Below are positions 1 to 64,000 of a stretch of 64,000 nt of DNA, piece by piece (position 1 is the first letter of the stretch; every line of letters starts with the position of its first letter). The stretch lies in NCBI GenBank assembly GCA_011176685.1, contig DUED01000030.1, positions 1-64,000 of the forward strand. Direction: 5' to 3'. The DNA comes from Anaerolineae bacterium. GTDB lineage: Bacteria > Chloroflexota > Anaerolineae > Anaerolineales > Anaerolineaceae. The notes under the pieces were generated by a model. The model worked only from the letters and a program-made list of their open reading frames with translations. It was not told the DNA's origin and made no database searches. A program made the translations under genes and the position numbers.

Positions 1-121
1 TACTTAAGGTTGCATTCCAGTATTAGTTATAAGACACCGATGGAAGTCCTTGAGCAGACTTTGTTTCATCACAGGAGACCACACTATTTACATTGCTAAG
101 TGGTACTAAAAATGGGGTGCA

Positions 122-142
122 CCTCACTTCTTGTGGGGTTTT
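122..142 (+). terminator. Possible rho-independent terminator of an upstream gene
   Basis: A 6-bp stem (CCTCAC with GTGGGG, one T-G pair) closes a TTCTT loop and is followed by TTTT. It would end a gene lying left of the window. No coding sequence was recognised in the first 390 bases besides this and the parS site. Confidence 0.45.
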
Positions 143-259
143 AACCATCTATTACTATAGAAATAAAATATTGTCGATATATAGATCTAATATTACACAT
201 AAACCAACACACAATAGCGATCTCTGTTGTAATAATAAGGGCCTTCAATAGCTATTAAA

Positions 260-275
260 TGTTTCACGTGAAACA
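260..275. other. parS: parS centromere site (ParB-binding palindrome)
   Basis: The 16-mer TGTTTCACGTGAAACA is seen exactly. It is identical to the established Bacillus-type parS consensus bound by chromosomal ParB/Spo0J. It is intergenic, about 117 bases upstream of the pdxS start. Because parS sites cluster near chromosome origins, it supports an origin-proximal location for this window. The ParB that binds it is not necessarily the ParB-like protein at 17 kb. Confidence 0.85.
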
Positions 276-391
276 TCCACCCACAATTGTATTATTATCA
301 ATAATTAAACTGACTTAGGAACATTTCGGCTAGACCCATGTGCGTGGTAGAATGGAAATACAATAGTGTTATTTATTTGGAGGTAATAGCA

Positions 392-1279
392 ATGGCTGTA
401 AAAACTGGCACTCCTACTGTTAAAAAAGGACTTGCTCAGATGTTAAAGGGCGGCGTGATCATGGATGTGGTCACTCCGGAACATGCCTGTATTGCCGAGG
501 ATGCTGGCGCGGTAGCCGTGATGGCACTGGAGCGTGTACCAGCTGATATCCGTGCCGAGGGGGGTGTAGCGCGCATGAGCGACCCTGAATTAATTCTCAA
601 AATTATGCAAGCGGTCAGCATTCCAGTAATGGCAAAAGTACGTATCGGGCATTTTGTTGAAGCGCAGATCGTTGAGGCATTAGGCGTGGATTATATTGAT
701 GAATCCGAGGTACTAACCCCCGCTGATGAGGAACATCATATCAACAAACATGTCTTTAAGGTGCCATTCGTTTGCGGCGCGCGTAATCTGGGCGAAGCTC
801 TGCGCCGTATTGGTGAAGGCGCGGCTATGATCCGTACCAAAGGCGAAGCAGGCACTGGTGATGTAGTCGAGGCAGTGCGCCACGCGCGGTGTGTACTGGG
901 CGAAATCCGCCATCTGCAAAACCTGCCGGATGAAGAAGTTATGTCCTTCACTAAAGAGATTGGTGCTCCTTATGAGTTGGTGCTTGAAACACACAAGCTG
1001 GGCAAGCTTCCAGTTGTCAACTTCGCCGCAGGCGGCATTGCCACTCCAGCAGATGCAGCCCTGATGATGCAACTTGGCCTGGATGGTATCTTTGTGGGAT
1101 CAGGTATATTCAAGTCCGGTGACCCCGCCAAGCGTGCGGCTGCTATTGTTAAAGCTGTGACTCATTACAATAATCCAAAAATTTTGGCAGAAGTCAGCCG
1201 CAATTTAGGCGAAGCGATGGTTGGCAGACAGATATCCAGTATTCCGGACCAGGAACTTATCGCTGACAGGGGTTGGTAA
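392..1279 (+). CDS. pdxS: Pyridoxal 5'-phosphate synthase lyase subunit PdxS
   Basis: PdxS condenses ribose 5-phosphate, glyceraldehyde 3-phosphate and ammonia into pyridoxal 5'-phosphate in the cytoplasm, taking ammonia from PdxT. The (beta/alpha)8 protein of 295 residues has the usual length. Visible active-site residues are Asp25 (VIMDVV), the Schiff-base Lys82 (VMAKVRIGH) and Lys151 in RTKGEAGTG. The start is placed at ATG 392 because GGAGG lies at 379-383; an in-frame ATG at 338 would add an unconserved extension without a ribosome site. pdxT starts 4 bases after the stop, so the two are very probably one operon. Confidence 0.97.
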
Positions 1280-1283
1280 CCCT

Positions 1284-1862
1284 GTGAAAGTAGGTATACT
1301 AGCCCTGCAGGGCGATTTTATCGAGCATGAACATATTCTTAATCAATTAGGGGTTGAAACATATCAAGTTCGCCTAGCAGACCAGCTTGAAAACATGGAT
1401 GGACTTATCGTCCCGGGTGGGGAATCTACGACCATCGGTAAAATGGCGGTTGATTTTAAAATGATTGAACCACTGCGGACATTCGGCAAACAGCATGCCA
1501 TCTGGGGCACTTGCGCGGGCAGCATCTTTCTCTCCAAAGATGCGCGCCGCGATCAGCCCTTGCTGGGCTTAATGGACATCATTGTGGAACGCAACGCCTT
1601 CGGCCACCAGGTGAGCAGCTTTGAGACAAATCTAAAAATTCCCTGCCTGAAAAGTGGGGGGGGTCGCAATCCAGCTTTTCACGCCGTCTTTATCCGTGCC
1701 CCATTGATCGAAAGTGTTTCTGGTAACACAAAGGTTCTTTCCACGTTACCGGATGGGAAAATTGTGGCAGCTCAGCAAGGCAAACTGCTGGCAACCTCCT
1801 TCCATCCAGAACTATCTAAAGATGACCGTTTTCACCGCTATTTTTTGGAGTTGCTAAAATAA
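1284..1862 (+). CDS. pdxT: Pyridoxal 5'-phosphate synthase glutaminase subunit PdxT
   Basis: Class I-like glutamine amidotransferase that hydrolyses glutamine and channels ammonia to PdxS. The GTG start at 1284 gives 192 residues, normal for the family, and begins VKVGILALQGDF as in homologues; an upstream ATG at 1221 lies inside pdxS and is rejected. The triad is visible: Cys77 in WGTCAGS, His174 and Glu176 in SFHPELS, plus the GGES oxyanion loop at 45-48. It follows pdxS by 4 bases, which fits the 1:1 synthase complex. Confidence 0.95.
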   Translation: MKVGILALQGDFIEHEHILNQLGVETYQVRLADQLENMDGLIVPGGESTTIGKMAVDFKMIEPLRTFGKQHAIWGTCAGSIFLSKDARRDQPLLGLMDIIVERNAFGHQVSSFETNLKIPCLKSGGGRNPAFHAVFIRAPLIESVSGNTKVLSTLPDGKIVAAQQGKLLATSFHPELSKDDRFHRYFLELLK

Positions 1863-1921
1863 TTTACCGCTCGTTTTCTTTATTTGATCTTCACTTCCTC
1901 ATCAGTCATCAGCATGACATC

Positions 1922-2797
1922 ATGCGCTTTGATAACCAGCGCTTGCTTTTATACAGCATTTCAAACCCCGTATTAGATTTTTCCCTTGATTTGCTTTTTT
2001 CAAGAGGGGATGTCTTAACCGCTGTAGTAAAAGAGGAAAGAGAAAAAGCCCTCTGCTTAGTCCATTTAGATAATACAACTGCTCACTTGTCTTTTTTGCT
2101 CACTTCCAATTTGCAATCAAAAGCATCCTTGTTCTTACTGGATGAGTTATGCAAATCATGCGGGCACAAGGGTATCAGACATTTGCTTGCAGATGTAACC
2201 GAGCAACATGATGTAAATGAACTGGTGCGCCAGGTTGGTTTTTCAAGTTATGGTTCACAAAAGATCTGGAAAATCCGTCACATCCTGCAGGAGAGTGCCT
2301 CATCCGATCTAATTTGGCATTTTGCAAGAAAAGACGATTTCCACGCCGTACATTCACTTTATAACCGCCTGCTTCCCCCAATAGAAAAAGCTCTACAACC
2401 CTGGCATTCTCAACGGGATAATTTCCACTATCTTGAACGGTGCAACTCAATAGTGGGTGTGGCAAGGGTGCGCAAACATCTTGATCGGATTATCGTCTGG
2501 CCCCTGTTTGACTCCATCCAAATAGAGGAAACGCAAGCAGTTCTTTTATCTTTAATAGCACGATGGGTAAATGCTCACTATAGCGTATATGTTGCTATCC
2601 GCTCTCACCAAGAACAGCTGGGGGAAGTATTGGAGAGGATAGGAGAGCAGGCGCTTCCCAGGCAAGTTTTAATGGTCAAGCATTTGGTTGAGTTCCATCC
2701 GATAAATCTGCCGGTTGTCAATCAATCAGTAAACAATAAGCGACGGCCTGAACCATCTACACCTTTTGTTCACTCCGAGACTCAAGATTGCCCTTGA
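1922..2797 (+). CDS. GNAT-like N-acetyltransferase fold protein, substrate unknown
   Basis: A 291-residue protein with no name I recognise. Residues about 65-120 read like a GNAT acetyl-CoA-binding segment: a helix-rich stretch, then LLADVTEQHDVNELVRQVGFSSYG, in which 'NELVRQVGF' is the typical end of a GNAT domain. A second, weaker alpha/beta half follows, so it may be a two-domain GNAT-like protein. The tail after about residue 265 is polar and low in structure. It sits between pdxT and the R3H ATPase on the same strand with gaps of 59 and 54 bases. Function is inferred from fold only. Confidence 0.5.
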   Translation: MRFDNQRLLLYSISNPVLDFSLDLLFSRGDVLTAVVKEEREKALCLVHLDNTTAHLSFLLTSNLQSKASLFLLDELCKSCGHKGIRHLLADVTEQHDVNELVRQVGFSSYGSQKIWKIRHILQESASSDLIWHFARKDDFHAVHSLYNRLLPPIEKALQPWHSQRDNFHYLERCNSIVGVARVRKHLDRIIVWPLFDSIQIEETQAVLLSLIARWVNAHYSVYVAIRSHQEQLGEVLERIGEQALPRQVLMVKHLVEFHPINLPVVNQSVNNKRRPEPSTPFVHSETQDCP

Positions 2798-2851
2798 TCA
2801 TTAAACACTCAAATCATGCGGATTTAATGGGATAATGGTATCAAAGGTAGA

Positions 2852-4459
2852 ATGATACAAAAAAGAATTACCGACGATTTACCTGCGCTGTTGGCAGTAT
2901 TACCTGACAACTACACCAGGAAAGTAAAAGAACTTGATAACTTTGATGAACTACTAGAGATCATCCTTGATCTCGGCCGCCAGCCGATAGCACGCTTCAT
3001 TGACCGTGAAGTAGCACTAGATAATGCTGAAGTAACACATGCCGTGATTAATGATGCCGTCTCACGCATTGGTGAGTTTGACGCAGATAACCGTGCAGGT
3101 ATCGAACGCACATTGCATCGAATTTCTGCTATACGGAATAAACATGGGGGCATTGTTGGTCTGACCTGCCGGGTGGGGCGGGCTGTTTACGGCACCATTG
3201 ACATTATCCAAGATCTTGTAGAATCCGGTAAAAGCATCCTGCTCCTGGGAAGACCCGGTATAGGAAAAACAACTATGCTGCGCGAGGCAGCGCGTATCCT
3301 AGCAGAAAAGACGCGTGTTGTGATCGTGGACACATCTAACGAAATCGGCGGTGACGGTGATGTACCGCACCCAGCTGTAGGGCACGCGCGCCGCATGCAG
3401 GTCGCCAAGCCCTCTCTGCAGCATGAAGTGATGATAGAGGCAGTTGAAAACCATAATCCCGAGGTTATTGTGATCGATGAGATCGGGCGTGAGCTAGAGG
3501 CCATTGCTGCCCGCACCATCGCTGAGCGCGGTGTGCAGTTAGTAGCAACTGCCCATGGTCGCACACTGGAAAACTTACTGCTAAACCCTACTCTTTCAGA
3601 CTTGATTGGAGGAATTGAATCGGTTACGCTTTCAGATGAAGAAGCTCGCCGGCGTGGCACACAGAAAACAGTTCTTGAACGACGCGCACCGCCTACTTTT
3701 GAAGTGCTGGTGGAAATTCAAGAGCGTAATCACCTAGTGGTACACACTGATGTGGCATCAGCAGTTGATGCATTGGTACGTGGTTATCCTCTTCACCCAG
3801 AAATCCGAGATCGCGATGAAAGTGGTGAAATTCACATCGAGCGACCATCTCGGCCAGCCATGGTGCTCACGCGAGCACAGGGGCTGCGTCGCCAGAACGG
3901 CAACGACCTCGAAAAGGCTAATAATAGCCGTGGTATAAAAAAAACACAATCCAAGGTAGGTAAACACTCACCAACTAAAATCCAAGCAATTTTGCCATCC
4001 ATTAATATTTTTCCTTACGGAGTAGCACGTAACTGTCTGATACAAGCCACCAAACGTCTAGGCGTACCCGCCAACATCGTCCGCGACCTGGATAGCGCGA
4101 ATATATTGATTACGCTCAAGTCTTATTACCGCCGCCGCCAGAAATCCATCCAGGAAGCAGAAGAGCGCGCAATTCCCATTTATGTGCTGCGTTCCAACTC
4201 CGCCAACCATATAGAACAATTGCTGGTAGAACTATTCAACATTAATGAGCCAGGCATTAATCAGATCCATTTAGAAAAGGTCAGTGCCCAAACTCAGGCA
4301 GCTATTGAAGCCGTACGAAACGGACAGCGCTGGATTGATCTGCCGCCTGCCTCTGCATGGGCACGGCGCATCCAGCACACATTAGCGCGCCAATCCGAAC
4401 TTACCTCACATTCTTATGGCAAAGAACCTAACCGCCATGTACGCATTTTTCGCGAGTAG
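2852..4459 (+). CDS. SpoIIIAA/Ycf45-type AAA ATPase with C-terminal R3H domain
   Basis: A 535-residue ATPase of the family often annotated as single-stranded nucleic acid binding R3H protein. Walker A is GRPGIGKT at 133-140 and Walker B EVIVIDEIG near 204-212. The central part resembles SpoIIIAA and plastid Ycf45. The last ~60 residues hold an R3H-like segment (about RRIQHTLARQSELTSHSYG then NRHVRIF), which binds single-stranded nucleic acid in other proteins. The role in the cell is not established. It lies 5 bases upstream of tmk, suggesting co-transcription. Confidence 0.85.
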   Translation: MIQKRITDDLPALLAVLPDNYTRKVKELDNFDELLEIILDLGRQPIARFIDREVALDNAEVTHAVINDAVSRIGEFDADNRAGIERTLHRISAIRNKHGGIVGLTCRVGRAVYGTIDIIQDLVESGKSILLLGRPGIGKTTMLREAARILAEKTRVVIVDTSNEIGGDGDVPHPAVGHARRMQVAKPSLQHEVMIEAVENHNPEVIVIDEIGRELEAIAARTIAERGVQLVATAHGRTLENLLLNPTLSDLIGGIESVTLSDEEARRRGTQKTVLERRAPPTFEVLVEIQERNHLVVHTDVASAVDALVRGYPLHPEIRDRDESGEIHIERPSRPAMVLTRAQGLRRQNGNDLEKANNSRGIKKTQSKVGKHSPTKIQAILPSINIFPYGVARNCLIQATKRLGVPANIVRDLDSANILITLKSYYRRRQKSIQEAEERAIPIYVLRSNSANHIEQLLVELFNINEPGINQIHLEKVSAQTQAAIEAVRNGQRWIDLPPASAWARRIQHTLARQSELTSHSYGKEPNRHVRIFRE

Positions 4460-4464
4460 AAACA

Positions 4465-5094
4465 ATGTTTATTACCTTTGAAGGACCTGACGGCAGTGGA
4501 AAAACCTTACAAATCCGCCTCCTTGCGAAATTTTTACGCACGAAGGATTATATAGTTTTCACCGCACGCGAACCCGGGGGAACTGAGATTGGTGATCAGG
4601 TTCGTAATATCTTGATGGACATGAAAAACACCGCTATGCACCCGCGTACTGAAACGTTGCTGTTCTGCGCTGCACGTGCACAAATTGTTGAAGAAATAAT
4701 TAAACCGCACTTAAAAAAGGGCGAGGTCGTTCTGCTTGACCGCTATGCCGATTCCACCATGGCTTATCAGGGCTATGGTCATCAGAATGACCTGGATTTA
4801 ATCCGTAGATTGCTTGATTTTGCCACTGGTAGACTCAAACCGGACTTAACTCTTCTGCTGGACCTCGACCCTGATGAAGGGCTGCGTCGCCGTCAGCAGG
4901 GTGGCGGAGAGTGGAACCGCATGGATGCCTATCAGCTCGCCTTGCATCAACGCGTGCACGCTGGCTATCTTGAAATGGCAAAACAGGAACCCGAACGTTG
5001 GCGCATCGTAAACGCCAACCAGCCACCAGATGTGGTACAATCGCTGCTACGAAAAATAGTTTCGGAGTATTTAACCCATAATTATCCTAAATAA
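4465..5094 (+). CDS. tmk: Thymidylate kinase
   Basis: Phosphorylates dTMP to dTDP with ATP, an essential cytoplasmic step of dTTP synthesis. The 209-residue length is typical. P-loop GPDGSGKT occupies 7-14, the REPGG segment is at 35-39 and the DRY motif at 92-94, followed by DSTMAYQG, which contacts the thymidine base. It starts 5 bases after the R3H ATPase stop, and a lipoprotein gene follows after 21 bases, so all three probably share a transcript. Confidence 0.96.
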   Translation: MFITFEGPDGSGKTLQIRLLAKFLRTKDYIVFTAREPGGTEIGDQVRNILMDMKNTAMHPRTETLLFCAARAQIVEEIIKPHLKKGEVVLLDRYADSTMAYQGYGHQNDLDLIRRLLDFATGRLKPDLTLLLDLDPDEGLRRRQQGGGEWNRMDAYQLALHQRVHAGYLEMAKQEPERWRIVNANQPPDVVQSLLRKIVSEYLTHNYPK

Positions 5095-5115
5095 ACAGAA
5101 GGGCAAATTATATCT

Positions 5116-6366
5116 ATGCGTAAAACCATTGCTTCAATATTACTAATCCTTATACTGTCGGTCTCGGCTTGCTCCCCCAAAAACGAGGGGCCAGATGGAG
5201 ACACACACGAAAATGAAAACCCCAGCAAAACTGTTGTAGGAAATGAAGACACAGCAAGCAGCGAGCCGACACCCGAACCTTATACTGACGCAGATCAACC
5301 CTGCAAGCCTTTCAGTATAATCGACCAGGTTATTATAGAGCCCGCCGCAAATATCCCACCAGTATCAGATGAAGATCGGGTATATGGTCCTGAAGACGCT
5401 GTTGTGACCTTCCTTGAGTACACCGATTTTCAATGCCCATTCTGCGCGCAGCTAGAGCCCATGTTAGTTGCTGTTCAAGCAGCTTTCCCTGAAGATGTGC
5501 GCTTGGTCTTCCGGCATTGGCCATTAAGTAATCATGATAAAGCCATCATTACCGCACAAGCTGCAGAAGCAGCAAAAAATCAGGGCAAATTCTTCGATAT
5601 GAAAAATTTCGTTTTCGATCACCGTGACGATTGGGTTAATTTATCAGTCAAGGATTTTGAAACATGGATAATAGATCAAGCCACATCCCTAAACTTAAAT
5701 GTTCAACAATTCACAAATGATCTTCACGACGAAAATATCACCCGATACTTAGAAGATGCCTATCAAGAAGGTATCAATCTCGGGCTGCAGGGCACACCCA
5801 CTCTGTTATTAAATGGTTCCTTGTATGGGGGCCGGCGCAATGTGGATGATTTTAAAATCCTAGTGGAATTAGTCAAACACAAGGAAAAGGAATTTGTTGG
5901 TTGTCCTCCCACAGTTATTCAAGAAGGTAAGGATTACACCTCAAAAATTGCTACTGTCAAAGGTGATATCACCATAGACTTATTTGTAGACCAGACACCC
6001 ACTACTGTAAATAATTTTATTTTTCTCGCCAAAAAGGGCTGGTATGACAATAATTCCCTATTAATTGTCGATGATAATTTTATCCTAACTGGTGATCCTT
6101 CTGGAACTAGAAATGGCGGGCCAGGTTATGTGTTCATGGATGAGATTAGTGAGGAAATAACCTTCAAAGAAGCCGGCATGGTGGCTATGTACAATTTTGG
6201 TCCAGGCACAGGCACCAACGGCAGCATGTTCTTCATCACTAAAAACGCATTGGAGGTCTTTAACGGTCTCTATACCATATTCGGCAAAGTGATTGATGGT
6301 ATGGATGTGGTCACCGCACTAACCAAAGAAGATACAATCCTGAGTATCACCATCACGGAAAGCTAA
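5116..6366 (+). CDS. Lipoprotein fusing a DsbA-like thioredoxin domain to a degenerate cyclophilin domain
   Basis: A 416-residue exported lipoprotein. A hydrophobic signal ends in lipobox SVSAC with Cys19, followed by an acidic Ser/Thr/Pro linker. Residues about 85-255 form a DsbA/thioredoxin-like domain with CPFC at 107-110 and a cis-Pro loop GTPTLLLNG. Residues about 275-412 match cyclophilin (GGPGY, GSMFFIT, LYTIFGKV), but the FHRV segment carrying the catalytic Arg reads LLIV, so prolyl isomerase activity is doubtful. The pairing suggests extracytoplasmic disulfide exchange and folding. The next gene overlaps its stop. Confidence 0.85.
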   Translation: MRKTIASILLILILSVSACSPKNEGPDGDTHENENPSKTVVGNEDTASSEPTPEPYTDADQPCKPFSIIDQVIIEPAANIPPVSDEDRVYGPEDAVVTFLEYTDFQCPFCAQLEPMLVAVQAAFPEDVRLVFRHWPLSNHDKAIITAQAAEAAKNQGKFFDMKNFVFDHRDDWVNLSVKDFETWIIDQATSLNLNVQQFTNDLHDENITRYLEDAYQEGINLGLQGTPTLLLNGSLYGGRRNVDDFKILVELVKHKEKEFVGCPPTVIQEGKDYTSKIATVKGDITIDLFVDQTPTTVNNFIFLAKKGWYDNNSLLIVDDNFILTGDPSGTRNGGPGYVFMDEISEEITFKEAGMVAMYNFGPGTGTNGSMFFITKNALEVFNGLYTIFGKVIDGMDVVTALTKEDTILSITITES

Positions 6367-7598
6367 TGCAGCCCCACAAAAGTAGACCATGGTTGACTAT
6401 CGGGCAACTGCTGGTCAGCTCTCTCGGCTGTCTAGTCAGTTTGCTCGTCGCTTCTATATCTTTCATCAGCGGCTGCTCATTATTGCTGAACACAGCTGCC
6501 CCTAACCAAGAGAGTATACCGTTTTATTCCATTGCTGCTATTGGGTTTTTCCTGTGTGCGCTGCATGCAATTTCACTGACTCATGCGGTACGGCGATTAA
6601 GGGGCAAAGCCCGGCATGTGCACCCACCAAAACGTCTTTACCGCACTGCCACTTTCCTCATGCTGGGCTGGCCGCTCATTTTACTTGCGGGTTATTATGT
6701 CAGCCAGTCTGAATCCGGCTATTTTTTCATGCCAATCATCAATCTTATGTCAGTTGTAATCCCTATCTGGTGGCTGTTGGAATACGGACGTCGCAAACTT
6801 GTACGCTCTTCCCCCCAGCGATCATGGGGTTTAATAAGCGCTAGTTTAAGCATCACTATTTCAGTGACTATCGCGCTGGAAGTGGTCATCCTTCTTACTG
6901 CAATATTCACACTGTTCATATTGCTGAGCACCCAGCCCGGTTGGGTGGAAACCTTTGAGCAACTCAACGCCTTGGCTTACTCTGTTGAATTAGACCTACA
7001 GGTTATCGAAAGATTCCTGCAAACTCTGATAGCAGAGCCGCTATCAGCCAGCATGTTATTTATAATTGTAGGCGCAGTAATGCCCCTAGTGGAGGAGTTC
7101 CTGAAACCATTAGCCATGTGGGCTTTGGCCAGGCGCAACCTCTCCCCCTCGGAGGGCTTTGTTTTAGGTCTACTCAGCGGTGCAGCTTTCGCATTGCTAG
7201 AGAGCGCTGGCTTGGTGAGCCAGCTTAGTGGAATAGTTTGGGCTCCTTTGGTGCTGCTGCGCTTCAGCACCAGCCTGCTGCATATCACAGCCAGCGGATT
7301 AGTGGGCTGGGGTTTAGCCAGCGCCTGGAGCAAAAAACTCTATAAACGCGCTATGCTCAGTTTCCTGGCTGCTGCAGCTCTACACGGGGTGTGGAACACT
7401 CTGGCACTGGCATTGGGCTTCTCCCCTTTCTTGTTATCGACAGAACCAGCAGCCTTCACACTTAGCGGAGGTCAAATAATAGCTGTGGTTTTAATGATCA
7501 CCGAGTTGATCGGCATATTCATCTTGCTGACCATAATGAACCATCGGCTGAGAAATGAAAGCATTACTCAAGATAATGTTGTAGAACCCGCCGCATAA
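6366..7598 (+). CDS. PrsW-family intramembrane metalloprotease
   Basis: A polytopic membrane protein of 410 residues with about nine hydrophobic segments. It carries the PrsW signature: EEFLK with Glu243, Glu244 and Lys247, Glu279 in GAAFALLES, His306 in LLHITASG and His340 in ALHGVWN. These residues fit the metal site of this protease family. PrsW of Bacillus cleaves an anti-sigma factor; the target here is unknown and no anti-sigma gene is adjacent. ATG overlaps the stop of the upstream lipoprotein gene (TAATG), so translation is probably coupled. Confidence 0.85.
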   Translation: MQPHKSRPWLTIGQLLVSSLGCLVSLLVASISFISGCSLLLNTAAPNQESIPFYSIAAIGFFLCALHAISLTHAVRRLRGKARHVHPPKRLYRTATFLMLGWPLILLAGYYVSQSESGYFFMPIINLMSVVIPIWWLLEYGRRKLVRSSPQRSWGLISASLSITISVTIALEVVILLTAIFTLFILLSTQPGWVETFEQLNALAYSVELDLQVIERFLQTLIAEPLSASMLFIIVGAVMPLVEEFLKPLAMWALARRNLSPSEGFVLGLLSGAAFALLESAGLVSQLSGIVWAPLVLLRFSTSLLHITASGLVGWGLASAWSKKLYKRAMLSFLAAAALHGVWNTLALALGFSPFLLSTEPAAFTLSGGQIIAVVLMITELIGIFILLTIMNHRLRNESITQDNVVEPAA

Positions 7599-7683
7599 AC
7601 ATATTTACTGCCATTAGATAACAACTAATCCCCAAAAAGTAATCAGAATACGGGGAGAATAATTCACAAAATAGGAGAGTTGC

Positions 7684-8352
7684 GTGAAACGTGACACAAT
7701 GCTGCACCTGGTGCGCTTCCTGATGAGAACTCTCACCAGGTCAGAATTTATCGGGCTGGAAAACCTGCCCGCAAGCGGCGGTGTAATTGTGGCTATCAAC
7801 CATATGAGCCACCTGGATACTCCTTTGCTGGGCGTGAATCCACGTCGCTCAGATATCACTGCGCTGGTGACCACCAAGTACCAAAAGCATGCATCTATTA
7901 AATGGGTCATCAACACAATTGAGGGTATCTGGATCGACCGCGACATCGCCGATTTCTCCGCCATCCGTAAAGCTGCCAAGGCACTGCAGAGCGGATTGGC
8001 GCTGGGTATCGCGCCGGAGGGTACACGTAGCAAAGACTATCAAATGCATCAGGGTAAACCCGGCATAGTACTGCTGGCGCTCAAAACCGGCGTGCCCATC
8101 GTGCCAGTCGGTATCTCCGGTACAGAAGATGCCATCCATAAACTCAAGCGCCTACGCCGTCCGCACATGGTTGCACGCTTTGGTAAAGCTTTTATCCTGC
8201 CGCCCATTGACAGGAAAAACCGCAAGGAAAAGGTGCGAGAATACATCGATGAGATTATGTGCCGCATCGCAGCACTGCTGCCAGAGAAATACTGGGGATA
8301 TTATAAGAATTATCCACGTGTAAAAAATTTGATCATGAAGAAACCTATATAG
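7684..8352 (+). CDS. 1-acyl-sn-glycerol-3-phosphate acyltransferase (PlsC family)
   Basis: Membrane-associated acyltransferase of 222 residues that would transfer a fatty acyl group to lysophosphatidate. The catalytic HX4D motif is NHMSHLD with His40 and Asp45, and the glycerophosphate-binding motif PEGTRS is at 111-116. The start is GTG at 7684 preceded by a GGAGAG ribosome site at about 7673-7678. comEC begins 13 bases downstream on the same strand. Confidence 0.9.
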   Translation: MKRDTMLHLVRFLMRTLTRSEFIGLENLPASGGVIVAINHMSHLDTPLLGVNPRRSDITALVTTKYQKHASIKWVINTIEGIWIDRDIADFSAIRKAAKALQSGLALGIAPEGTRSKDYQMHQGKPGIVLLALKTGVPIVPVGISGTEDAIHKLKRLRRPHMVARFGKAFILPPIDRKNRKEKVREYIDEIMCRIAALLPEKYWGYYKNYPRVKNLIMKKPI

Positions 8353-8365
8353 CATCAATCCAGTC

Positions 8366-9910
8366 ATGATCTCCCTACCTTTATTGTGGCTTTCGCTAGC
8401 ATTTCTCAGCGGGTTGCCACTAGGAGCAGCTTTTCCGCTTGCCTGGCACGCCTGGGCTGTGATAGCCGCATGCGGAATATTATTTTTCCTTTTCATCCGG
8501 CTGATATTGAAAAAATATTCCAAGTACAAAAAGACTTCATTCGCAGGATTTTTACTCACTTCTTTAGCACTCGGTGCTTTGCGCTTCCTGTGTGCTGAAC
8601 CCACATTTACCCCCCAGGACATCGCATATTACAACGGCACAGGTTCATTAGTCATAGAGGGTACTGTCAGCTCCCCTCATGATAGACGTGATGGCTATAT
8701 GACAGTTTTTATAAAAACTGAAAATATCCTGAGCAAGGAAAGTTTGGGTGAATGGCAGGCAGTTACAGGCAAAGTACAGATACGTCTCCCAGAATATTTT
8801 TTCATCAGATACGGCGACCGTTTGCTGCTGGAGGGTAAACTGCAAGCAACCATCAAATCCGATCAACCACCTTATTCCAGCTGGCTGGCGCGCAAAGGGT
8901 TATTCAGCCGCATGTATTATCCGCAGGTGCTCAAGCGCCAAGCAGGAAACGGTAATCCTATCCTAGACGCCATTTACCGCTTGCGCAACTACGCCCACGA
9001 AACGCTCATAGGGCTACTGCCGCATCCCGAATCCGCCCTACTTTCCGGTATCCTGCTGGGTATCGAAAGCGATATACCAGATTACTTACAGGCTGCCTAC
9101 CGCGCCACCGGCACAGCACATATCATCGCCATCTCCGGCTTTAACATCTCTCTTATCGCCGGGCTGGTCACGCGCCTCACCAACCGGCTGCTGCCTTATG
9201 GTTGGGGTGCACTGGTAGCTATCTGCGCCATCCTTTTTTACACCTTGCTGGTTGGCGCCCAGCCAGCCGTGGTACGCGCTGCCATCATGGGCAGTCTTGC
9301 CATTCCAGCATACTTGATCGGCAGAAAAGTGATTGGCATCCATTCTCTGGCACTAACAGCTGCCCTGATGGCATTATTAAACCCCTTCATCTTGTGGGAT
9401 GTGGGTTTTCAGCTTTCCTTTACAGCCACTTTTGGCATCTTGACTTTCACCAACCTGCTTACAGAATCCTTCGAAAACTGGACCAGTAAGCACCTGCCAA
9501 CATTTTCCTCAAAGCCAATAACCCAGTTTATTTCGGAATACTTGCTTGCCACTCTGGCAGCGCAGTTTGCGATCCTGCCGGTGGTCATCACCCACTTTCA
9601 AGATATCTCGCTACTTTCTCTGCCAACCAACCTGCTCATCCTGCCTGTCCAACCGCTGGTGATGATACTCGGCGGAATCTCTTTATTAACAGGAATGGTC
9701 TTTCCGCCAATGGGCAAACTGCTCGCAGCATTTGCCTGGTTGCCAACTGCCTTTACCAACCAAGTTGTGCTGTTCTTTGCCATGATACCCTCTAACATCA
9801 AACTTGACGCAGATATTTATTTCTGGTTGGCTCTTTCAACCCTTATTTTGGCTTCCATTCCTGCCACATATTATCAGCTCAAACCCCATGATGTCAAAAG
9901 GAATTCATAA
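8366..9910 (+). CDS. comEC: ComEC/Rec2 competence channel protein, core form without beta-lactamase-like domain
   Basis: ComEC forms the inner-membrane channel for single-stranded DNA uptake. The 514-residue protein has N-terminal membrane helices, a DUF4131/OB-like region and the competence domain, including ATGTAHIIAISGFNISLIAG and later helices with the conserved QLSFTATFGI. Full-length ComEC has roughly 750-800 residues and ends in a metallo-beta-lactamase-like domain; this one stops soon after the last helices and the domain is not encoded next to it. It may be a natural short form. No other competence gene is in the window. Confidence 0.85.
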   Translation: MISLPLLWLSLAFLSGLPLGAAFPLAWHAWAVIAACGILFFLFIRLILKKYSKYKKTSFAGFLLTSLALGALRFLCAEPTFTPQDIAYYNGTGSLVIEGTVSSPHDRRDGYMTVFIKTENILSKESLGEWQAVTGKVQIRLPEYFFIRYGDRLLLEGKLQATIKSDQPPYSSWLARKGLFSRMYYPQVLKRQAGNGNPILDAIYRLRNYAHETLIGLLPHPESALLSGILLGIESDIPDYLQAAYRATGTAHIIAISGFNISLIAGLVTRLTNRLLPYGWGALVAICAILFYTLLVGAQPAVVRAAIMGSLAIPAYLIGRKVIGIHSLALTAALMALLNPFILWDVGFQLSFTATFGILTFTNLLTESFENWTSKHLPTFSSKPITQFISEYLLATLAAQFAILPVVITHFQDISLLSLPTNLLILPVQPLVMILGGISLLTGMVFPPMGKLLAAFAWLPTAFTNQVVLFFAMIPSNIKLDADIYFWLALSTLILASIPATYYQLKPHDVKRNS

Positions 9911-10173
9911 AAGAGTGTAAGGATTGACTTTTGATTATCCTGAGCACCTCAAGGGAATAAAAAATCATAAGCGTCAAAGGTGGGAACTGTTATAATAAAA
10001 AAATCACTGCAGCAATTCCGTCCGCGCAGCATCTCTCAAATCCTGCAAGACGTTTCTGCAATGAGGTATGTCGAACAAATTTTCTATATATATTAATAAT
10101 TCGCCTATTCATAGAGATGCGATCTCGCCACTGATCGCACCACTATTGATGAATTTATCGTACTGTTGAAATA
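9911..10173. other. Intergenic region with a small inverted repeat
   Basis: 263 bases without a recognisable gene between comEC and the yjbQ-like gene. It holds an AT-rich middle and a 7-bp inverted repeat, TGCGATC at 10118-10124 and GATCGCA at 10133-10139, 35 bases before the downstream ATG. That repeat could be an operator, but nothing proves it. Confidence 0.4.
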
Positions 10174-10596
10174 ATGGACTGGTTCAAAGAAACATTAACC
10201 TTTAGCACACAGGGCAAAGGTATGTACCCTGTTAATGACAGTGTAGAAACTGTTATCCGCCAGTGGGGCATCCAGGAAGGTGTATGCTTCCTATTCCTGC
10301 CGCATGCCAGCGCGTCGCTAGTTATCAGTGAGAGCTATGATCCCAGCGCGCGCATGGATGTAGAAGAGTTCTACGAACGCCTTGTCCCTGAGAAGCAGAA
10401 CTGGTACCAGCACACGCTGGAAGGACCAGATGATTCTCCCTCACACATCCGCTCTACACTCACCCAAAACAGCATCTCCATCCCGATAGGTAACGAGCGC
10501 TTGAGTTTAGGCACCTGGCAGGGCGTTTTCCTGTTCGAGCACCGCATGCGTCCCCATCAACGCCGCCTGCTGGTCAGATGCTTGAAAATTAGCTGA
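10174..10596 (+). CDS. YjbQ family (UPF0047) protein, secondary thiamine-phosphate synthase-like
   Basis: A 140-residue protein of the UPF0047/YjbQ family, annotated from weak thiamine phosphate synthase activity of homologues; its main role is uncertain. The family pattern is clear: PHASASLVISESYDPS, then WYQHTLEGPDDSPSHIRS, an SISIPIGNERLSLGTWQG block and an FLFEHR end. Conserved His and Asp residues in these blocks form the metal site. It stands alone, with no clear ribosome site just upstream of ATG 10174. Confidence 0.85.
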   Translation: MDWFKETLTFSTQGKGMYPVNDSVETVIRQWGIQEGVCFLFLPHASASLVISESYDPSARMDVEEFYERLVPEKQNWYQHTLEGPDDSPSHIRSTLTQNSISIPIGNERLSLGTWQGVFLFEHRMRPHQRRLLVRCLKIS

Positions 10597-10617
10597 ACTC
10601 TGGCGGATTATGGTCAA

Positions 10618-10865
10618 TTAATCGAGTTTTAGCTCCTTGATGCCCAGCTCTTTCATAGCATCTTTCAATTCTTCCACAGTCATCTCTTCGGGATCTTTCT
10701 TCTTTCTTTGCGGATTCTTCTTAAATCCGCATCCCGCAGCCGAATATTATGGATCATTGCCCAGGTAACCGCTGCCCCAGCTACCATGGCAGTTCCCCGC
10801 ATGATACGGCGGGTTGTTCTTCTAGCAGTGCGACGCACAACACGGCGCCTACGAAATGGACTCAT
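10618..10865 (-). pseudogene. Small Arg-rich single-helix protein gene, probably frameshifted
   Basis: From ATG at 10865 the frame encodes an Arg-rich N-terminus and one hydrophobic stretch (MVAGAAVTWAM), then stops at 10680. In another frame of the same strand the DNA continues, without a gap, as DPEEMTVEELKDAMKELG and ends at TAA 10618-10620. That charged amphipathic tail looks like real coding sequence, so a frameshift in the A/G-rich stretch near 10690-10710 is inferred. Either an indel has broken the gene or the tail is unrelated. I do not recognise the family. Confidence 0.35.
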
Positions 10866-10999
10866 AGCTCGCTCCTTTCAGTATTGTTATCTCTAATAAT
10901 TAGAGCGAAAAAATTCTCTGCCGGTTTCGCTGCGCAATTTCCGCCCTAGTATTCAGTTATACTTGACGGACTGCCGATTTAACTTCACCGGGTGTACTT

Positions 11000-11902
11000 A
11001 TGAAGACAACGAAGCTAAAAAATGTGGGCATTTATTTCAAACTGCTTGCTGCGGTGGTGATGTGGGGCGGTTCTTTCATCGCCACCAAAATCGCAGTGTT
11101 GGAAATTTCCCCTGTTACGGTTGTGTGGTCGCGCTTTGCTATTGGGGTGGTACTGTTGGGAATGACCGCTCTGCAACAGCATCAAGTATCGCCGCCTTCA
11201 GCCAAAGAACTGCTTCATTTCGCCCTGCTGGGCTTTCTGGGCATCAGCCTACACCAATGGCTGCAGTCCACTGGGCTGGTCACCTCGCAGGCATCTACCA
11301 CTGCCTGGATTGTGGCCACAACACCGCTCTTCATGGCTCTGATGGGCTGGTTTTTCCTCAAAGAGCGTATCGGCTGGAAAAGTATAGCCGGTATCCTGCT
11401 GGCGACCATCGGCGTACTGCTAGTGGTCAGTAAAGGAAAACTGGTAAATGTTTTGGGCGGGAGCTTCGGTGCGCCCGGCGACCTATTAGTCTTGATCAGC
11501 GCGCCCAACTGGGCAGTCTATTCAGTGCTTTCACGTGATGCGCTCAAAAAACACACTGCCCTAAAAATGACTTTCTACGTGGTGCTGTTTGGCTGGCTGT
11601 TCACTTCTATGCAGTTCCTGGCAGTGAACCATTGGGGTGAATTCAACCAAATCAGCACGCAGGGCTGGCTAAGCATTGCCTTTCTGGGAATTTTTTGTAC
11701 CTACCTAGCTTACATCTACTGGTACGACGCTTTGCAGGCACTACCAGCTGCTCATGTGGGCGCTTTCTTGTATATCGAGCCGGTAGTATCAACACTGATA
11801 GCAGCCGCTATACTCAAGGAAGAAATCGTTCTGGCTTCAGTGCTCGGCGGCGGCTTGACATTATTCGGTGTATGGTTAGTTGATAATAAAAGGCAAGAAT
11901 GA
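11000..11902 (+). CDS. EamA/DMT-superfamily permease
   Basis: A 300-residue integral membrane protein with ten predicted helices in two EamA repeats. Typical signatures are the N-terminal MWGGSFIATKIAV segment and LGIFCTYLAYIYWYDALQ in the second repeat. Members export amino acids or other metabolites; the substrate cannot be read from sequence. No strong ribosome site precedes ATG 11000. The next gene starts inside its stop codon (ATGA overlap), although that gene is very different in base composition. Confidence 0.9.
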   Translation: MKTTKLKNVGIYFKLLAAVVMWGGSFIATKIAVLEISPVTVVWSRFAIGVVLLGMTALQQHQVSPPSAKELLHFALLGFLGISLHQWLQSTGLVTSQASTTAWIVATTPLFMALMGWFFLKERIGWKSIAGILLATIGVLLVVSKGKLVNVLGGSFGAPGDLLVLISAPNWAVYSVLSRDALKKHTALKMTFYVVLFGWLFTSMQFLAVNHWGEFNQISTQGWLSIAFLGIFCTYLAYIYWYDALQALPAAHVGAFLYIEPVVSTLIAAAILKEEIVLASVLGGGLTLFGVWLVDNKRQE

Positions 11903-12498
11903 AAATATATCAATCATATAAAAACCCTTTAATTAAAAGGATTTCTGAAAATGTAAGTGGGATTTGGAAAAATCATCCGCTATCTAATTTCGTTGACATC
12001 GACGCAATAAATACAACTACCTTGAGAATTGAACTGTTATGCAATTCAATGGATAATGAATCAGTAAATATAGAAAATTATCCAGATATGATACTCAAAT
12101 TAAAAAAAGTTTCAAGCAATGAGATTATTTACCATGAACTAACACATATTATTGATGAACACAATTTCTTCTTTACAGCTGGTAGATCAGTAATGGAATT
12201 ACACAAATTAATTAATAAGTTACAAAATCCTAACGATAAAAAGGAATATATTCAAAGAACATTAAGAGTATTATGGGATGCATATATTAATGGAAGATTA
12301 TCCAAACATGGAATATTTGTTGATAGTATGAATAATTGCTTAGAGTTATTAACTGGGCGTAATCATGAAGGTAAAAAAGACCTAAATATAAAAACCGAAA
12401 AATATCTTAATAAAGTATGGAAAAGTAGCCGATTATCAATAGATATCCTTATAAGTATAGCTAAAAAAATACCTTATCACCGCTATGATCTTCTTTGA
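11899..12498 (+). CDS. AT-rich protein with HELTH zinc-protease-like motif, function unknown
   Basis: A 199-residue protein I do not recognise. It has IIYHELTHIID, an HExxH-type metal-binding motif with His79, Glu80 and His83, preceded by a short beta-like stretch and followed by helices rich in Asn and Lys. A third ligand is not obvious, so a small metallopeptidase is only a suggestion. Its ATG overlaps the EamA stop by 4 bases. The gene is far more AT-rich and Asn/Lys/Ile-rich than its neighbours, which suggests recent acquisition. Confidence 0.6.
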   Translation: MKIYQSYKNPLIKRISENVSGIWKNHPLSNFVDIDAINTTTLRIELLCNSMDNESVNIENYPDMILKLKKVSSNEIIYHELTHIIDEHNFFFTAGRSVMELHKLINKLQNPNDKKEYIQRTLRVLWDAYINGRLSKHGIFVDSMNNCLELLTGRNHEGKKDLNIKTEKYLNKVWKSSRLSIDILISIAKKIPYHRYDLL

Positions 12499-12541
12499 AG
12501 TCCAATACCATTTTTTATGCGAATAATAGAAATAAATAACA

Positions 12542-12961
12542 CTATAAAAAAGACCCTCCAGCCGATAGTTCCACCAGCCCAATCAGCTCTCCATCCGGTC
12601 CCCTGAAATAAAAAAATCTGCCGTTTTTAACCTGTTTAATCGTGCGAAGTGAAATATGGTGGGGTATTTCTGCATGCATGTGCAGGTCAACTCCTGACCT
12701 TTCCAGCCGCTCGATTTCCGCTTCCAGGTCTTCAACGAAAAACGCGATGTGGTCTATAGCGCCATCTAGTGGTGCCGCTGAGTCATCTTTAAACTGAGTC
12801 AGCTCTATAACAGTTTCCCCTCTTTTCAGGAAAGCCCGCCAGTTTCCATCTCCACAAATGGCCTTCTTCTGGACAACTTCAAAGCCAAACGCCTTACAAT
12901 AGAATTTGACGCTGCAGGTAATATCCGCCACCAGCAGCCCAATTAAGTTGATGGAAAGCAT
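12542..12961 (-). CDS. VOC-family (glyoxalase/dioxygenase-like) protein
   Basis: A 139-residue vicinal oxygen chelate protein: an N-terminal LIGLLVADITCSVKFYCKAFGF, a central HIAFFVEDLEAEIERL and a terminal FFYFRGPDGELIGLVEL, the two beta-alpha-beta-beta-beta modules of the fold. Candidate metal ligands are His in DHIAFF and Glu in GELIGL. Substrate is unknown; lyase, dioxygenase and binding functions all occur in this family. GGAGG lies 9 bases before the ATG on the - strand. Confidence 0.85.
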   Translation of the reverse strand: MLSINLIGLLVADITCSVKFYCKAFGFEVVQKKAICGDGNWRAFLKRGETVIELTQFKDDSAAPLDGAIDHIAFFVEDLEAEIERLERSGVDLHMHAEIPHHISLRTIKQVKNGRFFYFRGPDGELIGLVELSAGGSFL

Positions 12962-13015
12962 AAATCTACCTCCTAGCTTTCATTATATGCTAGTCCTGCC
13001 ATAAACCTTAGGTAA

Positions 13016-13225
13016 AAAATAAACGGTGCCATTTTTGACAAATTAAAGGAGAAAATCGAGCGGCGCCTGGAAGCCGCTACAAGCGTTAAAAAGCCTCCTG
13101 ATATCCAGGATGACCTTGATCCACTTAATTACGCAGTCCTCAAAAAACATCAACACGATAGCTGGCAGCAGGTGCTGGCGGAGAACAAGCGTAAGGAAGC
13201 CGGTTACAAGAAGCTGTACAAATAG
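13016..13225 (+). pseudogene. Probable gene remnant (C-terminal coding fragment)
   Basis: An open frame follows a TAA at 13013-13015 and runs to TAG at 13223-13225, with no ATG, GTG or TTG start that fits well. It encodes a charged helical peptide (about DKLKEKIERRLEAATSVKK, then QQVLAENKRKEAGYKKLYK). The composition looks protein-coding, so this may be the tail of a deleted gene. No family is recognised. Confidence 0.3.
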
Positions 13226-13240
13226 ACTTGTTGAAATGCT

Positions 13241-13669
13241 CTAATCAGAATCCAGGGAGGAGCTCTGGCGAGAGCGCTTTATTTTACTCCGGCGGCGTTT
13301 AACTGCCAGGCGCTTCTCCCGGGCAGCCCTGGTGGACCTGGTGGGCTTGCGGCGTTTGGGTACTTGCATCGCCTTGCGGATCAGTTTCACCAGGCGCTGG
13401 AGCGCCTCCTCACGGTTGGCTTCCTGCGTGCGGCAGCGGCGTGCATCAATCACCAGCACACCTGCAGCCGTCATGCGCCTGCCTGCCAGCCTTGTTAACC
13501 GCTTTTTGACTCTATCTGGCAGGGAGGGCGAGTTGCACACATCAAAGCGAAGCTGGACAGCCGTGGCGACCTTGTTTACATTCTGTCCGCCAGGACCAGA
13601 GGCACGTATAAAATCAAAAGACAGCTCACCCTCATGGAGTGAAATGTTATCCGAAATCTCAATCATCAC
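13241..13669 (-). CDS. arfB: Alternative ribosome-rescue factor ArfB (peptidyl-tRNA hydrolase, YaeJ type)
   Basis: ArfB enters stalled ribosomes lacking a full codon in the A site and hydrolyses peptidyl-tRNA. The 142-residue protein has the GGQ catalytic motif at 27-29 in RASGPGGQNVNKVATAV, and a C-terminal tail very rich in Arg and Lys that in known ArfB fills the mRNA channel. Length and architecture match the short ArfB, not full release factors. The start follows two consecutive Met codons; either may be used. Confidence 0.92.
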   Translation of the reverse strand: MMIEISDNISLHEGELSFDFIRASGPGGQNVNKVATAVQLRFDVCNSPSLPDRVKKRLTRLAGRRMTAAGVLVIDARRCRTQEANREEALQRLVKLIRKAMQVPKRRKPTRSTRAAREKRLAVKRRRSKIKRSRQSSSLDSD

Positions 13670-13765
13670 CAGTAATTATAAGAGAAGCTCTGTAATACTC
13701 CGCTGCTGTACATAAATAAAAGCCTGACATAACCCGACAAAAGCCGACACTTTTTTCAAGAGTGG

Positions 13766-13862
13766 ATATTCGTTTCTAAGGAACGAATATTAAGCAAGCT
13801 GATCAGCGGGCAACAGATGATGGCTGATAGTCTATCAAGGATATTATAATAAGCCATCATCT
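13766..13862 (+). promoter_or_regulatory. Two inverted repeats upstream of the transaldolase-like gene
   Basis: A 9-bp perfect inverted repeat, ATATTCGTT at 13766-13774 and AACGAATAT at 13782-13790, has a 7-base loop. An 11-bp perfect one follows, AGATGATGGCT at 13815-13825 and AGCCATCATCT at 13852-13862, only 8 bases before the GAGGAGG ribosome site. The second hairpin could control translation of the next gene, and the first could be an operator. Function is inferred from position only. Confidence 0.4.
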
Positions 13863-13880
13863 AACAATGAGGAGGATATA

Positions 13881-14525
13881 TTGACTATCCTACTGGATTC
13901 AGCGATTATTGAAGAAGCCAAACAAGCCGCGCAATGGGGCTGGGTAAGCGGAGCGACCACAAATCCAACTCTGCTGGCGAAGTCTAAGCTACCTCCAGAC
14001 GAGACACTAAGGCAGTTGGCACGGATACTGGGTGGGCAAATCTTCTACCAGCTTACCGGAATCACACTGGAAGCTATGCTGGGCGAAGCCACATTGGCTC
14101 ACGGCATCCTGGGTAAACAACTGGTTCTTAAAATCCCGTCCAACTCCACGGGCTTTCAGGCCTGCACGCGGCTCTCAAAAAAATACACCTGCGCGGTAAC
14201 CGCTATATACAGCCCGGCGCAGGCCTTACTGGCACAGGCAGCGGGCGCGCACTACATCCTCTACTATCACAACCGCGCTAAACGGCTGCTCAAGCAGGGC
14301 CAAAAACTGGCAGAACAAATCGTGCGGGTGCTCGATGGCACTGATAGCGAGGTAGTGGCAGCCAGCCTGAAGTCCCCTGAGGAGATGGTGGAGGCGCGCA
14401 GGGCAGGCGTTAAGATACTCTCCGCCAAATTCACTGTGCTGCAAACTCTGCCTGCGCATGAACTATCAGACAAAGCGATTTCAGAGTTCATGCAAACAGG
14501 TATGGGTCTAACTTCCCCAAAATGA
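13881..14525 (+). CDS. Transaldolase-like / fructose-6-phosphate aldolase family protein
   Basis: A 214-residue TalC/FSA-type class I aldolase barrel. VSGATTNPTLLAK near the N-terminus and LVLKIPS with the Schiff-base Lys84 match the family, as does the length of about 220. Members either transfer dihydroxyacetone or cleave fructose 6-phosphate; which one applies here cannot be decided. The start is TTG at 13881 with GAGGAGG about 9 bases upstream. DUF1232 follows after 13 bases. Confidence 0.85.
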   Translation: MTILLDSAIIEEAKQAAQWGWVSGATTNPTLLAKSKLPPDETLRQLARILGGQIFYQLTGITLEAMLGEATLAHGILGKQLVLKIPSNSTGFQACTRLSKKYTCAVTAIYSPAQALLAQAAGAHYILYYHNRAKRLLKQGQKLAEQIVRVLDGTDSEVVAASLKSPEEMVEARRAGVKILSAKFTVLQTLPAHELSDKAISEFMQTGMGLTSPK

Positions 14526-14538
14526 GCTTGTTTTTCTA

Positions 14539-14928
14539 ATGTTAGAAAGAATACGCAACAGGGTAATGCTGCTGAGACGGGACATAACCGCCCTGTATTT
14601 TGCCTACCAGGATGAGAGAACTCCCTGGTACGCGCGTGTGTTGCTGGCATTGGTCATTTCCATGGCAATCAGTCCCATTGACTTAATCCCAGATTTTATT
14701 CCAGTCCTCGGGTACCTGGATGACATTATCCTGGTGCCGTTGGGGATTGCCGCCGCCATAAAAATGGTCCCACCAGAGGTCATGCAAGAAGCGCGTAAAA
14801 AAGCAGCGGGGGTTATGATCAATAAAAAATTCGCCAAGGCCTATACGGTTTTTGTTATCATACTGTGGGCACTGGTGGTTTTTTGGATGATTAAGCTTTT
14901 ACGGGATTATTTTCTAGTCCAGCATTGA
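14539..14928 (+). CDS. DUF1232 (YkvA-type) small membrane protein
   Basis: A 129-residue protein with the DUF1232 core, seen as AISPIDLIPDFIPVLGYLDD, and a C-terminal membrane helix (about VFVIILWALVVFWMIKLL). The family has no firm biochemical role. It is 13 bases downstream of the transaldolase-like gene and probably transcribed with it. Confidence 0.85.
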   Translation: MLERIRNRVMLLRRDITALYFAYQDERTPWYARVLLALVISMAISPIDLIPDFIPVLGYLDDIILVPLGIAAAIKMVPPEVMQEARKKAAGVMINKKFAKAYTVFVIILWALVVFWMIKLLRDYFLVQH

Positions 14929-14971
14929 AAAGCATATTAAAGATATACTTGATTTTGCAAAAACCTTAAAA

Positions 14972-14984
14972 GAAAAACGTTTTC
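14972..14984. promoter_or_regulatory. Palindromic motif GAAAAACGTTTTC upstream of galE
   Basis: GAAAAACGTTTTC, with a perfect AAAACGTTTT core, lies directly before the TTGGAGG ribosome site of galE. The identical 13-mer occurs at 24743-24755 upstream of clpC. The CG-centred shape resembles LacI/CcpA-type operators, but no such regulator is in the window. Confidence 0.35.
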
Positions 14985-14995
14985 TTGGAGGTCAC

Positions 14996-16009
14996 ATGAA
15001 AGTACTCATCAGCGGCGGTGCGGGTTATATTGGCAGCACCATTTGCTCGGCGCTGGAAGACAGCGGACACACCCCCATTATCATCGACTCACTGGTGACC
15101 GGGCGCATTGAATTTACACAGGGACGCATCTTCTATCAGGGCGACATTGCAGATAAAGCCCTCATAAATACCCTATTCCAAGAACAGCCTGACATCCATG
15201 CCACCATTCACTGTGCGGCGCTGATCGTGATGCCGGAATCCACCCAAAAGCCCTATGAATACTACCGTGAGAATGTAGGCAAGTCGCTGGAATTTTTTAA
15301 CCGCCTGCGTGAACTAGGCTTTCCAAGAGTTGTGTTCAGCTCATCAGCAGCTATCTACGATACTGTGCCGGGTTTTAAGGTGACAGAGCAATCACCGCTG
15401 AATCCTACCAACCCCTACGCGCGCACTAAGTATATGATGGAGATGATCCTCAAGGACTTCTGCCAATCTTACGGCATGCAGGGTATCGCCCTGCGATACT
15501 TCAATCCCATCGGCGCTGATCCGCAACTGCGCTCTGGGATGCAAACCGAAACCCCCACCCATGCGCTAGCTAAACTGGTGGAAGCGCAGCTTGGCCGCCT
15601 GCCGGAGTTCGTTATCACCGGCACCGATTACCCCACGCGCGATGGCACCGGCATCCGTGATTATATCCACGTGTGGGATCTGGCGCGTGCCCACGTGAAA
15701 GCTGTTGAAGACTTTGCGGGTGTTTTTTCGCGCGCTGGCAACCCGGCTGAGAATTATGTGGTCATCAACCTGGGAACGGGCAGGGGCGTGACCGTACGCG
15801 AGCTGGTGAACGCCTTTGAAAAGGTCACCGGTCAGCCTATCAACAAACGTGATGGAGCACGCCGCCCGGGTGATGCCGCCGGCGCTTTCACCAATGCAGA
15901 TACCGCCAGGAAACTGCTGCAGTGGGAGGCAGAATTATCGATTGAGCAGGGTATTTCGGATGCACTGCGCTGGGGACGCAAGCGCCAGGAAGTTCTGAAT
16001 TACAAATAA
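14996..16009 (+). CDS. galE: UDP-glucose 4-epimerase (GalE-like SDR)
   Basis: Interconverts UDP-glucose and UDP-galactose with bound NAD+, for the Leloir pathway and surface sugars. The 337-residue protein has GGAGYIGS at 7-14 (NAD binding), an FSSSAAIY strand ending in the Ser region and the catalytic pair Tyr141/Lys145 in NPYARTK. The later GTDYPTRDGTGIRDYIHVWDLARAH-type block is characteristic of GalE. A GGAGG ribosome site is 7 bases before ATG. Paralogous epimerases for other UDP sugars remain possible. Confidence 0.9.
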   Translation: MKVLISGGAGYIGSTICSALEDSGHTPIIIDSLVTGRIEFTQGRIFYQGDIADKALINTLFQEQPDIHATIHCAALIVMPESTQKPYEYYRENVGKSLEFFNRLRELGFPRVVFSSSAAIYDTVPGFKVTEQSPLNPTNPYARTKYMMEMILKDFCQSYGMQGIALRYFNPIGADPQLRSGMQTETPTHALAKLVEAQLGRLPEFVITGTDYPTRDGTGIRDYIHVWDLARAHVKAVEDFAGVFSRAGNPAENYVVINLGTGRGVTVRELVNAFEKVTGQPINKRDGARRPGDAAGAFTNADTARKLLQWEAELSIEQGISDALRWGRKRQEVLNYK

Positions 16010-16078
16010 TAAGGGAATTATATACTTGATAAACCCAAACATTTGTGCTATCATATAGTCAGATTATAACACAGAGGG

Positions 16079-16978
16079 TTGAAAATGAAAACGGATTTCC
16101 TCACAATTAGTGAACTAACAGAAGAAGGGGCTAGAGAATTATTAGAACATCTACGATGGGGTGAAGAGCCCATCTGCCCTCATTGCGGAAATATTGGTGC
16201 TTATGGGTTCAATGGTTCGTCCACTCGTAAAGGTGTTTATAAGTGCAAGGCTTGTAGAAAACAATTTACCGTTACAGTCGGTACGATATTTCACGGCTCA
16301 CTCATTCCGATAAAGAAATGGTTACTTGCTATATAGCTAATGTGTTCCAGCAAGAAAGGAATATCAGCTCATCAGATTCACAGGACACTAGGAATTACTT
16401 ATAAATCAGCTTGGTTTATGTGTCATCGGATAAGAACAGCAATGGAGCAAAATCCGCAGGTGTTTTTGAAAAACGATGTTGAGGTTGATGAGACATACAT
16501 CGGCGGCAAGAGCAAAGGGAAAAGAGGGCGGGGAGTAGAAGGCAAAACACCAGTAGTGGCATTGATTGAGCGTGGTGGTGAATTGAGAGCGCAAAAGATG
16601 AAACGCTTATCTGCTATTGCTCTAAAAACCGTTATTAGAGAACACGTTGACACATCCGCTAATCTGAATACTGATGAATTCAGATCATACAGAGGATTGG
16701 ACAAGGAATATAAATAACATAAGACCTTTCAGCATGGTTTAGGTCAATATGTAAATGGCATAGTTCACACGAATAAATTAGAAGGTTGGTTCTCGTTATT
16801 GAAGCGTGGAGTAAACGGGACATTTCATCGCGTAAGTGAAAAGCACCTAAATAAGTATATTGACGAATTCGTTTTTCGCTATAATAATATGAAGTTGAAC
16901 AATAGCACAAGGTCAATATTAGCAGTAAAGCAAGTTGGTAACAAAAGGCTATCTTATAGAAAAGTAAAAGGAGGTTAA
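16079..16978 (+). pseudogene. IS1595-family (ISXO2-like) transposase, interrupted by two in-frame stops
   Basis: One reading frame of 300 codons encodes a zinc ribbon (CPHCGN and YKCKACRKQF), a DDE-type catalytic region (EVDETYIGG, LNTDEFRSYRG) and the C-terminal TNKLEGWFSLLKRG to YIDEFVFRYNN block typical of IS1595. It is broken by TAG at 16334-16336 and TAA at 16715-16717, with the frame preserved, so point mutations inactivated it. No clear terminal inverted repeats were found. Its last codons supply the GGAGG for the ParB-like gene that begins 3 bases later. Confidence 0.88.
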
Positions 16979-16980
16979 TC

Positions 16981-17919
16981 ATGAAAATTAAGTTGTCAGA
17001 TATAAAACCCTCGCCAGGTGCATTAAGAAAGACATGGTCAGAAGAAGGGCTAGAAGAATTAGCGCAATCAATAAAAGAACACGGGCTTATTGTTCCCATA
17101 AAAGTCAGACCAATCAATGGAAAATATGAATTAGTTTATGGACATCGTAGAGTTAAAGCTATGCGTAGAGCTGGTGTAGAGGAAACCGAAGCTATTGTTG
17201 AAGGTGTTGATGATACTGAGGTTATTATCCAAGCACTTATTGAAAATGTTCAGCGCGAAGAAATGAATCCAATTGATATAGCAAAAGCATTATTTCAAAT
17301 TCAGGAATTAACTGGTTGGTCACAAACAGAAATGGCACAAAGAGGAATTATGGGGCGAAAGTCAATTCAGCAACACATGGCTCTACTACAAGAAAGCCCC
17401 ACAATTCAACAAATGATTTCAAGAGGTTATTCAGGAAAAACTCCTCCAGAAAAAATCACTGAAAAACATGTTCGGGTAGTTCGTCAAAGCGGGCTCCAGG
17501 CGCCAATTAGAGAAGATATATTGAGAAAGGCTGCGAAAGAGGGGCTTACATCTGACCAATCCCGAAAAGTAGCCGAATCCATAAAGGCCGCCAGAAGCGA
17601 AGAACGGGCTAAATTCTTATTGGGAACGCCTTTTTCCGACCTCCAACATGACCCCGAACTTGAAAAGGAGCGACCTGCAAGACCCGTTGGGGGAGACCGC
17701 CCATCAACTATTGATTGGCATTTGTATCCTGACGCGGGACGTATTCTCGATAAACTAAGTAGGTGGGAGAAAGAAGATATTCCGAAAATGCGAGCTTCAG
17801 ACGAACTTAACAAACTAGCACCTGAAGCGGGGCGTTTTATTGCCAGACGCATAAAGCGTATTGAGAATGCTTTAGCGGCATGGCGAGAGGAGCTAGAAGA
17901 AAGGCATGGGACGGCCTAG
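16981..17919 (+). CDS. ParB/RepB/Spo0J-family DNA-binding protein of an accessory module
   Basis: A 312-residue ParB-like protein. The N-terminal ParB/sulfiredoxin-fold region contains YGHRRVKAMRRAG, the counterpart of the CTP-binding GERRxRA box, and LIENVQREEMNPIDIAKAL. An HTH-like segment follows (LTGWSQTEMAQRGIMGRKS), then a charged linker and a C-terminal helix. No ParA is adjacent, and the gene sits directly behind a dead transposase, so it looks like plasmid- or phage-derived cargo more than the chromosomal partition gene. It overlaps the next gene by 14 bases. Confidence 0.8.
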   Translation: MKIKLSDIKPSPGALRKTWSEEGLEELAQSIKEHGLIVPIKVRPINGKYELVYGHRRVKAMRRAGVEETEAIVEGVDDTEVIIQALIENVQREEMNPIDIAKALFQIQELTGWSQTEMAQRGIMGRKSIQQHMALLQESPTIQQMISRGYSGKTPPEKITEKHVRVVRQSGLQAPIREDILRKAAKEGLTSDQSRKVAESIKAARSEERAKFLLGTPFSDLQHDPELEKERPARPVGGDRPSTIDWHLYPDAGRILDKLSRWEKEDIPKMRASDELNKLAPEAGRFIARRIKRIENALAAWREELEERHGTA

Positions 17920-18448
17920 CGTTTACACAGACGAGTTTTGCCGCGTTGCAGTCCAAGCTATTTGGCTGCATATGGGAAGTAGCGGCATGAAGAAAGAGCA
18001 AATGTGCAATCTAGTAAGAGTACCAACTTCAGGATGGAAACATCTTCGGCGCGCTTTTGCCCGTGAAGGATTACGTCTCGAATATAACCGCCGAGACCGT
18101 ATTTGGCATCGGGGAAGCAGGCATGGAGGTACACTGGCTCTTTTTGAGAGCATCATACAACCTCAAATAAGAGCATTTCGGGAAGATGCAGTAAATGTTA
18201 TGCAAGATGCAAACAGCGCAGAGGAAGCGGTTGCGCGGCTTATAGACGATGGGTACAACCCCGTGGAGTTGCTTATGCTTTGTCGAGTTATAGGAGAAGA
18301 TTTTCCCGAACCCGTGGAAACGCTATTATTGGAAGCGACAAGTAGTATGATGGAAGAATTGCCAGCAGAAATAAGAAGGACAGCAGGGGAGATACGCCGA
18401 ATTGCCAGATTGCTAGACCCAGAAGATAAAGACGAGAATGCGTTATGA
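17906..18448 (+). CDS. Unknown protein of the ParB-like module, N-terminal HTH-like
   Basis: A 180-residue protein I do not recognise. The N-terminus (PSVYTDEFCRVAVQAIWLHM) followed by VRVPTSGWKHLRRAF resembles a winged or plain helix-turn-helix, and the region to residue 75 is rich in Arg and His. The C-terminal 70 residues are acidic helices. It overlaps the ParB-like gene by 14 bases and the small gene after it by 4 bases, indicating a translationally coupled operon. A DNA-binding role is only suggested by the basic N-terminus. Confidence 0.6.
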   Translation: MGRPSVYTDEFCRVAVQAIWLHMGSSGMKKEQMCNLVRVPTSGWKHLRRAFAREGLRLEYNRRDRIWHRGSRHGGTLALFESIIQPQIRAFREDAVNVMQDANSAEEAVARLIDDGYNPVELLMLCRVIGEDFPEPVETLLLEATSSMMEELPAEIRRTAGEIRRIARLLDPEDKDENAL

Positions 18449-18597
18449 GTGATAATAAAAATAGAGACAAAAAGACAAAAACCACCAGCGAAAAACCAGT
18501 ATCCTTACACCCTCTTGAATTTGAAGAGGCGTTGAAAATATTGCTAAAAACGCCCCCGCCCACAGAAGAAAAGAAGGAAAACAAAGAGTCTAGCTGA
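18445..18597 (+). CDS. Small protein with LHPLEFEEALKILLKTPPP motif
   Basis: A 50-residue gene whose ATG overlaps the TGA of the preceding gene (ATGA). After a Lys/Thr-rich start it reads SLHPLEFEEALKILLKTPPP, then a Lys/Glu tail. I recall similar short proteins annotated as hypothetical in several phyla, but cannot name a family. The operon position and compact motif argue that it is a real gene. A strong terminator follows at 18601. Confidence 0.65.
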   Translation: MSDNKNRDKKTKTTSEKPVSLHPLEFEEALKILLKTPPPTEEKKENKESS

Positions 18598-18600
18598 GAG

Positions 18601-18629
18601 GGCAAGGATCAAGAGATTCTTGCCTTTTT
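18601..18629 (+). terminator. Rho-independent terminator of the ParB-like operon
   Basis: GGCAAG at 18601-18606 pairs with CTTGCC at 18619-18624, followed by TTTTT. It begins 4 bases after the small gene's stop. On the other strand it lies just beyond the stop of the small membrane protein gene at 18632, so it may serve both. Confidence 0.8.
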
Positions 18630-18631
18630 AG

Positions 18632-18841
18632 TTATTTCTTTTTCTTTTTCTTTGATTTTCCTTCTAGTTTACCTAAACGATTTTCAATGCGAAACATTTC
18701 AGCGACCATCACAAATGACAATCCCAGAAACAGCTGATCGCTTGTTAAACTACATACTAATTCTAATTCGCTAGCTAATCCATATAGAGCAAGACCACCA
18801 GCGATGATAACCAAATAATGACTTTTTATGAATTCTATCAT
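18632..18841 (-). CDS. Small two-helix membrane protein, Lys-rich tail
   Basis: A 69-residue protein: a first membrane segment (about YLVIIAGGLALYGLA), a second one (LFLGLSFVMVAEMF), then IENRLGKLEGKS and a run of lysines. The start at ATG 18841 is chosen because GGGAGGG lies about 12 bases upstream on the - strand; a longer frame to 18949 lacks a ribosome site. No family recognised. The adjoining stretch 18842-19141 up to holA's stop is AT-rich and shows no gene. Confidence 0.5.
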   Translation of the reverse strand: MIEFIKSHYLVIIAGGLALYGLASELELVCSLTSDQLFLGLSFVMVAEMFRIENRLGKLEGKSKKKKKK

Positions 18842-19141
18842 TATGCTAATATACCCTCCCATTAGGGATCTTGGCCTATTAATATAAACTCTGTCATCAA
18901 TGCAATCAGTAATTATAATACACGTACCATTCATTTTAATAAATGTCAAGTGCTTTTCAAAATTAATTACGCAATTTCATTATACAGGTTTCGCCACAAA
19001 AATCAAGTGGGTTTGAAATTTCTGATATTTATTAAATTATTGTGTTTGCGAAGTATATAAATACCAATAATAATTGTAAGGCAGCATCAATTTCTTCAAA
19101 ACATACCAAGAATAGGCCGGCGCCTACGGAAAGGCAACCTA

Positions 19142-20170
19142 CTAGACAGCGAGTTCTAACACAAAAATTTCCATGGCGAGATCAGGTGGCATTTTACCGA
19201 CCTTCATACTCCCATCCAATTCATAAAGCTGCTGGTAGATGTCTTCCAGCTGTTCAATAGTAAAACGGCGCGCTTGCTGGATCAATTTCTTTGCCAAGAA
19301 CGGCATCACACGAACTTCACGTGATACCTGCTCACTTCCCCCACCTTCCTGTATCACTTCTTTCGTCGACATAAGCAGACGGAACTGTCTTACGATCATA
19401 GCGAAGATAGATGTGGGACGCTGATTTTCTAAAAGGGTCTTTAGAAGGCGTACAGCTGTTTTCCCATCTCCCAGTGCCATGGCGTCCACCATTCCGAAGA
19501 TATTTTCCCTGGGAACCTGGCTTGATAGAGCCCTGACATCCTGTAGAGTGACAGCACGCTCGTTGTTAACATATGTTAATAGTTTAATAATCTCCTGGCT
19601 CGCCAGCAAAGTGTCATTGCCAATCAGGTTGGCCAGCTCGACAGCCGCCGCTCCGTTAAAGATTCCGCCCTGTTCTTTAGCTTGTTCTTGGATCCAGCTC
19701 GGCATGACACGCATGGCTGGCTTGGAACAAGCTTCCTCATGAACACGTTTATCATGCGCTTTCATCCATTTTCTTAGCCAGTGCTTCTGGTTGAGCACCT
19801 CCCAATCAAGCGTTCCCTTTATGATGCGCTGCGAATCCAGGATAACCAACACCAGGGCAGTTGTGGGGGGAACGGATTCCAGCAATTTAAGAAAGCTTTC
19901 CTGCTGCGCCTGGTTATTAATCCCTGCCAATGCGTGGGTGAGGATCACCAGGCGTCTTCCAACCGAGAAAGGCAGCAAATGGATATTATTGGCAAACTCC
20001 TCTCGCCTCACGCTGCGCCCATCCAATCGCACCACATTCAGAGCCGCTAGTTCGGGTTTACCCACTTTCTTGGTTAAATCTTCCAGTGTGCGTGCGATGG
20101 CTTGCTGATCATCGCCATGGACGATATAGACAGATGGTTTTGCATGATTCACGCTTTGTTCATTGGGCAT
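19142..20170 (-). CDS. holA: DNA polymerase III delta subunit
   Basis: HolA opens the sliding-clamp ring within the clamp loader at replication forks. The 342-residue protein has an N-terminal AAA-like region (VYIVHGDDQQAIARTL), RRLVILTHALAG, a central segment LIGNDTLLASQEIIKLLTYV and the ALGDGKTAVRLLKTLLENQ block of the C-terminal collar domain, all diagnostic of delta. It lacks a P-loop, as expected. The upstream DUF6391 gene is 12 bases away on the same strand. Confidence 0.9.
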   Translation of the reverse strand: MPNEQSVNHAKPSVYIVHGDDQQAIARTLEDLTKKVGKPELAALNVVRLDGRSVRREEFANNIHLLPFSVGRRLVILTHALAGINNQAQQESFLKLLESVPPTTALVLVILDSQRIIKGTLDWEVLNQKHWLRKWMKAHDKRVHEEACSKPAMRVMPSWIQEQAKEQGGIFNGAAAVELANLIGNDTLLASQEIIKLLTYVNNERAVTLQDVRALSSQVPRENIFGMVDAMALGDGKTAVRLLKTLLENQRPTSIFAMIVRQFRLLMSTKEVIQEGGGSEQVSREVRVMPFLAKKLIQQARRFTIEQLEDIYQQLYELDGSMKVGKMPPDLAMEIFVLELAV

Positions 20171-20182
20171 GTTTGAACCTTT

Positions 20183-20704
20183 TTATCTGCTCCTGGTGCG
20201 CACGCGATGTACTATCAGGGTACCGTATTGATAGCAGGTTGCATCCAATACTTCCAGATCTTGGATTTCCCCCGTTTTGATCATCTTTTGCTGCAGTTTT
20301 GGTCCCAAGGGTTTCCCAAGCTCATAACCCAGCATGACCATCAATACTACCAGCGGAATGCGGCGGACCTTCTTGGAGAAGCTCTTGCCTGCGCCCACCA
20401 TTCCCAGCCATGCCAGACTACCCGCGAGTAATCCGCTGACAACGATATTTGTGCCACAATTAGCGTGCATCGCCAGCTTATGTTCTCCAGCTTGCAAGCG
20501 CTTCAGCGCCTGCCGAGCATTTTCCAGCAGCACATCGGTAGGCACATCACCAATCAGCCAGAAGCCGCCTGCATCCGAAAATCCCGCCAGCCGACGACTG
20601 GCAAGTTTTTCATTCAGTACATTCAGGGTCGCATGCTCAAGTGCATGGTTTTTTCGCACGCTCGAAAGCGGTTCCATTTCAAGGACTTCATCAACTAATT
20701 TCAT
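20183..20704 (-). CDS. DUF6391 family membrane-associated protein
   Basis: A 173-residue protein with SVRKNHALEHATLNVL, SDAGGFWLIGDVPTD and LAMHANCGTNIVVSG, the conserved blocks of DUF6391. Two short hydrophobic stretches follow (ages about GLLAGSLAWLGMVGAG and IPLVVLMVMLGYELG). Function is unknown. It lies between radA (21 bases) and holA (12 bases), so the three likely form one transcript. Confidence 0.8.
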   Translation of the reverse strand: MKLVDEVLEMEPLSSVRKNHALEHATLNVLNEKLASRRLAGFSDAGGFWLIGDVPTDVLLENARQALKRLQAGEHKLAMHANCGTNIVVSGLLAGSLAWLGMVGAGKSFSKKVRRIPLVVLMVMLGYELGKPLGPKLQQKMIKTGEIQDLEVLDATCYQYGTLIVHRVRTRSR

Positions 20705-20725
20705 ATCACCCTCATATTAACAAAA

Positions 20726-22129
20726 TCATTTTACCAGCGCAAGCTTGAGCGCTTGTCGCAGTGAGCGCGCCTCAAGCACTTCAATGCCGCGGGGTATTTT
20801 TTCACCCTTGCGAACGCGCCTCGGGATTACAGCAGATTTAAAACCCAGTTTTGCCGCCTCTCGCAGTCGTGCAATCATCTGCCCAACCCAGCGCAGCTCG
20901 CCTGAAAGCCCCACCTCGCCAACTAACACTAAATCTGGTTTTACCGGCTTATCCTTCAGCGAAGATACAATGGCCATGGCTACAGCCAGGTCAGCCGCCG
21001 GTTCATCGATAGCCAGCCCGCCAACAACGTTGACAAACACATCTTGATTGGACAAACGCAGCCCAAGTCGGCGGGTCAGCACTGCCACCACCAGCAGCAG
21101 GCGATTGGTATCAATACCATTGGTGGTGCGGCGCGGGTTGCCAAAATTGGTGGGGCTGGTAAGTCCCTGAAGCTCGACCAGCAAAGGGCGTGTGCCTTCC
21201 ATCGTAACAGCGACAGCCGAACCGGGAGCTTCCAGCATGCGTTCCGCCAGAAAGGCAGCAGAAGGATTGGGTACCTCCAGCATGCCCTGCTTACGCATTT
21301 CAAACACACCTACCTCCGAGGTAGGTCCAAATCTGTTTTTCATTGAACGCAGCAGGCGGTATGACTGGAAGCGGTCACCCTCCAACTGAAGCACGGTATC
21401 CACAATGTGTTCCAGCACGCGCGGTCCAGCAATGGTGCCTTCTTTGGTCACATGTCCAATGAGGAAAACCGCCACTCCAGAGTTTTTAGCCAATTCGCGC
21501 AGCCGCACAGCGCATTCCCGCACTTGAGTCACAGACCCGGCGCTGGAAGTCAAATCATCCAGATAGGAAGTCTGGATAGAATCAATCACCAGTATCTGGG
21601 GCTTCACCGCTTGCACATGATCCAGAATAATATCCAGATTAGTTTCGGTAACCAGAAACAAGTTCTGCGGATACTCAACAGCATTATTATCCGCCTTGCT
21701 AGAAGGTTGCATGAGACGTCGGGCGCGCATTTTGATCTGCCGACCAGATTCCTCACCAGAAACATACAGCACTCTAGCGCGGGATGCTATCTCGATAGCC
21801 ACCTGCAGCATCAGAGTTGATTTGCCTATGCCGGGATCACCGCCGATGAGCACGATTGAGCCAGGCACAATTCCGCCACCCAGTACACGATTGAATTCCC
21901 GCATGCTGAGCTGCCAGCGTTCATTTATATCAGTTTCAAACTGCGCTAATGTCTTTGGTTCAGAAGCAGCCATGATACTCCGCAGTGCACGCGTTTTCTT
22001 CTCCTCAGGAGCTGCAACAACCTCTTCAATCATTGAATCCCAAGCGCCGCACTGTGGGCAGCGCCCGAGTTGTTTTACGGAAACCCTTCCGCATTTCTGA
22101 CAGACGAACTGGGTATGGACTTTGCTCAT
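20726..22129 (-). CDS. radA: DNA repair protein RadA (Sms)
   Basis: RadA is a hexameric ATPase that promotes branch migration in recombinational repair and natural transformation. The 467-residue protein has an N-terminal zinc finger (VCQKCGR and CPQCGAW), Walker A GGDPGIGKST, the RadA-specific KNRFG motif in MKNRFGPTSEVG and a C-terminal Lon-like domain without protease residues. With comEC in the same window it could serve DNA uptake, but this is inference. Confidence 0.96.
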   Translation of the reverse strand: MSKVHTQFVCQKCGRVSVKQLGRCPQCGAWDSMIEEVVAAPEEKKTRALRSIMAASEPKTLAQFETDINERWQLSMREFNRVLGGGIVPGSIVLIGGDPGIGKSTLMLQVAIEIASRARVLYVSGEESGRQIKMRARRLMQPSSKADNNAVEYPQNLFLVTETNLDIILDHVQAVKPQILVIDSIQTSYLDDLTSSAGSVTQVRECAVRLRELAKNSGVAVFLIGHVTKEGTIAGPRVLEHIVDTVLQLEGDRFQSYRLLRSMKNRFGPTSEVGVFEMRKQGMLEVPNPSAAFLAERMLEAPGSAVAVTMEGTRPLLVELQGLTSPTNFGNPRRTTNGIDTNRLLLVVAVLTRRLGLRLSNQDVFVNVVGGLAIDEPAADLAVAMAIVSSLKDKPVKPDLVLVGEVGLSGELRWVGQMIARLREAAKLGFKSAVIPRRVRKGEKIPRGIEVLEARSLRQALKLALVK

Positions 22130-22143
22130 CGCGGCATGCCTTT

Positions 22144-22177
22144 AAAAAAAGGAGGGCGGGGTTGCGCCTTCCTTTTT
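22144..22177 (-). terminator. Bidirectional-looking terminator between clpC and radA
   Basis: A GC-rich stem (GGAGGGCG with CGCCTTCC, one wobble) is flanked by an A run on one side and a T run on the other, so it works on either strand. For the - strand it follows clpC, whose stop is at 22203. Confidence 0.75.
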
Positions 22178-22202
22178 ATTAATAGGGTCCCAAAAAACAC
22201 AC

Positions 22203-24701
22203 TTATGCACCAACAGCTTGCGACTCTTCATTCTCGGGTTCAGTTTGCTTATCCTGCTTGAGGATAAAATCCCCTTGCTTATCAACATCTACATTAATAG
22301 CATCGCCATCTTTGAATTCCTCTGCCAGTAAGGCGTCAGAGAGCTGATCCTCAATCTCCAGTTGAATTACACGGCGCAATGGGCGAGCGCCCATCTCGGG
22401 ATCATAGCCCTTCTCAACCAGTTTATCTATGGCAGCAGCACTCGCTTGCAGGGTAATGTCACGCTCTTTGAGCCGCTCATTTACCTTATCCAGTTCCAAC
22501 CCGGTAATTTGGCGGATGTGTTCCTTATTGAGGGCATGGAAGACAATCACGCTGTCCAGGCGGTTGATGAATTCCGGTTTAAAAGCTTTTTTGAGGGCGT
22601 CCATCAGCTTTTTACGCATCTCCTCATAGGCAAGCAGCTCATCCTTCTCCTCGTCCCGCTCCAACGCAAAACCCAAGCCGCTCTGACGCTTGATCAGTTC
22701 CGCACCAATATTGGAGGTCATCACAATAATTGTATTGCGGAAATCTACTCTATGCCCGCGTGCATCCGTAAGCTGACCTTCTTCCATTATCTGCAACAGG
22801 ATGTTATGTACTTCCTGGTGTGCTTTCTCGACCTCATCAAACACAACAATAGAATAAGGGCGGCGGCGGATTGCTTCGGTCAATTGTCCGGCATCATCGT
22901 AGCCCACATATCCGGGTGGCGCACCCATCAGGCGACTAACTGAATGACGTTCCATGAACTCTGACATATCTATCTGGATCAGCGCATCCTCGCTGCCAAA
23001 CAGGAAACTCGCCAGGGCTTTGGTCAGTTCAGTCTTGCCGACGCCAGTAGGACCAAGGAACATAAATGAGCCGATGGGGCGGCGCGGGTCTTTCAAACCA
23101 GCGCGTCCGCGGCGCACTGCCTTGGAAATCTTCTCAATCGCCTCATCCTGGCCGACGATATATTTATGCAGGTTTTTTTCCATGCTCAACAGCCGCACAG
23201 ATTCCTCCTGCGCTAGCTGCATGACCGGCACGCCGGTCCACATGGAGACCAGCTCGGCAATATCATCAGCGGTTACCACCGGGCTGCTGCTACGATCCCA
23301 GCTCTTGCGGATGGTCTCTAATTGATCATCCAGGGACTTCTGGCGTTCCTGTAATTCCTGCGCTTGCTCCTGCTGGTCCTGTTCAAGAGCTTTATTGAAT
23401 TTCCGACGTAGCTCCTTGAGCTCAGCAGTAATCCGTTTGGTGCTTTTGGCAACATCACTTTTATACATACGTACCCGCGAGGATGCCTCATCAACCAAAT
23501 CAATGGCTTTATCCGGTAAAAAACGGTCAGTAATATAGCGAGATGATAGTTTGGTGGCAGCTTCCAGTGCCTCGTCGGAAATTACCAAGTGGTGGTGTTC
23601 TTCATATGGCTTGCGGATACCCTTGAGAATCTCCATGGTCTCCTCTTTAGTGGGTTCATCCACCAGAATCGTCTGGAAGCGACGTTCAAGCGCCGCATCA
23701 TTTTCAATATTCTTGCGGTATTCGTCCAGGGTTGTGGCACCAATAACCTGTAATTCGCCGCGTGAAAGCGCTGGTTTGAGAATATTGGCAGCGTCCACTG
23801 AAGATCCTGCCGACCCAGCACCCACCAGCATGTGCACCTCATCAATAAACAGTATTGCCTCTGTAGCTTTCAGTTCTTCAATTACGCGTTTTAGTCGCTC
23901 TTCGAACTGTCCACGATACATAGTACCGGCAACCATGGAACCAACATCCAGGCGTATCACCCGCTTTCCAAGCAAAGGAACCGGCACGTCACCTTCGATA
24001 ACGCGTTGTGCCAGACCCTCAACTATGGCGGTTTTACCGACTCCCGATTCGCCAATCAAGGCCGGATTATTCTTTGTACGGCGCGCCAGGATCTGGATGA
24101 CACGTTCGATCTCTTTTTCTCGTCCGATTAACGGATCTAATTTGCCTTCCTCAGCCAAACTGGTCAGGTCCACGGCCAATTGGTCCACCAGAGGTGTTCT
24201 GGATTTACTCTTACGCGTTTTTGACTTCGATCTGATTTCACCGACTTTAGCCAGCGAAGTTTTGCTTTCATTTAGCACTCGTCGCACATATCGACGGATC
24301 TGTTGTGGTGTAACACCCAGCTTGGCAAGTACATCTCGTGCCAGACCTAAATCATTGTGTACCAAAGCCATCAGCAAATGCTCTGTGCTGATAAATCTGC
24401 TGTCCATCTTATGAGCTTCCTCAATGGACAGATCCAGAATCTTCTGAGCGTCTGAAGAAAGGTCGATCTTGCCGCCGGATGATTTCCCTATACCACCCAA
24501 GCGCAGCACCATCTCGCGAGCGCGGTCTAGTTCCACCCCCAGGTCACGTAACACCTTACCTGCCACGCCCACATCTTCCTGAATCAATGCCAGGAGAATG
24601 TGTTCAGAGCCAATCTGACTCTGACGCAACTTTTCTGCTTCCATATACGCCAGACTCAACACACGGCGTGCGCTACGCGTAAATTTCTCCAGACCTGCCA
24701 A
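22203..24701 (-). CDS. clpC: ATP-dependent Clp protease ATP-binding subunit ClpC
   Basis: A ClpC-type Hsp100 unfoldase of 832 residues that feeds proteins to ClpP. It has two N-terminal Clp repeats (residues ~1-150), AAA1 with GESGVGKT, a coiled middle domain (about ELKELRRKFNKALEQDQQEQ), and AAA2 with GPTGVGKT. The middle domain marks ClpC and not ClpB. The start is TTG at 24701, preceded on the - strand by GGAGAATGA. clpP is not in the window. A CG-centred palindrome lies 42 bases upstream of the start. Confidence 0.95.
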   Translation of the reverse strand: MAGLEKFTRSARRVLSLAYMEAEKLRQSQIGSEHILLALIQEDVGVAGKVLRDLGVELDRAREMVLRLGGIGKSSGGKIDLSSDAQKILDLSIEEAHKMDSRFISTEHLLMALVHNDLGLARDVLAKLGVTPQQIRRYVRRVLNESKTSLAKVGEIRSKSKTRKSKSRTPLVDQLAVDLTSLAEEGKLDPLIGREKEIERVIQILARRTKNNPALIGESGVGKTAIVEGLAQRVIEGDVPVPLLGKRVIRLDVGSMVAGTMYRGQFEERLKRVIEELKATEAILFIDEVHMLVGAGSAGSSVDAANILKPALSRGELQVIGATTLDEYRKNIENDAALERRFQTILVDEPTKEETMEILKGIRKPYEEHHHLVISDEALEAATKLSSRYITDRFLPDKAIDLVDEASSRVRMYKSDVAKSTKRITAELKELRRKFNKALEQDQQEQAQELQERQKSLDDQLETIRKSWDRSSSPVVTADDIAELVSMWTGVPVMQLAQEESVRLLSMEKNLHKYIVGQDEAIEKISKAVRRGRAGLKDPRRPIGSFMFLGPTGVGKTELTKALASFLFGSEDALIQIDMSEFMERHSVSRLMGAPPGYVGYDDAGQLTEAIRRRPYSIVVFDEVEKAHQEVHNILLQIMEEGQLTDARGHRVDFRNTIIVMTSNIGAELIKRQSGLGFALERDEEKDELLAYEEMRKKLMDALKKAFKPEFINRLDSVIVFHALNKEHIRQITGLELDKVNERLKERDITLQASAAAIDKLVEKGYDPEMGARPLRRVIQLEIEDQLSDALLAEEFKDGDAINVDVDKQGDFILKQDKQTEPENEESQAVGA

Positions 24702-24742
24702 TTCATTCTCCTAATAGACTAAATAAAGCCACTATTAAAATT

Positions 24743-24755
24743 GAAAAACGTTTTC
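24743..24755. promoter_or_regulatory. Second copy of GAAAAACGTTTTC, upstream of clpC
   Basis: Identical to the 13-mer before galE at 14972-14984. It lies 42 bases upstream of the TTG start of clpC, where an operator would be expected. No CtsR-type heptad repeat was seen. Confidence 0.35.
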
Positions 24756-24886
24756 ATAATCCGATTTTACCAAACTTTCGCTCTACCCCCTGCATATAAT
24801 CAATTGTTAATTTTATATTAATATCCCGAGGAATTATTTAATCGAAATCAATCCATCAAAATAACCTTAGGAATAGAGAAGTTAAA

Positions 24887-25312
24887 TCAAGAAGTTGCAA
24901 GTCCCTCAAAAGCTGTGATCTTCTCTCGCCAAACCTCTGAAACTGGACCCGTCTTTTGCTTATGGAAATCATACGCCACGGCAACCACTTCGCCAGTCGC
25001 CAGAACCTCGCCGCTGTCCTCGTCCTCAACTTGATTATCAAAAGTCAGACTTTTATTTCCAATACGCGAAACACGCACACCGACGCGGATTTTCTGTCCT
25101 AACACAATAGGCGACAGATAGGCAACATGTACATCCGCAATAATAATGCCAAGATCCAGGAAGGACTTCCCGTCCCACAGATCCAGGTGGCAGACATAAG
25201 CCAGGCGTGCCTGCTCAATATAAGCAAGAAATTGGGTATTGTTGACATGCCACTGAGGGTCCAAATCTGCATAGCGCACCTGCAGTGGATAATAGAATTT
25301 GAACACAGGCAT
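24887..25312 (-). CDS. Acyl-CoA thioesterase, 4-hydroxybenzoyl-CoA thioesterase (hotdog) family
   Basis: A 141-residue hotdog-fold protein. The N-terminal VRYADLDPQWHVNNTQFLAYIEQARLAY contains the catalytic Asp of this family and the NN-to-F helix. Such enzymes hydrolyse acyl-CoA thioesters in the cytoplasm; the substrate here is unknown. It stands alone on the - strand, divergent from the Rrf2 gene. Confidence 0.85.
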   Translation of the reverse strand: MPVFKFYYPLQVRYADLDPQWHVNNTQFLAYIEQARLAYVCHLDLWDGKSFLDLGIIIADVHVAYLSPIVLGQKIRVGVRVSRIGNKSLTFDNQVEDEDSGEVLATGEVVAVAYDFHKQKTGPVSEVWREKITAFEGLATS

Positions 25313-25404
25313 ACTTTAATTATACTTGCAAAATTGCCTTTTGTTGTATAAACTCAAGAAAACGGATAATTAATAGCTGTCTTATCCAAAGAGGAAGATT
25401 TGGC

Positions 25405-25828
25405 ATGCAAATTACACGACAAGCGGATTATGCCTTACGGGCGATCATTTATCTTGCGCGGCTCGCACCAAACCAAAAAGCCGTCACCAGTTTCATTGCG
25501 AAGGAGCAAAACATACCGCCCTCGTTCCTGGCGAAGATCGTCTCCCAGCTGTCCATTGCCGGGCTGATCCATACCTCGCGTGGTGCACACGGCGGTATCT
25601 CATTAGCCAAACCGCCTGATAAAATTTCCGTTTTGGATGTGGTAGAAGCTATTGATGGGCCCATTACGTTAAACGAGTGCACTACCAATCCGGCTGCATG
25701 TGCTTTCATCGACGAATGCCCGCTGCGCAATATGTGGGTCACTCACTATACGTGAAGAGTTATTAGCAAAGCTAGGAGGAACCTCTTTTGCTCCTCTGTC
25801 TGATACTTCTAATAAGGAGAAAGTCTGA
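25405..25828 (+). pseudogene. Rrf2-family transcription regulator, frameshifted by a CACT duplication
   Basis: The frame from ATG 25405 gives a normal Rrf2 winged-helix domain (MQITRQADYALRAIIYLARL) and three cysteines in CTTNPAACAFIDEC, the iron-sulfur site of IscR/NsrR-like members, but ends early with MWVTHYT at 25755. CACT occurs twice in tandem at 25740-25747. Removing one copy restores MWVTIREELLAKLGG, a canonical Rrf2 C-terminus, ending at TGA 25826-25828 and giving 139 residues, the normal length. So the gene is truncated or a sequencing/assembly error is present. The Cys motif is kept in the shortened product. Confidence 0.85.
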
Positions 25829-25902
25829 ATTTCTCACTCTCAGCCAAACTTATCAAATAACTTCTTTTTTCTTATTGTTTGAACACAGAAGAATAGCAGG
25901 AG

Positions 25903-27576
25903 CTATTTTTGTTTCATAAAGATTAATAATTCCTGGGGGTCAGAAATAAATTCATAGTTGTCTTGTGCTGATTGCAAAAGATTGGGCTGTGCCTGTATGT
26001 ATTCCCAGTCTTTCTCTGTAATAATCACAAAATCATATAGATAAGATGTAATTCCTTCCAGAATGTCTGCGTGCTGATAACCAACTGTGACATTACCTCT
26101 TTGAGCCCGGGCATCAAACAGCAAATTGTACATTGCTATCAATTCATAAGGATCATCACTCAGCATTTTCAAGTCTGTATATATGTCCATAGAGATATAC
26201 ATTTGATTTCTCTCAGATTTAGGGATATGCTGTTTAAATATCAGGAATGGATAATATAACTTCTCGAAAATCTCGCCAGTAAATGACATCTTGAAAACGT
26301 ACTTATAGTTATGCAGCAGGGGAGAAACCAGCAGGGAGATGATACAAAATATAGGAAGGGCGGCGGATACAAAAGTGTAACGCCTCTTCCAAATGACTAC
26401 GCCAAGCAGGATAGATAGCAAAATCGGGTAATAAATGCTTTCCAGGAATTTTCCATAATTCCAATCAATGCTATCCACATACATCATAAAAACTGTCCGC
26501 AGTACAAAAAACAAAATGAAAATCGTCGTCACGATCAGACCAAAAAACAACCAATCCTTGCATTTTTCTGGCAACTCAAAATTGAGGAACTGGGGTGCCA
26601 GCATGCTTATTACTGGCAGTGCGGGGAAATAAAACCGCTCAATAAAACCCCAGGGAATCTTAAGCATATTGAGGGTAATAAACGCTACCAGAACCAAAGG
26701 AAAAAGCCAGATAACTCTTTTCTGTGGAGGAATATCCCCTCCACTTAATCGGGTGCCGCTGAGCAAGTAAAGCAGGAACGGCATCATAAGGGATTTCAAG
26801 AGATAAACAGAATACCAGCTTGTCGGCTCACTGCGAAATCCTCCCGTATATGCATAATTCTGAAACACTGCCTGGATTGTTGCCGGGCTGATTGCGAAGA
26901 ACGGATTTCGAAGTATCACAGCATCCAAGATAATGAACACGCCAATGCCAGCTAATATTCCTAACAGAAAGGGTTTGAAGACTGGCTTGAGTTGACCAAG
27001 GTTAAATTTGCCTTCTGTATCAAAAACAAGGCCTAGTAGAATTACATTAGCGATCAGGGCAGTCTCTTTAGTCTTGAAAGCCAGAAAACTGATTAACCCC
27101 AGAAGAAAGAGAGCCCATTTTCTGCCCTTTGTTGCGCGCTGGTGAAATAGATATACTGAAACCAGAACCGTTACCATGAACATTGCAGCAATATCTGCTG
27201 CGGGGACGCCGGAGTATTCTGATATCATGCGGTAGGAAAAGAAAAATGCCACTCCCAGCAAGCCATGCACTATGTGGGTGTTCTTGCTGAACAGGCGTGC
27301 ATTCCAGTAAACCAACAAAGCGGTAGCAGCAATGAGAAATGCCCAATAAACCTTCACTCCCATCAGCGGATTGGGAGCCAGCTCCATAAAGAGCTTCTGC
27401 ATATATACATGAAAATAACGGTTCCCGTAGTCAGGCACCTGGGAGTTGTTCAAACCAGTATTGATATATAACAGCTCGTCTGAAAAGATCGGGCCGCCAG
27501 CATACGCTGCCAGAGCAGCCCATAATGCAATAAAGACGAGAATAGAAAGGATCTTCTCAACCCTGATGATATGCAT
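25903..27576 (-). CDS. Polytopic membrane protein, GT-C (GT39/PMT-like) glycosyltransferase candidate
   Basis: A 557-residue protein with about eleven membrane helices and a soluble C-terminal part. The first luminal loop contains GPIFSDELLYINTG, where the acidic DE pair is the usual catalytic position of GT-C lipid-linked sugar transferases. Substrate is unknown and the family match is a fold-level inference. It is divergent from hutI, with 124 bases between the starts that must hold both promoters. Confidence 0.6.
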   Translation of the reverse strand: MHIIRVEKILSILVFIALWAALAAYAGGPIFSDELLYINTGLNNSQVPDYGNRYFHVYMQKLFMELAPNPLMGVKVYWAFLIAATALLVYWNARLFSKNTHIVHGLLGVAFFFSYRMISEYSGVPAADIAAMFMVTVLVSVYLFHQRATKGRKWALFLLGLISFLAFKTKETALIANVILLGLVFDTEGKFNLGQLKPVFKPFLLGILAGIGVFIILDAVILRNPFFAISPATIQAVFQNYAYTGGFRSEPTSWYSVYLLKSLMMPFLLYLLSGTRLSGGDIPPQKRVIWLFPLVLVAFITLNMLKIPWGFIERFYFPALPVISMLAPQFLNFELPEKCKDWLFFGLIVTTIFILFFVLRTVFMMYVDSIDWNYGKFLESIYYPILLSILLGVVIWKRRYTFVSAALPIFCIISLLVSPLLHNYKYVFKMSFTGEIFEKLYYPFLIFKQHIPKSERNQMYISMDIYTDLKMLSDDPYELIAMYNLLFDARAQRGNVTVGYQHADILEGITSYLYDFVIITEKDWEYIQAQPNLLQSAQDNYEFISDPQELLIFMKQK

Positions 27577-27700
27577 AAAAGGTCCTCTTCAGAAAAGTTG
27601 CGTTGATTTTACTACATCCAGCTTAATTGCTTTATATCAAGAGCTTCCCATGTTTGTCCTTTATAATTGGCAAGGTATTTCTTTCAACGTGATTTAACAC

Positions 27701-28972
27701 ATGCTAATTCATTCTGCATCGCAACTACTGACTTTACACGGTGGACCACAACATGGCAAAAAGCTGGGCGAACTGGGTATCATCCCCAACGGCGCATTAC
27801 TTTTTAATGGCGGAAAAATTCGGGCCATTGGTAGCACTCATGAGCTTATGGCTGCTTTTCCCGATGAGGAGCGCCTGGATGCTGGCAACTGCGTAGTTAT
27901 GCCTGGATTTGTCGACCCTCATACACATCTGGTATGGGCAGGCGACAGGTCAGCAGAGTTCGAAATGCGCCAGGAAGGAAAATCTTATCTAGATATCATG
28001 GCTGCAGGAGGGGGCATCCTTTCCACTGTACGTGCTACTCGAGCGGCTGAGATCACAGAGTTGAAAGCTCAAACCCGCCTGCGAGCATGGGAAATATTTC
28101 AACACGGCACAACTACCGTTGAAGCAAAAAGCGGATACGGACTGGAACTTTCCACAGAATTGCGTCAGCTGGAAGTGCTTGTCCAACTAGATGCAGAAAT
28201 GCCCCTGCAGATTGTCCCTTCCTTCCTGGGAGCACATACGATACCGGAGGAATTTACAGATAATCCACAGGCATACACAGACCTAATTTGCGAACAGATG
28301 CTGCCAGCCGTGAAAGATTGGTGTCAGTCCCATACATCTCACCTTACGCTGCCGTTCGTGGATGTCTTTTGTGAGCAAGGGGCATTTGACCTAGCTCAAT
28401 CCCGCCAAATTCTAGAGGCGGCTAAGGAATTGGGCTTTCCACTAAAAATACACGCCGATGAGTTCAAGAATCTAGGGGGAGCAAATCTGGCGGCTGAGCT
28501 GGGTGCAGTTTCTGCTGACCACCTGGTCAAGACTTCAGATGATGACATTCTGGCACTAGCTGAGAGTGGTACAGTTGCAGTTAGCTTGCCCTGCACGCCC
28601 TTTGGGTTGGGAGAGAAAGACTACACGGCCTCCAAAAAAATCCTGGATGCCAATGGATTGATGGCACTTGGCTCAGACCTGAACCCGGGCACTGCCTGGT
28701 GCGGAAATATGCAGTTCGTTATTGCCCTGGCTTGCCGAGCTATGGGCTTAACACCAGCACAAGCGATTGCCTCAGCCACCATCAATGCCGCTGCTGCTAT
28801 CAACCTGCAAGACCAGATCGGGTCATTTGAAAAAGGTAAACAGGCAGACCTGCTGATTCTGAAAGTTGATGACTACCGACATCTGGGGTATCGCTTTGGA
28901 ATCAACCTGGTGCGCGCAGTCATCAAGAAAGGAACGCTGTTTAACCTAGGTGAAGAGACACAACCATGCTGA
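27701..28972 (+). CDS. hutI: Imidazolonepropionase
   Basis: Hydrolyses 4-imidazolone-5-propanoate to N-formimino-glutamate in histidine degradation. The 423-residue amidohydrolase has the metal-binding VDPHTHLVWAGDR, the substrate block AAGGGILSTVRATR, KSGYGLELSTE and IHADEFKNLGG with the later catalytic histidines, and SDLNPGTAWC. No hutH or hutU is adjacent, so the pathway genes are scattered or absent. The HD gene overlaps its stop by 7 bases. Confidence 0.95.
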   Translation: MLIHSASQLLTLHGGPQHGKKLGELGIIPNGALLFNGGKIRAIGSTHELMAAFPDEERLDAGNCVVMPGFVDPHTHLVWAGDRSAEFEMRQEGKSYLDIMAAGGGILSTVRATRAAEITELKAQTRLRAWEIFQHGTTTVEAKSGYGLELSTELRQLEVLVQLDAEMPLQIVPSFLGAHTIPEEFTDNPQAYTDLICEQMLPAVKDWCQSHTSHLTLPFVDVFCEQGAFDLAQSRQILEAAKELGFPLKIHADEFKNLGGANLAAELGAVSADHLVKTSDDDILALAESGTVAVSLPCTPFGLGEKDYTASKKILDANGLMALGSDLNPGTAWCGNMQFVIALACRAMGLTPAQAIASATINAAAAINLQDQIGSFEKGKQADLLILKVDDYRHLGYRFGINLVRAVIKKGTLFNLGEETQPC

Positions 28973-29601
28973 CATTAGAACAAGCCCGCGCCTGGTATCC
29001 TGCTTATGACCCTGTACATGGTTTCGATCATATTGAGCGCGTTTACCACCTGTGTGAAATAATCGGAAAGGCGGAGGATGCTAACATGGAAATCGTGCTA
29101 ACCGCCGCACTGCTGCACGATTCACAAGGCAGTTCACCCAAATCCAGCATGCGCTACGACCACAACCTGCACTCGGCGGAATTTGCCGGGCAAGTGCTGG
29201 AAGAATTGGGCTGGCTGCCAGAATGCACTCAAGCCGTGCAACACTGCATCCGCGCTCACCGTTTCCGCCATAATAGTGAAAAGCCCTCGACGCTGGAGGC
29301 GAAAGTACTGTTTGACGCCGACAAGCTGGATGTTATCGGCGCAATCGGCATAGCGCGCACAATCGCCTACGCCATTCAAGCTCAAGAACCCTATTACACT
29401 CAGCCCTCCAGACAATTTCAAAAAACCGGCAAAACACAGGCAGGGGAATGCCATAGTGTCTACCACGAATACTTATATAAACTACGCAATGTTAAAGAAA
29501 AATTGTATACTTCCACCGGTAAACGCCTTGCGGAGGGAAGACATGAATTTCTAAAATTATTTTTCTCCCAGCTTGTTGGCGAAATGCGCGGTGAACGGTA
29601 A
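28966..29601 (+). CDS. HD-domain phosphohydrolase
   Basis: A 211-residue protein with the HD-domain ligands: HGFDHIERVYHL near residue 20 and the ALLHDSQG motif near 50, then HCIRAHRF and DADKLDVIGAIG later. Members hydrolyse phosphate esters of nucleotides or similar molecules; the substrate here is not known. ATG lies inside the end of hutI (ATGCTGA), suggesting translational coupling. Confidence 0.85.
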   Translation: MLTLEQARAWYPAYDPVHGFDHIERVYHLCEIIGKAEDANMEIVLTAALLHDSQGSSPKSSMRYDHNLHSAEFAGQVLEELGWLPECTQAVQHCIRAHRFRHNSEKPSTLEAKVLFDADKLDVIGAIGIARTIAYAIQAQEPYYTQPSRQFQKTGKTQAGECHSVYHEYLYKLRNVKEKLYTSTGKRLAEGRHEFLKLFFSQLVGEMRGER

Positions 29602-29631
29602 AATTCGATGATTACGAGGAGGTAAGAACTG

Positions 29632-30420
29632 ATGCTGCCCACACTAAATGATTTAATCCAATTTGCTAAAGGAGCTGGTGAAATCCTGATGGATGGGTAC
29701 GGTAAAAAGCACCAAGTGCATTATAAAGGGCGCGCCAACCTCGTAACGGAAATTGATCAGGAGTCCGAAAAATACCTCATCGGTCAAATCCGCGCTCACT
29801 TTACAAATCACACCATTGTCGCAGAGGAAAGTGGAAATCTCTCTGGTCAAGATGACCACTGCTGGTTTGTGGACCCCTTAGATGGCACATCCAATTATGC
29901 CCACGGTGTGCCCATCTTTTCGGTTACCCTGGCTTATGCATTTAAAGGAAAAGTGCAGGTGGGTGTCGTTTACGATCCCACCCGTGACCAGTGTTTCTGT
30001 GCCGAGCGCGGAAAAGGGTCCTGGCTGAACGGTGAATCAATGCATGTATCACAAACATCACAATTGATTAACAGCATGCTTGTGACTGGCTTTCCCTACG
30101 ACCTGGAAAAAAACAAAAACAACAACTTCGACAACTTCACCCGTTTTTTATACTGTGCCCAGTCTGTTCGCCGCTTGGGTTCAGCTGCTATTGATGTCGC
30201 CTATGTGGCAGCCGGCTGGTATGATGGATACTGGGAAGTTAGCATCTGCCCCTGGGATATTGCTGCCGGAACGTTGATTGTTGAGGAAGCTGGTGGTGTG
30301 GTTACTGATATCAACGGTGATCCAGACTACCTCAAACCACCCTATGCCATTATTGCCACTAATCCCAGCCTGCATCCAAAGATGCTCTCAATACTACAAG
30401 GAGCTGATCGCACAAAGTAA
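29632..30420 (+). CDS. suhB: Inositol monophosphatase family protein
   Basis: A 262-residue Mg2+-dependent, Li+-sensitive phosphatase that would act on inositol monophosphate or related sugar phosphates. The metal-binding sequence is seen as AEESG and WFVDPLDGTSNYAHG, and the second motif as WDIAAGTLIVEEAGG. A strong GAGGAGG ribosome site precedes ATG 29632. The E. coli homologue is suhB; NADP phosphatase activity in this family cannot be excluded. Confidence 0.92.
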   Translation: MLPTLNDLIQFAKGAGEILMDGYGKKHQVHYKGRANLVTEIDQESEKYLIGQIRAHFTNHTIVAEESGNLSGQDDHCWFVDPLDGTSNYAHGVPIFSVTLAYAFKGKVQVGVVYDPTRDQCFCAERGKGSWLNGESMHVSQTSQLINSMLVTGFPYDLEKNKNNNFDNFTRFLYCAQSVRRLGSAAIDVAYVAAGWYDGYWEVSICPWDIAAGTLIVEEAGGVVTDINGDPDYLKPPYAIIATNPSLHPKMLSILQGADRTK

Positions 30421-30568
30421 AGCGACAAACAAAATTGAACATGGATAGAACCCATCTTTGAAATCGAACCTGATTTAGCCCTTATAGCACTTCGAGAACA
30501 GGTATAGGAAGTTTTTCTTAATAAACAGAAATCATAGAAACCCGTGTTCATAATGACAACCTAGAGAA

Positions 30569-32359
30569 TTGCCAATGAATAAAACTGAACAGCCCTACAA
30601 ACAAAAACGCTGGAGCTTGCAAGACCTTTTCTCTTCCCATGATTCGCCTGAGTTAGAAAAGGCATTCAAGGAAACTGAAAAGAGTGTAACTACATTTGAA
30701 GCACACCGTCCTGAGTTAAACGAGGATATCAGCCCAAAAAAGTTCGTGGAAATCATCCGTGAACTCGAGACTATCACTAAATTGCTGCACAGGATCGACG
30801 CCTACGCCAGTTTATGGTTTACCGAGAATACACAAAACCAAGCAGCGCAGAGCCTTATTGCACGCGTTGAACAATTCAACGCCGAACTTTCTAACCGATT
30901 GCTGTTCTTCAGTCTCTGGTGGAAAGATATTTCCAATGATGCCGCACAGCGTTTAATGTCTGATTCGGGCGACTATCGCTACTGGTTAGAAGAAATGCGA
31001 CACTTCAAACCCTATACGCTGAGCGAACCTGAAGAAAAAATCATCAATATCAAAGACGTGACCGGTTCAAATGCATTGGTACTGCTGTATGATGCTTTCA
31101 CCAACCGCTATATTTTTAAGGTCACTATAAAGGGCGAGGAGAAAGAAGTCACACGGGGTGAGTTGATGACCTGCGTGCGCATGCCAGATGCAAACCTGCG
31201 CGCACGGGCTTATCAGGAACTATACCGGGTATACGGCAACGATGGCGCCATCTTGGGGCAGATGTACCAGACATTAGTGCGTGACTGTCGTAATGAGCAG
31301 ATCAATCTACGGGGTTACAAGACTCCGATATCTGCTCGCAATCTGGCAAATGATATCCCGGATGAGGTAGTAGATACTCTGCTGGAAGTGTGCCAGAAAA
31401 ACGCCGGGGTCTTTCAACGCTTTTTCAAGTTGAAGGCGCGTTGGCTTGGGATAGATAAACTGCGTCGCTATGATGTTTACGCGCCAGTGGGGAAATCCAG
31501 TAAGACTTACTCCTTCGACCTGGCCGCAGACATGATTCTAGATTCATTCAACAAATTCGATCCTCGCTTTGCCCAAATGGCTGGCACAGTATTTACGGAT
31601 AACCATATCGACAGCGAGGTGCGCAAAGGCAAGCTCTCAGGCGCATTTTGTGCCACAGTCGTGCCTGAATTAACTCCATGGGTTCTGACCAATTACCAGG
31701 GGCGTGCTGAGGATGTTGCCACACTCGCTCATGAACTCGGTCATGCCATTCACGCCATGCTGGCTTCTCACCATAGTCAGTTCACCCAGAACGCTTGCCT
31801 GCCTCTGGCAGAAACTGCTTCAACCTTCGGCGAGATGATGCTAATTGACCGTATGCTAGAAGAAGAGAGCGATGAATCTGTACGCCGCGATATTCTCTTC
31901 CGCCAAGTGGATGATTCTTACGCTACAATCATGCGTCAGGCATTCTTTGCCTTGTTCGAGAAGCAGGTACATGACATGATTCTGCAAGGTGCTTCAGTAG
32001 ACGAGATTTCAAATGCCTATTTTGAGAACCTGAAAACTCAATTTGGTAATTCGCTGGAAATTGGAGAGGAATTCCAATGGGAGTGGGTATCCATCCCGCA
32101 CATTTACCACGTTCCATTCTATGTCTATGCCTACGCCTTTGGCCAGCTTTTGGTACTCTCACTTTACAAGCAATTTAAGGACGGGGAAGAATTCTTCAAG
32201 CCACACTACATTTCGCTGCTCTCTACGGGTGGGTCAGAAGCACCTATGCGGATATTGGATAAATCTGGCATTGACGCACGCAAGGCAGAATTCTGGCAAA
32301 GCGGGTTTAACCTGATTAGTGGGCTGATCTCACAGCTCGAAGAGCTGCCGATATCGTAG
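30569..32359 (+). CDS. pepF: M3-family oligoendopeptidase F
   Basis: A 596-residue cytosolic zinc peptidase that cleaves short peptides. The zinc site is HELGHAIHAML with the partner Glu in ETASTFGEMML downstream. The long N-terminal helical domain, with LPDAN-like and YRVYGNDG segments, fits PepF. The first two Met codons (MPMN) are both possible starts. It lies alone between suhB and the LysE gene, with 148 bases upstream that show nothing notable. Confidence 0.93.
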   Translation: MPMNKTEQPYKQKRWSLQDLFSSHDSPELEKAFKETEKSVTTFEAHRPELNEDISPKKFVEIIRELETITKLLHRIDAYASLWFTENTQNQAAQSLIARVEQFNAELSNRLLFFSLWWKDISNDAAQRLMSDSGDYRYWLEEMRHFKPYTLSEPEEKIINIKDVTGSNALVLLYDAFTNRYIFKVTIKGEEKEVTRGELMTCVRMPDANLRARAYQELYRVYGNDGAILGQMYQTLVRDCRNEQINLRGYKTPISARNLANDIPDEVVDTLLEVCQKNAGVFQRFFKLKARWLGIDKLRRYDVYAPVGKSSKTYSFDLAADMILDSFNKFDPRFAQMAGTVFTDNHIDSEVRKGKLSGAFCATVVPELTPWVLTNYQGRAEDVATLAHELGHAIHAMLASHHSQFTQNACLPLAETASTFGEMMLIDRMLEEESDESVRRDILFRQVDDSYATIMRQAFFALFEKQVHDMILQGASVDEISNAYFENLKTQFGNSLEIGEEFQWEWVSIPHIYHVPFYVYAYAFGQLLVLSLYKQFKDGEEFFKPHYISLLSTGGSEAPMRILDKSGIDARKAEFWQSGFNLISGLISQLEELPIS

Positions 32360-32400
32360 TTAGCCCGCTCACCAACTAACGCGCCAGACACGTAAGTAAA

Positions 32401-33015
32401 ATGGACATCACCTTTTTGCTCAGAGGGCTTGTCATCGGCTTTTCAATTGCCGCGCCTGTTGGACCAATCGGTGTGTTATGCATACGCCGCACATTGGTTG
32501 AAGGGCGCGTATCTGGCCTCGTTTCTGGATTGGGCGCTGCCACTGCTGACGCAATCTATGGATGCGTTGCTGGATTTGGTCTGACTTTCATTTCAAACTT
32601 CTTGGTAGGTCAACAAATAAAGCTACGCCTTATCGGTGGCGTGTTTCTTTGTTATCTGGGTCTCAAGACCTTGTTGGCGAAACCCGCAGAACAAGCAGCC
32701 TTAGCCAAGGAAAAAAGCCTAGTAAGTGCTTGTGCTTCAACTTTTTTTCTGACGCTCACAAACCCGTTGACAATCATTTCCTTTGCGGCGATATTTGCTG
32801 GTTTGGGTTTGGCAAGCACAAGTGGGGACTACAAACTTGCGGGAGTTTTGGTATTGGGTGTTTTCATTGGCTCAGCCCTGTGGTGGTTCATCTTGAGCTA
32901 TGGAGTTGGGCTATTTCGGGAAAAGATCAACAATCACGGGTTTCAGTGGGTCAACAAAATTTCAGGCGCGATCATAATAGGGTTTGGTTTGTTTGCTCTT
33001 CTGAGTGCGGTATGA
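32401..33015 (+). CDS. LysE-family amino-acid exporter
   Basis: A 204-residue membrane protein with about six helices. The family signature is the N-terminal GFSIAAPVGPIGVLCIRRTL and the NPLTIISFAAIFAGLG segment. Members export lysine, homoserine, threonine or other amino acids; the substrate here is unknown. It converges on ssb, with 117 bases between the stops. Confidence 0.9.
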   Translation: MDITFLLRGLVIGFSIAAPVGPIGVLCIRRTLVEGRVSGLVSGLGAATADAIYGCVAGFGLTFISNFLVGQQIKLRLIGGVFLCYLGLKTLLAKPAEQAALAKEKSLVSACASTFFLTLTNPLTIISFAAIFAGLGLASTSGDYKLAGVLVLGVFIGSALWWFILSYGVGLFREKINNHGFQWVNKISGAIIIGFGLFALLSAV

Positions 33016-33132
33016 TGAGAGCACGATATTCAGGGCAAAGGGCGCATTCTAACCATCGGTTGCAGCCGATATACGCCAATAAATGAAGAGCTGCTAAGCT
33101 ATTCAGCGGCTATTAAGGTTACACAGCAACAC

Positions 33133-33522
33133 TTATTTTTCTTCTGTCGCTTCGACTTCCTCCTCTTGCATGACTGCTGGTTCTGGCTCCTTCTCCTTCC
33201 AATCCAGCATCTGCATTTTGTTGGCGACCACCTTGGTAAAGTAACGTGTGACGCCCTCCTGTTCATATTGTGCGGTGCGCAGCCTACCTTCGACAAATAC
33301 TAGGCGCCCTTTGCCCAGATACTTATGGCAGGTCTCGCCCAGTTTTCCCCAAGCTTCAATATTAAACCAGTCTGTCTCTTTGTGGGTTTCGCCGTCCTTC
33401 CCCTTCCATCGGTGATCCACTGCAACTGAGAAAACAGTATAAGGCGTACCCTTAGCAGTCTTGCGCTGTTCAGTATCTTTGCCCAAGCGGCCAATAATTT
33501 GCACTCTGTTTAATGCAGGCAT
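33133..33522 (-). CDS. ssb: Single-stranded DNA-binding protein
   Basis: SSB protects single-stranded DNA in replication, repair and recombination. The 129-residue protein opens with an OB fold (LNRVQIIGRLGKDTEQRKT, then TDWFNIEAWGKLGETCHKYL and GKGRLVFVEGRL). The C-terminus is short and acidic (EEEVEATEEK) but lacks the usual DDDIPF end, so partner binding may differ. GGAGAG precedes the ATG. It is within 2 kb of the oriC candidate. Confidence 0.95.
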   Translation of the reverse strand: MPALNRVQIIGRLGKDTEQRKTAKGTPYTVFSVAVDHRWKGKDGETHKETDWFNIEAWGKLGETCHKYLGKGRLVFVEGRLRTAQYEQEGVTRYFTKVVANKMQMLDWKEKEPEPAVMQEEEVEATEEK

Positions 33523-33610
33523 TATTCTCTCCTTAGGATTTTTCCTATGATATATAATAGTTTAGACGAATATTTCCCAAAGTCAAGTGAATCCTGTACA
33601 AGGAGCGTAA

Positions 33611-34246
33611 ATGTTTATTGCCATTGAAGGTGTGATCGGGGTTGGAAAAACTAGTCTTGCCCGCCTTCTGCAACCATCCTTGAACGCTAACCTGTTACTA
33701 GAAGTTTTCGAGGAAAATCCGTTCCTTTCCAATTTCTATCAGGACCGCAAGCGCTATGCCTTTCAGACTCAAATGTTTTTTCTCTTGAGCCGCTACCATC
33801 AGCAACGGCGCGGCGTACCGGGGTTACTGGCAAGCGATCGCCCCTTAATCAGTGACTACACCTTTGACAAGGATGCTCTCTTCGCCAAGATCAACCTCAG
33901 CGGCGATGAACTTGAAATGTATTACGTTGTGCATAAAGCTTTAGCGGAGAAGATCCCCGTTCCAGACCTGACAATATATTTAAGCGCCAGCATAGATATA
34001 GTCATGCAACGCATCGCTATGCGTGACCGCTCCTATGAGCGCGCAATCGAGAGGGACTATATTGAAACGCTTATTGATGCCTACGATTCTCGCTTCCTGA
34101 ATATTAACGATGAACGCGAAGTGCTGGTGCTGGATACGAACGAATTGGATTTTGTACATCAGCCACAGGATCTGCAGTGGGTTGACAATCGTATCCGACA
34201 AGCACTTCAGTTGCCGCCCTTCCAACCAGGATTACCGCTAAAATAA
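33611..34246 (+). CDS. Deoxynucleoside kinase (dGK/dCK-like), first paralogue
   Basis: Salvage kinase of 211 residues that phosphorylates deoxynucleosides. The P-loop GVIGVGKTS spans 7-15, EENPF resembles the family's EPVxxNPF segment, and SDRPLISD is the DR(S/Y) active-site motif. The RD-rich lid follows (RIAMRDRSYERAI). Sugar and base specificity are not decided. A related kinase lies at 36013 on the other side of the oriC candidate. The following nucleotidyltransferase gene starts 14 bases downstream. Confidence 0.9.
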   Translation: MFIAIEGVIGVGKTSLARLLQPSLNANLLLEVFEENPFLSNFYQDRKRYAFQTQMFFLLSRYHQQRRGVPGLLASDRPLISDYTFDKDALFAKINLSGDELEMYYVVHKALAEKIPVPDLTIYLSASIDIVMQRIAMRDRSYERAIERDYIETLIDAYDSRFLNINDEREVLVLDTNELDFVHQPQDLQWVDNRIRQALQLPPFQPGLPLK

Positions 34247-34260
34247 TGAGCAGGTGAAAA

Positions 34261-35265
34261 ATGCGCATCACCAAAGAGCTACTGTTGAATATCGCCCGTA
34301 ATGTGGCTGCTGAAAGGACTTTCCGCAATGACAAAATCGTCTGCATCTATTTAACAGGATCACTAACAGGCGATGACCCTTTGTTGGGTGGGGTAACGGA
34401 TATTGACCTGGTCATTGTCCACGCGAGCGACCCTTCCAGTAAACGTGAAGTAGTTCCACTGGCAGAAGAATTTCACCTTGACATCTGGCACTATCCACAG
34501 AGCGCATTCATCCGGCCAAAAAAGCTGCGGTGCAAGCCGTGGATTGGTTCTTCTATCTGCTGCAATCCTATTTTGTTATATGACACACAGCACTTCTTTG
34601 AGTTCACTCAAGCAAGTGTATTCGCCCATTTTGCCCTGCCCATTAACGTTGCCACTCGGGCTCGGCTGTTCTCGTCAAAAGCCCGTCAGAAATGGCTTGC
34701 CCTGCAAAAAGAGCTGGACAGTTTTTCAAATAAGCTAATACTTAGTTACTTGGAAATCCTGTATGATGCCGGAAACACTATCGCTTGCCTGACCGGATTC
34801 CCACTAGTCGAAAGACGTTTTATTCAGGAGTTGGCAAGTCGTGCACAGTTACTTAAACGACCGGGGTTGGCAGGCGGCTTGGTTGACCTTTACTTTCTTC
34901 CAGAGCTTCCTGCAGATCCGTGGTCTGGCTGGCTTGAAGATTGGCGTAGTGCCCTTCTTTCCTTAGGGAAAAAGCCCACCTGCCCTACTGCCCTACTCCC
35001 AACTCGTATAAATTATTACGAAAAAGCCATCAGAAGCTTATCTGTAGATAACATCCCTGCTGCCTTATGGATATTGCTTTGGACCTGGGCATTGGCTATC
35101 AATGCGCTGCCCAGCAAGTCCCCTGAAATCAAGCCCTGGCATCAGTTCTGCACTTCACTTAATCTTGGACAAGACCAGTTCAATGAGCGCTTTACTGCTC
35201 TGGATGTATATCTTGAAGGTGTAGAAGAAGCCCTAGACCATTGGGCAACACAAAACGGCGTGTAA
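34261..35265 (+). CDS. Nucleotidyltransferase-domain protein, function unknown
   Basis: A 334-residue protein. Residues about 25-60 contain IVCIYLTGSLTGDDPLLGGVTDIDLVIVH, in which the G-S ... D-x-D pattern is that of the nucleotidyltransferase fold (antibiotic/nucleotide-transfer type). A helical rest follows with no recognised domain. It is 14 bases behind the deoxynucleoside kinase, possibly co-transcribed. The target is unknown. Its stop lies at the left edge of the oriC candidate. Confidence 0.7.
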   Translation: MRITKELLLNIARNVAAERTFRNDKIVCIYLTGSLTGDDPLLGGVTDIDLVIVHASDPSSKREVVPLAEEFHLDIWHYPQSAFIRPKKLRCKPWIGSSICCNPILLYDTQHFFEFTQASVFAHFALPINVATRARLFSSKARQKWLALQKELDSFSNKLILSYLEILYDAGNTIACLTGFPLVERRFIQELASRAQLLKRPGLAGGLVDLYFLPELPADPWSGWLEDWRSALLSLGKKPTCPTALLPTRINYYEKAIRSLSVDNIPAALWILLWTWALAINALPSKSPEIKPWHQFCTSLNLGQDQFNERFTALDVYLEGVEEALDHWATQNGV

Positions 35266-35650
35266 AAGTTATCCACAGGCATGTGGATAAGGCATGAAAA
35301 GTTGTGGATAATTCAGAATACATTTTCTATTTTTCACATCATTATGGGGATAAAATAAAAATTTATGTTCACTTTTCGAATACTCGCGTAATATTTACCA
35401 CATGTTTTCCACAATTATTCACAACCCTATATTATTGAAAGTAAGTGTAATTGCACCATTTATGGGGTCTCTTTTCATAATTAACCCATATATAGGGGTG
35501 TTTTAACCCAATTCAGATTTTTTCTACATATAAACAGCGCCTACTACTACGACTACTATCTAATTTATGAATAGTTAACAAATAAACTTTACTTGTATTA
35601 GCTCCCTTAATCTTGTAAAATGGAATTGGATAATAACTAAATTTATCTCT
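35266..35650. other. oriC: Candidate chromosomal replication origin oriC
   Basis: A 385-base AT-rich intergenic zone. DnaA boxes seen: TTATCCACA at 35269-35277 (exact consensus), TGTGGATAA at 35282-35290 and 35303-35311 (exact, inverted), TTATTCACA at 35415-35423, TTTTCCACA at 35405-35413 and TGGGGATAA at 35345-35353 (one mismatch each). CTACTACTACGACTACTA at 35541-35558 reads as DnaA-trios on the opposite strand. A parS lies at 260 and ssb nearby. dnaA itself is not here. An extrachromosomal origin is less likely given the housekeeping context. Confidence 0.7.
35593..35621 (+). promoter_or_regulatory. Sigma70-type promoter for spoVS
   Basis: TTGTAT at 35593-35598 and TAAAAT at 35616-35621, 17 bases apart, sit 77 bases before the spoVS start at 35698. 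The -10 has one mismatch to consensus and the -35 two. Confidence 0.5.
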
Positions 35651-35697
35651 TGCACAGGAACAATGAGCCGCAATTGGATATAGTAGGGAAGGGAAAC

Positions 35698-35958
35698 ATG
35701 GATATTATTAAAGTAAGAGCCGTTTCCCGCACAGCAGCTGTTGCGGGCGCTATAGCAGGGGTTATTAGAGAGCAAAAACATGCTGAAGTGCAGGCCATCG
35801 GTGCTGGTGCGGTTAATCAGTCTATTAAAGCAATGATTCTAGCCAGGAATTTTCTTGAACAGGATGGTATTGATGTGGTGTTTATTCCTGAATTTGTTAA
35901 TGTGGAAATCGAAGGAAAAATCCGCACAGCAATTAGAATTACTGTAGAACCCCGTTAA
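35698..35958 (+). CDS. spoVS: Stage V sporulation protein S (SpoVS/Alba-like)
   Basis: An 86-residue protein of exactly the SpoVS length, with MDIIKVRAVSRTAAVAGAIAGVIR and EVQAIGAGAVNQSIKAM. SpoVS is known in Bacillus sporulation but is also found in non-sporulating bacteria, where it may bind nucleic acid. ATG 35698 is chosen because AGGGAAGGG precedes it; an earlier in-frame ATG at 35650 lacks a ribosome site. Position next to oriC is notable. Confidence 0.92.
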   Translation: MDIIKVRAVSRTAAVAGAIAGVIREQKHAEVQAIGAGAVNQSIKAMILARNFLEQDGIDVVFIPEFVNVEIEGKIRTAIRITVEPR

Positions 35959-36012
35959 GGTATTCTGTGTTTATTGAAGGGAAATTGTGTATTACTTGAT
36001 TGGATATTAAAG

Positions 36013-36663
36013 TTAATTGCATTCCTCTGGTAAAAAAATTACCTCTTCTTTTCCGGCAATTTTTTCCCTAGTTTTTTTCATTATCAGGTCCATATGTCTT
36101 GAATGGGTCACAAAATCCAGGTTATCGGAAGGCACAGCCAGCACTGGACAGAGAGTAAAATTTAAGATCCAAGTTTCATAGGCTTTATTGAGTGTCTCGA
36201 GGTAATCCGAACTGATTTTGCGTTCATAATCACGGTCGCGTAGTTTGATGCGCTTAACCAGGGTGGGCACTGAGGCACGCAGATAAATTACCAAGTCGGG
36301 TGTTGGCAGGAAATTAAGCAGAGTCTGATAGAGAGCTTCATAGGTCTCATAATCACGGCGGCTCATATTTCCCTGTAGGTAAAGATTTTGGGCGAAAATT
36401 TCTGCATCCTCATAGAGGCTACGATCCAGAATGACAGAGGATTTGCAATTTGCCAACTGGCGATATACACCCAGCCGGTGAGTAAGGAAGTAAGTTTGTG
36501 AATGAAAACTCCAGGTGGACATATCCTTGTAGAAATCCGCCAGATAGGGATTATCGGACACCGGCTCATAAAAGGGCTGCCAGCCCAACCGCTGGCTTAG
36601 CAGGTGGACCAAAGAGGATTTGCCTACTCCGATATTGCCTGCAACAGTAATGAATTTCTTCAT
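36013..36663 (-). CDS. Deoxynucleoside kinase, second paralogue
   Basis: A 216-residue deoxynucleoside kinase. P-loop GNIGVGKSSL is at the N-terminus, EPVSDNPYLADFY matches the family's substrate-binding loop better than its partner at 33611, and ILDRSLYEDAEIF holds the DRS motif. The lid is KRIKLRDRDYERKI. Similar pairs supply dGK and dAK/dCK activity in Gram-positive bacteria; which activity belongs to which here is unknown. A short gap separates it from the ferredoxin gene upstream on the same strand. Confidence 0.9.
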   Translation of the reverse strand: MKKFITVAGNIGVGKSSLVHLLSQRLGWQPFYEPVSDNPYLADFYKDMSTWSFHSQTYFLTHRLGVYRQLANCKSSVILDRSLYEDAEIFAQNLYLQGNMSRRDYETYEALYQTLLNFLPTPDLVIYLRASVPTLVKRIKLRDRDYERKISSDYLETLNKAYETWILNFTLCPVLAVPSDNLDFVTHSRHMDLIMKKTREKIAGKEEVIFLPEECN

Positions 36664-36716
36664 TAGCTTTTTTCCATTTGAAGTATTTTCATTTTATATT
36701 ATACAAAATTAAGGAT

Positions 36717-36751
36717 AAAAAAAACGAGCCGATCTGACTGGCTCACTTTTT
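36717..36751 (-). terminator. Terminator of the ferredoxin gene
   Basis: GAGCC at 36726-36730 pairs with GGCTC at 36740-36744. An A run at 36717-36724 gives a T run on the - strand after the hairpin, so it ends transcription of the ferredoxin gene. Confidence 0.65.
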
Positions 36752-36769
36752 AGGTTTAAAAAACAGGTA

Positions 36770-36961
<192 letters not shown>

Positions 36962-37037
36962 TTATAAAGAATTAGTTTTTACAAGCGGGAAGGATAGCAC
37001 TTTCTATAATTTTTGTCAACAACCCAACCTTCTTTGC

Positions 37038-37066
37038 TTGACAAGCAAAAAGGAGACTTCTATAAT
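37038..37066 (+). promoter_or_regulatory. Consensus sigma70 promoter of tRNA-Asn
   Basis: TTGACA at 37038-37043 and TATAAT at 37061-37066 are both perfect and are 17 bases apart. The tRNA begins 11 bases after the -10. Confidence 0.9.
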
Positions 37067-37076
37067 TGGGGAACGT

Positions 37077-37150
37077 TCCTCGATAGCTCAATTTGGCAGA
37101 GCAAGCGGCTGTTAACCGCTAGGTTTCTGGTTCGAGTCCAGATCGAGGAG
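37077..37150 (+). tRNA. tRNA-Asn (anticodon GTT)
   Basis: A full cloverleaf of 74 bases: acceptor TCCTCGA with TCGAGGA, D stem GCTC/GAGC, anticodon stem AGCGG/CCGCT with loop CTGTTAA, and T arm TCTGG TTCGAGT CCAGA. Discriminator G at 37150; no CCA encoded. Its 3' half is repeated at 38919-38955. Confidence 0.97.
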
Positions 37151-37152
37151 CT
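37116..37152 (+). repeat. Left att-like direct repeat (inside tRNA-Asn)
   Basis: Begins with CCGCTAGG of the anticodon stem and ends with the acceptor and GCT. Shares 35 of 37 bases with 38919-38955. Confidence 0.75.
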
Positions 37153-37161
37153 TTTTACCTT

Positions 37162-37199
37162 AAATGACATGTTTCAACTAAACATGTCATTTATTATAT
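37162..37199 (+). terminator. Terminator hairpin after tRNA-Asn
   Basis: A 12-bp perfect stem (37162-37173 with 37181-37192) with a 7-base loop, then an AT-rich tail. It ends the tRNA transcript. Since it lies in the island leader, it could also belong to an RNA partner of the RT. Confidence 0.65.
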
Positions 37200-37325
37200 T
37201 ATCATATAATTGTTTATTAAAAATAATAATTAGTAATAAATATATAGTGAAAAAGATCAAAATGACCAGATTAGGATTATCGCCCAATCGGATTTTTATA
37301 TAATTTAAATAGGTGAACATATCAT

Positions 37326-38828
37326 ATGAAGAAATTAATTGAACTTTCAAATATAGAAGCAAAGTCGCATTTCCTTAAGGGGAGCAGTTATTTCAACAAC
37401 GATTTTCCTAGCTATATAAGCTTTGAACCCATTTTGGTTAATGTTACGGATGTGCTAGATGGAGGGGCCTTTGGCCCATTTCAATCGACGAAGCCAGATG
37501 ATTTTTCGAAGGTTAACTATAATTTCTTATCAAACAAAGATGGAAAGTTCGCTTGGCGACCATTGGAACTTATTCACCCAGCGATTTATGTTTCGTTAGT
37601 AAATACGATATGTGATCCTGATAACTGGAAAAAAATTCAGAAGCGGTTCTCAAAATTTGAAGATGGTATAGTTGAATGCTGTAGCGCCCCTGTTATGTCA
37701 TTAGATAGCCAATCAGATACAGCAAAACAAATAACAAGTTGGTGGAAAAGAATCGAACAAAAATCTATTGAATACTCGTTAAGATTTAGCCATATTCTTC
37801 ATACAGATGTAACAGATTGTTATGGGTCTTTGTACACGCACAGTATTTCATGGGCAATTCATGACAAAAAAGAATCGAAAGAAAAAAGAGCTGATAAATC
37901 TCTTCTAGGCAACAAGATTGATTCGCACATTCGAGCTAGCCGGTGTGGTCAGACAAATGGAATCTCTCAGGGTTCAGTCCTAATGGACTTCATAGCGGAG
38001 GTCGTTCTTGGATATGTCGATGAACGTATAAATTTAAATCTCCCCACTGACAAAAAGTATAATTTTCACATTCTTAGATACCGTGATGATTACAGAATAT
38101 TTGCCAATAGCGATGAACTGGTTGAAAAGATATTGAAGGTAATCAGCAGCGAATTAAGGGAAGTGGGAATGAGGTTAGGAGTATCGAAAACATTCCTAAA
38201 CAGGAATGTAGTTGAAGGTTCAATCAAACCAGATAAGCTGGCATGTATAGAATTGCTAGACTTAGGTGAGACAAACGCAAATACGATTCAAAAACAACTA
38301 CTGAGACTGCATTCGTTTGGTCAACGATTCCCGAATAGCGGGGCCCTCCGGCGATTAGTTAGTGAATTCCATTCCAATATTAATACGATGACCAAACGAC
38401 CTGACGATCTTGAAGTCCAAGTTGCAATTGCTACGGATATTGGTTTCGTTTCTCCAGGAACATTTCCCGCTATTGCAGCTATCTTAAGTCACCTTATTTC
38501 ACTCGCCTCAACGAAAGAAAAATTAGAATTATGGGAGAAAGTGCGTAAAAAGATGGCTCGTGTACCTTATAACGGTTACCTCGAAATATGGTTGCAACGG
38601 GTGGTACAAACGAAAGAAATTGGTTTAAAGTTTGACAGCGTTGAACCAATCTGCAAAATTGTAAATGGTGAAACTTCAGATCTGTGGGAAAACGGATGGA
38701 TCACAAGCCATGACCTGAAGAACGCGCTAGAAGTATCAAAAATCATTGTGGGATCTGTGTCTGATACTGAGGAAGTAGTACAGCCTGAGGAAATTGAATT
38801 GTTTAAACAAAATGCGTGGGTTTATTAA
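37326..38828 (+). CDS. Reverse transcriptase of the Abi/DRT-like (defence-type) class
   Basis: A 500-residue RNA-directed DNA polymerase. Fingers WRPLELIHPAIYVSLV; motif A HTDVTDCYGSLYTHSISWAI with Asp161; motif B NGISQGS at 211-217; motif C YRDD at 252-255; motif D near GMRLGVSKTF. Catalytic aspartates are intact. The YTHSISWAI signature is like Abi/unknown-group RTs involved in phage defence; it is not a group II intron maturase or a DGR RT by sequence feel. Residues 310-500 are a helical domain. No msr/msd, nuclease or nitrilase partner is visible. AGGTGA precedes the ATG. Confidence 0.88.
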   Translation: MKKLIELSNIEAKSHFLKGSSYFNNDFPSYISFEPILVNVTDVLDGGAFGPFQSTKPDDFSKVNYNFLSNKDGKFAWRPLELIHPAIYVSLVNTICDPDNWKKIQKRFSKFEDGIVECCSAPVMSLDSQSDTAKQITSWWKRIEQKSIEYSLRFSHILHTDVTDCYGSLYTHSISWAIHDKKESKEKRADKSLLGNKIDSHIRASRCGQTNGISQGSVLMDFIAEVVLGYVDERINLNLPTDKKYNFHILRYRDDYRIFANSDELVEKILKVISSELREVGMRLGVSKTFLNRNVVEGSIKPDKLACIELLDLGETNANTIQKQLLRLHSFGQRFPNSGALRRLVSEFHSNINTMTKRPDDLEVQVAIATDIGFVSPGTFPAIAAILSHLISLASTKEKLELWEKVRKKMARVPYNGYLEIWLQRVVQTKEIGLKFDSVEPICKIVNGETSDLWENGWITSHDLKNALEVSKIIVGSVSDTEEVVQPEEIELFKQNAWVY

Positions 38829-38918
38829 TTGGAGCAAGTTAGTGATTGACTCTTGAACCATTTTGGTGGTCGCGAGCCCTAGTTTAAAAATGTCATCCTG
38901 TAAGAGCAATGCTTCCTT

Positions 38919-38955
38919 CCGCTAGGTTTCTGGTTCGAGTCCTGGTCGAGGAGCT
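38919..38955 (+). repeat. Right att-like repeat, partial tRNA-Asn 3' end
   Basis: Begins at the anticodon stem and carries the whole T arm and 3' acceptor, but no matching D arm or 5' acceptor, so it cannot be a tRNA. Two differences from the tRNA copy lie in and after the T stem. Confidence 0.75.
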
Positions 38956-39065
38956 CACTTATTATAAACTCACCCATAAATTTTTGTGATTTTCAATTAT
39001 GAATAGCCAAAAGTTGCTATAATATTTATATAAGAAGAGATACTGAAAAAAATCGGAGGTGAACC

Positions 39066-39908
39066 ATGAAACGCTTTTATATAATTGCTGGTAGCACCGT
39101 ATTACTGTTAGCTATTGTGGCATGTGAATTTTCCCTCAGCCCAAAATCTGAAGAGTCGGCGGGATTAGCACTGCAGGCAGCGATTGATGCGCCCGCGGAC
39201 GGAGTCAGCTTGCCAAAAGAGGCGACGGTTATCAACTACCACGCCACTGCCCCTGACGGGATTGCAGCGGTGGAGTTGAGCATCAACGGCGAGGTGGTCA
39301 GCAATGTGGCGACGCCCGATTCCACCCAGACGCTGGTTGCGCTGCAGTACACATGGAAGGCGACATTGACAGGCAGTCATACTATCCGTGTGAGAGCGCA
39401 GGGCTTATCGGGACAGTGGAGCGATTATGCTGCTGTAACGGTTAACGTAATTGGTGGTGACGATGAAGGAGAAACTGAGCGGCAGGGTGAGCAGGAAACT
39501 CAGCCAACGGATACACCCGAACCAACTGCCACGCCAGAAGGGCTCGAGATCATCAATGTGGAAAACAACGTGGACAAGTTTTATTATAAAAACACAACCT
39601 GTGGCCCTAAAAAGATTACAATAAGTGCGGAAGTTACGCAGCCAGATAAAGTTTATGGATTGTACTTATTCACTCGCTTTGAAGACAAAGAAGGTGAGGG
39701 TATGACCAAGTGGGACCTAGGCCATGTAATCAGTAAGAAAAGCGAAGGCAAATACAGCATTACTTTAGTGGCTGAAAACATATTGAATTACCACACGTAT
39801 GAGTTTGCTTTGATGCACTTCCAGCTTGTAGCCACAGACAGTAACCAAAATCGTATTGCCGCTACTGAAGTGTTCAAGACCAGGGTTACTCTAGAGGTTT
39901 GTCCATAA
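39066..39908 (+). CDS. Lipoprotein with Ig-like/beta-sandwich domain and Thr-Pro linker
   Basis: A 280-residue surface lipoprotein: a signal with lipobox IVAC (Cys20) and an N-terminal beta-sandwich domain (residues about 38-130; VELSINGEVV, LQYTWKATLTGSHTIRVRAQ) of the bacterial Ig-like kind. A PTDTPEPTATPEG linker typical of Chloroflexota exported proteins follows, then a second domain with a disulfide candidate pair (Cys179 and the near-terminal Cys). Function unknown. A GGAGG lies just before ATG. Confidence 0.75.
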   Translation: MKRFYIIAGSTVLLLAIVACEFSLSPKSEESAGLALQAAIDAPADGVSLPKEATVINYHATAPDGIAAVELSINGEVVSNVATPDSTQTLVALQYTWKATLTGSHTIRVRAQGLSGQWSDYAAVTVNVIGGDDEGETERQGEQETQPTDTPEPTATPEGLEIINVENNVDKFYYKNTTCGPKKITISAEVTQPDKVYGLYLFTRFEDKEGEGMTKWDLGHVISKKSEGKYSITLVAENILNYHTYEFALMHFQLVATDSNQNRIAATEVFKTRVTLEVCP

Positions 39909-39926
39909 TTTTGATTTAGAATATTA

Positions 39927-39955
39927 GAGCCCGTTGATAGTGGGATCTCTTTTTT
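39927..39955 (+). terminator. Terminator of the lipoprotein gene
   Basis: GAGCCC pairs with GGG-CTC across a small bulge and is followed by TTTTTT. Confidence 0.6.
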
Positions 39956-39958
39956 CTA

Positions 39959-40010
39959 TTGACAAACTGAGGGGTTTATGTATAATAATACCGACCAGTC
40001 GGTCGGTATT
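39959..40010 (+). promoter_or_regulatory. Promoter with overlapping TetR-type operator
   Basis: TTGACA at 39959-39964 and TATAAT at 39981-39986 are 16 bases apart. Directly after the -10, 39987-40010 is a palindrome with arms AATACCGAC and GTCGGTATT around CAGTCG, a typical TetR-family operator. The regulator would block its own transcription start. Confidence 0.8.
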
Positions 40011-40015
40011 ATATT

Positions 40016-40606
40016 ATGCAGAAGCGCAGTGAAAAAACCCGCTCCCGGATATTACAAGCAGCTCGCAGACTGTTTTCGCGATGCGGATATGATGCTGCTG
40101 GTGTGGCCGAGATCTGTGCGGAAGCCGGTGTAAGCAAAGGCGCTTTTTATCACCACTTTCGCTCTAAACAGGCGCTATTTCTGGCTATTTTGGAAGAATG
40201 GTTGGAAAGTGTAGACAAGCAAATGAGAAATCTCCGGTTTGGGGCTAAGGATGTACCCCACTCTCTGATGGAGATGGCAGGTATGACGCGCTTAGTATTT
40301 CAGGAAGCGAATGGGCAGTTGCCTATGTTCCTGGAATTCTGGGCGCAAGCCAGTCGTGATGAAAAAGTGTGGAGAGCGACCATTGCTCCCTATCGTCGTT
40401 TTCACCAGCAGTTTACGGATCTTATCCGCGAGGGTATTAATGAAGGTTCGCTTAAAGCGGTTAATGCTGAATTAATTGCCTGGGTCATTCTTTCTATGGC
40501 AGTAGGCATTTTGCTGCAGGGCTTGCTCGACCCACAGGGCGAAGACTGGGATAAAGTCACTAGGGGAGGTATGGATATTTTATTAAACGGATTGAAGAAG
40601 GAGTAA
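40016..40606 (+). CDS. TetR-family transcriptional regulator, probably autorepressed
   Basis: A 196-residue repressor. The N-terminal HTH is clear (ILQAARRLFSRCGYDAAGVAE, then AGVSKGAFYHHFRSK). The C-terminal helices bind an unknown ligand. The 24-bp palindrome that overlaps its promoter is the likely site of action. The start follows the operator closely, with no evident ribosome site, so translation may be weak or leaderless-like. It is 2 bases upstream of the epimerase gene, its probable target. Confidence 0.9.
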   Translation: MQKRSEKTRSRILQAARRLFSRCGYDAAGVAEICAEAGVSKGAFYHHFRSKQALFLAILEEWLESVDKQMRNLRFGAKDVPHSLMEMAGMTRLVFQEANGQLPMFLEFWAQASRDEKVWRATIAPYRRFHQQFTDLIREGINEGSLKAVNAELIAWVILSMAVGILLQGLLDPQGEDWDKVTRGGMDILLNGLKKE

Positions 40607-40608
40607 AG

Positions 40609-41601
40609 ATGGTATTGGTCACAGGAGCGGCTGGGCATATTGGCAATGTACTAGTTAGAGAATTGCTTGCGCATGAATATAAAGTACGCGTGCTCATACT
40701 GCCCGGCGAAGATATTTCTGCGCTGGAAGAATTGGACGTTGAGATGTTTTATGGCAATGTGCTTGAATCCGCAACTCTGGATACAGCGATGCATGGAGTG
40801 GAGTATGTCTTTCATCTGGCAGGTATTATTTCCATCATGCCAGGGAAAGGTGACCTGATGAGGCGTGTTAACGTGGAAGGTACCAAGAACGTGCTTCAGG
40901 CAGCGCGCAGAGCGGGTGTGAAACGGTTGGTTTATACCAGCTCCATACATGCACTCAGCCGCAATTGGGAGGGGACTATTAGTGAGAAAGTCCCATTTGA
41001 CGCTGATAATTGCGCTGGGGAATATGACCGCACTAAAGCGCAAGCATCACTGGCAGTGCTGCATGCGGTAGAGGAAGGGTTAGATGCGGTGATTGTGTGC
41101 CCGACAGGTGTGATTGGGCCCTTTGATTACTGCGGATCAGAAATGGGCGAAATGGTGCGTGAATGGATGCAGAGGAAGATGCACATGCTTATTGAGGGCG
41201 CCTATGACTTTGTGGATGTGCGTGATGTTGCCCGAGGTCATTGGCTGGCTTGCGAACGTGGTCGCAAGGGTAATACATATATTCTTTCCGGGCATCAAAT
41301 CCAATTATTTCAGCTTAAGGAATTTGTGCAAAAGGTTATCGATTTCAACACGCCAACTTGGTTTGTCCCTATCTGGATGGCGAAAATTGGCGCATCAATT
41401 AGCCCGCTTTATTATAGGTTAACCAGGCGCACACCCAAATTCACAAAATATATGCTGAAAACCATAAAAAGCAACTCAGTTATCAGCAACGCCAAAGCCT
41501 GCCGTGAGCTGGAGTATAAAGCACGTCCGGTTATCAAGACCATCACGGATACTGTAAAGTGGATGCAACGGCGTCAGGCATTTAAACGAAGTAATGATTA
41601 A
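40609..41601 (+). CDS. NAD(P)-dependent epimerase/dehydratase (extended SDR)
   Basis: A 330-residue short-chain dehydrogenase of the dihydroflavonol-reductase/epimerase branch. GAAGHIG near residue 6 binds NAD(P), VYTSSIHALS holds the active Ser region and YDRTKAQ gives the Tyr-x3-Lys pair. Substrate unknown; 3-beta-hydroxysteroid-like or aldehyde reduction is possible. It starts 2 bases after the TetR gene and would be controlled by it. Confidence 0.88.
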   Translation: MVLVTGAAGHIGNVLVRELLAHEYKVRVLILPGEDISALEELDVEMFYGNVLESATLDTAMHGVEYVFHLAGIISIMPGKGDLMRRVNVEGTKNVLQAARRAGVKRLVYTSSIHALSRNWEGTISEKVPFDADNCAGEYDRTKAQASLAVLHAVEEGLDAVIVCPTGVIGPFDYCGSEMGEMVREWMQRKMHMLIEGAYDFVDVRDVARGHWLACERGRKGNTYILSGHQIQLFQLKEFVQKVIDFNTPTWFVPIWMAKIGASISPLYYRLTRRTPKFTKYMLKTIKSNSVISNAKACRELEYKARPVIKTITDTVKWMQRRQAFKRSND

Positions 41602-42079
41602 AAAGAACCAATAAGCTTATTTCAGGAATATTGATAGCCTCTTTTGCTCAGTAATAAATTTGTGCTTTTGTGGTTGTATTACAGTAATTAAAATATCTGC
41701 CCATTGTAGATTTAGTTTTCCATTATGTCTATATTGTCTGCTTTTTAGCAATGTGACCGCCCACAGAATTCATATTTTACGTTCTGTACACTCAATATGC
41801 ACACGAAAATCAAACATATTAATTAAGAAAGGGGACTAAAATTTTTTAAAGTAAATTAAACCTAGTAGGATGTATATTCTTTATATGGATTCAGAAGGAA
41901 CATCTCAGTTATTTAATTCTATTAATCAATCTACAGATCCAGAGAACCCAACATGCAAAATCCGATCATTAATTTAACATGGTTCAGTAAGAGATAGAAA
42001 AAAACCACGTTCGAAACATCTTTGGATTCAAAGGGAACTGGGATCTGAATTTAAGTGAGCCCCCCTAATAAAATTCATG
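41602..42079. other. AT-rich gap with possible DUF3800-like gene remnant
   Basis: 478 bases without an intact gene between convergent epimerase and deoC-like genes. A short frame from ATG 41870 to TAA 41977 encodes MYILYMDSEGTSQLF, resembling the MYxxYxDESG start of DUF3800 proteins, and a further fragment (VRDRKKPRSKHLWIQRE) follows before TGA near 42060. This looks like a decayed gene, but evidence is weak. Confidence 0.3.
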
Positions 42080-42820
42080 CTAATAGGCTGGATTGAGATA
42101 ATTCAGATTGTTTGGTTCGATACCCCGGATAATCTCTCGCCCATAGCTAGTGCCAAGCAGTTCTGCCCCAGCTTCGATTAAAGCAATCGCTGTTTTATAG
42201 TTTTTTATTCCCCCGGAAGCTTTTACACGGCTTTTTCCTGTAATTGTCTCTTTAATAAGGCGGATATCAGCTACTGTTGCGTTGGTTGACCCGGGTGGCC
42301 AACCTCCACTTGAATTTTTTATCCAGTCTACACCAGCCTTTTCGAGTAACCTGATGGCATGTTTCTTTTCCTTTTCTTCTTTAATCATTCCTAATTGCAG
42401 CATAGCCTTTATAGGTATCATTTCGGCGGCGCCAACGAGCTCCTTTGACTCGATAAAAAATTCCTCATACATCCCTGACAAGAAATATCCCATATTTGGA
42501 GCATAATCAACTTCCTCCGCACCTATCTTTCGTAATTCTTTAATTAGGGCGATTTTTCCTCCGATATTAGTATTGCCCATACCGAAGTCAATAAAGGTAG
42601 TTGTTTTAATACCCGTGTTTTTAAGCATTTCCTTAGCGAGTGGCACCCAGCATGGTGCGATCATAGCAGCATTAAACTGATATTGTCTACATAATTCAAT
42701 ATGATTAACTAAACCCGGTCTTGTAAGGTATGGACTGATTTGCGTGAATTGTATGTACGCTGCAAGCTGTTTAGGGGCCAATTTCTGAAGATGTTTTTTT
42801 ATCATAAACAAAAACCCCAA
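42080..42820 (-). CDS. deoC: Deoxyribose-phosphate aldolase-like protein (DeoC/LacD fold)
   Basis: A 246-residue class I aldolase barrel. DWIKNSSGGWPPG has the Lys expected to form the Schiff base, and the downstream SRVKASGGIKNYKTA resembles the second active Lys of DeoC. It would cleave 2-deoxyribose 5-phosphate to acetaldehyde and glyceraldehyde 3-phosphate. Divergence from E. coli DeoC is appreciable, so a related phospho-sugar substrate is possible. It is divergent from the ribose-type operon, sharing the 478-base region between them. Confidence 0.7.
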   Translation of the reverse strand: MGFLFMIKKHLQKLAPKQLAAYIQFTQISPYLTRPGLVNHIELCRQYQFNAAMIAPCWVPLAKEMLKNTGIKTTTFIDFGMGNTNIGGKIALIKELRKIGAEEVDYAPNMGYFLSGMYEEFFIESKELVGAAEMIPIKAMLQLGMIKEEKEKKHAIRLLEKAGVDWIKNSSGGWPPGSTNATVADIRLIKETITGKSRVKASGGIKNYKTAIALIEAGAELLGTSYGREIIRGIEPNNLNYLNPAY

Positions 42821-43298
42821 ATATTTTTTACCTTTTCATTTGCAAATATATCACAAATTTCTTAATTCGGAATGTATCAGAAGAGGTATTAGATGTGGTT
42901 TTGCTTAAATCGATAACTGAAGCAAGAAAAAATTCAACAGAGTAGTAGGATGAATTCCATACCCTGTGCCCGCACCCATTTTTACTAAATAATATCCTAT
43001 TCGATCTGTCCTCTAACCTCGAGAGTGTATAGCATATCCTGGACACGGCGCATCTTAGTATTGACACACATAAATTAATTGCATATAATACCAAAAAATT
43101 GGCAGATTAGGATGTATTAACCAATATATCAAAGAATGAAAATTGTTTATCAATGAGAAACGATTCCAATACTGCTTAGTTGATATCCCCATGTATAGCT
43201 TTAGTTTAATTAATCAAAAATGGAACTTAATTTTAACATCAATATAAAATTTGTTATTGTGAATTGATTGGAAAATGAAAGCTAAAGGAAAATATTAA
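42821..43298. promoter_or_regulatory. Divergent control region of deoC and the ribose-type operon
   Basis: 478 bases without a gene. For the + strand, TTGACA at 43061-43066 and TATAAT at 43084-43089 form a perfect 17-spaced promoter, followed by an untranslated leader of about 200 bases. Both genes may be regulated here, but no clear operator was identified. Confidence 0.7.
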
Positions 43299-44318
43299 GT
43301 GGCTAAACAAAACACGAAAACATTAAAAAAAGAAAAACGAAAAGGATTTAACAATCTTATTTTTGCACGAGAGGCAGGTGTCCTTTTTGCTTTAATCCTC
43401 TTGTGTCTATTTCTGTCAATAGCCACTGAAGTCTTCCTAGGTGTACGCAATTTACTAAATGTAGGGAGACAAGTTTCGCTTCTAGGAATCATGGCTATTG
43501 GGATGACTTTTATTCTTATTACTGGTGAGATTGATCTATCAATTGGAGCTACTTATGCTCTTACTGGAATAATTACCGGGATGCTATTAATTAGACAATA
43601 TAATCTATATTTTTCAATATTTGTTGGACTAGCTATTGGGGTTTTAATTGGATTTCTAAACGGGGTCATTTCCACTTATGGAAAATTGCCTTCATTTATC
43701 ACAACACTTGGGATGATGAGCGTAGTACGAGGTTCAGCGTTATTAATTACTGAAGGACAACCCATTGCTGTAAATGAACTTAGCGGTGCGGATCCAATTG
43801 CAGTTGATAAATTTTACTTTTTAGGACAAGGCCGCCTTTTCGATGTTATACCAATGCAATTAATATTCTTGATAATCATTTCAATTATTGGATGGCTATT
43901 ACTTTCCAAGACGGTTTTTGGATTCAAGACTTATGCTGTTGGGGGTAATAAAAAGGCTGCGCATGTTTCAGGAATAAAAGTATTCAACATTAAAATTTGG
44001 GCGTTTAGCATTCTTGGATTTTTAAGTGCCTTATCGGGCATTTTAATGGTTGCTTTCATGCCCAGCACCCAAGGGGGAAGAACTGGAGTTGGAAAGGAAT
44101 TAGATGTTATTGCAGCTGTTGTTGTCGGGGGGGCTTCTTTATCTGGGGGGGAAGGAACGATTTTAGGAACAGTATTGGGCTGTTTCATTATTGGGGTTTT
44201 GAGGAATGGCCTGGTTCTGATGGGGATTTCTCCTTTTTGGCAGGAATTTGCTATTGGTGCAGTTATCATAGTCGCTGTTGGAATTGATATGTGGACGAGG
44301 AATCATAGGAGGCGGTAG
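43299..44318 (+). CDS. rbsC: Sugar ABC transporter permease (RbsC-like)
   Basis: A 339-residue ABC permease with about nine membrane helices (e.g. LLGIMAIGMTFILITGEIDLSI, the family signature, and LDVIAAVVVGGASLSGGEGTI, the EAA-like loop). It would move ribose or a related sugar with the ATPase and binding protein behind it. Start is GTG at 43299, with AAAGGA a few bases upstream. Codon use is AT-rich compared with the housekeeping genes. Confidence 0.9.
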   Translation: MAKQNTKTLKKEKRKGFNNLIFAREAGVLFALILLCLFLSIATEVFLGVRNLLNVGRQVSLLGIMAIGMTFILITGEIDLSIGATYALTGIITGMLLIRQYNLYFSIFVGLAIGVLIGFLNGVISTYGKLPSFITTLGMMSVVRGSALLITEGQPIAVNELSGADPIAVDKFYFLGQGRLFDVIPMQLIFLIIISIIGWLLLSKTVFGFKTYAVGGNKKAAHVSGIKVFNIKIWAFSILGFLSALSGILMVAFMPSTQGGRTGVGKELDVIAAVVVGGASLSGGEGTILGTVLGCFIIGVLRNGLVLMGISPFWQEFAIGAVIIVAVGIDMWTRNHRRR

Positions 44319-44542
44319 AAAAAAGGGAATATTAGTCATATTAATTGACAAAATGGATACTCAAAGAACAAAGTAATTAAATCTAAAGCGCGGAATTGAT
44401 AAATTCTGAAAAAACTATTAATGCTTGAGTAGATGCAAGTTTTGAGGGCTGAGGAGGTGATTAATTGTAAGAGTAAAATGAAAGCAAAGGTAAAAAGGTT
44501 TTTGCAAAACGACAATAAATTTCACAAAAAGGAAGGAAGAAG

Positions 44543-45598
44543 ATGAAACACAACAAATTTGTATTTCTGGCTTTTACGATTCTTCTGGTTTCTGCTCTTT
44601 TAATTTCAAGTTGTACAGCAGCAGAGCCAGTAGTTGAAGAAGCAGCGGAAGAGGCAGTAGTTGAAGAAGCAGCGGAAGAGGCAGTGCATTGCTCAGACCC
44701 CGCGGATTTTGAACTTGATCCTCGGATTGCCGAACATGTAGCAAATGGCGATAAATTAGTAATACCCGTTTCCTATCATGACGTATCAAATGAATTTGCG
44801 CCATTCATCAAAGCTGGTGTCGATCAAGCAGCAGAGGAATTTGGTGTAGACACAGTTTTAGTTGGTCCCGTAAGTGCAGATGCAGAGGCACAGATCAACG
44901 AATTGGAAGCTCTAGTTGAGAAAGGCGTCGACGGCTTAGCAATATCATCAGCAAGTACAGATGCCCTGGCACCATTCATAAACCGTATTTTGGACATGGG
45001 TATTCCGGTCGTAACCTTCAATTCACCCAACCCGAGCGCAGATGATCTCGCCTATTTTGGACAAGATATGGTATTAGCGGGTTATACGGCTGGCAAGGAA
45101 CTTGCAGAGAGGATGGGGGGTAAAGGGAATGTCCTTATAACCACACTGGATGCTGGAGCACAATGGTCAATTGATCGTCAGACCGGTGCTAAAAATGCTT
45201 TTGCAGAATATCCCGATATCAATGTACAGGCAGTTATCAATTGTGGTACTGAGCCACAAGAGATTTACGACAACATCGAGAATGCAATGCTGACATATCC
45301 AGACACCGATGGTGTTATGTCAACCGATTGTTGTACACACTCTCCAGTGGGGATGTATTTGCAACGTAACGATATGGTAGGGGAAGTCATGATTATTGGG
45401 TTTGACTTAATTCCCGATGTTTTGCAGCTTGTTAAGGAAGGTGTAGAAGAAGCAACCTTCGATGCTGCTCCCGCAAGGCAGAGTTACGAATCAGTCAAAC
45501 AATTGATTAATTTCCTAAATGGGGAAGTAATTTGCGACTTTGACACTGGTCTGCAAGTAGTTGATATAAACAATGTCGACGATTTTATGAACCAGTAG
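44543..45598 (+). CDS. rbsB: Sugar-binding lipoprotein of the ABC transporter (RbsB-like)
   Basis: A 351-residue periplasmic-binding-type lipoprotein. Signal with lipobox ISSC (Cys24), then an acidic linker made of two copies of EEAAEEAV, and a two-lobed sugar-binding fold (LVIPVSYHDVSNEFAPFIKAG, VDGLAISSASTDALAPFINR). Gene order and identity suggest ribose or a related sugar. A 27-bp tandem duplication encodes the linker. A GGAAGGAAG ribosome site precedes ATG. Confidence 0.9.
   Translation: MKHNKFVFLAFTILLVSALLISSCTAAEPVVEEAAEEAVVEEAAEEAVHCSDPADFELDPRIAEHVANGDKLVIPVSYHDVSNEFAPFIKAGVDQAAEEFGVDTVLVGPVSADAEAQINELEALVEKGVDGLAISSASTDALAPFINRILDMGIPVVTFNSPNPSADDLAYFGQDMVLAGYTAGKELAERMGGKGNVLITTLDAGAQWSIDRQTGAKNAFAEYPDINVQAVINCGTEPQEIYDNIENAMLTYPDTDGVMSTDCCTHSPVGMYLQRNDMVGEVMIIGFDLIPDVLQLVKEGVEEATFDAAPARQSYESVKQLINFLNGEVICDFDTGLQVVDINNVDDFMNQ
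44630..44683 (+). repeat. 27-bp tandem repeat in the rbsB linker
   Basis: Two identical 27-base units (44630-44656 and 44657-44683) encode the acidic Val/Glu/Ala linker behind the lipidated cysteine. Copy number may vary between strains. Confidence 0.85.
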
Positions 45599-45614
45599 AA
45601 GTAGTCTATTTAGA

Positions 45615-45652
45615 AAGAAGTGCTATATACGAATTAATATATAGCACTTCTT
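45615..45652 (+). terminator. 15-bp hairpin after the binding-protein gene
   Basis: A perfect 15-bp inverted repeat (45615-45629 and 45638-45652) with an 8-base loop, 16 bases after the rbsB stop. It likely stabilises the rbsB transcript or attenuates transcription into the ATPase gene, as in other sugar operons. No long T run follows. Confidence 0.65.
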
Positions 45653-45685
45653 CCCTAGTAATAAATTGAATAAACAGTATTATTT

Positions 45686-47230
45686 ATGGACTCCAAACAA
45701 CCTATTGCTAAATTAAGAAGAATAAGTAAATATTTTCCAGGAGTGCAGGCACTTGATCAAGTAAGCCTTGATATCTATACTAGTGAAATACTAGCTATTG
45801 TTGGCGAAAATGGCGCTGGAAAATCCACATTAATAAATATTTTATCTGGCGTATTACAACCAGACGAAGGCGAAATTACTTATTTGGATGAAACAATTGA
45901 AATAAACAACCCGTATATTTCCCAAAAATTAGGAATCAGTGTCGTTTATCAAGAATTATCGCTTTGCCCAAATTTAAGCATCGCTGAAAATATATCACTG
46001 CTTACGATTAGCGACCAATCTAATCTAGCTTTTGTTAATAAGACAAAAGTCTTGGAAGTTGCCAAGGAAGTTTTATCTCAGCTCGGTTTGGAACAAATAA
46101 ATTTAACTACGCATGTAGGGGAGCTGTCTATTGCCAAGCAGCAATTAATAGAAATTGCAAAGGCGATTTCAATTAATGCAAAGCTACTTATTTTGGATGA
46201 GCCAAACTCAGCTCTCTCTGAGGAAGATAATAAGCATTTATTTAAGGTTATTAAAGATTTGAAAGAAAAAGGCGTATCGATTTTATACGTATCCCATCGC
46301 CTTGATGAAGTAATAAACCTGGCAGATAGCATTATTGTTTTAAGGGACGGGAAATTTATCGACTCGCTTGATGCAAACAAAGCAACAGTTGATAAATTAA
46401 TAGAAAGAGTGGCAGGACGAGCGATAGAGAATCTTTATCAGCATGTAGCAGAAAATAATACTTCTGAAGAAATAGTATTTGAAGCGAGGGGGTTATTTTA
46501 TGAAGACAAAGTCCAAGATATATCTTTCAAGGTATATAAGGGAGAAATTTTAGGCATTGCGGGTCTCCCTGATTCTGGCAAGGATGAATTTATTGAATGT
46601 CTTTTCGGTTTAAGAAAATTTAGGGGTGATATTCTTATCAACGGAAAAGCTGTTCATTTAAAATCACCCACAGACGCAATAAATAATGGGTTAGCATTCG
46701 TGCCTGCAGATCGGAGAGAAGTAGGCTCAATATTAAGCATGAATGCAAGAGATAATATTGTAGCTGCTGATCTAAAAGAGCTGAATAAATTCGGGTTCCT
46801 AGATATTAAAAATAGCCAGGTAGTCTCAAAGAATTATGTCCAAGAGCTCAGCATTAAAATATCAAGCCTAGCTCAAATAATGAGAACAGTAAGCGGCGGT
46901 AACCAGCAAAAAATTATCTTATCAAGAGGTTTGGCAACGAACCCCCTAATATTATTGTTGCATGAGCCGACACGAGGTATTGATGTTGGCGCCAAGGCAG
47001 AGATTTATAAAATCTTGCACAAATTAACTAAAAAGGGTGCAACAATTATTATTGTTTCATCTGAACTGACAGAATTGATTGCACAATGCAACAGGATTTT
47101 GGTTATGCATAATGGCAAAATACAGGGCCATTTTAATCAAAAAGAAGCTGAAGAAAAGCGGATCATGTCATGTTTAATGGGAGAAGCAGTAAACCTGTAT
47201 CAGGAAAGCGAAGGAAGAAAATTAATTTAG
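45686..47230 (+). CDS. rbsA: Sugar ABC transporter ATPase (RbsA-like, two ATPase domains)
   Basis: A 514-residue fused ATPase. The first domain has Walker A GENGAGKST and the degenerate signature HVGELSIAKQQ; the second has GLPDSGKDEF in place of Walker A, VSGGNQQKI and a LLLHEPTRGIDVG Walker B region. The degenerate second site is usual for RbsA/MglA. It energises import through RbsC. A GAGGATT site leads to the ribokinase gene downstream. Confidence 0.92.
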   Translation: MDSKQPIAKLRRISKYFPGVQALDQVSLDIYTSEILAIVGENGAGKSTLINILSGVLQPDEGEITYLDETIEINNPYISQKLGISVVYQELSLCPNLSIAENISLLTISDQSNLAFVNKTKVLEVAKEVLSQLGLEQINLTTHVGELSIAKQQLIEIAKAISINAKLLILDEPNSALSEEDNKHLFKVIKDLKEKGVSILYVSHRLDEVINLADSIIVLRDGKFIDSLDANKATVDKLIERVAGRAIENLYQHVAENNTSEEIVFEARGLFYEDKVQDISFKVYKGEILGIAGLPDSGKDEFIECLFGLRKFRGDILINGKAVHLKSPTDAINNGLAFVPADRREVGSILSMNARDNIVAADLKELNKFGFLDIKNSQVVSKNYVQELSIKISSLAQIMRTVSGGNQQKIILSRGLATNPLILLLHEPTRGIDVGAKAEIYKILHKLTKKGATIIIVSSELTELIAQCNRILVMHNGKIQGHFNQKEAEEKRIMSCLMGEAVNLYQESEGRKLI

Positions 47231-47243
47231 GAGGATTATTCTT

Positions 47244-48173
47244 ATGTCAGAACCCATTATTACTGTTGTGGGCAGTTTTGCGGTTGGTATGACTATTCGT
47301 GCAAGCAGAATACCAGTTCTTGGCGAAACTTTATTTGGATCTAATTTTGATATGGGACCAGGAGGAAAGGGATCGAATCAGGCAGTTGGAGTAGCAAGGC
47401 TGGGAGCTAAAGCCTTTTTTGCAGGCATCATTGGAAATGATAAACTCGGGGAAATTGCAACAGATTTGTATTTGAAGGAGGGTGTCAACACAAAATATTT
47501 AATAAAAACTGATAAAAAAGCAACTGGGGTTGGATTTATTATCCTAAATGAAAAGGGAGAAAATAGTATTATTCTAGATATGGGTGCAAACAAATTAATG
47601 GACGCGGAATTTGTGGATAAAATCGAGCCACAGATTGCAAAGAGCGATTTGGTAATGTCTGTGCTTGAGCTCCCACTGGAAGCTGCTGGCAGGGCAATGG
47701 AACTAGGCAAAAAACATGGAAAATGCACAATTTTAAATCCCGCCCCAGCCGTTAGACTGGATGAGAATGTATTAAAAAACATTGAATATCTAACCCCTAA
47801 TGAAACTGAACTAAGAATTTTATTAGGATTAGCCCCTGATGACCAAACATCTAATATAGAATTGGCAAAAAGATTGCAATCATTAGGCGTGAAGAATTTA
47901 ATAGTTACTCGCGGAGAAAAGGGCGCGTTGGTTGTGACAAAAAAAGATCTTTTTGAATTACCAGGAATTGCTGTTGACGTAGTTGATACAACAGGAGCAG
48001 GAGATGCCTTCAATTCCGGATTAGCCATGGCCCTGGCAGAGGGGAAAGACCTGGAATATGCTGTTAAGTTTGCAAATTGTGCCGGTGCGATTGAATGTAA
48101 GGAATTAGGTGTCATTCCTGCAATGGGTGATCGCGAGACGGTAGAAGGTTTATATAATAAGGTTTATGAATAA
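47244..48173 (+). CDS. rbsK: Ribokinase
   Basis: Phosphorylates ribose (or deoxyribose) with ATP. The 309-residue PfkB-family protein has the N-terminal GGKGSNQAVGVARLGA, LNPAPAVRLDENVLKN, and the catalytic DTTGAGDAFNSGLA. GGAGG precedes the ATG. Its position between the transporter ATPase and rbsD, with deoC nearby, supports pentose uptake and breakdown, perhaps of both ribose and deoxyribose. Confidence 0.93.
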   Translation: MSEPIITVVGSFAVGMTIRASRIPVLGETLFGSNFDMGPGGKGSNQAVGVARLGAKAFFAGIIGNDKLGEIATDLYLKEGVNTKYLIKTDKKATGVGFIILNEKGENSIILDMGANKLMDAEFVDKIEPQIAKSDLVMSVLELPLEAAGRAMELGKKHGKCTILNPAPAVRLDENVLKNIEYLTPNETELRILLGLAPDDQTSNIELAKRLQSLGVKNLIVTRGEKGALVVTKKDLFELPGIAVDVVDTTGAGDAFNSGLAMALAEGKDLEYAVKFANCAGAIECKELGVIPAMGDRETVEGLYNKVYE

Positions 48174-48191
48174 TAGTTAAGGAGAAAGAAA

Positions 48192-48668
48192 ATGAAACGC
48201 GGAAAAGTTCTTAATTCTGAATTAAGCTATGCAATTGCCTCAATGGGACATGGCGATTTGATGATAGTATGCGATGCGGGTTTCCCAATACTGGATAGTG
48301 CCTGGAGGATTGATTTGGCAATTACGCAAGATATACCAGACCTTGATACAGTGCTGAGCGCTATAAGCGAAGCTTTTATTGCTGAAAAAGTATCCTTTGC
48401 CAAGGAAATGGAAGAGAATAATCCCCCACTTCTAAAAAAGGTGAAGAGGATTTTTGCTGAAAGCACTTTTGTTCCTATTCCCCATGAGAAAATATTAGGC
48501 GAAATGGCTTCAAAAGCAAAAGTCATTGTTCGTACAGGTGCTTTTGATCCGTGGGGCAATATTCTTCTTTATTCAGGAGTCGATGCGCCGATTTGGTTTT
48601 CAAAGCCCGGATTAAACGTTCCTGAGGAATACCAAAAACGAGTCGACCAAATGAAGAAAAAGGCATAA
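48192..48668 (+). CDS. rbsD: D-ribose pyranase
   Basis: Converts beta-pyranose ribose to the furanose form used by ribokinase. The 158-residue protein starts MKRGKVLNSELSYAIASMGHG and continues DLMIVCDAGFPI, with the conserved His in GHGD. It belongs to the RbsD/FucU family and is slightly longer than usual (about 130-140). It follows rbsK by 18 bases. Confidence 0.92.
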   Translation: MKRGKVLNSELSYAIASMGHGDLMIVCDAGFPILDSAWRIDLAITQDIPDLDTVLSAISEAFIAEKVSFAKEMEENNPPLLKKVKRIFAESTFVPIPHEKILGEMASKAKVIVRTGAFDPWGNILLYSGVDAPIWFSKPGLNVPEEYQKRVDQMKKKA

Positions 48669-48706
48669 CTGGCTAGACATCAGCGCAACAATAAATATAA
48701 AAACAT

Positions 48707-49897
48707 ATGGGTAATGAAATTACTCCACGTGAACGCGTTAGAACTTCATTGCGACATGAGAATGTTGATCGTGTCCCCGTCGATTTTCTAGCAACTGTTG
48801 AAATTTGGCAAAAATTAGTCGAGAGACTTAATCTAGATAATAGTGAAATACCAGATTCTATTTACTATGATCCTAAATGGGAAGCTGTATTACGGTATTT
48901 AAAAGCTGATTGCCGGATTTTATCATACGATCAATTTTTTGAACCACCGGAATCCTTCATAAAAGAAGGCACTGTGATTAACTGGTGGGATGCACTGAGT
49001 AGATCAACCCCAAATCGAATGTTCCGCCAGGTTAATAATGAAGGGGATATATTTGATCTTTGGGGGCACCATTTGCGAGTTGCTAAAAACCCTACGGGAG
49101 CATATGAAGAGTGTGTAAGGTTTCCATTAAAAAAAGCATCCAACATAAATGATATTAAGAACTATTTATGGCCAAATCCAGACTGGTGGAATTTTAATCC
49201 ACTACAAAAAATTATTGAGCAATTAGACAAATATGAGGAATACCATATAAGATTCCGTATAGGATCAATTTTTGAAGTTGCTTGGCAGTTACGTGGTATG
49301 GATACATTTCTAATGGATTTGGCGGTTGACCCAAAGATTCCGCTTTACATTATGGACAGGCTGACTGAAATTTATGTTGAGAATACTAAGAGGGTTCTTG
49401 AGAAAATTGGCGACCGATTAGATATGGTCTATTTTTATGATGATGTAGCCACGCAGAATTCTCTGATGATGTCAAAAGAGATGTGGCGTAAATATATAAG
49501 ACCCAGACACGCTCAACTGGTAGATGTTTCTAAAAAATACAATAAAAAAGTTATGTATCATTGTGATGGTTCGATTTACCCCCTAATTCCAGAATTAATA
49601 GAGTTAGGCATTAATGTTCTAAACCCTATTCAAGTTGATGCAAAAAACATGGAAGCGAAACGTTTAAAGAGTGAATTTGGCGATAAATTGTGCTTTCACG
49701 GCGGAATTGATGTGATCAAGACCCTACCTAAAGGTACTCCTGAGGATGTAAAAAAAGAAGTACGGGAACGCATTGGTGAATTAGGTAAAGATGGGGGTTA
49801 TATTTTAGCGAGCACGCATCACATACAATCAAATACACCAATTGAAAATATAATTGCAATGTATGATATGAATCTCCGTAAACCAGCAAATAGATGA
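48707..49897 (+). CDS. Uroporphyrinogen decarboxylase-family protein (methyltransferase-like branch)
   Basis: A 396-residue URO-D-fold protein (TPRERVRTSLRHENVDRVPVDFL, YHCDGSIYPLIPELIELGI, CFHGGIDVIKTL). The HCDG-type site and length place it with the MtaA/CmuA-like branch that handles corrinoid-bound methyl groups or other substrates, not with haem HemE. In its place in the sugar cluster it may act in sugar-derived metabolism, but this is speculation. No corrinoid partner gene is adjacent. Confidence 0.75.
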   Translation: MGNEITPRERVRTSLRHENVDRVPVDFLATVEIWQKLVERLNLDNSEIPDSIYYDPKWEAVLRYLKADCRILSYDQFFEPPESFIKEGTVINWWDALSRSTPNRMFRQVNNEGDIFDLWGHHLRVAKNPTGAYEECVRFPLKKASNINDIKNYLWPNPDWWNFNPLQKIIEQLDKYEEYHIRFRIGSIFEVAWQLRGMDTFLMDLAVDPKIPLYIMDRLTEIYVENTKRVLEKIGDRLDMVYFYDDVATQNSLMMSKEMWRKYIRPRHAQLVDVSKKYNKKVMYHCDGSIYPLIPELIELGINVLNPIQVDAKNMEAKRLKSEFGDKLCFHGGIDVIKTLPKGTPEDVKKEVRERIGELGKDGGYILASTHHIQSNTPIENIIAMYDMNLRKPANR

Positions 49898-50007
49898 ATT
49901 GACCTGGTTAATAAAAAGGGCTGTAAATAAAATTAATAACCATAAATTCTCAGGTTTGTTTATAAAAGCTAGTTATAAGTGAATAATGTTTAAAAGGTGA
50001 TTTTTGC

Positions 50008-50667
50008 ATGGCAAACAATAAAAACATTAATAAATTGATTGAATTTCTTTCTCTATCGATTAATCAAAACTTGAAGACTGCTTCAGAACTGTGCAAGTGG
50101 ATTAGGTGTTCTTCACCTGTGCAAAAAGATATCCTAAAGGCAAAAGAGTGTATAGAAACTGCCACTTACACTCTTAATGAAACGCGCGAACAACTTAGGG
50201 GCATACCCCAGAAAGAATTTGGTTTTTTATCACAAAGTGAAATAGACAAGATAGCTGAGCGCGCCAGCTCACTAATGCCCGATGATCCGAGTTTGCACTA
50301 TCATTGCTCGGAGGCATTTACAATTGCTGTTGGAGAGCATTTCTTTGGTCAAGTTGACGACCGAATAAGGCGTATGACAACCGGTTTCGCGGGAGGCATA
50401 GGAGGGACACATGACGAAATGTGCGGAGCGTTATTTGGAGGCGTATTAATTATTGGCGCGATTTATGGCCGTGCACGTTCAAACGAAGATGACGAGATAA
50501 GCTATAAAAAATCGGTGATTTATAAAGAACAATTCATTAAGGAATTTAATGGGACGCTCTGTCAAGAACTTAAAGATACTGGTTATGGATCAGATGGAAC
50601 ACAACCCTGCTCAGTTCTGGTAGGGAAAGCCGTTAAAGTATTTTTTAAATCGCTTATGCTTGAATAA
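50008..50667 (+). CDS. C_GCAxxG_C_C family redox protein-like
   Basis: A 219-residue protein with the C_GCAxxG_C_C arrangement in altered form: HCSEAFTIAVGEHFFG, TTGFAGGIGGTHDEMCGALFGGVLIIG, GTLCQEL and QPCSVLVGKAVK. The family binds iron-sulfur-like cofactors or acts in redox, with no defined substrate. The first, second and later Cys are kept. It follows the URO-D-like gene on the same strand (110 bases) and probably belongs to its transcript. Confidence 0.7.
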   Translation: MANNKNINKLIEFLSLSINQNLKTASELCKWIRCSSPVQKDILKAKECIETATYTLNETREQLRGIPQKEFGFLSQSEIDKIAERASSLMPDDPSLHYHCSEAFTIAVGEHFFGQVDDRIRRMTTGFAGGIGGTHDEMCGALFGGVLIIGAIYGRARSNEDDEISYKKSVIYKEQFIKEFNGTLCQELKDTGYGSDGTQPCSVLVGKAVKVFFKSLMLE

Positions 50668-51120
50668 TTTGCTCGAATTAGGAAGACTAGAAAATTTCAA
50701 CAACATCCATTAATCAGCTATTGTAACTAAATTACAAATCCTCATGAAAGATTACTTACTCCTCAGACGGAAGTAGGGATCACTATCAAATGGCAGGATG
50801 AATTTTAAGTGTTTCTCAATAACAATTTTACTTGGATTCAATTACCCAGTGCAACAGTGAAAGCACTAGGCAAGATATTGAGGTAATGGGAAAGCAGAGT
50901 GCCAATAAACGACCTTTGTCTAGAGCATAGTAATAGCCGGAGTACATATTGTTAGTGTTATGCGCCTTGGACCAGTTAAGACTGAATTCTTTCAAAAGGC
51001 AAATTAAGGAGCACAAAATAGTGATCTGATACACGAATTCAACACGCGAACGTAAGGATAGCCAGTGGGATAGTTATAATCAATACAAACATTACTGAGA
51101 TATGGATACTACGCGCGAGC
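50668..51120. other. Intergenic region without a supported gene
   Basis: 453 bases between the C_GCAxxG-like gene and DUF389. The only open frame (50828-51034, - strand, 68 codons) has no ribosome site and no family resemblance, so nothing is annotated. Confidence 0.4.
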
Positions 51121-51813
51121 TTATCTTGAGGGCTTTACTGACTGATTGATGGGGCGGAATCCCATTAGGGCAAAGGTAATAATGCCTGCGAGGAATATAG
51201 CAACAAAGTTTATGGAGTAGAGTAAGAGAGCACCGAACAGGACGGCGGAATTGGCAAAGGCAATACCGATGCCTATCGTACAAAGGGGGGGCATTAGTGC
51301 GGTGGCGATGGCTGCACCTGACAGGGCGGCAGATAGTCGTGGACGGGCGATGGCGAACGCTGCAGTTGCCCCACCTGCCAGAGCTATGCCCAGATCAAAT
51401 AATGAAGGATGAGAACGTGCCAGCACTTCCGCAGGCATCTCTACCGGCAAACCAAGCGGCAACCGGTAGACCAGCCAGGCAATACCAGCAGAAAGCGCGA
51501 TTGATATTGCTGCTCCCCTGATGATGTAGAAAAAGGAGCGGCGAAACATAATAGGGTGTACAGTAAGTAAAGCCATCGAAAATCCCAGAATAGGGGACAA
51601 AAGGGGAGCGACCAGCATTGCACCAATAATCACTGCGACAGAATTAGTGATTAGGCCGAATGTTGCAAGGATACAGGAAAGGACAATTAGTATGAAATGA
51701 TCAGATCCCAGCGAGGAAGTGCTCATTAGCTCATCGATTACAATTAACTGGCGGGTTTCTTTACCAGTGCGCTTATTTTGCTGCTTATCTTTCTGGTTGT
51801 GACTCGTATCCAT
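51121..51813 (-). CDS. DUF389 family membrane protein
   Basis: A 230-residue integral membrane protein. The conserved DUF389 segment LATFGLITNSVAVIIGAMLVAPLLSPI is near residue 40, and other helices follow (ALAGGATAAFAIARP, ALMPPLCTIGIGIAFA). The family has no firm function. It is divergent from the DMT gene at 51984. Confidence 0.88.
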   Translation of the reverse strand: MDTSHNQKDKQQNKRTGKETRQLIVIDELMSTSSLGSDHFILIVLSCILATFGLITNSVAVIIGAMLVAPLLSPILGFSMALLTVHPIMFRRSFFYIIRGAAISIALSAGIAWLVYRLPLGLPVEMPAEVLARSHPSLFDLGIALAGGATAAFAIARPRLSAALSGAAIATALMPPLCTIGIGIAFANSAVLFGALLLYSINFVAIFLAGIITFALMGFRPINQSVKPSR

Positions 51814-51983
51814 AATAAGACTGATTATTTATATTGGTATTTGAAACATGCGAGGTAATTGTACAATAGTTTTTTTACATCGAATTTAATATATTAACTT
51901 GATATGAAATTCAATAATAATTATTAATATTCTTATCAAATCGTTCCACATGCGGACATTTAACTGAAAAAAGGAGTTTTACA

Positions 51984-52877
51984 TTGAGCAACGATACCCC
52001 TCTGTCAAGAAGAGCTGCAATTATTGAAGGCTTTATTGTGACAGTTATTTGGGCATCTTCGTTTGTCCTTGTAAAAATAGCTTTAAAGCATATGGATCCG
52101 CTTACGATTGCTGGGTCACGATACCTGTTGGGGTTTCTGTTTTTACTGCCGATTATGGTTTTCAACAAGAAAAATCAATTCAACATACCGGCAAAACTAT
52201 GGACACGAATGGTTTTAATAGGAATAAGCGCATACTTAATCGGGAACGGGGCAAACTTCTGGGCATTGAAATATATACCTGCAACGACCGCCTCTTTAAT
52301 TATGAGCTTCATGCCACTAGTTGTGCTTGTTGCAAGCGTGGTCTGGCTTAAGGAATTGCCAACCTCCTGGCAAATCATTGGAGTGATTATAAGTATTATT
52401 GGGAGCGTGTTATTTTTTTGGGAAGGATTAAATCCAGGAGAACCCGTTGGACTTGCAATAATGCTTGTTGGAATGATTGGCTTTTCCCTTTTCGGGATTC
52501 TCAGCCGCGAAACAGCACACAGTTGGGAAATGGATACTCTGCCATTAACGGCGTTTCCCCTTGGTATTGGTGGATTGTTGTTGTTATTTATCGCACTTCC
52601 ATTAGAAGGGCTGCCCAGCTTCAATCTTCAAACATGGCTTGTTGTGCTGTGGCTTGCTGTTGTTAATACGTCTATTGCATATGTTCTCTATAATCATTCA
52701 CTTCGAGCAATAACTGCCCTGGAAATGAATGTCTTGCTCAATCTCGCACCCTTGGAAACGGCGCTTTTTGCATGGATATTATTAGGAGAAGGTATTAGCG
52801 GTGTTCAAATATTAGGAATGATAGTTGTTGTCGTTGGGGCTTTTGTAGTTCAGTTTACTGGCAAAAAAGCCCGATAG
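51984..52877 (+). CDS. EamA/DMT-superfamily permease, second
   Basis: A 297-residue ten-helix transporter with EamA repeats (TVIWASSFVLVKIALKHMDP, and VVNTSIAYVLYNHSLRAITALEMNVLLNLAPLE in pieces). The start is TTG at 51984 with AAGGAG a few bases upstream. Its substrate is unknown. It is more AT-rich than the EamA gene at 11000 and not its close duplicate by eye. Confidence 0.88.
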   Translation: MSNDTPLSRRAAIIEGFIVTVIWASSFVLVKIALKHMDPLTIAGSRYLLGFLFLLPIMVFNKKNQFNIPAKLWTRMVLIGISAYLIGNGANFWALKYIPATTASLIMSFMPLVVLVASVVWLKELPTSWQIIGVIISIIGSVLFFWEGLNPGEPVGLAIMLVGMIGFSLFGILSRETAHSWEMDTLPLTAFPLGIGGLLLLFIALPLEGLPSFNLQTWLVVLWLAVVNTSIAYVLYNHSLRAITALEMNVLLNLAPLETALFAWILLGEGISGVQILGMIVVVVGAFVVQFTGKKAR

Positions 52878-53096
52878 TTTTGTCCAAGAGGAAACTCGCG
52901 AAAAGCGGGGTTAAACGAACAATATTTATTTTGTTCCTGTAGGAAAAGAGCAAATTAAGGGAAAAACCAAATTGGTGCTATCTAGCACTACTTGTTATAA
53001 AAAAACCATTATTAACTATACAGAAATCTGGTATGCTTTATATAACGCCCAAGACTGGTTTTTCGTAACAGGTAAATGCAAGCAAAGGAGGAGCGC

Positions 53097-54374
53097 ATGC
53101 GTACCTTAGAGAATATTATGGCAGTGATTATGGGGGGTGGGCAGGGAGCACGCCTCTATCCGCTAACGCAAGAACGAGCGAAACCGGCTGTACCTATGGC
53201 AGGCAAATACCGACTGATCGACATTCCTATCAGCAATTGCATTAATTCCGGCATTTATAAGATCGCGGTGCTAACTCAATTCAACTCTGTATCGTTGCAC
53301 AGGCATATTTCTAATACATATCATTTTGATGTGTTTCATACAGGTTGGATTCAGATATGGGCGGCGGAACAGACATTGGATCACCGCGACTGGTATCAAG
53401 GTACGGCAGATGCCGTACGCAAGCAATTAGTTGAGATCAAGTCTGCACGTGTGTCATACGTATTGATACTGGCTGGCGATCACCTATACCGCATGAATTA
53501 TGCAGAGATGGCGCAGTTTCACTGGGATAAAAAAGCAGATATGACAGTTGCAGTGCAGCCCGTATCAAGGAAGGATGCCTCGCGCTTTGGTATTCTGAAG
53601 CGCGATAAAAGCGAGCGTATTGTCCGATTTGCAGAAAAGCCGAAAGAGTCAAAGATTTTGAAGGAAATGGTTAGCCGGGATCATAACAAAGAGCTATACT
53701 TTGGTTCGATGGGGATATATATGTTCAACACGGATGCGCTTTGTGAGATTATGGAAAGCAGCGATTTTGATGACTTTGGCAAACACGTCATTCCGTCTTC
53801 TGTGGGAACTCGCGATGTGTATGGGTTCTATTATGATGGGTTTTGGGCAGATATCGGAACTATCCGATCGTTCTATGAGAACAATCTGGTGCTGACGGAA
53901 CCTGATCGACCCTTTTCACTTATTGATGAGGGCTGGCCGATTTATACACATGCTCGCTTTCTGCCTAGTTCCGAGGTTGAGAATTGTAAAATGGAACAAG
54001 TTTTATTGACTGAAGGGTGCTGGATTAAGGATGCGGAAATTAGACATTCGGTGATTGGCTTGCGCAGCCAAATTCGCAGTGGTGTGAAGATTATTGACAG
54101 TGTAGTGATGGGCGCGGATTATTATGGATTTTTCCGGAAAGAGAATAATGCCAAAAAAGGCGTCGCCTTGGGGATTGGCAGAAACTGTCGTATTGAGGGG
54201 GCAATTATTGATAAAAATGCCCGTATTGGCGAGGGTGTTGTAATCAAACCTTTTCCGCGTGGGACAGAGATGGAGACTGCAAGCTGGATTGTGAGAGATG
54301 GAATTGTCGTTATCCCCAAGGGAACCACTATTCTGCCTGGAACGCGTATTGCGCCAGATAAACAAATAGATTAA
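53097..54374 (+). CDS. glgC: Glucose-1-phosphate adenylyltransferase (ADP-glucose pyrophosphorylase)
   Basis: Makes ADP-glucose for glycogen synthesis. The 425-residue protein has VIMGGGQGARLYPLTQERAKPAVPMAGKYR, LVRRED-like WIQGTADAVR-type segments (here YQGTADAVRKQL), GDHLYRMNYAEM, and a beta-helix C-terminus (about 300-425). The ATG at 53097 is used because AGGAGG lies just upstream. Other glycogen genes are absent. Confidence 0.94.
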   Translation: MRTLENIMAVIMGGGQGARLYPLTQERAKPAVPMAGKYRLIDIPISNCINSGIYKIAVLTQFNSVSLHRHISNTYHFDVFHTGWIQIWAAEQTLDHRDWYQGTADAVRKQLVEIKSARVSYVLILAGDHLYRMNYAEMAQFHWDKKADMTVAVQPVSRKDASRFGILKRDKSERIVRFAEKPKESKILKEMVSRDHNKELYFGSMGIYMFNTDALCEIMESSDFDDFGKHVIPSSVGTRDVYGFYYDGFWADIGTIRSFYENNLVLTEPDRPFSLIDEGWPIYTHARFLPSSEVENCKMEQVLLTEGCWIKDAEIRHSVIGLRSQIRSGVKIIDSVVMGADYYGFFRKENNAKKGVALGIGRNCRIEGAIIDKNARIGEGVVIKPFPRGTEMETASWIVRDGIVVIPKGTTILPGTRIAPDKQID

Positions 54375-54435
54375 ACTTGTGCGGTTGAGTGGTTAGTTTT
54401 TCCACAATACGATATTAAATAACCTGGAGTGGAGT

Positions 54436-57303
54436 ATGCCTGCTAAGAAAAATAGCGCAGTGTCTCAACGTGCCTCTGGCCTGGACTTAAAGGTCACCTG
54501 GCACACTTTGAGCCGTGAGGAAGCGCTAGAAAAATTACAGTCGCCGCAAGAAATTGGCTTATCTGCAAAAGAAGCCAAAAGGCGGCTGGAGAAATATGGC
54601 ACTAATGAACTGAAAGAAGGTAAACGCACCACATTCCTTCAAATGATCATTGGCCAGTTGAATAACTTTGTGGTTATCCTACTCATCACAGCCGCCGTCA
54701 TTTCCGCTTTACTAGGAGAAGTGATCGATGCGACAGCGATAATAACCATCGTGGTGCTCAATACGGTAATGGGTGTGATCCAGGAGAACCGCGCTGAACA
54801 GGCACTAGCAGCTTTGAAGAAGCTGGCTGCCCCGGAAGCACAGGTGATGCGAGATGGACACCACACATCAGTTCCCGCTCGTGAGTTGGTGCCTGGGGAC
54901 ATTGTTTTTCTGGAGACAGGCAATTTTGTTCCGGCGGACATTCGTCTCTTGGAGGCAATCAACCTGCGAGTTGAGGAAGCGGCACTGACAGGGGAATCGG
55001 TGCCCGTAGAGAAGAATGCATCTGCAACCCTTGATAAGGATGCAACCCTTGGAGACCGCTCTAACTCGGCTTTCAGCGGTACAGTTGTCTCCTATGGTCG
55101 TGGCAAGGGAGTAGTGATCAGCACCGGTATGTATACGCAAATCGGCTTGATAGCCACTATGCTGCAGTCTGTGGAAGATGAAGAAACGCCCCTGCAGCGG
55201 CGCCTGGACCAGCTTGGTAAAACACTTGGCTGGGCGTGTTTGATAATCAGCGCATTGGTGTTTGTTGCTGGCTGGATTCAGGGCGGCGATCCGTTGAAGA
55301 TGTTCATGATAGCGATCAGCCTGGCAATTGCGGCGGTACCAGAGGGCTTGCCAGCGGTTGTGACCATCAGTCTGGCGCTGGGAATGCGCGAGATGATTCA
55401 CCGCCATGCACTCATCCGACGTCTTTCCTCTGTGGAGACGCTGGGTTCCGCTACAGTGATTTGCTCGGATAAAACCGGCACATTAACCCAAAATGTAATG
55501 ACAGTCACGCGCATGTGGGTTGATGGGCGTTTTTTTGAAGTCACCGGGACAGGATATACCCCGCAAGGTGAATTCCTATTAGACCATAAAAGAGTGGACA
55601 TTCACGACTATCCAGCTGCAACAACCGCACTGTGGATTGGCTGTGTGAATAATGATGCACAATTGGAAAAGGTGGAAGATGGGGATGGAAATAATTCTTA
55701 CAGGATTATTGGTGACCCGACTGAGGGCTCAATATTGGTTGCGGCTGCAAAAGCCGGTGCGCGTGCGGCTGAATTAAACCGCGCATATCCGCGCAAGGAT
55801 GAAATTCCCTTTGATTCTGCCCGTAAGCGCATGGTCACGCTGCATGAGGTCAAGAAGCCGGCAAGTGGCGATATTCTGCCCTTTAGTAACCATAAAAGCA
55901 AAGATATTTATGTAATTGCAGTCAAAGGGGCTCCAGATGTGGTACTTGAGCTATGCAACCGTCATCAGTTAATGAGTAATGAAGTAAAAGGGCTTGATAA
56001 CGCCCAGCACAAGCGCATTCTGAGTGCCAATGATGATATGACCAAGGATGCGCTGCGTGTGCTGGGTATGGCATATCGTGTGGTCACTGCTCGACCGGAG
56101 GAGGTAGACAGCGACCATCTGGAGAAGGACCTGATATTTGCTGGTCTGGTGGGTATGATTGATCCTGCTCGCGAGGAAGTGAAGCCAGCCTTGCAGACAG
56201 CAGTTGGTGCTGGAATTCGCACGGTGATGATCACCGGTGACTATCCCAACACAGCTAAAGCCATCGCTAAAAGCATTGGATTACTGCACCCGGGCCACAA
56301 AGTTGTAACTGGTGCAGAACTGGACAAAATGAACGATGAATTCCTCAAGCAGGAAGTTGAAGATATCGATGTGTTTGCGCGCGTTTCGCCTAAGCATAAA
56401 ATGCGTATTGTCGACGCACTTAAAGCGAATGATGAGGTAGTTGCTATGACCGGTGATGGAGTCAATGACGCACCTGCCATCAAACGCGCAGATATCGGCG
56501 TTGCCATGGGAATCACAGGTACTGATGTAGCCAAAGAAACTGCTGACATGGTATTGACAGATGATAATTATGCCAGTATTGTCTCGGCAGTGGAGCAGGG
56601 ACGCATTATTTACAGCAACATCCGCAAATTTGTGTATTATCTTATTTCCTGCAACCTGGCGGAGATTATGATAATCTTCCTACCCACAGTATTTGGCAGA
56701 TTCCTGTTCCCAGCTACCAGTGCAGTGCGGGCTGTTGCTTCGCCGCTAACAGCTATTCAGTTATTGTGGTTAAACCTGGTGACCGATGGAGCACCAGCTC
56801 TGGCGCTGGGAACTGAGAAGGGTGATCCGGACATCATGGATCAGCCGCCGCGCCCACCAAAAGAGCCAATCATCAACCGCTTTATGCAGATTGGGGTGGC
56901 GATTCAGACAGTTGCCATTGCTGCTACAACCCTGATTGCTTATGCTATGGGACTTGCGCACAGCGACCCGCACTTTGCCGAAACCATGGCTTTTGTTACC
57001 CTTTCACTCTCTGAACTGCTGCGTGCTTACACTGCCCGCTCGGAGAGCTATCCGCTGATAAAAATTGGTGTGTTTAGCAATAAGTGGATGAATTATGCGG
57101 TGCCGGTTTCTATCCTGCTGGTGCTGGCAGTGGTATATATTCCTTTCTTAAATGAGGTTTTTAACACACTGCCGCTAGGTTGGGCAGAATGGGTGAAAAT
57201 AATACCCTTGTTGATTCTACCGTCTATAGCCGCAGAGGCAGCGAAATATATTGTCACTGCCCGCCGTCGTAGGATGGGAGAGGAAAGAAAAGGTCTGGCA
57301 TAA
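54436..57303 (+). CDS. P-type cation ATPase, Ca2+-like (PMCA/SERCA-type, P2)
   Basis: A 955-residue P-type ATPase. DKTGTLT carries the phosphorylated Asp, VPEGLPAVVTISLALGMREM is the M4 metal site and WLNLVTDGAPALALG the M6 site with its Asn and Asp, as in SERCA. TGDGVNDAPA and the PAREEVKP segment are kept. The substrate is most likely Ca2+, possibly Mn2+. The C-terminus ends in a basic tail. It is 61 bases behind glgC and may be co-transcribed. Confidence 0.9.
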   Translation: MPAKKNSAVSQRASGLDLKVTWHTLSREEALEKLQSPQEIGLSAKEAKRRLEKYGTNELKEGKRTTFLQMIIGQLNNFVVILLITAAVISALLGEVIDATAIITIVVLNTVMGVIQENRAEQALAALKKLAAPEAQVMRDGHHTSVPARELVPGDIVFLETGNFVPADIRLLEAINLRVEEAALTGESVPVEKNASATLDKDATLGDRSNSAFSGTVVSYGRGKGVVISTGMYTQIGLIATMLQSVEDEETPLQRRLDQLGKTLGWACLIISALVFVAGWIQGGDPLKMFMIAISLAIAAVPEGLPAVVTISLALGMREMIHRHALIRRLSSVETLGSATVICSDKTGTLTQNVMTVTRMWVDGRFFEVTGTGYTPQGEFLLDHKRVDIHDYPAATTALWIGCVNNDAQLEKVEDGDGNNSYRIIGDPTEGSILVAAAKAGARAAELNRAYPRKDEIPFDSARKRMVTLHEVKKPASGDILPFSNHKSKDIYVIAVKGAPDVVLELCNRHQLMSNEVKGLDNAQHKRILSANDDMTKDALRVLGMAYRVVTARPEEVDSDHLEKDLIFAGLVGMIDPAREEVKPALQTAVGAGIRTVMITGDYPNTAKAIAKSIGLLHPGHKVVTGAELDKMNDEFLKQEVEDIDVFARVSPKHKMRIVDALKANDEVVAMTGDGVNDAPAIKRADIGVAMGITGTDVAKETADMVLTDDNYASIVSAVEQGRIIYSNIRKFVYYLISCNLAEIMIIFLPTVFGRFLFPATSAVRAVASPLTAIQLLWLNLVTDGAPALALGTEKGDPDIMDQPPRPPKEPIINRFMQIGVAIQTVAIAATTLIAYAMGLAHSDPHFAETMAFVTLSLSELLRAYTARSESYPLIKIGVFSNKWMNYAVPVSILLVLAVVYIPFLNEVFNTLPLGWAEWVKIIPLLILPSIAAEAAKYIVTARRRRMGEERKGLA

Positions 57304-57325
57304 AGTAAAAATTTTAAAAAAAGCA

Positions 57326-57348
57326 GGGCTTCTATGATGAAGAAGCCC
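57326..57348. terminator. Convergent terminator between the ATPase and rnhB
   Basis: An 8-bp stem (GGGCTTCT with AGAAGCCC), flanked by A-rich DNA on the left that reads as T-rich on the - strand. It serves rnhB and probably also the + strand ATPase gene. Confidence 0.7.
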
Positions 57349-57390
57349 CGTAATTATTTAAAACCCTAAGATTTATTCTAATAAGAACTT

Positions 57391-58050
57391 CTACTCCTTA
57401 GTAATCATTGTTTTCATTGGAAAGTAACTGCGCCGGTGAACGGTAACGAGTCCCAAATGCTGTAGCGCTTGCCTGTGCTGGGGAGTACCATAGCCCTTAT
57501 GTCGAGCGAAGCCGTACCCCGAATATTTTTTGTCTAGTTTTACCATCAGCTCATCTCGGGCAGTTTTTGCCAGCACGGAAGCGGCGGCAATGCTGAGTGA
57601 GCGCGCATCACCTTTGGGTAGGGAGGTTTGCGGAAGATTGCAGTCCTGAATTGTGAGATAGTCAACCAGCAGGTGCTTAGGCTTATGTTTGAGCTGATTG
57701 ATAGCGCGGTTCATTGCCAAGCAGGTGGCAGGGACAATACCCTGGGCGTCGATTTCTTTATAGGAAGCGAAAGCAACCGCCCAATCTACTGTAGTGGATT
57801 TAATCCAGCCGCGCCAGAGTTCTCTTTGGTTGAGCGTCATGCGCTTGGAATCACGCACACCCATAAGCAAATGGCTGATATTGGGATCATTAGGCAGAAC
57901 CACCGCTGCCGCGCAAACCGGACCCGCCCAGGCGCCACGCCCGGCCTCATCTACGCCAGCAACAATCCTGATCCCGGTGGTCCATAATTCTCTTTCCAGG
58001 TCTATAGTGGGTTTGGCGGGAATGTCGATTACCGCTTTTCCCCTAACCAT
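57391..58050 (-). CDS. rnhB: Ribonuclease HII
   Basis: Removes RNA from RNA-DNA hybrids and misincorporated ribonucleotides. The 219-residue protein has the metal motif VAGVDEAGRGAWAGPV, the KSRD-like VRDSKRMT and DYLTIQDCNLP, with the later Asp kept. It overlaps the glycosyltransferase gene at 58043 by 8 bases on the - strand, suggesting coupled translation. Confidence 0.94.
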   Translation of the reverse strand: MVRGKAVIDIPAKPTIDLERELWTTGIRIVAGVDEAGRGAWAGPVCAAAVVLPNDPNISHLLMGVRDSKRMTLNQRELWRGWIKSTTVDWAVAFASYKEIDAQGIVPATCLAMNRAINQLKHKPKHLLVDYLTIQDCNLPQTSLPKGDARSLSIAAASVLAKTARDELMVKLDKKYSGYGFARHKGYGTPQHRQALQHLGLVTVHRRSYFPMKTMITKE

Positions 58051-58765
58051 ATCGACCCTGGATGTGATTGGCTCGAATCTTGAACAGGTCTAAGCCCATC
58101 CGAACAGAATCGCGCAGGAATTTCACTTTGCTGTGTGGGTTGAAATACCAGGGAATGGGAACTTCAACGATGTGGTAACCTATCTTACGGGCGATGAAAA
58201 GCACCTCTACATCAAAAGTCCAACCAGGGATAGTCTGTAAGGGAAAGATGCGTTCGGCGGCTTCAGCGCGGAAGCATTTAAAGCCGCACTGGGTATCCTG
58301 CAGTCCAGGCAATGCCAGGAGCTGCACTAACCCGTTAAAGATGCGTCCGATGAAGTGGCGGTATTGGGGCTCGTCATAGCGAACAGCGCCGGACGCCTCG
58401 CGCGAGGCAATGGCGATGTCAATGTCCACCAATATGGGCGGGAGAAAGTGGTTTACTTCTTCGATAGGCATAGAGAGGTCCGCATCGCAGATAAAACGGT
58501 ATTTTCCCTTCGCTGCCAGCATGCCGGTTTTTACAGCGATGCCTTTGCCGCGCTCGTCAAGGTGGAAGACAGTCAGTACGGGGAAAATCTTTTGGATTTC
58601 TTCGGCTACTTCGAGAGTGCGGTCGTTACTGCCATTTTCAATGACGAGTACTTCTGCAGGGTAGGATTGTTTTATAAGGAAGCTCTGGATGTTAGTTAAA
58701 GTGCTGGGGAGGCGCACTTCTTCATTGTATGCAGGGATAATGATTGAGAGGTACGGTATTGACAT
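58043..58765 (-). CDS. GT2 glycosyltransferase, dolichyl-phosphate glucosyltransferase-like
   Basis: A 240-residue GT-A enzyme. SIIIPAYNEEVRLPSTL, VLVIENGSNDRTLE and ICDADLSMPIEEVNHFLPP hold the sugar-nucleotide and metal motifs of polyprenyl/dolichyl-phosphate beta-glucosyltransferases; CGFKCFRAEAA is also typical. It would charge a lipid carrier with a sugar. It overlaps rnhB by 8 bases. Confidence 0.85.
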   Translation of the reverse strand: MSIPYLSIIIPAYNEEVRLPSTLTNIQSFLIKQSYPAEVLVIENGSNDRTLEVAEEIQKIFPVLTVFHLDERGKGIAVKTGMLAAKGKYRFICDADLSMPIEEVNHFLPPILVDIDIAIASREASGAVRYDEPQYRHFIGRIFNGLVQLLALPGLQDTQCGFKCFRAEAAERIFPLQTIPGWTFDVEVLFIARKIGYHIVEVPIPWYFNPHSKVKFLRDSVRMGLDLFKIRANHIQGRYG

Positions 58766-58816
58766 TTTAATGAATTATTGTCCTTTTTAAATCTGTCTTT
58801 AAGCAGCAGGCGAGAT

Positions 58817-59680
58817 TCATTGGATTTCTGATATTAATTTCTCTAGCCAAGATCGGGAAATTTGCAGGTATTCCATAACATAGTCTTTAAAAAAGAGCTT
58901 CATTTTTTCATTGGTCAGTGAATTAGTTCTTTTAATGAAATCTCTAATATCTTGTACCTTTGAAAAGCTATTGATGATCTCAAATTCCTCTGGCAGCAAA
59001 CCTTTCCGTTTGCCAATTTCCTGCATTACTTCAACTGCTTCTTTGATATACTCTTTGAAAGCAGTTTGGGGCTCAAATTTTTCGTATTTAAAAAGCCCCT
59101 TTAATTTCAGCAACGGAATTCTCTTTACCGCGTGTTCTGAGAATTGATCGTTTAAATAGGCCTCTACACCAAAGCGCACCCCCATAAGTTTTGGAACATG
59201 AGGGAGCAAATCCTCTCGATAATATGCTCTTTGGCCGGTCAATCGTGAGAAGATGTTGGGTGTGTACTTGTCTCGTTTGATATAACCTAATACTGCCCGT
59301 GCTTCGTCATTTAGAATAGGATTGAGGAGGGATTGAATATGTTCGCCTGAGAGATTTACCAGATCTGCATCAAAGAAAGCCACAATTTCTCCGCTTGCAG
59401 CCGAGATGCCTCCAGCTAAAACATAACCCTTCCCATGATTATCCGAATGGGAGATAAGGTTTATTTTGTTCCCGAACTTTTCAAGTTCTATAAGGCTGTT
59501 ATCCGTTGAGCCATCGTTAATACAGATAACCTCGTCGATCAGATTGGAACTTAACAGAGATGAGATTACTCCAGCAACAGTCTTTTCTTCGTTGAGGACC
59601 GGCACAATAGCCGTTACACTTTTCCTTTTGCGAAGTCCCTGGATGGGCTCAATGCTGTTTTTGTGCATGTGTGCCTTCAT
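58817..59680 (-). CDS. GT2 glycosyltransferase, second (glucosyl-3-phosphoglycerate-synthase-like or polyprenyl type)
   Basis: A 287-residue GT-A protein: VTAIVPVLNEEKTVAGVI, VICINDGSTDNSL, HGKGYVLAGGISAASG and FFDADLVNLSG. The start at ATG 59680 is chosen because upstream sequence to 59863 runs through the tRNA-Pro gene. Substrate unknown. It sits 51 bases from the first glycosyltransferase on the same strand. Confidence 0.8.
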   Translation of the reverse strand: MKAHMHKNSIEPIQGLRKRKSVTAIVPVLNEEKTVAGVISSLLSSNLIDEVICINDGSTDNSLIELEKFGNKINLISHSDNHGKGYVLAGGISAASGEIVAFFDADLVNLSGEHIQSLLNPILNDEARAVLGYIKRDKYTPNIFSRLTGQRAYYREDLLPHVPKLMGVRFGVEAYLNDQFSEHAVKRIPLLKLKGLFKYEKFEPQTAFKEYIKEAVEVMQEIGKRKGLLPEEFEIINSFSKVQDIRDFIKRTNSLTNEKMKLFFKDYVMEYLQISRSWLEKLISEIQ

Positions 59681-59805
59681 TTTTAATTTCTTGCATTTCT
59701 CATTATAAAACAGAGAATGCTTTGTGTGGGCATTCTTGTTTGGTGGGTGCAGAAGGAAGCATATAAAGAATCCACAGTGTTGCTTAACTGAATTAAATAG
59801 GAAAG

Positions 59806-59878
59806 TCGGGGTGAGCGGACTTGAACCGCTGACCTCCGCGTCCCAAACGCGGCGCGCTTCCAACTGCGCTACACCCCG
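59806..59878 (-). tRNA. tRNA-Pro (anticodon TGG)
   Basis: A full cloverleaf on the - strand: acceptor CGGGGTG/CACCCCG, anticodon stem CCGCG/CGCGG around loop TTTGGGA, T loop TTCAAGT, discriminator A at 59806; no CCA encoded. 73 bases. Confidence 0.96.
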
Positions 59879-59886
59879 ATGCCTAG

Positions 59887-59916
59887 AGTATAATCGGACA
59901 ACGCCTTAACCGTCAA
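59887..59916 (-). promoter_or_regulatory. Sigma70-type promoter of tRNA-Pro
   Basis: On the - strand TTGACG (plus 59911-59916) and TATACT (plus 59887-59892), 18 bases apart, precede the tRNA by 8 bases. Confidence 0.65.
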
Positions 59917-59939
59917 GGAGGAAGCATTTTTCTAAATAC

Positions 59940-60887
59940 TTGGCTAAATGTATTGTGTTAATGTGCAAGAAGGTATGTGGTACTAATCCAAACAAGCTGC
60001 GGGTTGTCTTTGCTGTAATATTCATACTATCATGGCTGTTGGGATGTACTCCTGCGAAAGAATATGCTGTAGAGAGCACGCAAACGCAGCCCCCCGCACT
60101 CATTGATATTGAGGCAGACGAAACAACAAGTGCCGAGCTTGCTCCTGTTGAGACAGAATTGATACAGCATCGAGCCTGTCAGGAAGCTGGCAGATTTGAA
60201 CGCTTATCAATTTCCTCACAGTTAATGGACGGGGAATTGGAGTTCAGCATATATTTTCCCCCTTGCTATGATGCAGGAGCACAAGATGTTTATCCGCTGA
60301 TTTACCTTTTGCATGGTCAGAAGCAGAATGATGGTTTATGGGAGCGGCTGGGTGTTGGGGAAGCGGCAGATGCCCTCATCCAGTCTGGCACGGTGATGCC
60401 CTTTTTAATGGTGATGCCATATGAGCAGTATTATTATAGACCAGTGGATAATAATAACTTTCCGCGAGCATTACTTGATGAGCTGCTGCCCTGGATAGAA
60501 AAAAACCTGCCTGCCTGTGAACAGCGGGATTGCCGCGCGATAGGCGGCATCTCGCGTGGGGCTTCCTGGGCTATTCGACTGGCTTTAGTGGAATGGGAGT
60601 ATTTCAGCGCGGTTGGGGCGCATAGTTTACCGACCTTCAACGGTGACCTGGAGCGCTTACCGGATTGGCTGGAGGAAATTCCGCGCGATAAAGTTCCAAA
60701 CATATATATCGACATCGGCAGCAGCGATCCAGGAGTAAAAAAAGCAAGCAATTTTGAGCAAATACTGAATGAGAAAGGTGTACCACACGAGTGGCACTTG
60801 AATGAAGGACAGCACACTGAGGAATACTGGCGCAATCAGATAGCAGAGTATCTGCGCTGGTACACTTTACCTTGGAGGCTAGAGTAA
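59940..60887 (+). CDS. Esterase-family lipoprotein (feruloyl/enterochelin esterase-like), copy 1
   Basis: A 315-residue exported alpha/beta hydrolase. A signal with lipobox LLGC lies at about residue 35-40. The hydrolase starts with VYPLIYLLHGQKQNDGLWERLG; the nucleophile is Ser in GGISRGASW. Late His is in NEGQHTEEYW and an acid in DIGSSD. TTG 59940 and ATG 59961 are both possible starts. A paralogue follows after 10 bases. Confidence 0.8.
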   Translation: MAKCIVLMCKKVCGTNPNKLRVVFAVIFILSWLLGCTPAKEYAVESTQTQPPALIDIEADETTSAELAPVETELIQHRACQEAGRFERLSISSQLMDGELEFSIYFPPCYDAGAQDVYPLIYLLHGQKQNDGLWERLGVGEAADALIQSGTVMPFLMVMPYEQYYYRPVDNNNFPRALLDELLPWIEKNLPACEQRDCRAIGGISRGASWAIRLALVEWEYFSAVGAHSLPTFNGDLERLPDWLEEIPRDKVPNIYIDIGSSDPGVKKASNFEQILNEKGVPHEWHLNEGQHTEEYWRNQIAEYLRWYTLPWRLE

Positions 60888-60897
60888 TCTTTGCATA

Positions 60898-61824
60898 ATG
60901 AGCCAAACCAGGAAAGTCCTTAACAAGGTACTCATTGTTTTATTAATTGTAATATTGAGCGGATGTGCAGCTAATATGGCTGGCAGTCGAGAGGGGCAAG
61001 AAATGACCCCTGCCGTGTTCACGCCTAATTCACAATATTCAAATACACTTACACCTGCCGCTGATGAGCCATCCCGGTCTGATTCGACGACAAATATGGG
61101 AGAGTGCACTGAACAACAAGGGCATTTTGAGTTCAACGAGATACAGACAGAGTTGATGACTCACCCGCTTTCGTTCCGAATTTATTTACACGCCTGTTAC
61201 AGTCCCGAAGGAGACATCCGTTACCCGGTGCTGTATCTCCTGCATGGCCAGGGGTTTAATGATGACCAGTGGGATCGATTAGGTGCGGATGTAACGCTGG
61301 ATGATCTCGTGGCTGCCGGTGAAGTGTTGCCATTCATCATCGTGATGCCAAAAGAGTCTAATTATATGAACAGCCATTTGGATTCTAAATTCGGGCCGGC
61401 ACTGGCGCAGGAATTAGTGCCCTGGGTTGATACTCATTATAATACCTGCGCCGAGCGGGAGTGCCGCGCGATAGGTGGCATCTCGCGTGGGGCTGCCTGG
61501 GCGATGCGGGTCGGATTAATCTACTGGGAGGTCTTTGGTGCTATCGGCGCACACAGCTTCCCACCTTTTCGTGGAGATTTCAACTCGGTTCCCAGTTGGC
61601 TGAGGGAGATGCCCGACAATGAATATCCGCACGTCTGGATTGATATTGGAGATATGGATGTTGATTTAGATGCAGCCCATCATTTTGAGATGCGCCTGAT
61701 TGAATACAGTGTGCCGCATGAATGGCACATTTACTCTGGTGCGCACAATGAATATTACTGGGCGGCGCATGTAGAAGATTATCTGCGCTGGTATGGGCTT
61801 GAGTGGTTTTCTAAAAAAGATTGA
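60898..61824 (+). CDS. Esterase-family lipoprotein, copy 2 (tandem paralogue)
   Basis: A 308-residue paralogue of the gene before it. Lipobox LSGC (about Cys22); the catalytic elements are YPVLYLLHGQGFNDDQWDRLG, GGISRGAAW with the nucleophile Ser, DIGDMD and YSGAHNEYYW. Extracytoplasmic ester hydrolysis is inferred. A Ser/Thr/Pro linker follows the lipid anchor, as in other lipoproteins here. Strong similarity to copy 1 indicates a tandem duplication. Confidence 0.82.
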   Translation: MSQTRKVLNKVLIVLLIVILSGCAANMAGSREGQEMTPAVFTPNSQYSNTLTPAADEPSRSDSTTNMGECTEQQGHFEFNEIQTELMTHPLSFRIYLHACYSPEGDIRYPVLYLLHGQGFNDDQWDRLGADVTLDDLVAAGEVLPFIIVMPKESNYMNSHLDSKFGPALAQELVPWVDTHYNTCAERECRAIGGISRGAAWAMRVGLIYWEVFGAIGAHSFPPFRGDFNSVPSWLREMPDNEYPHVWIDIGDMDVDLDAAHHFEMRLIEYSVPHEWHIYSGAHNEYYWAAHVEDYLRWYGLEWFSKKD

Positions 61825-62308
61825 TTAAGAAATAGTTTACTTGGAGGTAATTTTTAATCAGAACAATGGAAATTAACTGTTATCCAGCGAAGATATTTCA
61901 ACCACTTGGTATCGCATGAAAGAATTTTATATTCACGATAATAATAGGCATATTTTATGGTTTGCTGAGCAAAAAAATAACCATGAAGAAATCTAAAAAT
62001 GAATAAGCCATATAACCAGGCGCTGCACCTGACCAATATTTTGCTACGCCCCATAATGGCAGGTGAGCTTAAATGTTTGGCAAACTATCCTTCTTTCTGT
62101 CCATCTCTAACTGAGGTAAATTCGATAGACAGTCGTTAGGTATCGGACAGGCAATGCAACCAGAAGTGTAGTATCATATCGCATGATGTAAACAATTTTA
62201 GCCATAAGAGAGCATTCATTCAAAGTGGAAGAACAACGTTTAGGAGTCACCACAGGTAGCCTACGCAAAGACATGAGTCTCCAAGCGTGAATGATATAAA
62301 AGGACAAC
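61825..62308. other. Gap with attC-like structure and first long repeat
   Basis: 484 bases without a gene. Besides the first copy of the 141-bp repeat (62089-62229), 62014-62077 contains arms GCTGCACCTG (62022-62031) and CAGGTGAGC (62060-62068) that can pair with an unpaired G, bounded by AAC and GTT. It resembles an integron attC recombination site but is degenerate. Confidence 0.35.
62089..62229. repeat. 141-bp direct repeat, copy 1
   Basis: 132 of 141 bases match 63040-63180 by my count. Contains a hairpin ATCAT-ATCGC-ATGAT at 62173-62187 and an imperfect inverted pair CTAACTG / CAGTCGTTAG. Lies 79 bases before the YdcZ-like gene. Confidence 0.85.
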
Positions 62309-62770
62309 ATGCATAAATCAATCTTGCCGGCGCTTATAGTCGCACTTCTTAGCGGCTTAGCGATAGGCGTACAATCTTCGCTCAATAGTGCCGCCGGGAA
62401 AATTACGGGGGCTACTCTGACCGGATTATTGGTCAACTTCCTTGGCGGGGTAGCTGCAGGTATACTTTTGGTTGTGGTCTACGTTCGACAAGGAAATGCT
62501 ACCTTCTCGGCTATCCAGGCCCCAACGTTAGGAATAATCGTCGTCTCAGGGCTACTCGGAATTGGTATCATTGCGGGCATTGCCTATGCGTTGCCTAAGA
62601 TCGGTATCGCGGCTGGCCTATCGACGATTATCGCCGGCCAAATGGCGGTGGCTGTTTTGGTGGACACCTTAGGCTTAGCGGGTGGACAACCTATCTCGCT
62701 GAATTGGGCTCGCATTTGTGGACTTGGGTTATTAGCGCTGGGAACGTGGGCTATTTTGCCCAAAGGGTGA
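62309..62770 (+). CDS. YdcZ/DMT-family (DUF606-like) membrane protein
   Basis: A 153-residue protein of five helices. LIVALLSGLAIGVQSSLNSAAGK and GLLVNFLGGVAAGILL resemble the five-helix half of the DMT superfamily (YdcZ family), which pairs as dimers. Substrate unknown. It lies between two copies of a 141-bp repeat, like cargo of a cassette. No good ribosome site besides AAAGGA 8 bases upstream of ATG. Confidence 0.75.
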   Translation: MHKSILPALIVALLSGLAIGVQSSLNSAAGKITGATLTGLLVNFLGGVAAGILLVVVYVRQGNATFSAIQAPTLGIIVVSGLLGIGIIAGIAYALPKIGIAAGLSTIIAGQMAVAVLVDTLGLAGGQPISLNWARICGLGLLALGTWAILPKG

Positions 62771-63039
62771 TCCAACCTGGTCGTAGATTCAAAGCGCTGC
62801 CCAACCCTGCATACAGTGGATGGAGCTTCGCCGGGATGATAAAAGGCACGATTTGCAATTGATGATAAGGGATGGGGCCTTGCTGTAGGTGCAAAATGAG
62901 ATAATTCAAGTTTGGTGTATTGATTATTCTGTGCGCGACCGTGGCTTGTGTTTTCACACCCGCCGCGGCTGATTTGCAGCGTTAGGGTGCTCAGAGCAAA
63001 AACGCACGGCGGCTCAGCTTCGTCCGTTAGCCAGCCCAC
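62771..63039. other. Intergenic stretch with possible attC-like ends
   Basis: 269 bases without a supported gene. GCCCAACCCTGCA at about 62788-62800 can pair with TGCAGCGTTAGGG at about 62976-62988, and GCGTTAGGG and CCGTTAGCC look like integron core sites, but the pairing is imperfect and the span is long. Decayed cassette ends are one possibility. Confidence 0.2.
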
Positions 63040-63180
63040 CCTTCTTGCTGTCCATCTCTAACTGATGTAAATTCGATAGACAGTCATTAGCTATCGGACA
63101 GGCAATGCAACCAGAAGTGTAGTACCATATCGCATGGTGTAAACAAATTTCGCCAGAAGAGAGCATTCATTCAAAGTGGA
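63040..63180. repeat. 141-bp direct repeat, copy 2
   Basis: Partner of 62089-62229. The hairpin here is ACCAT-ATCGC-ATGGT at 63124-63138; both stem changes relative to copy 1 keep the pairing. Lies 49 bases before the truncated flavodoxin gene. Confidence 0.85.
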
Positions 63181-63229
63181 ATCACTGGTCTGATATCTTT
63201 CTGGCTGTAAAGATATTAAAGGATTTCAT

Positions 63230-63706
63230 ATGGAAGCAGGGAAAAAAATTACACGCCGGAAATTCCTTACTCTAACTGGAGCCCTGGGAGCCAGTGTTGA
63301 TGTGAAGCTCGCCAAGGAAGTTGTGGGTATCAGTAGCTATGACGCAATCGTTTTAGGCAGCGCAATTTATATGTCTAATATAATATCCGATGCTGCTAAA
63401 TTCTTGGAGAAATTTCAAGCAGACTTGAAGGACAAACCAACTGCATATTTTATTGTTTGCCTGACGATGAAAGAAGATACAAATGTGAACCGTGAAACAG
63501 TGAGTTCCTGGTTGCAGCCAGCACGCGATTTAGTTCAGCCAGTGGGGGAGGGCTTGTTTGCTGGCGTTTTGGACTTCAATAAACTTTCCCCGTTGTATCA
63601 TTTGATTATGAAAGGAATGAAGGAGACAGAAGGTGATTACCGCGATTGGGGGGCTATTAGAGCATGGACATCAGAAATTCAACCAGCTCTCATTTATCAC
63701 GATTAA
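63230..63706 (+). pseudogene. Flavodoxin-like protein with internal deletion of the FMN-binding N-terminus
   Basis: A 158-residue frame begins MEAGKKITRRKFLTLTGALG, a twin-arginine-type signal, and then jumps to GASVDVKLAKEVVGISSYDA, which is the middle of a flavodoxin domain (normal homologues have an FMN-binding ILIAYASK-type strand and linker first). So roughly 80 codons seem to be missing, in frame. The rest (AIVLGSAIYMSN to TSEIQPALI) is intact flavodoxin. The product probably cannot bind FMN. The deletion end is close to a GA-G/LGAS repeat. Confidence 0.65.
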
Positions 63707-63774
63707 AAACCCTCAAGGATTTCAGCGATTGACCCTTACTTATCCACGCTGAGCTTCCTTTCTTCGTTATAATT

Positions 63775-64000
63775 ATGTCCATGAGTTTGAGCCGAAAAGA
63801 GGTCGATCACATTGCCCAACTGGCACGTTTGGCGCTGACCAGAGAGGAAAAGGAGCGCTACCGCGAGCAGTTATCTGATATTCTGGATCACGTGGCACAG
63901 TTACAGGAGCTGGATACCAGCCAAATCCCACCCACATCTAGTGTATTGCCGCCCCGCAGCCGGTTGCGCGAGGATGAAATAACTCCATGCCTTGATGTCA
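63775..64000 (+). CDS. gatC: Aspartyl/glutamyl-tRNA amidotransferase subunit C, start only
   Basis: The frame runs off the window edge. MSMSLSRKEVDHIAQLARLA is the normal GatC start, then LTREEKERYREQLSDIL and PRSRLREDEITPCLDV. GatCAB converts misacylated Asp-tRNA(Asn) or Glu-tRNA(Gln) to the correct aminoacyl-tRNA. ATG at 63775 or 63781 is used; a TATAAT sits at 63768-63773, so close that a leaderless transcript is conceivable. gatA is expected just downstream. Confidence 0.9.
   Translation, partial: MSMSLSRKEVDHIAQLARLALTREEKERYREQLSDILDHVAQLQELDTSQIPPTSSVLPPRSRLREDEITPCLDV

Follow-up and report, generated by a model that had tools for sequence, protein, structure and literature searches.

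A lone Abi-P2 family reverse transcriptase gene in a small, integrase-less, CIME-like islet at a tRNA-Asn gene of an Anaerolineae bacterium

Abi-P2, the product of orf570 in P2-like prophages of Escherichia coli, confers resistance to phage T5; its DNA synthesis is primed by Tyr61, which is essential, whereas Tyr46 is dispensable (PMC9508834). Class 1 DRTs are characterized by a helical repeat domain and by untemplated synthesis (PMC13174585). Among mobile elements, CIMEs have kept their att sites and cargo and are devoid of recombination and transfer genes, an example being found at tRNA-Lys CTT of Streptococcus agalactiae; the cargo CIMEs of Streptococcus salivarius span 1.2–13 kb, and gene-free microCIMEs of 130–220 bp also exist (PMC7563491). 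The locus described here bears on both subjects. It lies in a stretch of 64,000 nucleotides from an Anaerolineae bacterium (the whole of which is referred to below as the window), where an islet of ∼1.8 kb at the 3′ end of a tRNA-Asn gene consists of a single reverse transcriptase (RT) gene between two repeat copies. We consider it likely that this is a self-sufficient anti-phage gene of the Abi-P2 family, carried by a minimal, integrase-less, CIME-like element. The features of the locus are as follows, with residue conservation counted over 53 relatives.

37038–37066, + strand: tRNA-Asn promoter, TTGACA-17-TATAAT, matching the consensus at 12 of 12 positions; outside the islet
37077–37151, + strand: intact tRNA-Asn(GTT), the integration target (ARAGORN and Rfam)
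37116–37152, + strand: left 37-bp repeat copy, the 3′ half of tRNA-Asn, attL-like (repeat comparison)
37161–37193, + strand: 14-bp hairpin with a T-rich tail, the tRNA-Asn terminator (terminator scan; homologue in L087)
37311–37315, + strand: probable ribosome-binding site AGGTG, identified by inspection, 10 nt upstream of the ATG
37326–38828, + strand: RT-like DNA polymerase of the Abi-P2 family, 500 residues, intact ORF (PADLOC, 7r08 and predicted fold)
37413–37415, + strand: codon of Tyr30, the counterpart in the alignment of Tyr61, which primes synthesis in E. coli Abi-P2 (conserved as Tyr in 52 of 53)
37806–37808, + strand: Asp161 of motif A (invariant in 53 of 53)
37833–37853, + strand: YTHSISW motif, residues 170–176 (Tyr170, Thr171, His172 and Trp176 invariant)
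38079–38090, + strand: YRDD active site, residues 252–255 (Arg253, Asp254 and Asp255 invariant; Tyr in 52 of 53)
38919–38955, + strand: right 37-bp repeat copy, attR-like, presumably the displaced tRNA 3′ end (35 of 37 positions identical)
39066–39908, + strand: downstream host gene, lipoprotein-like, marking the empty site in relatives, where it directly follows tRNA-Asn (G032, G145, G147 and G148)

The direct repeat is interrupted by two mismatches, assigned to the right copy, which starts 90 bases past the RT stop codon. When the tRNA genes of the draft genome from which the window derives (G000) were scanned in a uniform manner, the tRNA-Asn repeat scored 31 against a background of ∼8–10, and the opposite-strand and reversed-sequence controls gave zero matches. 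Inspection of the ORFs of the window revealed no further plausible gene, no integrase and no transfer genes between the two 37-bp repeats, such that the RT gene stands alone there; G000 is 88% complete with 5.75% contamination, and a helper integrase may escape view. In these respects, the locus is as the initial annotation had it: a lone RT, with no integrase, flanked by a tRNA-Asn and a 37-bp copy of its 3′ end. The lack of an integrase argues for a CIME-like element, which would be moved only by an integrase acting in trans or after accretion.

That the islet is an insertion follows from the empty site preserved in four genomes of one genus within the same family (G032, G145, G147 and G148), a site that had previously been proposed as something to look for in relatives. 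In each, tRNA-Asn is followed, after ∼95–120 bp, by orthologues of the lipoprotein (44–47%) and TetR genes of the window, with no RT. In G032, the promoter region and tRNA-Asn align with the left flank of the islet, its right flank corresponding to what follows the tRNA; the sequence upstream of the window tRNA-Asn, including the promoter, aligns with the empty-site relative L076. Across the family, the RT is present in five of 147 genomes and absent from 142, and the alternative that the same gene occupies the same place in all relatives, without repeats, is contradicted by these RT-free loci. The two repeat copies differ further in their T-stems: that of the left, intact tRNA is paired (TCTGG/CCAGA), whereas that of the right repeat is mismatched (TCTGG/CCTGG), and the last 22 nt of the right repeat (38934–38955) match an empty-site relative exactly. 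Such a pattern would be expected to arise if the incoming element provided a new 3′ end for the tRNA and pushed the original one aside. We infer that it entered the 3′ end of tRNA-Asn by site-specific recombination, supplying both the replacement end and its terminator. Since no second tRNA-Asn is present among the tRNA genes found in the draft genome, the replacement end had to work.

The RT is, by sequence and by model, a member of the Abi-P2 family. It scores 639.6 bits against the PADLOC AbiP2 profile over residues 1–497 of 500 (the next family, UG14, reaches 167.6 bits), and its best solved structure by sequence is E. coli Abi-P2 (PDB code: 7r08; E-value 1.2 × 10−70). The AlphaFold2 model (pLDDT 89.6, pTM 0.90) presents the palm and fingers of an RT together with a helical domain, like 7r08; indeed, the six best Foldseek matches to this model are all chains of 7r08 (TM 0.80–0.85), followed by UG15, AbiK, DRT4 and DRT6. 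These enzymes and DRT3b have the RT domain and a helical C-terminal domain in common with the window RT and supply its next-best matches, although with much weaker scores and as representatives of different families; moreover, DRT3 has partners. DGR and group II RTs are only distant matches in the fold comparison, and the group II maturase match reaches 38.7 bits where the cut-off is 300. The kinship with Abi and DRT enzymes that had been proposed from the sequence is thereby confirmed and narrowed to Abi-P2, and clustering with group II intron or DGR enzymes, raised at the time as the opposing case, is not observed. Asp161 and YRDD at 252–255 also lie where they were first placed, and NGISQGS is at 211–217, within an intact ORF.

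With E. coli Abi-P2, the window RT shares homology over its full length, the predicted fold, the catalytic residues and the priming tyrosine, whereas Tyr46 of the E. coli protein aligns with His15, at a variable position. Both genes occupy a variable mobile context, namely, the variable region of a P2 prophage in E. coli and a tRNA-anchored islet here; the two proteins are ∼30% identical, and the window RT is known here from its sequence and model. By analogy, and with the defence record transferred across this distance of ∼30% identity, the window RT most likely carries out protein-primed DNA synthesis without a template and acts against phage. Such synthesis and a trimeric state count among the features of Abi-P2 RTs. 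The window RT would be an oligomeric polymerase primed by its own Tyr30, making single-stranded DNA independently of a template and bringing phage growth to a stop.

The gene is preceded by a leader of 174 nt, which is AT-rich and contains a strong hairpin at 37161–37193. The initial annotation had recorded a 12-bp hairpin here and suggested that the leader could encode a partner RNA. The hairpin does exist, albeit with 14 bp, but its proposed role does not hold: it scores as a terminator, and in L087, where the tRNA-Asn locus has no RT, the tRNA is directly followed by a counterpart of this region (76% identity over 59 nt), identifying the hairpin as the tRNA-Asn terminator. The leader without the hairpin shows no excess of structure relative to shuffles (z = 0.36); a search of the leader against Rfam gave no match; comparison with the leaders of the 15 closest relatives revealed no similarity; and neither a conserved leader nor a conserved tail is seen among relatives that are 63–74% identical. 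Because the hairpin is a terminator and the remainder shows no excess structure, no Rfam match and no conservation, a partner RNA encoded in the leader appears unlikely, and this candidate was discarded. The length, AT-richness and hairpin of the leader might otherwise have suggested that the RT copies a cis-encoded RNA template, in the manner of the Class 2 DRTs (DRT2, DRT9 and DRT10); given the above, and a family and predicted fold that are of the template-independent polymerase type, we regard this as highly improbable.

In a maximum-likelihood tree, the window RT is one of 16 sequences, drawn from several phyla, that form a supported group (96/98). Its nearest relative, at 74% identity, is encoded by an Abawacabacteria MAG (L003), where three copies of a 130-nt attC-like repeat are disposed around the RT gene. 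Of 51 loci with enough flank, seven (L003, L009, L023, L029, L041, L042 and L046) have a GTT... box before the RT and an exact reverse-complement ...AAC box after it, counting boxes of at least 9 nt, against 0.14 expected from mismatched pairs; this test was refined after inspection of L003 and is partly post hoc, and its mismatched-pair control is low. The Abi-P2 genes with such cassette-like ends (L003:4318–7284 and the six other loci) are mostly from Bacteroidota in this sample. Several family members therefore have the appearance of integron gene cassettes, which points to Abi-P2 as a cargo that recurs in such cassettes. The window islet resembles integron gene cassettes and CALINs in having one gene per mobile unit, but differs in that its ends are tRNA 3′ halves; the attC test of the window found no attC-type R′′/R′ boxes at the islet ends. 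The cassette boundaries of several relatives fit a gene that travels alone and, taken with the absence of an RNA signal and of a conserved leader or tail, they argue that the RT would need no partner RNA or protein in cis. A host function for the RT, unrelated to phage, is quite unlikely: only five of the 147 family genomes carry it, its clade is spread over several phyla, its settings are islands and cassettes, and it belongs to a family with a recorded anti-phage effect.

A second islet of this kind was found in G123 (Anaerolineaceae UBA7927; L013/L100), in which an Abi-P2 gene, encoding a protein 65% identical to the window RT, lies at tRNA-Gly(CCC). An exact 24-bp copy of the tRNA-Gly 3′ end is present 2349 bp away, and the islet contains no integrase. 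The RT gene has the same orientation as the tRNA in the window and the opposite orientation in G123, indicating separate events. Beside the G123 gene is a 201-codon ORF (L013:9610–10215; 201 aa) with a weak HepT-like (HEPN) match, possibly an accessory or toxin-like gene; a helper protein is, thus, conceivable in this islet. In G159, an Abi-P2 gene and the 3′ end of tRNA-Glu are separated by 215 bp; no tRNA-Glu 3′ copy was detected at that locus, which is not counted as an islet.

The scan of G000, which covered the stretches around tRNA genes, found same-strand downstream 3′ copies for six of the 39 tRNA genes scanned. Their cargoes are Abi-P2 (Asn), an aldo/keto reductase (Val), an 8xMP-like membrane protein (Met), an EamA transporter (Leu) and an ArsP permease cluster followed by a second unit (Gly); the tRNA-His copy has no gene close by, and that of tRNA-Val is degraded (78% over 68 nt). 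By comparison, such copies number two for 34 tRNA genes in G123 and zero for 45 in the one-contig genome G017. There is no recognised integrase in the G000 cargo stretches examined, and four tyrosine-recombinase matches occur elsewhere in the genome, one adjoining a tRNA-Met. The islets at different tRNAs in G000 have no end sequences in common, a shared left end being confined to the tRNA-Gly copies and a single copy on contig C29; additionally, the flanking genes of the other G000 islets were not found in the stretches of the relatives examined. The five other copies, several of which bound one gene or a small cluster lacking a recognised integrase, place the window islet in a CIME-like class.

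Two loci of G000 are of interest in their own right. In L165:9929–15030 (G000:C10), tRNA-Gly(TCC) is followed by a fragment comprising tRNA positions 1–54 (12894–12947) and by fragments of positions 57–73 at 13012 and 15014, these last two sharing a left end of ∼140 bp; units appear to have accreted here, their cargo being an ArsP/ArsR/VIT-like cluster. L185:1–3300 (G000:C29) holds fragments of several tRNAs (Met-like, Pro, Val and Asn-like) separated by single genes, namely one with a weak SIR2-like match (1097–2065) and one for an HNH protein (2521–3102), possibly of defence type.

As to how such an islet arises, we give an even chance to its being the dead remnant of a larger prophage, ICE or IME, in which the integrase and other genes were deleted and the RT was left by chance or selection. 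CIMEs and microCIMEs have been described as decayed elements of this sort (PMC7563491), other tRNA copies in G000 are degraded or, for tRNA-His, without cargo, and accretion is visible in the several 3′ copies at tRNA-Gly. Yet neither RT islet retains any remnant of an integrase or mobility gene, both RTs are intact, and the different tRNAs and opposite orientations would require convergent deletions to nearly equal content; a search for deletion remnants found none of an ICE or IME in the window islet, and accretion only at the tRNA-Gly of G000. More tentatively, the islet may be a non-autonomous cassette, one of a set of units of one or a few genes that are moved in trans into tRNA 3′ ends by a tyrosine recombinase targeting tRNAs, supplied by the host or by its phages. 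The frequency of same-strand copies in G000 (6/39, against zero control matches), the prevalence of single-gene cargo (aldo/keto reductase, EamA transporter, 8xMP-like protein and Abi-P2) and the tyrosine-recombinase matches, including that beside tRNA-Met, speak for such mobilization; the lack of shared ends between islets at different tRNAs, of a matched integrase and of any copy among the 45 tRNA genes of G017 speaks against it. Either would be compatible with our preferred description of the islet as a minimal, CIME-like element.

Relatives were also observed to carry tandem units with a period of ∼60–118 bp, which follow a wide variety of tRNA genes (L283 in G003:C1, L285 in G070:C3, L289 in G064:C21 and L281 in G068:C1; also L077 and L073). 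Each unit comprises the 3′ end of the tRNA itself, into the T-arm of which a small, conserved hairpin (CCC-N5-GGG-ATGATA-TTCGANTCC) is inserted. Matches to a loose form of the pattern occur in 88 of the 147 genomes of the family, the controls giving far fewer, and matches to a stricter form in seven of 251 genomes of the phylum, all from the same order. In L281:16437–18600 (G068:C1:2524936–2527099), a tRNA-Ser(TGA)–tRNA-Ser(GCT) pair is duplicated, with approximately five hairpin units of 69-bp period after each. Within G000:C1, closely similar tRNA-His 3′ copies with a T-arm hairpin insert lie ∼23 kb apart (L168:3609–3676 and L293:12070–12140), and the second of these may bound a larger island. 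It is possible, though doubtful, that the lineage sustains an integron-like traffic of cassettes of one or a few genes, which use tRNA 3′ halves as attachment sites and are placed at T-arms by a recombinase acting in trans, the tandem 3′-end units being empty versions; were this so, anti-phage genes such as Abi-P2 would be among the cargo.

Like CIMEs and microCIMEs, the window islet has att-like repeats and cargo, and neither integrase nor transfer genes; it differs in that no ICE or IME stands in tandem with it, its host belongs to the Chloroflexota and its cargo is one defence-type polymerase, such that it is CIME-like by structure, with descent from an ICE or IME putative. A literature phrase search for integrase-less tRNA islands returned no match. 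The Abi-P2 enzyme is already known, but to find it twice in one family next to a tRNA gene, in a one-gene islet devoid of an integrase, is uncommon; each part is known and the combination is unusual. Of the earlier reading, the islet, the kinship and the empty site stand and the partner RNA falls, and it is extended by the assignment to Abi-P2, by the independent islet of G123, by the further tRNA islets of G000 and by the relatives with integron-cassette ends. The other tRNA islets raise the question of what moves integrase-less units. The islet itself is a very small natural package for a defence-type polymerase, in which a single gene with a ribosome-binding site of its own is accompanied by a spare tRNA end, and the two independent RT islets, together with the cassette-ended relatives, suggest that Abi-P2 does not depend on fixed partners in the genome.
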